Shown: positions 1 to 24,101 of the stretch, in pieces
How the letters are laid out: the number at the start of each line of letters is the position of its first letter
Position numbering within the stretch: position 1 is the first letter of the stretch
Virus record (IMG/VR): IMGVR_UViG_3300027754_002810
Span: 1 to 24,101 of that record
Direction: 5' to 3' (one strand)
From: a virus
Length of the DNA stretch: 24,101 nucleotides
The notes under the pieces: generated by a model
What the model was told of the DNA's origin: nothing
Seen by the model: only the letters and a program-made list of their open reading frames with translations
The model's database searches: none
Made by a program: the position numbers and the translations under genes

Positions 1-86
1 AGTGTCAAGAACTTCTTTCCACCAGAGCCACGAGACTCATTCTCTACTTTATTCTTTAGGTTTGCAAGTGTGTTATATACAGTCAT
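1..86 (-). CDS. 5' end of an unidentified gene running off the left edge
   Basis: Only about 28 codons are in the window. The ATG is at 86 and overlaps the primase TGA as ATGA. A strong Shine-Dalgarno AAGGAG (95-100) sits 8 nt upstream, so this is a real, well-translated start. The visible N-terminus reads MTVYNTLANLKNKVENES, followed by a Gly/Ser/Lys-rich stretch. A short helix of the LxxLKxK type followed by a Gly/Ser-Lys patch is seen at the start of some phage single-stranded-DNA-binding proteins. The place directly after helicase and primase would suit that role. This is a suggestion only, because too little sequence is present to assign a function. Confidence 0.75.
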   Translation of the reverse strand, partial: MTVYNTLANLKNKVENESRGSGGKKFLT

Positions 87-1045
87 GATATTTTCTCCTT
101 AGTTTGAAATAACCAATCAAGGTAGTTTACCTTGTTGTTTATGCTGTGTGTAATTTGTTGTTCCGTCATTTCTCCCGGGTCTTTGATTCCAGACGGATAT
201 GGAACAATCCAAAGATCTTTTCGGGGATTACCCTCCATTATAGCACGCATAGCAGAATGTCCAGCCTCATCGTTGTCAAAAAATAAGACTAAACTATCAA
301 AGTGCCTATTGAGGATTTCGTGATGCTCTTTTGGGATAGAGGCACCAAGAGTTGCTACTACATTCGGGAATCCGGCCTGATGCACTCTAATCGCATCTAA
401 ACTTCCCTCAGTTAAAATTACCTCGCTATATGCTTTGGCATTTTGTAGATTAAACAAAGTAGAGCGTCTAGGGAACTTATCTGAATAGAGATATTTAGGG
501 AACTGTGAAGACGATGTTCCTCTTCCAATAAACCCCACTACAGAATAGTACTCGTCTCTAGCTGGGATTACTATCCTGTTTTGACTGTTCGAATATCCAA
601 CTCCGAAATGTTTTAATACATCTAAGTGGAATCCTCTATCTATCAGGTACGATAGCTTAGATAAGCATTCTTCTTCATTGTCGTAATCAATAAGAATACG
701 ATCTAATGCCTCATCCCAATTCTGGGCTATATCAACAACGATATCATCATCTTTAAGCATGCCAAGCAAGTCGTCGCTAGAATAACTTGGGGCATGGTTC
801 CAAGCAATCTCTTCTCCAGCCAATTCTTTTGCCAGCGTCACAAAAGACCCCTTGCGAGCGCATGATGGATTGAAGCAATGCCATAGCCCAGTTTTCTTAT
901 TTACATAGAAAGCTGGGCTAGAGGTGTTGGAGTGAAATGGGCAATAACAGGCATACTCGTCTGGCAACTCGCTGACTACAGTCAGATACTGATTGACAAA
1001 CATGTCAATAGTTTTGCTATTATTTAAACCAAAAATGGAGTTCAA
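83..1045 (-). CDS. DnaG-type DNA primase, compact (CHC2 zinc finger plus TOPRIM)
   Basis: This 320-residue primase would synthesise RNA primers at the phage fork. The N-terminal CHC2 zinc finger is visible at about residues 33-68: CPFH followed by CFNPSC, giving C-x2-H...C-x4-C ligands. The TOPRIM fold lies at about 205-270, with the acidic motif LTEGSLDA near 210 and the metal-binding FFDNDEAG near 257. It is roughly half the length of bacterial DnaG and lacks room for a C-terminal helicase-interaction domain, which is common for phage primases. The start is TTG at 1045. It has a good ribosome-binding site and keeps the helix TIDMFVNQYL that usually precedes the zinc finger. ATG at 1003 is the alternative, but without a clear ribosome-binding site. 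The gene overlaps the preceding small ORF by 26 nt and lies two genes after the helicase, with which it should act. Confidence 0.93.
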   Translation of the reverse strand: MNSIFGLNNSKTIDMFVNQYLTVVSELPDEYACYCPFHSNTSSPAFYVNKKTGLWHCFNPSCARKGSFVTLAKELAGEEIAWNHAPSYSSDDLLGMLKDDDIVVDIAQNWDEALDRILIDYDNEEECLSKLSYLIDRGFHLDVLKHFGVGYSNSQNRIVIPARDEYYSVVGFIGRGTSSSQFPKYLYSDKFPRRSTLFNLQNAKAYSEVILTEGSLDAIRVHQAGFPNVVATLGASIPKEHHEILNRHFDSLVLFFDNDEAGHSAMRAIMEGNPRKDLWIVPYPSGIKDPGEMTEQQITHSINNKVNYLDWLFQTKEKIS

Positions 1046-1214
1046 AGTGAAATGTCCCCTCTGTGGTCATATCCCAGTATAATTTACTTCGAGCAAACGG
1101 TCTTATTGTGTCTGTAACAAAGGCTTCAATATGACTACGCTGCCTTATGATAGTTTCTTGGTCTTTAGCTTCCCCGTCAATAATATGGTCTGCTGGTCTA
1201 TCTTCATCAGGCAT
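1020..1214 (-). CDS. Small hypothetical protein between helicase and primase
   Basis: I do not recognise this 64-residue protein. It begins MPDEDRPADHIID and ends in an aromatic-rich tail, GTFHFELHFWFK. The middle, around QETIIRQRSHIEAFVTDTI, looks helical. A longer frame opens at 1325, but its first 37 codons lie inside the helicase gene. The ATG at 1214 overlaps the helicase TGA (1207-1209) by 8 nt, as expected for translational coupling, so I place the start there. The 3' end overlaps the primase by 26 nt. Sitting between a helicase and a primase, it could be a replication accessory protein, but the sequence itself shows no motif for that. Confidence 0.65.
   Translation of the reverse strand: MPDEDRPADHIIDGEAKDQETIIRQRSHIEAFVTDTIRPFARSKLYWDMTTEGTFHFELHFWFK
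1056..1062 (-). promoter_or_regulatory. Ribosome-binding site supporting the TTG start of the primase
   Basis: Minus-strand AGAGGGG lies 10 nt upstream of the TTG at 1045. The in-frame ATG at 1003 has no comparable purine run at a workable distance. This favours the longer primase with the TTG start. Confidence 0.5.
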
Positions 1215-2436
1215 CAAACAATTCTTTTCGCTTACCGGTGTCCAAGTCCCACTCAAGATAGAAAGCAAAAGGATGACCTCTTCTAACTTTACGGCTAACC
1301 ACTTCAAAAAGTTGCGACTCTGCATTTCGATGAACGGCCATAACTAAATCTGCATCATAAGCAAGTTGCTTACTCCATGCTACCTCAGCTAATGCCGGTG
1401 CCCTTTCTCCATGATTGGCATCCATAGTTACAGCAGCAATATCGATTACAGGAATATTGTGACGTACTGCTATACGCTTGAAATCTTTGGAAAGGTTCTT
1501 TGCCCTTTCCGTTTCCGTACCGCCCTTTTTAGCATCATCGAATAAACCATGATAGTCTAATATTAGCAGGTCTGGATTATACTGCTCAACTTTAGCCTCA
1601 ACTACATTCTGATTGGCTGCTTCAATGCCATCAGATGTAACTAGATGAATTGGTGGCTTGTCCTTAAATGTCCTAGCAGCCCACTCATTGTATGCTTCAG
1701 GATTGACCCCACGACCAAACATCAAGTCAGAGTTTCTAAATGTTTCACCTTGATTCAAGATAGTGTCAAAACGATATCCTTCTTGCTCCTTATTCATCTC
1801 TAACGAGATAATCAAAGGACTGTACCCAGCCTGCCATGCATTGGCAGCAAATAGACGAGCCAGCCAACTCTTACCGCTACCTGTCCATCCTAGAATGACA
1901 ATAAAGTCACCTTTCTGCCAGCCACCAAAGTGCTTGTCTATTACACTAAAGCCTGTAGGAATTCCCATGATGTTCTTAGTAGGGTCGTCGTGACGTTCTT
2001 TATAGTCTCCAACCCTATCCGCAAAATCTCCAGCTAGGTTAGTGTCCTTGAGGGCACCCGTATTCTTCATAAGCCTGAGGCTATTCATTGCAACAAAGTT
2101 CAAAGCAGCATTAGGGCCACTATCTCTAAGAATCTGAATGGTGTCGTGAAGAGTTGTCCTTACATTCTCAGAAAGAGCATGCTTCCTAGCTTCATCGACA
2201 TAGAACTGTAGCGGAGCACTGGTTGTATCAATAAACTCAAACTCACGAAACTGATTCTTTACAATAGCCTTAGTTGGAAGCTTGGAATACTTAGAATAGT
2301 ATCCGTGGATAAATTCCCAAATATCTTTATGGTCAACAAATGACTCATCTACATTCTGCTCAACTGCGGAGATAATGCTCTCTGCGTCAATCAGACTATT
2401 CAATAAACTCATTTCATAGTTAATTAGAATCACCAT
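1207..2436 (-). CDS. DnaB-like replicative helicase
   Basis: This is a RecA-fold hexameric helicase predicted to unwind DNA 5' to 3' ahead of the phage replisome. GIPTGFSVIDKHFGG near residue 165 is the usual entry into the DnaB C-terminal domain. Walker A is GWTGSGKS near 184. SLEMNKEQ carries the DnaB-type glutamate after strand 2. Walker B is LLILDYHGLF near 293. The terminal RKVRRGHPFAFYLEWD matches the arginine-rich end of phage DnaB proteins. At up to 409 residues it is a little shorter than bacterial DnaB, and the N-terminal region (1-150) is helical and divergent. The start is uncertain. ATG at 2436 overlaps the upstream gene by 17 nt, while ATG at 2412 (MSLLNSL) gives a cleaner N-terminus. 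Neither has a strong ribosome-binding site. It belongs with the primase at 83-1045. Confidence 0.93.
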   Translation of the reverse strand: MVILINYEMSLLNSLIDAESIISAVEQNVDESFVDHKDIWEFIHGYYSKYSKLPTKAIVKNQFREFEFIDTTSAPLQFYVDEARKHALSENVRTTLHDTIQILRDSGPNAALNFVAMNSLRLMKNTGALKDTNLAGDFADRVGDYKERHDDPTKNIMGIPTGFSVIDKHFGGWQKGDFIVILGWTGSGKSWLARLFAANAWQAGYSPLIISLEMNKEQEGYRFDTILNQGETFRNSDLMFGRGVNPEAYNEWAARTFKDKPPIHLVTSDGIEAANQNVVEAKVEQYNPDLLILDYHGLFDDAKKGGTETERAKNLSKDFKRIAVRHNIPVIDIAAVTMDANHGERAPALAEVAWSKQLAYDADLVMAVHRNAESQLFEVVSRKVRRGHPFAFYLEWDLDTGKRKELFDA

Positions 2437-2743
2437 CCATACGGGTTTTAGTCTCTTGGACTAGGCGACGGAACTCGTCACGATCTTTGTTCTCCAGATT
2501 AATTTCTTCTACAATCGACCCAAGTTTTACAACAAAGTCGTGCAAGAAAATAACCGGCTGCTTTTCTCTAGAAACAAATCGGTCTATAGCCGCCTTGCAA
2601 GTTTCCTCCCCACCCTTGCTGGTAAAGAAATTAACTATTCGCTTGGCATTGGACTCGTCTTTGTCAGTCTGAAAGTATATTTTCTGAGATTTCTCTACGG
2701 AGGTTTCGAAGTACGATATTAGGATTTCTCCAGTTAGAGTCAT
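2420..2743 (-). CDS. Hypothetical protein directly upstream of the helicase
   Basis: I do not recognise this 107-residue charged protein. It has no membrane segment and no signal peptide. The first 28 residues (MTLTGEILISYFETSV...) look mixed alpha/beta. The remainder is largely helical, with a charged C-terminal third (EEINLENKDRDEFRRLVQE). The ATG at 2743 is the only reasonable start and is preceded by AAGGA about 12 nt upstream. It overlaps the end of the WhiB gene by 80 nt in another frame and runs into the helicase with a 17-nt overlap. Its position right before a DnaB-like helicase is where phages often keep a helicase loader or accessory protein, but that is inference from context only. 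Confidence 0.75.
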   Translation of the reverse strand: MTLTGEILISYFETSVEKSQKIYFQTDKDESNAKRIVNFFTSKGGEETCKAAIDRFVSREKQPVIFLHDFVVKLGSIVEEINLENKDRDEFRRLVQETKTRMDGDSN

Positions 2744-2975
2744 TTACATCACTTATCCTTCGCCATGAGGCAATCAGTCTATCATATTGGGAGTACCCCC
2801 CAGCAACACACGATATATCAAAGTATTGCTCAAGGCAAGGAACTCTGACAGGGCAGCGGGCACAAATGGCTTTAGCTTTTATGACATCAGATGATTCATA
2901 TGATATGAATAACTTATGACTTTCATCTATGCAAGCGGACTGCGCCATCCACTTTACGTTACTTAGCAGACCCAC
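2664..2975 (-). CDS. WhiB-family iron-sulfur transcription regulator
   Basis: WhiB proteins bind a [4Fe-4S] cluster through four cysteines and act with the housekeeping sigma factor in actinobacteria. Here the four ligands are C15, C38, C41 and C47, with the diagnostic spacing CARCPVRVPC (C-x2-C-x5-C). The following turn reads CVAGGYS, where cellular WhiBs usually have G-V/I-W-G-G, so the tryptophan is replaced by alanine. The tail DRLIASWRR is the basic DNA-contacting end. The GTG at 2975 has a GGGG purine run 9 nt upstream (2985-2988) and keeps the usual W before the first Cys. ATG at 2948 is an alternative. The final 26 or so residues overlap the next gene. Mycobacteriophage TM4 encodes a WhiB that interferes with the host regulator, so a host-takeover role is plausible here. 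Confidence 0.9.
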   Translation of the reverse strand: MGLLSNVKWMAQSACIDESHKLFISYESSDVIKAKAICARCPVRVPCLEQYFDISCVAGGYSQYDRLIASWRRISDVNDSNWRNPNIVLRNLRREISENILSD

Positions 2976-3171
2976 TAGATAGTTCCCCGTCTAGCTCTGC
3001 AAGTCTACGTTCGACCTCAGACTCTACTTTAACCCACGCAGCAGACCACTCGTCATCAGACATTACGTCGTCAGAGTCTACAGTGATTCCTGCGTCAATA
3101 CGCAGAGATTGATAGTTGCCTAGGTTTCTAGTCAACCCGACTGTTACATTGATAGTGCCTTTTTTGCTCAT
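2959..3171 (-). CDS. Small conserved-looking phage protein, function unknown
   Basis: A 70-residue soluble protein begins MSKKGTINVTVGLTRNLGNY, with a beta-rich first half (VTVGLTRNLGNYQSLRIDAGI) and a helical acidic second half (EWSAAWVKVESEVERRLAEL). The pattern 'GLT-N-GNY-S-RID-GI' is familiar to me from small proteins in actinophage and other phage genomes, but I know no assigned function. The ATG overlaps the methyltransferase stop as ATGA and has a strong ribosome-binding site, AGGAG, 5 nt upstream, so it is probably well expressed. It overlaps the WhiB GTG start by 17 nt, which couples the two genes. Confidence 0.8.
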   Translation of the reverse strand: MSKKGTINVTVGLTRNLGNYQSLRIDAGITVDSDDVMSDDEWSAAWVKVESEVERRLAELDGELSSGSAK

Positions 3172-3917
3172 TTTTTCTCCTGTGTTAGTTTGTCTTTTTG
3201 GATTTGGTCAAAAGCTTTAGCGCAATACTCAGCGCTAATCTCCGAGCCTATGTAACTCCTGCCTAGCATAGCACATGCTCTTGCAGTTGTGCCACTTCCC
3301 ATAAACGGGTCGTAAACAATATCTCCTGGATTAGACCAAGACCGAATGTGATCGGAGGCTAACAGGAGAGGAAAGGGCGCTGGATGTTTTACCCCATTAA
3401 AACTAGTAGTATATTTCCAGATATTGTTTCGAGGGGAGAAATCTGGAACTGGGTTCTTTAAGATTCCTGAAAAGTCTTTATGTCCAGCCCACTTGTTTGG
3501 CTTATCCACAATTAAGTTAATAGAGCGAGGTCGTCCTTTAGAAAAAACGAACATATATTCGAATATCTGAGAATATCTAACGCTCTTGACATTCGATGGG
3601 TACGTTGAACTATTTTTTTCATATATCATCGTATCGTGCAGATGAAATCCGCACTCCATGAACTTTAGAGCCTGTCGAAAGCTAGACCCGGTTTCGGAGC
3701 CTTTGATGGTGGCATCGCCTACTACCCATACAACCACACCACCATCATTGACGACTCTATAAAGTTCTTCAATTATTAAGTCAGAGTTAAATTCATAACC
3801 ATTGTACTCACGCAAATTATCATACGGAGGACTTGTTACAACCAAGTCAATATATTCATTATCCATATTTGCCATTGTGTCTAGGCAGTTTTCATTATAG
3901 ATACAATCTAAAATCAT
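3168..3917 (-). CDS. DNA methyltransferase, beta-class (N4-cytosine or N6-adenine)
   Basis: This is a 249-residue S-adenosylmethionine-dependent DNA amino-methyltransferase. Catalytic motif IV is TSPPY near residue 30. The cofactor-binding motif I is DPFMGSGTTARA near residue 202. The order IV then I, with the target-recognition segment between them, defines the beta class. TSPPY occurs in both m4C and m6A enzymes, so the modified base cannot be read from sequence. NDGGVVVWVVGD near residue 58 is another conserved core strand. No restriction endonuclease gene is adjacent, so it looks like an orphan enzyme protecting phage DNA or altering regulation. The start ATG at 3917 directly abuts the MerR-like stop codon, and the stop overlaps the next gene as ATGA. 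Confidence 0.92.
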   Translation of the reverse strand: MILDCIYNENCLDTMANMDNEYIDLVVTSPPYDNLREYNGYEFNSDLIIEELYRVVNDGGVVVWVVGDATIKGSETGSSFRQALKFMECGFHLHDTMIYEKNSSTYPSNVKSVRYSQIFEYMFVFSKGRPRSINLIVDKPNKWAGHKDFSGILKNPVPDFSPRNNIWKYTTSFNGVKHPAPFPLLLASDHIRSWSNPGDIVYDPFMGSGTTARACAMLGRSYIGSEISAEYCAKAFDQIQKDKLTQEKK

Positions 3918-4385
3918 CTATGCTCCAACATTTTTTATTTTTTGAAACCTTGCATTAATTTTTTTTATTGCTTCCACCTGATTTACACTAGAAAAATTCT
4001 TTGGCCTTCCAGACTTGTTCCTCATAGCAAAAATTTCTAACAAATCATATATGTCTTTCAATGTATATATGCGAATAGAAGAAGAATGCTCTTCATTAAG
4101 AAATACTTTTCTGGCTTTTGGTATAACTCCAGTTAGCTCATATTTTCGAATAGTGTCAGGCTTCTTATCTAAAATTCTTGCAACTTCTCCTATCCTAAAA
4201 ATAGGAGTTAAATAGTAAATAGCTGTATCATACTCAATAACGTCTTTATCAAATTTAGAATAATCAAATATATTAATTATATTCTCGCGTTTGACAATAG
4301 AAATTATGCGAATTAAATCATTTTTGTCATTAAAAAATAATCTATTTTTGATTATTTTAACTTGATTTCTTTTTTCTAATAACAT
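3918..4385 (-). CDS. MerR-type helix-turn-helix regulator
   Basis: A 155-residue DNA-binding protein. A MerR-like winged HTH occupies about residues 60-125: FRIGEVARILDKKPDTIRKY is the HTH pair, ELTGVIPKAR leads into the wing, and RIYTLKDIYDLLEIF is the closing helix. MerR proteins classically carry this domain at the very N-terminus. Here about 60 residues precede it, and only a short basic tail (KKINARFQKIKNVGA) follows in place of an effector-binding domain. The ATG at 4385 has AAAGAG 7 nt upstream, inside the end of the zinc-ribbon gene, giving a 29-nt overlap. The gene is far more AT-rich than its neighbours: 8 G+C in the 60 bases 4321-4380 and 13 in 4261-4320. It probably regulates phage or host promoters, but its target is unknown. 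Confidence 0.82.
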   Translation of the reverse strand: MLLEKRNQVKIIKNRLFFNDKNDLIRIISIVKRENIINIFDYSKFDKDVIEYDTAIYYLTPIFRIGEVARILDKKPDTIRKYELTGVIPKARKVFLNEEHSSSIRIYTLKDIYDLLEIFAMRNKSGRPKNFSSVNQVEAIKKINARFQKIKNVGA

Positions 4386-4575
4386 TCATAATCTCTTTAA
4401 GCAAGTGTTGATATTCTTTATAAGTACAACGACTACGTTTTCCGCACATTGTACATACGAGCTCTACTTTTTTAATCTTTTTAATGCTGTTAAGCGATTC
4501 TGGCTCCCAATAGACTTCATCGAAAAAAACTCGACCGTCACATCTTTTACACCAAAAACCACCAAACCGTTGCAA
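4357..4575 (-). CDS. Zinc-ribbon small protein
   Basis: A 72-residue protein with two CxxC knuckles: C9-x2-C12 (WCKRC) and C41-x2-C44 (VCTMCGKRSR). It is followed by a basic helix ending IRKKKSS. The spacing C-x2-C-x28-C-x2-C is a classic zinc ribbon, as found in nucleic-acid-binding or transcription-related proteins. There is an in-frame TAG a few codons upstream and no ATG before the second knuckle, so TTG at 4575 is the only likely start. It lies 10 nt after the holin-like stop codon and has no visible ribosome-binding site, so it may depend on translational coupling. Its 3' end overlaps the MerR gene, suggesting the two regulators are made together. Confidence 0.7.
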   Translation of the reverse strand: MQRFGGFWCKRCDGRVFFDEVYWEPESLNSIKKIKKVELVCTMCGKRSRCTYKEYQHLLKEIMNVIRKKKSS

Positions 4576-4585
4576 CGAACTACGC

Positions 4586-4876
4586 CTAGCCTAATACCTT
4601 CATAGATGAAAGGCTGTCATTGGTGCTGGTGCCAGCAAACCAAGTAGAGTACAAAGCCTGCGATGAAGCCCATACAATAGCAAAGTTGGAAACCACATCA
4701 CTCAACGAATTTAGCGTACCGCCTAGAAAGGCTCCGGCAAGAGCAATCACTAGGCAAAATGCCATAGAGAATGCCACTTTAACATTGCTTGACCATGAGT
4801 TTCCTTTTAGGAAAGAAACTAACGGAGTGGCAATCATACCAGCAACAATTAGTAAAAACATACTTGAATTATCCAT
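4586..4876 (-). CDS. Holin-like small membrane protein
   Basis: This is a 96-residue membrane protein with three apolar segments. They lie at about residues 7-22 (FLLIVAGMIATPLVSF), 34-53 (AFSMAFCLVIALAGAFLGG) and 63-82 (VSNFAIVWASSQALYSTWFAG). The short polar N-terminus, the SFLKGNSW loop after the first segment and the 'SSQALYSTWFAGT' motif near the end resemble the small actinophage membrane proteins annotated as holins. If so, it would permeabilise the inner membrane at lysis. A strong ribosome-binding site, AAAGGAG (4881-4887), lies 4 nt upstream. No endolysin gene is present in the window, so the lysis assignment rests on topology and motif similarity only. A membrane protein of another role cannot be excluded. 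Confidence 0.65.
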   Translation of the reverse strand: MDNSSMFLLIVAGMIATPLVSFLKGNSWSSNVKVAFSMAFCLVIALAGAFLGGTLNSLSDVVSNFAIVWASSQALYSTWFAGTSTNDSLSSMKVLG

Positions 4877-4901
4877 ATTTCTCCTTTAATTTATATTACA
4901 A

Positions 4902-4920
4902 CCTATAATGTATTTATAGG
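4902..4920. repeat. Perfect 7-bp inverted repeat upstream of the holin-like gene
   Basis: CCTATAA and TTATAGG flank a 5-nt spacer within the 60-bp gap between the metallophosphoesterase stop and the holin-like start. No U-run follows on the minus strand, so it is a poor terminator. A dyad of this kind, 26 bp upstream of the start codon, could be an operator or part of a promoter. It contains TATAAT on the plus strand and TATAAA on the minus strand. Function is not shown. Confidence 0.4.
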
Positions 4921-4936
4921 AATATTTAGTACGGCG

Positions 4937-6184
4937 CTACCAGCCTTCGCTGGCTCTATCTCCAGAATAGATGCCTGCCTCAAGGGTGACACCGTGTTCC
5001 CGAGTAATTACTGCAAACGCCTGGATAGGTTCCTCGTAAGCAAAATTATTCAAGAATGCGTACTCGTCTAAACCTTTCATAGAACCATTGACAGTAACCT
5101 TGCCGGTGCGAGTATAGGAATGAAAATGCCCAACCCACATATGATCGTGCTCATCACCCATCGAAGCATTACGCTTACGCTTGCGTGCATCAAAGATAGA
5201 GGCGGGGTTAACTAGACCAGCTAGGCCCCCTCCGCCTTTCATTTGATCGCCATGAGTTATAAGCATCCTACGTCCATAAATCTCTACATAAGCATCAGCA
5301 CACAGAGGAATATTCCAAGAGAATCTCTTGTCAGATTTAAGGTGACGCTGAATCATCAAAGCCAGCAGATGGTCCCAAGAATCTTCAGTGCGTCCCTTCA
5401 TTCGGGGCTTCAGCGATAGTCGCCCATGGTTTCCCACAACTGACACCACATGAGTCGGGCCATAGGCATCAGCGATTGTTTCTAAAAACTTGGCTAGATG
5501 GTCTACCCAAAAATCTACGGTTGGTATCATTGAAGATTCTTCATTGAATACAGTATCGTCATGAAGACTACCCGCTACCATATCTCCACCAAGAATTACT
5601 ATAGCGCCCTCATACTCAAACCCACCCATAAGGTTCTTACCCATGTTTACCGCCCCATCAGCGGTCTTCTGAAGGCGCTTCAAGGCAATATCTCGGTTGT
5701 AGGCATTCATGCCACCAACCTCCGATGGCTTAGTTATCTCATCAAGGTGCAAATCTGAGAGCATAATTAGAGCTGTAGCGGCACCCTTTCGGCGCGGTTT
5801 TGATTTAGACCAAGGAGCACTTTCTACAGATAGCTTGCTAGCCTTCAATAGTATTTCGTTAGCGGCTTTATACTTTAGAGCATCTTGTTCTGCTACCCTG
5901 TGTGCCTGTCGTGCAATGCTTCTCTCACTTCTTGCTGCCATCAATTCTCGTTCTAATCTGACAGCTCGTTTCTCTAAGGTTAAATCCTCTGTCTCTGTCA
6001 TATATGCACCTTTGGGCTTGGAGGTAGGAATGCCAAACTTTACTCTAGCATCTGCAATGGTCCTTCTTGCTACAAGAATTCCACGATCTTTAAAGTACTT
6101 AACCACATCTAAATCTGTATTAATCTCAGGAAGGGCATAAATGTCCCTTAGCGTTTCTTCTATTAGCCACGGTTGCGTAGTCAT
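4937..6184 (-). CDS. Calcineurin-type metallophosphoesterase with DNA-binding-like N-terminus
   Basis: A 415-residue two-metal phosphoesterase. All five family motifs are visible: D-x-H in SDLHLDE (about residue 141), GGDM (about 198), GNHGR (about 250), THGDQ (about 311) and GHFHS (about 353). Phage members of this family act as nucleases or nucleotide phosphatases, so a DNA-processing role is likely. Before the catalytic domain lies a segment (about 1-60) that looks like a helix-turn-helix, with VARRTIADARVKFGIPTS as the candidate recognition helix. A charged coiled-coil-like helix follows at about 68-115 (LEKRAVRLERELMAARSE). The start ATG at 6184 lies 7 nt after the HNH stop codon. The substrate cannot be read from sequence. 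Confidence 0.88.
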   Translation of the reverse strand: MTTQPWLIEETLRDIYALPEINTDLDVVKYFKDRGILVARRTIADARVKFGIPTSKPKGAYMTETEDLTLEKRAVRLERELMAARSERSIARQAHRVAEQDALKYKAANEILLKASKLSVESAPWSKSKPRRKGAATALIMLSDLHLDEITKPSEVGGMNAYNRDIALKRLQKTADGAVNMGKNLMGGFEYEGAIVILGGDMVAGSLHDDTVFNEESSMIPTVDFWVDHLAKFLETIADAYGPTHVVSVVGNHGRLSLKPRMKGRTEDSWDHLLALMIQRHLKSDKRFSWNIPLCADAYVEIYGRRMLITHGDQMKGGGGLAGLVNPASIFDARKRKRNASMGDEHDHMWVGHFHSYTRTGKVTVNGSMKGLDEYAFLNNFAYEEPIQAFAVITREHGVTLEAGIYSGDRASEGW

Positions 6185-6190
6185 AATATC

Positions 6191-6622
6191 TTATTCAACA
6201 TCCTTTTTTTTAAACTTGCCCGATGGGTCCCTCTTTGGAGAACCCTCTTTTTTTCTTTTTTCTCGACTTTTGGCTCTTTGAGATGCCTTGCGCTCTAATG
6301 ATAGCACCTTTCCCTCTCCATGTAAAGAGGAATGCTCACTTCTATCAGTTAAAAAAAGGTTCTCTATGCGATTATCCATTTTAACTTCATTAACGTGATG
6401 AACAGACTCCCAAGGTTCCAGATATCTGCCAAAAAATTGTTCCAACACAAGACGATGCTCATATATATATCCATGATTTTCATAAGGATGGTCTGGGCGC
6501 AGTACTCGGATATATCCTTTTTCATCGGCGTACTTGCCACCCGTAAAGTTTGGATTATTTGCACCGGCTATAGAGCTTGATGCCCACTTAATGTCTTTTC
6601 TTTGAGATATAAGACCAGCCAT
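6191..6622 (-). CDS. HNH endonuclease, probably free-standing homing type
   Basis: This 143-residue protein has an HNH nuclease core at about residues 55-100. EHRLVLEQFFGRYLEPWE leads into VHHVNEVKMDNRIENLFL, where the HH pair and the N of NRIENL are the catalytic and metal-site residues of the HNH_3 type seen in phage homing enzymes. An N-terminal segment (NPNFTGGKYADEKGYIRV) is typical of the same family. The C-terminal 45 residues are lysine/arginine-rich and probably disordered or DNA-binding. It starts right after the last fibre gene and ends 7 nt before the metallophosphoesterase. No intron is evident around it, so a free-standing selfish endonuclease is more likely than a packaging HNH protein. 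Confidence 0.88.
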   Translation of the reverse strand: MAGLISQRKDIKWASSSIAGANNPNFTGGKYADEKGYIRVLRPDHPYENHGYIYEHRLVLEQFFGRYLEPWESVHHVNEVKMDNRIENLFLTDRSEHSSLHGEGKVLSLERKASQRAKSREKRKKEGSPKRDPSGKFKKKDVE

Positions 6623-6623
6623 A

Positions 6624-7565
6624 TTATACCTCGTAGGCTATACCTTGTTCTCCATACAGAACTTCAACATTCAATTCTTTCTCCAGCAGATTTTCGGCAG
6701 TTACACCAGGAACTCCACCTTGACCAGCAAACTGAACCATCAAGTATGATGTACGGTTTGTATCGTCATTTGGAGCTATTAGATTTGAAATTGTTTTATA
6801 GTCATTGGCAGCTGGAGTACTTGGATTATCGGCAAAGGCGTTCAATGCAGTAACTCCATTATTGTTATATGAATACAACCTTGGAGAGCCATACCCCATA
6901 GCCGTTGAAGAAGCCGACCTAGCGTTCATTACAATTCTACCATAAAAACGATCAGCGCTTGACAGTAAATCATAGTTATTATTAGCAACATATGTATAAA
7001 CATCCCAAGCAATAGAATCGCCCTTATCAAGCCACTTATAGCCCGTAGCAGCAACTGGAACAGAATATCCAGAACCAGCAAAAGTTGCTCTAGCGATGAC
7101 TGAGGCTAACGCAGGACTGTTCCTTTCTTGCGCCACATCGAACAAACTTTCATTGGTTACCGGACTGTAAGTAGCATTAAAAGGAATAGAGCGAGAGTGT
7201 CTAGATGTTATAACAAAATAAAAACCATCCAAATATAGCAAGTTAGCCCTAGCCGTACCATCTGCGGCTAGGGCAGTATTGCTTCCATCAATATTAGTAG
7301 TATCTTGCCTAGCTGACGGACAAGAAAAATGGGCTTTATACCATCCAGTATATGGAGCAATAAAAGCATCTATTCCAAGCTCAGGAATTCTTGTAGGAAC
7401 ATTTCCTGGCATGGATTCAAAGCGATTAGTCATAAGAGACATAGCAACAATAGGGCCAGAAGAATTAGCGCACATAAGATAATTATCTTTATCGTTCTCA
7501 ACCATCTGGTTTAATGAAGCAGAGGCAAGAGGAGTATTCGGAGCCCAAGACATAGATTTATACAT
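6624..7565 (-). CDS. Tail fibre / minor tail protein, third of three related genes
   Basis: This 313-residue protein is rich in Ser, Asn, Thr and Tyr, as expected of a beta-structured fibre or tail-tip adhesin. Its N-terminus, SWAPNTPLASASLNQMVEND, aligns with the starts of the two preceding genes: a hydrophobic anchor, then an L/M-x-x-M-x-x-N-D motif. This is probably the part that attaches to the tail tip. The remainder diverges and is likely the receptor-facing part. Its ATG overlaps the previous stop as TAATG. Low-complexity NNNY/NNG stretches occur at about residues 195 and 235. No enzymatic motif is visible. The function is inferred from position after the tail hub and from composition. 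Confidence 0.72.
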   Translation of the reverse strand: MYKSMSWAPNTPLASASLNQMVENDKDNYLMCANSSGPIVAMSLMTNRFESMPGNVPTRIPELGIDAFIAPYTGWYKAHFSCPSARQDTTNIDGSNTALAADGTARANLLYLDGFYFVITSRHSRSIPFNATYSPVTNESLFDVAQERNSPALASVIARATFAGSGYSVPVAATGYKWLDKGDSIAWDVYTYVANNNYDLLSSADRFYGRIVMNARSASSTAMGYGSPRLYSYNNNGVTALNAFADNPSTPAANDYKTISNLIAPNDDTNRTSYLMVQFAGQGGVPGVTAENLLEKELNVEVLYGEQGIAYEV

Positions 7566-8482
7566 TATGGCCTCTCCAATGCGCTAGCGTCATATGGGTT
7601 ATTTTCATAGACTTCAAACATAGGAGATATAGAGTTGTCATCCAAGACTCCAGGCTCAACCCCGGCAGGCTTCTCGCAAGGGCCGCAGTCCTCAACTGAG
7701 ATGTAGCCATTAAACTGCTTGATGGCTTCCAAATCTCTTATCCCTCCAACGCCATTGAAGTATTGCTGAGGGAGCCCGAAGGGCGGAGCAGCGGAACTCC
7801 TTAAGTCCATAGCCTCAGGAGGAACCACCCCACCAAAGGCAACCATGGGACGAAACTGAACCTGCAAAACAGCAGCTCCACTAGTCTTTGCAGCAATAGC
7901 ACGAACCGCATGGCACGAACTAGGAACAGATCCTTTAGCAGATGAGTCCCCCCAAGACCATATATTTACATCAGTATTATTCTCAACATCTCTATGGAGC
8001 ACGTACTTACCCAAAGAGCCAGCATCAACTACTCCACCCATCTGGTAATCTGCATCGACTAGATTGGTCCAGTACAATAAATCGTGACGATGAGTAAGAT
8101 CTCTTACTCTAATTTCCATGCGTCCAGTTTGCCCAGTTGCAGCCGTAGACCCAGTAAGGTTAGAAGCCCACACATAATCTATGTGTAGCATTATCTTATA
8201 GTATCGATTAGACTCAAAGTTTACAGTCAAATTAGAACCCGCTGGCTGACTGAATGTCATAGGAATCCAATCAATAGTATTGTGCTGAGTATAGCCAGCT
8301 CCAATAGTATAAGAATAATTAGCATCTGTAGTTTTCATGTTATTCGCAATACCCAGAGCAATAACACCCTTGGCGTTCATCTCTAAGCCATCTCGTATTG
8401 CATCGTCGTTGTCGCTCATGTTCTGGAGCAATCTATAGTCTGCCTTGGCAAAACTAGCAATATTAGGCTGTTGTATTTGCAT
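7565..8482 (-). CDS. Tail fibre / minor tail protein, second of three related genes
   Basis: A 305-residue protein. Its N-terminus (LLQNMSDNDDAIRDGLEM, then AKGVIALGIA) shares the M-x-x-N-D motif and the following 'G-V/I-I-A' strand with the genes on both sides. The middle is beta-rich, with MEIRVRDLTHRHDLLYW and YVLHRDVENNTDVNIWSW looking like strands of a jelly-roll-like fold. The C-terminal 65 residues contain SVEDCGPCEKPAGVEPG, a Cys-x2-Cys that could form a disulfide or bind metal. The 3' part of the gene is locally GC-rich (37 G+C in the 60 bases 7741-7800), unlike its neighbours, which hints at a separate origin. The start abuts the upstream stop codon. Function is inferred from context. 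Confidence 0.7.
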   Translation of the reverse strand: MQIQQPNIASFAKADYRLLQNMSDNDDAIRDGLEMNAKGVIALGIANNMKTTDANYSYTIGAGYTQHNTIDWIPMTFSQPAGSNLTVNFESNRYYKIMLHIDYVWASNLTGSTAATGQTGRMEIRVRDLTHRHDLLYWTNLVDADYQMGGVVDAGSLGKYVLHRDVENNTDVNIWSWGDSSAKGSVPSSCHAVRAIAAKTSGAAVLQVQFRPMVAFGGVVPPEAMDLRSSAAPPFGLPQQYFNGVGGIRDLEAIKQFNGYISVEDCGPCEKPAGVEPGVLDDNSISPMFEVYENNPYDASALERP

Positions 8483-9484
8483 CTAAATTCCTCCCCTTAT
8501 AACGCCGTTTTCTTTAAGAGCAATAATGCCCTTAGTTGAGCCACAATCAGTGGCAATGAACTGCGCTGTAGGTACTGCTCCGGCATAATAAAAATCAAAT
8601 GGCCTGGTTCCAGCGAAAGTTGTAATTGACGTATCTGGCTCTCCAGTATAGGCTCCATTAGCATCGGTATATTTAACTGTCTTGCTATAGGTAGAAGTAA
8701 ACTCTGATAAATAATATCTCCTGCCCGAGTTGACAGTTGCAGGAGTAACCGCTGGATACATTGTAGTATAGTATTGCTGGTCTGGCTCATACACAACTGG
8801 GACTTCAGTTGCTCCAGGGACAGTAGTCCTATTCTGTTCCCATATTTCCATTTTCAACTCGTTACCGGCAACTGCAGTCGATGAAGCAGTCTGCGCTTTC
8901 CACATGACCTCATAAAGATGGGGCCCAGGAGATGGGTCTATATCATAACAATCATAATAAACTGAATGCATAGATTGAGTATTGGGCTGACTACTCCACA
9001 AATCTGTACCAGACTCTGCAGTAATTTGCTCACCATCTCTAGTGATAATAAATCCATCAATTGTCCAGTTTGCCATAGAAGTAGAAGATCCAGTTGGATT
9101 GCTATGTACAAATAAAGGCACATACAGCTCTAGATGCACTACTCTAGCGGGTTCCACGTTTATATTAATAGACAAACCATTTGGATTAATTTCCCAGTTA
9201 TCGATGACCCGAACATAATCTTTCAATCTGGCTACTGTATTTTTAGATTCACCGGCAACAGCGCTCATGCCAAGATTTGCAGGACTAGGATTGGCACGAT
9301 TAGTGTCCCTATATCCTTTAGTTCCAGTATTAGAAGCATACATAGTTAACTCACTGTAGCCAATGATTCCTCTAGGTCTGATATCAATTTCATCTACAAT
9401 GGTTTGATCGTTCTGAGCCATGGACTGCATCTTGTCAATAGACAGTGGCTCTGAAGCCCATGTAACTTTTTGATATAACTCCAT
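8483..9484 (-). CDS. Tail fibre / minor tail protein, first of three related genes
   Basis: A 333-residue protein follows the tail hub, with its ATG overlapping the hub stop as TAATG. The N-terminus, VTWASEPLSIDKMQSMAQND, then RPRGIIGYSEL, contains the module shared by the three consecutive genes. Central beta-rich segments (VVHLELYVPLFVHSNPTGSS, WTIDGFIITRDGEQ, YEVMWKAQT) suggest a carbohydrate- or receptor-binding sandwich fold. The end, FIATDCGSTKGIIAL, has a D-C-G element also found near the end of the next gene. There is no signal peptide or membrane segment. A structural role at the tail tip is likely, but the receptor cannot be inferred. Confidence 0.72.
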   Translation of the reverse strand: MELYQKVTWASEPLSIDKMQSMAQNDQTIVDEIDIRPRGIIGYSELTMYASNTGTKGYRDTNRANPSPANLGMSAVAGESKNTVARLKDYVRVIDNWEINPNGLSININVEPARVVHLELYVPLFVHSNPTGSSTSMANWTIDGFIITRDGEQITAESGTDLWSSQPNTQSMHSVYYDCYDIDPSPGPHLYEVMWKAQTASSTAVAGNELKMEIWEQNRTTVPGATEVPVVYEPDQQYYTTMYPAVTPATVNSGRRYYLSEFTSTYSKTVKYTDANGAYTGEPDTSITTFAGTRPFDFYYAGAVPTAQFIATDCGSTKGIIALKENGVIRGGI

Positions 9485-12400
9485 TATGAAACCTTCCGAA
9501 GTGTCATTGTTTGCTGAATTCCTCCATCGTATGACATGTTAATGGACATAATCCAATATTCGTTATTTGATATTGAAATTCCTTGTAATGATTGTATTTT
9601 AATTCTATCACCTAATTGAAGGTGAGGTATGCCCATTGTGCTAATTTCTAGCACTGGGCAGGGGATGGAATATTTAGCGAGTAAAAACTGGGCTAAATCT
9701 TGCGCATAGGCGGCATCTTGAATTAGTGGATTGTCAATTTCAAGTATTTTTTCCCCATACTTACGAATGTTGTCTTTATAATCTGACGAAACTTCCACAA
9801 CCAACTGCTTTCCAGTCTCACTCAAGCTGGCGGATACTCCAGCCACCTCAAAAGCATTATTTAATTTAGTAACAGGGTTGGTTCCAGACAGTACAATATA
9901 TCTATCTGAGACTTTAGCTAAATCAGTAGCAAAAGCTCTAAGATATCCTCTTTGTCCATTAAATCTCCAATTAGACAAAGAAACGGTTTTGTCAAAAATA
10001 TCTGACGTTAGATATGGATATTTAACGAAATAAACCGGCTGACTAGACCACTCAAGATTATATTCACGAGCCTCAGAAACAACTGAACCTGCAGGATGAT
10101 ATGAAGCAGATGACCCCCAATATCCTCTCTGTAGCTCAAAAAGAGAACTTCCACTAGACTTATTGAACTTAATGAACTCATCATCTATCTTAACAACGCC
10201 ACTCAACGGCCACAGCGGTTCATATATGCCAGCAGGATTGAGAGTCAAAGACAAAGATATTGTATCAGTACTAGAGGCGCTTATAGCGGAAGCCAATGGA
10301 CATATGGCTAGGGACTCATTGGATGGAGCAGCCCAGATGACGCTCAAGTTAGAGCCATATTTAGATGGTGGATATATCTTGATTTTAACTTTATTGGTAT
10401 GAAGCTCAACATTCTGGGACGCAGAGATAATATCTTGATCTTGATCTAAAGTATATTGAACAACGGAATGTTGGCTATCTAAAGCATCATCATATGACCT
10501 TCCATGCTCATAAACAAAATTGCCGTACTCATCGAAGAAGTACATTCCAATATCTGCGGTCGCTATCTTCAACATCTCAGCCCAATATGAATCTGCAGAT
10601 GTCCCAATCGAAGTATATACATTTTGTCTAATGCCTTTTCCTCTAACGTAATGTCTGAGGAAACTTGCTGCAGTCATAAGTTTTTTATATATTGCAAGAT
10701 TTGATATATAGCCACTAAATCCATTGGAACCAGCAACTCTATATCCTCCAATAATCAACTTAACCTGAGAAGCAGTGAGGGCAGCTGAAGAAGTTGCCCA
10801 TGCATATGTTGAATAAAGCACACCATTAAGATAGATATTTAGAGTACAGGTACCGGAAGCAAAAGTAAACGTGAAGCCTAGATGATACCATGTGTCAATA
10901 GATAGAGACGCGTAGGCGGCTCCCTGAGTGGGAGTAATGGCTAGCGATGTTCCATCTGATATCTTATTTATTTCAAACTTAATTTTAGAGTCAGAATCAA
11001 GGAATAGTCTCCATCTTCCGGCTATATCCGTGGCGCCAAAATCTTCTCTAGACAATAGATACTGTTTGGATGCAACGGTAGTTGGTTTTATCCACATATC
11101 AATAGCAAGCGGCACAAACTGACTGACAGTCATTGGTAAGTCTGCGGTATAATTCATATAAGCAACATGACCTAATGTAGAATCAAATTTGGTAGAACGC
11201 TCCGCTTCAGATGATATGGGGCTTCCAAAGTTAGATACAACCTTATTGCTGTCAATAACTTCGCTATATCCATCTCCAGAGGTGCCCATACGGTATGTTA
11301 AATAATTTTTGTCACCAGCATAATCTTTAACTGCTAAGCAGCCACTAGGCTTCCAAGAATTAGAGGATAAAGGCGCATTTACCGAATGAGCAGTATAAGC
11401 ATACATGTGATTTGTAAACTTAGTCATATTAGGAACCATATTTTGCTTAGTGTTGGCACCAGAACGATAGGCAAAACCAGTTTGCTTAAAGTCCTCATAC
11501 TGAAAATATCTACCCTGGTTTAGAGGCCAGTAATATAGAAGTCTGCCGTTAGATTCAGGAGCAGTAGATGACGAATCATATCCTGCTTTAGAGTAGTGAT
11601 TGTAAAGTTCAATAGCAGATAGTGCCCTATTATAAATAGCAATATGAGCAAAAGATACATCAGAGGCATATGTCGTAGCAGTCAGCGCTATTGACCCTAT
11701 TCGCAATGAAGCAGGGGGAGTAGCCTGGGCCATATATATTCCAGAGTCTACGAAATTATTGGTATCGTCCATAGGAACTATTTTGCCGTTTATATAAAAT
11801 TGAGCCTTAGCTCCCATGATTGTTATCGCAACATGACTCCAAGCATTTAATGGTAAAGCATTAGATATGTGACTAGTAAAAGTCTTGGCAAGTGCTGTAG
11901 TGTTATACACATTAAAAACTAAACGCCTACTCGAATCCATCGACAAGCTCCACTCTCTGTCGCCAACGACTGAAGATGTCTTGCCCAATAGAGGAGTTGC
12001 GACTGCATTAATAGGTTTTACCCAAAGCTCAGCAGTAAAAGCAATATTCCTAGATAGGACATTGGGAAACAAACTAAAGTTATATGGATAAGACGCTCTA
12101 TTGCCATTTACAGTTCCTTCAAATGGATAGGAACTAGTATTTGGAATAGTAGCATACGATGTAGTATTAGTTGACTTAAACTTAATAGCCCTACTTGAGT
12201 CTTCACTTTTAATTGGTCCCTCTACTGATGTAAAACCAGATGAAGCCAGAAAACCATTTCTGTCATATCCCGAAATATCTCTAAGCAATGGCTGAGCGGC
12301 AGAGTAGGTTCCAGCATAAGAGTTAGTCGCATTTAACTTTAAGTCCATTGGGTAATAAGCAACTGGCGCTCCAGCAATAATCATGTTTTTATATATGTTG

Positions 12401-15400
12401 CTGCTATGGGCTCCATTGCGCTTATTGTTTATTGGAGAGTTCATATACTTACGGATTTGTGTCTGACTTCTTGAATTTCCCCATATCTTGATTTCCTTTA
12501 GAGAGCCAACAAATATTGATGAAGAGTTTAAGGTATGTGGAGCAGTAGCGACACCTGCAGATGCTGTACCTGGGGTAAATGCTGCGCCAATGAGCATTTG
12601 ACCAGATGGTCTAAATCCAACAAAGCCGCCATATGAAGCAGTTGCATCTAATGTGCCGTCCAAATAGACTTGTACAGTAGCAGCCTGATTTACTGATGCA
12701 AGGCTTGGGTCTATAACTACAGCAATGTGATGCCAAATATTATCGGCAATAACGGAAGTAGACAGAGAGCCGACACCTAAGCTTGTTCCAGGCTCTCCAG
12801 TCATCATCCTCACTTCTATTTTTCCAAGTGAGCTTACACCAACATAAAATTCTGACGAGTATCTTTTGGTGGCAAAATTAACAATTGATTTGCCATATGC
12901 GGTAGAACCGCACTTAATCCAAAAGTCTAATGTCATCTCAGAAGATGGAAAATCATAGAACGTCTTTGGCAAAACTCTAGTGGCTGCGTATGTGGTATCT
13001 TTCTTGACTCCAAGTACATTGGTGCCAGAAGGTGCCATAAGTAAGTCACCAAATGGATGGCTATACATATAAAGATTGCCATCAAAGTTAAGAGCAAATG
13101 GCTCTAACTTAGTTTCATTAAACCGCCAATAGGCAGCTGGACTATCTTTTATCACTTCAGAATAATAGTTATTGTCTAAAACAACTTTGGATGATGGGAC
13201 ACCTGCTCTAAGTGCAAGTTCACCAATAGCTGAAGCTGCAGTAATTTCACTAGCTATGTATCCATCTACAACCATAGTATCTTGTAGTTTTGCACTAAAA
13301 TCTCTACATTGAATAGCGGCAGTCATATTATCTGAAGATATGCCCCAAGTGTCAGAATAGAAAATTCCCTGTTGAATATATTCAGGAGTAGAGCCTGAAG
13401 ACGTTCTATATAGATATCCAGTAGTAAATTTCATACCGGGAAATATAAGGCCGTATAAATCACTGCCGGAGTTTTCAATATTAAAACGACCAGAGGTATT
13501 ATCCAATGCAAGGCTGCACGTATTGGCGCCAGTTGCACCGAGCGGTACAGAGCTATCGTTATTTTCCCTGACTTTTGATACTTCCATGGTTGAAACATAA
13601 GAAGAAATATCTTCAGTCCATCTAGGAGCAAACTCTTCTATTCTAGCTGAATCATTGGCATATAAGGTAGAGGTAATAAAGAGTTGCATTGCTCTAATTT
13701 TTATAACAGGAATACTATAAAGGCCAGAAAGAGGATAGGTATAACTTCCGTTTCCAAGTGCAACAATTCCAGCAGATGCACTAGTTACAGCAGATGACCA
13801 AGTATATGTTACTTCCCCATCAGTACTATATTCATAGTACATCTGAAAACCGCTAATTGGTCCATAGTTTTTAGTGCTGTAGATATCAATATAATTAGCA
13901 TTAATGGAATCAAATTTTAAATAGATACTTTGAGCTGAAGCAAAGTTGCCGGATACATCAGATTTAGCTTTTGACCACCATCCATATTCGTAATTAGTAT
14001 CTACTAGTACTTCGTTGCGTTCAGTGAAGTAATAGTCTCCATCGGCTGTGATTACGTTACCAGCCTCATCTAGGGCATCCAACACAGCCCACTGAATAGT
14101 GTGTTCTGTTTGTCCATTTACTACCTGAAGTGGGTTATATATTTTATTTATAGCCTTATTGTCATTAGGCAAAGCAGAAGATTGAATTACAAGAGCCGCA
14201 GCCCTTAAGTCTACATTGGCATTATCAACAAAAAACTCACTTAACATAACTCCAGTAAGTTGATATCCACTAGTCAAATATCCAATGGAAATCGGCCACG
14301 AGTTATTTGTATTCATAGTATTGGCCATAACCGAACTAGAAACTGCAGTCGAATAATTGCCATCAATCATCAAATATATTCGATTATCTGAGCCAATAGT
14401 CATCAAGATATGGTGCCACGCTCCGGTGCTGATAGCAGCAGAGGTTGCAGTGCTAGTTACTGAGGAGCCGTAGACATTTGCTGTGACAGTTGCAGTCGCT
14501 CCAGACCTATTGATTCCCAGCATCCAAGATCTATTTGCGGCAGTGATAGTTCCATCACCCATGCCCGCAATTTCCTGATTGGCGGTGACGCTAGTGGCAA
14601 TATAGACATAGCACCCTACGGTTAAATTATTGCCACTGAATATTGACACACCCCCTGACGCGTTGGTGGACGTAGGGTAGATACCAGATATATTTGAATA
14701 TGGCGCAGTAGCATTAATAAACTTGATAGACCCATCGTCTATTCTGCCAGTTAGCGGAGCATAGGTCACACCGTCTAATGTTGGCATAAAGTTTACATTG
14801 GCAGTTCCAGTGTTTGTTATATATCCTGTCCTACCGTAGTTAGAATAATCTTTAATATTTTTATATAAATCAACAGAAGACCTTGCTGACACATTCAAAG
14901 AACCGCTCTTCCATCGCCTAGATACATCATCAAAAGACAGTGAAGATTGATATATAGCAACTTCGTCAATAAATCCTAGATATGAAGAGCCAGCCATACC
15001 TAACGAATAGGTAAGAAACTTAGTTGCTAAATATAAATTCCCACTAGCTACTTCAATAATGTTTCCATTCTGGACATTAGATGTACCAACTAATACATTG
15101 TTGATATACATCTTCAATTCTTTAGAATTGTAGGTAACAACAATATGGGACCAAGAACCGGCGCTAATTGGCGCACTGGACTTTATATCCATATATACGT
15201 TAATATTAGAAGACCCAGGAGGACTCATATTCCCCGAGTTATTCATTATGACAAAACGAGGATAGGCAGTTGAAGCAGCAGACGCTGACGGATTCTCCAA
15301 AAGCAATGACCACTCAGAAGTTTCCTGAATAGCGTTCTGAAACACAGACCTTAAGCCAGTCTTATATGCAACAACACTTCTTCCAGCAGGAATAAGAGTT

Positions 15401-15930
15401 GAACCATTATCCGGCTTTATCCAACACTCAAAACTTAGATTAGGATTATCAGCAATGCCCCACTTATTGTCAAGGTCAGGAGAGTTTGAACGAGCATATG
15501 CTGTACTGCCACCATAGTTAGTGAACTTAATAGATTTACTAATCTCACCGAGATTATCCTGAACGACTCCAGCAGACCCAGCTATGTAGTGTGAACCATC
15601 ATTGCCATTAAGCAGCAATGGCATATATCCCATTTCATCCCTAATGAATGCTCCACTTGAAGATAGCATTCCAGAGGTGTTATTCATTCTCCAATGGGAA
15701 ACTGGCTTAGGGCCAATATTCATATTTTGAGCAGAATCAAACGAGTCATTAAAGCGGAAGTATACTGCCGGGTCTAACGACTTAATATAGTCTACATAAT
15801 CATCTGATGTAGAGTATGCCTCAACATTAGTTAAAGACCTGCCATTAACCCACTCAGCCTCAACATAAGGCAAGACATTGTGGGCACTGCCCTTGATGGC
15901 AGTATCTAGGGTTCCAGAAATACTCTGCAT
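9484..15930 (-). CDS. Giant tail hub / baseplate protein carrying five LamG-like domains
   Basis: A 2148-residue virion protein at the position of the tail-tip hub. Conserved hub segments are present at about residues 1-55 (NVLPYVEAEWVNGR), at 600-930 (ending with ELALRAGVPSSKVVLD) and at 1760-2148. The last includes SYWAEMLKIATADIGMYFFD, KIDDEFIKFNK...LQRGYWG and LQLGDRIKIQS. Between them sit five concanavalin-A/LamG-like beta-sandwiches at roughly 130-335, 395-580, 935-1160, 1185-1445 and 1465-1760. They are recognised by entry motifs such as PAAYWRFNE and by repeated strands WIKP, WHHIAVV, WSHVAIT and VYLDGT. LamG domains bind glycans, so this protein probably both builds the tip and recognises the host surface. 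The start at 15930 follows the previous stop after 1 nt. Confidence 0.88.
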   Translation of the reverse strand: MQSISGTLDTAIKGSAHNVLPYVEAEWVNGRSLTNVEAYSTSDDYVDYIKSLDPAVYFRFNDSFDSAQNMNIGPKPVSHWRMNNTSGMLSSSGAFIRDEMGYMPLLLNGNDGSHYIAGSAGVVQDNLGEISKSIKFTNYGGSTAYARSNSPDLDNKWGIADNPNLSFECWIKPDNGSTLIPAGRSVVAYKTGLRSVFQNAIQETSEWSLLLENPSASAASTAYPRFVIMNNSGNMSPPGSSNINVYMDIKSSAPISAGSWSHIVVTYNSKELKMYINNVLVGTSNVQNGNIIEVASGNLYLATKFLTYSLGMAGSSYLGFIDEVAIYQSSLSFDDVSRRWKSGSLNVSARSSVDLYKNIKDYSNYGRTGYITNTGTANVNFMPTLDGVTYAPLTGRIDDGSIKFINATAPYSNISGIYPTSTNASGGVSIFSGNNLTVGCYVYIATSVTANQEIAGMGDGTITAANRSWMLGINRSGATATVTANVYGSSVTSTATSAAISTGAWHHILMTIGSDNRIYLMIDGNYSTAVSSSVMANTMNTNNSWPISIGYLTSGYQLTGVMLSEFFVDNANVDLRAAALVIQSSALPNDNKAINKIYNPLQVVNGQTEHTIQWAVLDALDEAGNVITADGDYYFTERNEVLVDTNYEYGWWSKAKSDVSGNFASAQSIYLKFDSINANYIDIYSTKNYGPISGFQMYYEYSTDGEVTYTWSSAVTSASAGIVALGNGSYTYPLSGLYSIPVIKIRAMQLFITSTLYANDSARIEEFAPRWTEDISSYVSTMEVSKVRENNDSSVPLGATGANTCSLALDNTSGRFNIENSGSDLYGLIFPGMKFTTGYLYRTSSGSTPEYIQQGIFYSDTWGISSDNMTAAIQCRDFSAKLQDTMVVDGYIASEITAASAIGELALRAGVPSSKVVLDNNYYSEVIKDSPAAYWRFNETKLEPFALNFDGNLYMYSHPFGDLLMAPSGTNVLGVKKDTTYAATRVLPKTFYDFPSSEMTLDFWIKCGSTAYGKSIVNFATKRYSSEFYVGVSSLGKIEVRMMTGEPGTSLGVGSLSTSVIADNIWHHIAVVIDPSLASVNQAATVQVYLDGTLDATASYGGFVGFRPSGQMLIGAAFTPGTASAGVATAPHTLNSSSIFVGSLKEIKIWGNSRSQTQIRKYMNSPINNKRNGAHSSNIYKNMIIAGAPVAYYPMDLKLNATNSYAGTYSAAQPLLRDISGYDRNGFLASSGFTSVEGPIKSEDSSRAIKFKSTNTTSYATIPNTSSYPFEGTVNGNRASYPYNFSLFPNVLSRNIAFTAELWVKPINAVATPLLGKTSSVVGDREWSLSMDSSRRLVFNVYNTTALAKTFTSHISNALPLNAWSHVAITIMGAKAQFYINGKIVPMDDTNNFVDSGIYMAQATPPASLRIGSIALTATTYASDVSFAHIAIYNRALSAIELYNHYSKAGYDSSSTAPESNGRLLYYWPLNQGRYFQYEDFKQTGFAYRSGANTKQNMVPNMTKFTNHMYAYTAHSVNAPLSSNSWKPSGCLAVKDYAGDKNYLTYRMGTSGDGYSEVIDSNKVVSNFGSPISSEAERSTKFDSTLGHVAYMNYTADLPMTVSQFVPLAIDMWIKPTTVASKQYLLSREDFGATDIAGRWRLFLDSDSKIKFEINKISDGTSLAITPTQGAAYASLSIDTWYHLGFTFTFASGTCTLNIYLNGVLYSTYAWATSSAALTASQVKLIIGGYRVAGSNGFSGYISNLAIYKKLMTAASFLRHYVRGKGIRQNVYTSIGTSADSYWAEMLKIATADIGMYFFDEYGNFVYEHGRSYDDALDSQHSVVQYTLDQDQDIISASQNVELHTNKVKIKIYPPSKYGSNLSVIWAAPSNESLAICPLASAISASSTDTISLSLTLNPAGIYEPLWPLSGVVKIDDEFIKFNKSSGSSLFELQRGYWGSSASYHPAGSVVSEAREYNLEWSSQPVYFVKYPYLTSDIFDKTVSLSNWRFNGQRGYLRAFATDLAKVSDRYIVLSGTNPVTKLNNAFEVAGVSASLSETGKQLVVEVSSDYKDNIRKYGEKILEIDNPLIQDAAYAQDLAQFLLAKYSIPCPVLEISTMGIPHLQLGDRIKIQSLQGISISNNEYWIMSINMSYDGGIQQTMTLRKVS
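10650..13158 (-). other. LamG cassette 2: three LamG-like domains inside the hub
   Basis: About residues 925-1760 of the hub hold three consecutive LamG-like domains. The signature strands are: domain 3, SPAAYWRFNET and IWHHIAVVIDP; domain 4, APVAYYPMD, WVKPINA and WSHVAITIMG; domain 5, LLYYWPLN, MWIKPTT and WYHLGFTF. Each ends in a strand of the type IKIWGNSRS, IAIYNRALS or LAIYKKLMT. The array separates two hub segments that are contiguous in simpler actinophage minor tail proteins, which suggests insertion. Boundaries are approximate. Confidence 0.7.
14175..15768 (-). other. LamG cassette 1: two LamG-like domains near the hub N-terminus
   Basis: About residues 55-585 hold two LamG-like domains. 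Domain 1 shows DPAVYFRFND, ECWIKPDNG, WSHIVVTYN and FIDEVAIYQS. Domain 2 shows SIKFINATAPY, WHHILMTIG and LMIDGNYS. The first begins right after a short hub-like N-terminus (VEAEWVNGRSLTNVEAY), so this looks like a second insertion point distinct from cassette 2. Boundaries are approximate. Confidence 0.65.
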
Positions 15931-15931
15931 A

Positions 15932-16324
15932 TTACTGTTCTTTCAATTCTAAGCTAACCTCATAAAAGATTGCATTAGATAGATAATCCCTGCGAATAAT
16001 GTCTTCACTATAACTTTCTATCCAGACATTATAGGTTTGAGTTGTGCCTATCGGCGCACGAACAACTAGCGCAAGAACTGCCTGAGTATCAGATAATAAC
16101 TTTAAAGTGTTGCGAGCTTCTTTCTTATCATATGTCTGAGTAGATAGGCTAGGAAGCTGAGTCCATTTAAGGCTGAAAGAATATTTAACTGCCTTAAAAT
16201 ATTTCTTTGTAAGCCCGCTGGCAAGTTCAACAGGAATTGAGCGCTCATCTCTCGCAGACGAGAAAGTGCGGCCCTGATCGGTAAGTTCATAGCCACCAAG
16301 ACTAATTAGATTAGGCAATGCCAT
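15932..16324 (-). CDS. Small tail-tip protein (distal-tail-like position)
   Basis: This is a 130-residue soluble, beta-rich protein between tape measure and hub, the slot that distal tail proteins usually occupy. It is shorter than a typical Dit. The visible strands include YFKAVKYSFSLKWTQLP, AVLALVVRAP, YNVWIESYSEDI and the terminal AIFYEVSLELKEQ. This resembles a single beta-sandwich that could form a ring at the tail end. The ATG overlaps the tape measure stop as TAATG, which favours coupled expression. There is no enzymatic motif. The tail role is inferred from position and fold-like pattern, and I do not recognise a specific family. Confidence 0.7.
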   Translation of the reverse strand: MALPNLISLGGYELTDQGRTFSSARDERSIPVELASGLTKKYFKAVKYSFSLKWTQLPSLSTQTYDKKEARNTLKLLSDTQAVLALVVRAPIGTTQTYNVWIESYSEDIIRRDYLSNAIFYEVSLELKEQ

Positions 16325-19300
16325 TAGATTCTACCGCTCCTTTGAGAATTATCTTGGTAAGACGTTACTTTCCTATTAATTGTACCATAAGCCTGCTGAT
16401 TTTTTGGTGCAACTTTGACACCATATTCTTTCATCATTGACTCAAACCAGGCAGGCTCCCCAATGAAATTATCGACATAGATATTAGTTGCCGAAGCTTG
16501 CGGGGCTGATGGAGCAGAGTTATTAGTTATATTAACTGACATTCCAGAATAATCAGATGGAGCAGTCTTGGCAGAGTTGAAACTCTTTACAAATTCAGAC
16601 ATACCCTGAGGAAGAGGAATAACTGCTTCATCATATCGACCCTCGCCAATTTGAGCAAGCATTCCACCCATCTGACGCTTAACAAGACCTCCAGAAGCCA
16701 TCTTGAATGGAGCAATGTTATTAATTATTTGCTCAATTGGCCCATGATGGTCATTTGCTCCACCTTGTTCATCGGTCCAACCGTTTACAGCATCAGCCCA
16801 TTTTCCTACTTTTTTCCAGTTTTCCCATAAACCTGCAAATTGGCGATTAAAGGCAGAGAATATATTTGCATTTACATCGAGTCCATTGCCAAGAACATCG
16901 TTAATAATAGACTCAAAGCCACTCTTGAGGCCGCCCTGATTTTGCATGTCCCATGAAATAAGAAGGGTAACAGTTCTACGAATGCGGTTATAAGAATCCA
17001 GCAAGTCGTTTACGGCGTTCTTGAAATTAAGCTTGCTCGAAGGGGACTCAATCCCCATAGCGATACCATCAACAAAAGGCTTGCCAATCTCATCGGCAGC
17101 AACCCTAGATGGTGACTCAATCTTTAGAGATTTTTTACCATGATCTAACATCTCACTAGTTAAATCACCAACAGCTTTTTTAGGCTTTCCCTTATTTTCC
17201 TTAACACCATCTTCTACGCCATCAGCATATCCTTTTCCAACTTTTTTTCCATGCTTGTTGGCTTTGTCCGTATTTTTCTTTTCATCACCGAGAACCTCCT
17301 TGGTGCCCTTTGTTTTATCGGACTCAGCGGCCCCAGTGGTAGATTCTTTTTCCTCTTTTGCTGGTTTAGATTTGACAATTTGACCTTTATCGTCAATCCA
17401 AAATTTATATTTGTTTCCAGCCAGATCGTCGTATATACCATCATACTCAGAATCACCGGCTTTCCAGTTTTTACGCATTTTTACAACTGCCTCACCTACA
17501 TTGGCTTTAATCCACTTCAGGTTTTTATTTAGCGCATCTGTACCGGATTTCGTCAGATTCCTCTTGTCGCGACCCATATTTTTAAAACCTTTTCCAGTTA
17601 CAATGCCATCACTGTCTGTTATCGGAGTAGCTCCTTCATCTACAACTACATTGCCCTTTTTGTCAAAATGAGTTCCAGCAATACCGCCAGCGCCAGTTTT
17701 TGGCAGCACTGTTTTAGCTATAAATTCTTTTAAACCGTTATTGCCTGTGAATCCATTGTTTTTTTGCCATTTTCTAAATTTATTTAAATCTTTAACATCT
17801 TGAGCAGACTGAAAATTCCCACGAAAAAGTCTATGATATTTAGATAATTCATCTTCCATAATTGCTCTACCATAGATAGAAGTATTAGCTATTTTTGTCA
17901 CCAGGTCCGCACCAGCTTTAGCATTTGATGTCTTTACAGATTCGACTTTTTGCTCAGGAGTCTGGAACTCACGGAGTCCCGCTTCATTAAAGCCTAGCGC
18001 GCCAGGAGAACTGACATTTTTTTTACGATTGGCAACTCTTCCACTAAACATATCAAATAATTTTTGCTCTTTCAAGTATGCAACAAATTGCTTATCTTTT
18101 AATAAGGTTTTCCAAACATCTGGATTATAGTCAGCTTTATATAGAAAATCTAACATCTGTCCAAACTTTGGAATGTTAGATTTTCTATATAGATATTTCC
18201 CACCAGCTTGTGCCCATTTTCCATCACTTACGGTTACTGCCTTTGGTACCTTATCCCCGCTAGCTGGATCTTTGGGCGTGCTATCTGGGTTTGTATCTCC
18301 AGTATCTGTATTGTCTTCAGGAGTAGAATCAGGGTTTAGAGAACTTTCATCAATGCCAGACTTAGCGCTATCGGCCATAGACTTAACAATATTCTTAATG
18401 TCAATCTCAGCAAGTTTAGATATCCAAGAATATATTCCAGTATAAGCCCATTCACCGCTCCAGAAAGACTCGTTGTTCATATCAACCTTAACTTGAGCAA
18501 TAGCAAGTTTAAACATATCAAGGCCATTAGTCCAGGCACCAGCAATAAGTGGCATTCCATAGTTAGTTAAAGTAGCATTAATCTGATCCATCATAGCAAC
18601 CCACTCCGCATCATTTTTGGGAGTGTACTTGGTGATAAGATCTATCTGCTCTTTAAGCGCTTTCTCTTGTATCGCCTTTAAGTCTTCAGCCGCTTTTTTG
18701 GCATCTGCAATTTTCTGTCTCTGCAAGTCGCGAGTTGCCTTAAGAAGCACTCCCCCACGCGCCTTGTCAATATCAGTAATTGCCTTCACATTGCCCTTAT
18801 CATTTTCAGCAAAAGTTAAGTCTAAGTTTCTAGCATCATCAATACGGCCCTCATAAATCGCAAGGCTTCTATCTCTACGATAATTTTCCTGGTCTAAAGA
18901 ACGCTTATTCAGCGCTTCACGACGGCTCTGAACGTACTCCTGAGTAGCAAGAAGTTCTGCTTCTTTTTTCTCAACCTCGTCCATTGCTTTAATCTGGTCA
19001 TCAAAGACTTGAAGTCGTTTCTTCCAAACTTCATCAAACTCTTTACTAATCATATCTTTTAATGAAGAAATAAAGTCATTGAGTTTTGCCTGAAGCGCCG
19101 ACAAAAAATTATCATAAGGATTCTTACCGCCAGAACCAGAACTACTATCCAACGAATCTTTAGGTTTAGGAACTAAGACCTCAGATGGTCTAATTTCTTT
19201 TGTTTTATTTACAAAAGTAGTTTTTACTTCAACGGGCTTTCTCTTAGTTAATTTATCTAAACCTGCTCTAATGCTCTTAGTAATATCAAGTTTATCCGCA

Positions 19301-22300
19301 AAATCATTTACTTGCTTTTGAATTCCCTTGGCACCCAAAAGACCCGCAAGCCAACCGACACCTTTTGCTATCACCTTTACAATGGACTCAAATGACTTAG
19401 TAAAAGGTTGCATCAGATCGACCATAAACATTATTACGCTAGCAAAAGCCCTGCCTAGATATCCTAATGCTTCTTTCCAGTCTCCGTGAAATACTGCCAT
19501 TAAAGCTTGGAAGATATTGATAATTACTTTAAAAGCATCAGCGATAGGATCGAACGCCATCTTGAGGCCAGGAGCTAATTTGGTTATAATCCAAGCAAAT
19601 GCTTTAATAACCCAAGCAATAGCAGAAGCCACCCCGCCAATAATCTGACCGATACCCTCCCATACGCTAGCAGTCTTCTTGCCACCCTCGGCGCCTGCGC
19701 TAACAGTCTTAAAACTATCTTTAAATACCCCGACAATTACCCCAACAGCGTCACCAACAGCGCTAAAAGCTTTCTTAATGCTATTAATTCCGCCGGACAT
19801 TCCCTTGGAAATCTCTTTCCAATGCTTGGCTAAAGTAACTACAATAGCAATCACAGCAGCAATAGCGGCAATAATAAGAGCAATAGGACCTAGCATGGAT
19901 GCAAACCCAGCCCCTCCAGCCACTACGCCTCCCTCAGCAGCCGCAACGCCAGCCCCAGCCGCTCCAGCCCCCCCCGCACCAGCCGCAGCCGCTCCAGCCC
20001 CAAGCCCAGGAATAAGTCCCTTGCCTACTTTAAGAACCTTCGATCCAACGCCTTTAAGCAGCCCACCAGTTCTTCCAAGAAGACCTACTTTAGCAATAGG
20101 AGCGACGGCTGTAGAATTGGCTGCCGCTTGCACCCCAGCGGCCTCAACAAGTAATGCTATTTCTGCCGCTAAAGTCTCATTATATAGTAGCGTAGATGCA
20201 GCAAGGGCATCCGTTGCGCTAACGCCCTTCGCCAATTCCCCGTTGTACAATACCATAGCCTCAGTTAGAGCATTTTTTTCAGCCTCAGCTAAACCATCCG
20301 CAACAACTTGCAGGTCAGTTGCATCAGCATTAGCAAGCCTTGCAACCGTATCCGCAGCCATCTGATCTGTATTTATTGCTTGCCCAAGAAAAAGTTGCTC
20401 TTTCATCAATGCCAAATCTTCAGTGCTAACAGCAAGAGAATTAGTGGCGTCGGCCTCTACAAGAGTTGCCGTAGTCACTCTGGCTGATGCATCTAATACG
20501 TTAGCATCGTGAGCTGACCTCAGGCCAGATGCAATATTCTCTGCATCAATAGAATCAGTTTTTGCAATATTTGCCGCAGTCTGAGCATCTGTGCTTGCAA
20601 CTCGCAAGTCATCAATAACTATACCTTTCTCATTAACGGCGTTCTGAGCATTCGTGGCAGCAGTTAGAGTAGATGTTTCTTTTCTTTCGGCTGCCTTGGC
20701 TATAGTTACCTCTTCAGACGCAGCAATAGATGCATTCTTAGAAACGAGACTCGCATTCTCAGCAGCAGCATCTGCATTAATAGATGCGGTTAAAGCATCT
20801 GTTTCTGCCCTTTCAGCCGCTATTGTTTCCGCCTTTAATTTGTTAAGTCTAGTTACGCTGCTTGGGTGCCCCACCATAGTAGGAGAATTTGCTATCTGAG
20901 TCTCAACAATGCTTGCTTGAGCCTTCTCTGCCGCTCTCGCTTGACGCAAACTTTCTTTTGAATGCCTAACTAGGGTTTTGGCTGCTATTTTTTCTTGTAT
21001 TGCCTCAGTTTCTATAGCAGACGCAGCAATTTTGGCATCATTTGCAATTTGCAGATTGGTTCTTGCCGTATCTGCAGCAGAGGCTGCATCTTTGTGCGCT
21101 TTCAATGCATCTGTAGATGCTGTTTGTGCTAATGTATACGATCTTTCCTTAACAGCTAACTGATTGTGTAGTTTAGTCGCAGCAGTTTGAGTCCGAGTAG
21201 CTTCAGCATCAGCAAGTTTAGCGGCTGTTTCCGCATCTTTAACAGGTTGACCGACAACTAAAGCATTTTTATATTCTTTATTGGCTAACGTAAGTTCTTC
21301 TTGAGCAAGGGCTTGCTTTTGCATTAAATCTTCATTTATTGCCTGAAGTGGTGCAACTTTCGCAGCAGCTGCTTCTTGTTCTCTAGTCCATATTTCGGTG
21401 GCAAGAATCTTTGCGGCATTATACTGCAAGAAACTTTCAGCCTCAGCTGCAGTCATAGCCTCAGTTACGCCCATAGCCGCATTAACTACGGACTGGGAAG
21501 TAATCATTTCTTCATCAGCTAGGACAGAACCTTTTTTAATTCCTATGAGGTTGGAAAGTCTTTGAGATAAGCTAGTAGAACTCTTTCCCAGATAGAAGAA
21601 ACTGTCGCCAACCATGCCAACACTTCTAGTCATTCCAGTTAAATTATATTCAGCAACTAGCGCCTCTTTGGTTACCATCTGAAGCCCGGGCAGAACTGAA
21701 GTCATAGCCCTAAATAATACGCCGAAAACGCTGCCTGCGAGTCCACCAAGATATAGCAGAGGTCCAAGCGCAGCCAATCCAACCATCAAGCTGCCTAGAA
21801 ATATTCTAACTCCTGCACTCATTTTTTCAAACTTTTCAAAAACAGATAAAAGAACTTGACCTATCTTGAGCAAAGCAGGGAACATAGATTGACCCAAGCT
21901 TGCTCCAACCATCTTAAAGGTTTCACTCATGATACGCATCTTCGCTTCAGGAGATTTTAGTTTAATTTCAATTTCTCTACCGGACATTTTACGATATTCG
22001 GTAGCCAACTCTTTCATGCCTTTAGTCGAGACGTCTACCATAGCGGAGCTAGCAATAAGAGCTCGACCGAAACCGTTAGTCATATTTCCAGAAGCTAAAA
22101 TTTCAGTACGATATTTTATTAAAACCTGAGCCATATCTTGAAAACTTGACTTGTTAACATCAAGATTCAAATCTTGCATCATTTTTGCCGCTGCGGGCAA
22201 TTTTGTCATCAAAGTAGCGACAGCTTCTCTAATTTGAATATTTCCTTCATTAAGGGAAGCAGCCATTGGCTGGAAAGTTTTAATCTGCCTGCGCTGAACT

Positions 22301-23745
22301 ACCTCAGCAATTACCTTATTAGCCTCAGCCTCATTGTTCTTAGTGCCAGCTGCGCCTCCCGCAACTCCACGAATTCTTAGCTCTTCATAGTCTTGAGATA
22401 TTTTCATTATCTTGGAAAGACCATCACCAGTGTTCTGAATAGCCGCTAAAGCACCTTTTCCAAAGGCTTTATCATAAACTTCCCCAGCTTTTTTAGTTGG
22501 AGCAACAATGCGAGCAAGAACAAAACTCAAACCAGTAGCGGCAGTTTCTAGAGGAAGACCCTTGTCGATAATACCAGTAAGAACTGAAGCTAACTCGGCA
22601 GCATTCAATCCAAACAATTTTGCGGCACCAGCAGCAACAGGCATTGCTGTAGCCAACTGGCTTAAGTTAATAACAGTCTTGTTTTCAATCTGGTTTAACT
22701 GGTCAATGATAAAGTTAGTACCTTTAAGTTGATCGTTGAAAGTTTTAATTGCAGGGTTGGATGCAACGAACACTTTCATAGTGTTGCGATAGAAATCTGT
22801 AGCAGTCCTAAGGCCAACGTCACCTAGAGCAGCAACATACTGAATGTTCTTACCTAGACGAATGGCCTCAGAACTAACTCCACCAATGCCATAACCCATA
22901 GACACAAGGTCACCAGTTAGAGTAGCTGCAGCTTTTTGGCTTGTACCAAAAGTCCTAACCTGGTCTGCGATACCCTTTTCAATATATCCATGAAATTTCT
23001 TGAAAAGATCTCTGCCTCCAACCTTTTCAATTCTAGTCATTTCCTTGTTTACTTGCAAGAACATACTAGTTGCGGCTTTAATGCCCATCAACAAAGGAAT
23101 AGTAAAACCAGTCATCATCTGACGTCCAGTCCACTGCATATTCTTACCCATAGAAGTGATTTGCATTCCTACACCAGAAAGGGTATTCCTGAGAGCCCCC
23201 CACTTCATCGAAGCCATCTCGCCAGAAGTTAAAGCCTGCCTGAATGTAGCCTGAGTTCCGGCTGCAATCTGACCCATGTTGGTGGAATCGATTCTTCCGA
23301 TTGGCATGATAGAACCACCAGCAGGACCATTCATTGGCATACGAGCCTGCGTTGCGCCAGCATTTATCTGACTGCGATAAGTTGCGGCAAGATTATTCAG
23401 GTAACGACTTTGATTAGCAACCCCTGCCATTCCAGGGGAAGCATTTCTACCAAAAGCCTGTGCCCCCATACTGCGAGACATTTGTGTATAAGCAGCAGCC
23501 TGCTGTCTAAGCATTGCAGTGGTAGTTCTAGAAGCTGCCTGTTGCGCACTCTGACCTGTAACTCCAGCTGCACTTGCTGCAGCGGCTGCTTCTCCAAGAG
23601 AAGTAAAAGACGTTGCGGCAAGAGTAGCCATAGCACTCATCTGCTTCGCTACATTAGTGAATGTTTGACCAAAAGACTGAACGCCTTTAGTCATGGCAGT
23701 AAGTTGACTTATATTTGCTTGGATACCAACATAAATATTTGCCAT
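16324..23745 (-). CDS. Tape measure protein
   Basis: A 2473-residue protein that would set tail length and be threaded out during DNA ejection. The TP901-type core lies at about residues 210-560 (FGTSQKAAATLTGDLVSMGYG and SEAIRLGKNIQYVAALG). Apolar segments follow at about 625-690. A very alanine-rich coiled coil spans about 765-1215. A Gly/Ala hinge (1242-1275) precedes a strong membrane-like helix (GPIALIIAAIAAVIAIVVTL, about 1286-1305). A charged coiled coil occupies 1565-1700, and a Pro/Asp/Thr linker (about 1798-1832) leads into an unrecognised domain (1835-2100). SPSRVAADEIGKPFVDGI and MASGGLV...GEGRYDEAVIPLPQG near the end are tape-measure hallmarks. At roughly 0.15 nm per residue the tail would approach 370 nm, unless the protein is cleaved or partly folded. 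Confidence 0.95.
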   Translation of the reverse strand: MANIYVGIQANISQLTAMTKGVQSFGQTFTNVAKQMSAMATLAATSFTSLGEAAAAASAAGVTGQSAQQAASRTTTAMLRQQAAAYTQMSRSMGAQAFGRNASPGMAGVANQSRYLNNLAATYRSQINAGATQARMPMNGPAGGSIMPIGRIDSTNMGQIAAGTQATFRQALTSGEMASMKWGALRNTLSGVGMQITSMGKNMQWTGRQMMTGFTIPLLMGIKAATSMFLQVNKEMTRIEKVGGRDLFKKFHGYIEKGIADQVRTFGTSQKAAATLTGDLVSMGYGIGGVSSEAIRLGKNIQYVAALGDVGLRTATDFYRNTMKVFVASNPAIKTFNDQLKGTNFIIDQLNQIENKTVINLSQLATAMPVAAGAAKLFGLNAAELASVLTGIIDKGLPLETAATGLSFVLARIVAPTKKAGEVYDKAFGKGALAAIQNTGDGLSKIMKISQDYEELRIRGVAGGAAGTKNNEAEANKVIAEVVQRRQIKTFQPMAASLNEGNIQIREAVATLMTKLPAAAKMMQDLNLDVNKSSFQDMAQVLIKYRTEILASGNMTNGFGRALIASSAMVDVSTKGMKELATEYRKMSGREIEIKLKSPEAKMRIMSETFKMVGASLGQSMFPALLKIGQVLLSVFEKFEKMSAGVRIFLGSLMVGLAALGPLLYLGGLAGSVFGVLFRAMTSVLPGLQMVTKEALVAEYNLTGMTRSVGMVGDSFFYLGKSSTSLSQRLSNLIGIKKGSVLADEEMITSQSVVNAAMGVTEAMTAAEAESFLQYNAAKILATEIWTREQEAAAAKVAPLQAINEDLMQKQALAQEELTLANKEYKNALVVGQPVKDAETAAKLADAEATRTQTAATKLHNQLAVKERSYTLAQTASTDALKAHKDAASAADTARTNLQIANDAKIAASAIETEAIQEKIAAKTLVRHSKESLRQARAAEKAQASIVETQIANSPTMVGHPSSVTRLNKLKAETIAAERAETDALTASINADAAAENASLVSKNASIAASEEVTIAKAAERKETSTLTAATNAQNAVNEKGIVIDDLRVASTDAQTAANIAKTDSIDAENIASGLRSAHDANVLDASARVTTATLVEADATNSLAVSTEDLALMKEQLFLGQAINTDQMAADTVARLANADATDLQVVADGLAEAEKNALTEAMVLYNGELAKGVSATDALAASTLLYNETLAAEIALLVEAAGVQAAANSTAVAPIAKVGLLGRTGGLLKGVGSKVLKVGKGLIPGLGAGAAAAGAGGAGAAGAGVAAAEGGVVAGGAGFASMLGPIALIIAAIAAVIAIVVTLAKHWKEISKGMSGGINSIKKAFSAVGDAVGVIVGVFKDSFKTVSAGAEGGKKTASVWEGIGQIIGGVASAIAWVIKAFAWIITKLAPGLKMAFDPIADAFKVIINIFQALMAVFHGDWKEALGYLGRAFASVIMFMVDLMQPFTKSFESIVKVIAKGVGWLAGLLGAKGIQKQVNDFADKLDITKSIRAGLDKLTKRKPVEVKTTFVNKTKEIRPSEVLVPKPKDSLDSSSGSGGKNPYDNFLSALQAKLNDFISSLKDMISKEFDEVWKKRLQVFDDQIKAMDEVEKKEAELLATQEYVQSRREALNKRSLDQENYRRDRSLAIYEGRIDDARNLDLTFAENDKGNVKAITDIDKARGGVLLKATRDLQRQKIADAKKAAEDLKAIQEKALKEQIDLITKYTPKNDAEWVAMMDQINATLTNYGMPLIAGAWTNGLDMFKLAIAQVKVDMNNESFWSGEWAYTGIYSWISKLAEIDIKNIVKSMADSAKSGIDESSLNPDSTPEDNTDTGDTNPDSTPKDPASGDKVPKAVTVSDGKWAQAGGKYLYRKSNIPKFGQMLDFLYKADYNPDVWKTLLKDKQFVAYLKEQKLFDMFSGRVANRKKNVSSPGALGFNEAGLREFQTPEQKVESVKTSNAKAGADLVTKIANTSIYGRAIMEDELSKYHRLFRGNFQSAQDVKDLNKFRKWQKNNGFTGNNGLKEFIAKTVLPKTGAGGIAGTHFDKKGNVVVDEGATPITDSDGIVTGKGFKNMGRDKRNLTKSGTDALNKNLKWIKANVGEAVVKMRKNWKAGDSEYDGIYDDLAGNKYKFWIDDKGQIVKSKPAKEEKESTTGAAESDKTKGTKEVLGDEKKNTDKANKHGKKVGKGYADGVEDGVKENKGKPKKAVGDLTSEMLDHGKKSLKIESPSRVAADEIGKPFVDGIAMGIESPSSKLNFKNAVNDLLDSYNRIRRTVTLLISWDMQNQGGLKSGFESIINDVLGNGLDVNANIFSAFNRQFAGLWENWKKVGKWADAVNGWTDEQGGANDHHGPIEQIINNIAPFKMASGGLVKRQMGGMLAQIGEGRYDEAVIPLPQGMSEFVKSFNSAKTAPSDYSGMSVNITNNSAPSAPQASATNIYVDNFIGEPAWFESMMKEYGVKVAPKNQQAYGTINRKVTSYQDNSQRSGRI
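19956..20001. repeat. Direct repeat and C8/G8 tract inside the tape measure gene
   Basis: The 16-bp unit CAGCCGCTCCAGCCCC occurs at 19956-19971 and again at 19986-20001, a 30-bp period. It encodes the Gly/Ala hinge of the tape measure protein. A run of eight C (G on the coding strand) spans 19968-19975. The stretch is a GC-rich island in an otherwise AT-leaning gene and probably grew by slippage or unequal exchange. Confidence 0.7.
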
Positions 23746-23746
23746 A

Positions 23747-24101
23747 TTAATCTATTGTCTCATATCCCATATTAATAGGCAAGAAACCAAGATCATTTGA
23801 GCTATTAATATCGTACCCGCTGGTATCGAGACTAGAATCAGAGTCATCAGACATATCAGCTCCCATAGCGGCAGCGACAGTCTTCATAAGTCTATTTTGT
23901 CTCTCGATAGCGCTCGCATATAACTCCATCAACTCTTCCATGGTTAGACAATCTTCTAAGTCCATGAAATTCTTCCAAGCGCCGCACTCGGAGAATACTT
24001 CTTTTTCGTAGGTAAGGAGGGGGAGGTCATCGAAGTGAATTCCTTCACCAGATGACGACCCCCCCTCCGTTACTCGTTTGGGTCTACGCCCATAGCGGCG
24101 T
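23747..24101 (-). CDS. Tail assembly chaperone T-frame (made as a -1 frameshift extension)
   Basis: An open frame enters from the right edge and ends at 23747, two nt before the tape measure start. It is the -1 frame relative to the upstream chaperone gene. If ribosomes slip at 24076-24082, the extension adds 109 residues, beginning RVTEGGSSSGEGIHFDDLP. Its middle is helical (LTMEELMELYASAIERQNRL) and its tail acidic and Ser/Asp-rich. This is the standard layout of the G/GT tail assembly chaperones, which coat the tape measure during tail assembly. The ATG at 23965 would give a 72-residue stand-alone product, but it has no ribosome-binding site. The frame upstream of the slip site (RRYGRRPK) is open only by chance of overlap. 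Confidence 0.8.
   Translation of the reverse strand, partial: RRYGRRPKRVTEGGSSSGEGIHFDDLPLLTYEKEVFSECGAWKNFMDLEDCLTMEELMELYASAIERQNRLMKTVAAAMGADMSDDSDSSLDTSGYDINSSNDLGFLPINMGYETID
24016..24068 (-). promoter_or_regulatory. Stimulatory RNA hairpin downstream of the slip site
   Basis: On the coding strand GGAGGGGGGG (24059-24068) pairs with CCTCCCCCTCC-type sequence (24016-24025) in ten base pairs, one of them G-U. After a 2-nt bulge, GTCATC pairs with GATGAC. A small internal loop follows, and then GTGAA pairs with TTCAC, closed by a GGAA tetraloop. The 7-nt spacer from the heptamer matches the usual 5-9 nt. Pairing was done by eye. Confidence 0.78.
24070..24101 (-). CDS. 3' end of tail assembly chaperone G (partial)
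   Basis: Only the last nine codons are in the window: AAMGVDPNE, then TAA at 24070-24072. The gene starts beyond the right edge. The assignment rests on three points: it lies just before the tape measure gene, it overlaps a long -1 frame, and its last codons contain a slippery heptamer one codon before the stop. No other frame from the edge fits, because the remaining frame meets a TAG at 24084-24086. Confidence 0.7.
   Translation of the reverse strand, partial: AAMGVDPNE
24076..24082 (-). promoter_or_regulatory. -1 programmed frameshift slippery heptamer CCCAAAC
   Basis: On the coding strand the G frame reads GAC CCA AAC GAG TAA. The heptamer C-CCA-AAC fits X-XXY-YYZ in the zero frame, so both tRNAs can re-pair one base back on CCC and AAA. 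Slippage bypasses the TAA and enters the T frame as CGA GTA ACG. The site lies one codon before the stop, 7 nt before a strong hairpin, and just ahead of the tape measure gene, where such sites are conserved in long-tailed phages. Confidence 0.82.

Follow-up and report, generated by a model that had tools for sequence, protein, structure and literature searches.

The window that we have analyzed is a 24,101-base fragment of a virus, whose right edge cuts a gene, referred to here as G. On the minus strand this edge reads GCC GCT ATG GGC GTA GAC CCA AAC GAG TAA in the zero frame, and it is followed by a second frame, T, and by the gene for the tape measure protein. The features present at this locus, in the order in which they are read, are as follows.

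24070–24099, minus strand: 3′ end of gene G in the zero frame, encoding ..AAMGVDPNE and the stop; read directly, the remainder of this 100 amino acid (aa) gene lying past the window edge.
24076–24082, minus strand: slippery heptamer C_CCA_AAC, in the G frame and one codon before TAA; read directly.
24070–24072, minus strand: zero-frame stop codon TAA of G, within the spacer; read directly.
24069–24075, minus strand: 7-nt spacer GAGTAAC between heptamer and stem; from sequence and fold.
24016–24068, minus strand: 53-nt hairpin with a GC-rich base, a putative stimulator; from the fold, recoding test, family z and arm swap.
23747–24082, minus strand: T frame (−1), entered after the slip and ending 1 nt before the tape-measure ATG; from the open reading frame, the homologous T domain in relatives and PHROG 10474.
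16324–23745, minus strand: gene for a tape measure protein of 2473 aa, directly 3′ of T; from the open reading frame and several PHROG tape-measure families.

An earlier note on this DNA had described these elements as a frameshift module, and its coordinates and description hold to the base, with all of the parts at the positions that it gave. The zero-frame stop is located 3 nt past the heptamer, and the recoded frame is, as had been claimed, exactly −1 and reaches to just before the tape measure gene, being open through the heptamer to position 23747 whereas the tape-measure open reading frame begins at 23745. A bipartite −1 signal consists of a slippery heptamer, a spacer of usually 5–9 nt and a stimulatory structure (PMC7618472). 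Since a heptamer of the form XXXYYYZ, a 7-nt spacer and a stable 3′ structure (−36.8 kcal/mol) are all present, the arrangement in the window is that of a standard signal of this kind (PMC7618472), and the slippery sequence is in the correct phase near the 3′ end of G. The sequence CCCAAAC by itself is not rare (1 copy observed in the window vs. 2.0 expected), but its combination with the frame and with conservation is beyond chance. A literature search for CCCAAAC together with phage frameshifting returned unrelated papers only.

The complete G gene is found in a 99.98%-identical contig (L006/L002) that runs past the window edge. It encodes a protein of 100 aa that starts with ATG and ends in AAMGVDPNE, so that both the upstream open reading frame with this ending and the G frame of roughly 100–200 residues that had been expected from the window are present. 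The protein encoded 5′ of G matches major tail protein and Ig-domain families, hence the gene order is major tail protein, G, T and tape measure, with G and T, as two frames that overlap or abut, placed between the genes for the major tail protein and the tape measure. A DNA-level search against known phages gave no match and protein searches were therefore used. A search of IMG/VR with a G profile identified 72 loci and 43 related records were examined, in all of which a homologous T domain is present in the −1 frame (it is cut short by the contig end in L047, L060, and L066), indicating that the second frame is coding and conserved. Motifs common to the relatives include PLLKYE (PLLTYE in the window) and GAW. 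The GT fusion gave no match above the curated cut-off in Pfam, and no relative was found when the G profile was searched against bacterial and archaeal genomes.

The G-T cassette, together with the DNA immediately upstream of it, is 90–95% identical to that of three relatives (L007/L008/L009) until about 28 nt into the tape-measure gene, and past window position ~23718 the tape-measure protein is only ~51% identical to theirs. The junction near 23718 looks like the result of recombination, whereby near-identical chaperones would serve quite different tape measures. The tape-measure gene also contains a perfect 19-nt inverted repeat with a 16-nt loop (window positions 18138–18191). Beyond the tail module, the window encodes a DNA methylase (Pfam N6_N4_Mtase; 3168–3917, minus strand) and an HNH endonuclease (6191–6622, minus strand).

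An AlphaFold2 model of the G protein (pLDDT 84) matches the predicted tail assembly chaperone of an uncultured phage with a TM score of 0.88. When solved structures were ranked against this model, YqbN and HK97 gp13 came first with Z scores of only 4.9 and 4.8, a ranking that agrees with kinship but is not proof of it. A Foldseek search of the model against the PDB gave no match at E ≤ 0.001, and a profile search of the sequences of solved structures returned nothing meaningful.

The nearest isolates are Streptomyces phages of the Stanwilliamsviridae, which are ~33–39% identical to the window phage in the aligned regions of G and T; for G, identities of 30–36% were obtained. Their homologues are mostly annotated as tail assembly chaperones, in phage Yaboi as a joined two-piece coding sequence, and G is thus homologous to known tail assembly chaperones. 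The members of this family (viz. Yaboi, Moab, Beuffert, Francob, and Karimac) share with the window homologous G and T proteins, a T frame in −1 and a tape measure gene downstream. The Loccivirinae-type phages (3 records, viz. Moab, Beuffert, and Francob) also carry C_CCA_AAT at the homologous D-P-N, but differ in having the stop 36 nt past the heptamer and no comparable hairpin, whereas the five Boydwoodruffvirinae that were read have CCCGGAA at the D-P-N place. In the records of Moab, Beuffert, and Karimac (L097, L098, and L101) T has a gene entry of its own that begins further downstream, in some cases labelled as a hypothetical protein, although no stop interrupts the −1 frame back to the D-P-N site; the G-T fusion is probably unannotated in these records. 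The window also encodes a WhiB-like transcription factor (2664–2975, minus strand; Pfam Whib, E 1.4e-8), and from this protein and the Streptomyces relatives we infer that the host probably belongs to the Actinomycetota.

Among the 43 related records, C_CCA_AAC or C_CCA_AAU is found at the same place in 40, the codons being GAC-CCA-AA(C/T) in 39 and AAC-CCA-AAC in 1 (L026). The other 3 records, which represent two lineages (L021 and L022, identical around the site, and L033), have GAC-CCT-TCC-TGA instead. In these, C_CCT_TCC (3282–3290 in L021 and 3288–3296 in L033) is followed directly by TGA, T is still in −1 and the hairpin is kept; re-pairing of tRNA-Ser on UUC would require a G-U pair, making this an unusual slip site. 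The stop codon of G is located 0, 3, 6, or 9 nt past the first heptamer in all 43 relatives, mostly at 3 nt, and the 9-nt case (L049) has two tandem in-frame heptamers before the stop (from position 3291: CCCAAACCCAAAC), with the stop 3 nt from the second. The predicted spacer is 4–8 nt across the family, where 4 is a floor set by the fold, in which the first 4 nt after the heptamer were held open. Where an Asp codon provides the first C of the heptamer, this codon is GAC in every case, despite a preference of the G genes for GAT (307 vs. 179), the chance of which is ~3e-10 if the 22 representatives are independent, an optimistic figure given their relatedness.

The segment from 24068 to 24016 folds into a hairpin whose GC-rich base of 8 bp is followed by one bulged base, a middle helix of 7 bp, an internal loop and a 6-bp top with a GGAA loop, in agreement with the three-part structure reported earlier. 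Its predicted energy of −36.8 kcal/mol corresponds to a z of −5.5 against dinucleotide shuffles, 0 of 200 being as good, and the wider segment around it has a z of −5.1. As a control that preserves the T protein, the T segment was recoded 2000 times with synonymous codons at the usage of the tape-measure gene, which gave a mean of −14.9 kcal/mol vs. −37.0 observed (z −6.8; 0/2000 as stable). Tiles across the T and tape-measure genes of the window had a mean z of −0.20 and a minimum of −3.5 in this test. Across the 43 records the mean z was −3.24, with 33 below −2, compared to a mean of −0.68 (8/42 below −2) for the adjacent stretch of the same length; the paired Wilcoxon p of 1.3e-7 for this difference is optimistic, as the records are related. 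A strong hairpin is not universal, since the recoding z is above −1.65 in 8 of the 43 records.

The arms of the stem co-vary. When 3′ arms were exchanged among the 22 representatives, the mean energy was −17.0 with the own arm vs. −14.2 with swapped arms (z −5.2; 0/20,000 permutations as low), and AU-rich L038 pairs best with its own arm. Among the four closest sequences every base of the main helix remains paired and there is a single two-sided change, which is too little variation to decide by, and the apical loop varies. Synonymous recoding and the arm swap together show that the 3′ structure is under selection. The proposals that heptamer and stem are conserved in homologues (40/43 for the heptamer; the family mean z above) and that the stem base is selected are thus borne out, but the GGAA tetraloop is rejected as a selected feature, as it is GGAC in L017/L018 and a larger loop in L020. 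No Rfam family was matched and no tRNA was found in searches of the window.

The frame change could be real and used while the hairpin serves mRNA stability, processing or termination and is not a stimulator. For some tailed phages it is held that frameshifting needs no stimulator (PMC5009743), and the hairpin is weak in the 8 records noted above. However, the spacer is held at 4–8 nt while the sequence of the stem changes, and a terminator is rejected because neither a T run nor a terminator-like site is present; we regard this explanation as improbable. Production of T as a separate protein by re-initiation past the G stop, with GGAGG as a Shine-Dalgarno sequence, is less probable still. A strong GGAGG does occur right after the stop in the window and T has its own gene entry, with a start further downstream, in several public records, but many relatives are without GGAGG and re-initiation would require no conservation of the heptamer and its preceding codon. 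Moreover, the first start in the T frame is the ATG at 23965, which lies 3′ of the conserved PLLTYE and GAW motifs, so that a re-initiated T would lack conserved protein sequence. An assembly or sequencing error within one gene, which could be imagined for metagenomic contigs and a window edge that cuts G, is refuted by the recurrence of the same break at the same place in cultured Streptomyces phages and, across many metagenomes, in ~40 distinct sequence contexts.

Based on the gene order, the homology to annotated chaperones, the conservation of heptamer, stop position, spacer, and stem across diverged relatives and the co-variation of the arms, we conclude with high confidence that the module is a canonical −1 programmed frameshift signal, as first proposed from the window, by which an uncultured tailed phage, probably an actinophage, would produce the tail assembly chaperones G and GT. 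The majority of ribosomes would read G and halt at TAA to give gpG, whereas a minority, paused by the hairpin 7 nt downstream with tRNA-Pro on CCA and tRNA-Asn on AAC, would move back by one base, re-pair with CCC AAA and translate T in the −1 frame; the resulting GT fusion would read ..GVDPN-RVTEGG.. at the junction. By analogy with lambda, from which the roles of gpG and gpGT are known (PMC5009743), gpG would coat the tape measure protein, and the major tail protein would be recruited by gpGT through its T part. The occurrence and efficiency of slippage and the chaperone roles are inferred from sequence. Stimulators of the stem-loop type reportedly interfere with translocation and with the binding of tRNA to the A site (PMC7282821). 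As for the site itself, C_CCA_AAG is listed as highly shift-prone in Escherichia coli and G_GGA_AAC as the site used in the g-t gene of a haloarchaeal virus (Atkins et al.; PMC5009743), and AAC is a less usual A-site slip codon in bacteria than AAG (PMC5009743). This A-site AAC, the 3/43 records that lack a perfect XXXYYYZ heptamer and the 8/43 with a weak hairpin are the points against a frameshift.

The slip mechanism in −1 for tail chaperones has been known since phage lambda, and the module described here is very probably a further member of this class, with a compact layout common to a group of uncultured phages. The G/GT system of lambda and the gp13/gp13-14 system of HK97 share with the window the order of major tail protein, G, T, and tape measure and a T frame in −1, although no sequence homology of the window proteins to those of lambda or HK97 is detectable. 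Lambda also has an X_XXY_YYZ slip site near the end of G, but this is G_GGA_AAG with the stop 15 nt on, whereas the window has C_CCA_AAC with the stop 3 nt on and a strong hairpin. The zero-frame stop of the gag-pro signal of MMTV reportedly also lies within the spacer, and its 3′ structure is said to be a pseudoknot, unlike the simple hairpin predicted here. Such eukaryotic-virus signals serve unrelated genes but resemble the window in a heptamer ending in AAC, a 5–9 nt spacer (PMC7618472) and a 3′ structure. The slip-to-stop distance of 3 nt compares with 15 in lambda, 18 in P2 and published means of 26 nt (SEA-PHAGES) and 36 nt (the set of Xu et al.) (PMC10885494), so that the stop is, as the earlier note held, uncommonly tight relative to other phages, but it is the norm within its own family. 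The tight layout is, on the sequences compared, real and lineage-specific, and differs from the known cases in spacing, without amounting to a new mechanism.

We also consider, as a tentative and rather unlikely proposal, that the stop within the spacer is functional, such that ribosomes past the heptamer would meet the stop when pressed against the hairpin, and termination and hairpin would jointly set the ratio of G to GT. If this is true, relatives with C_CCA_AAC_UGA or C_CCU_UCC_UGA would slip while a stop codon occupies the A site, in a release-factor-sensitive form of tail-chaperone frameshifting. Around its near-constant C_CCA_AAC site, the family provides more than 30 natural variants that differ in stem, spacer, and stop position, a set that is useful for testing how a chaperone ratio depends on stop position and stem strength. 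The signal further suggests that annotation of the G-T fusion is missing from a number of related phage records.
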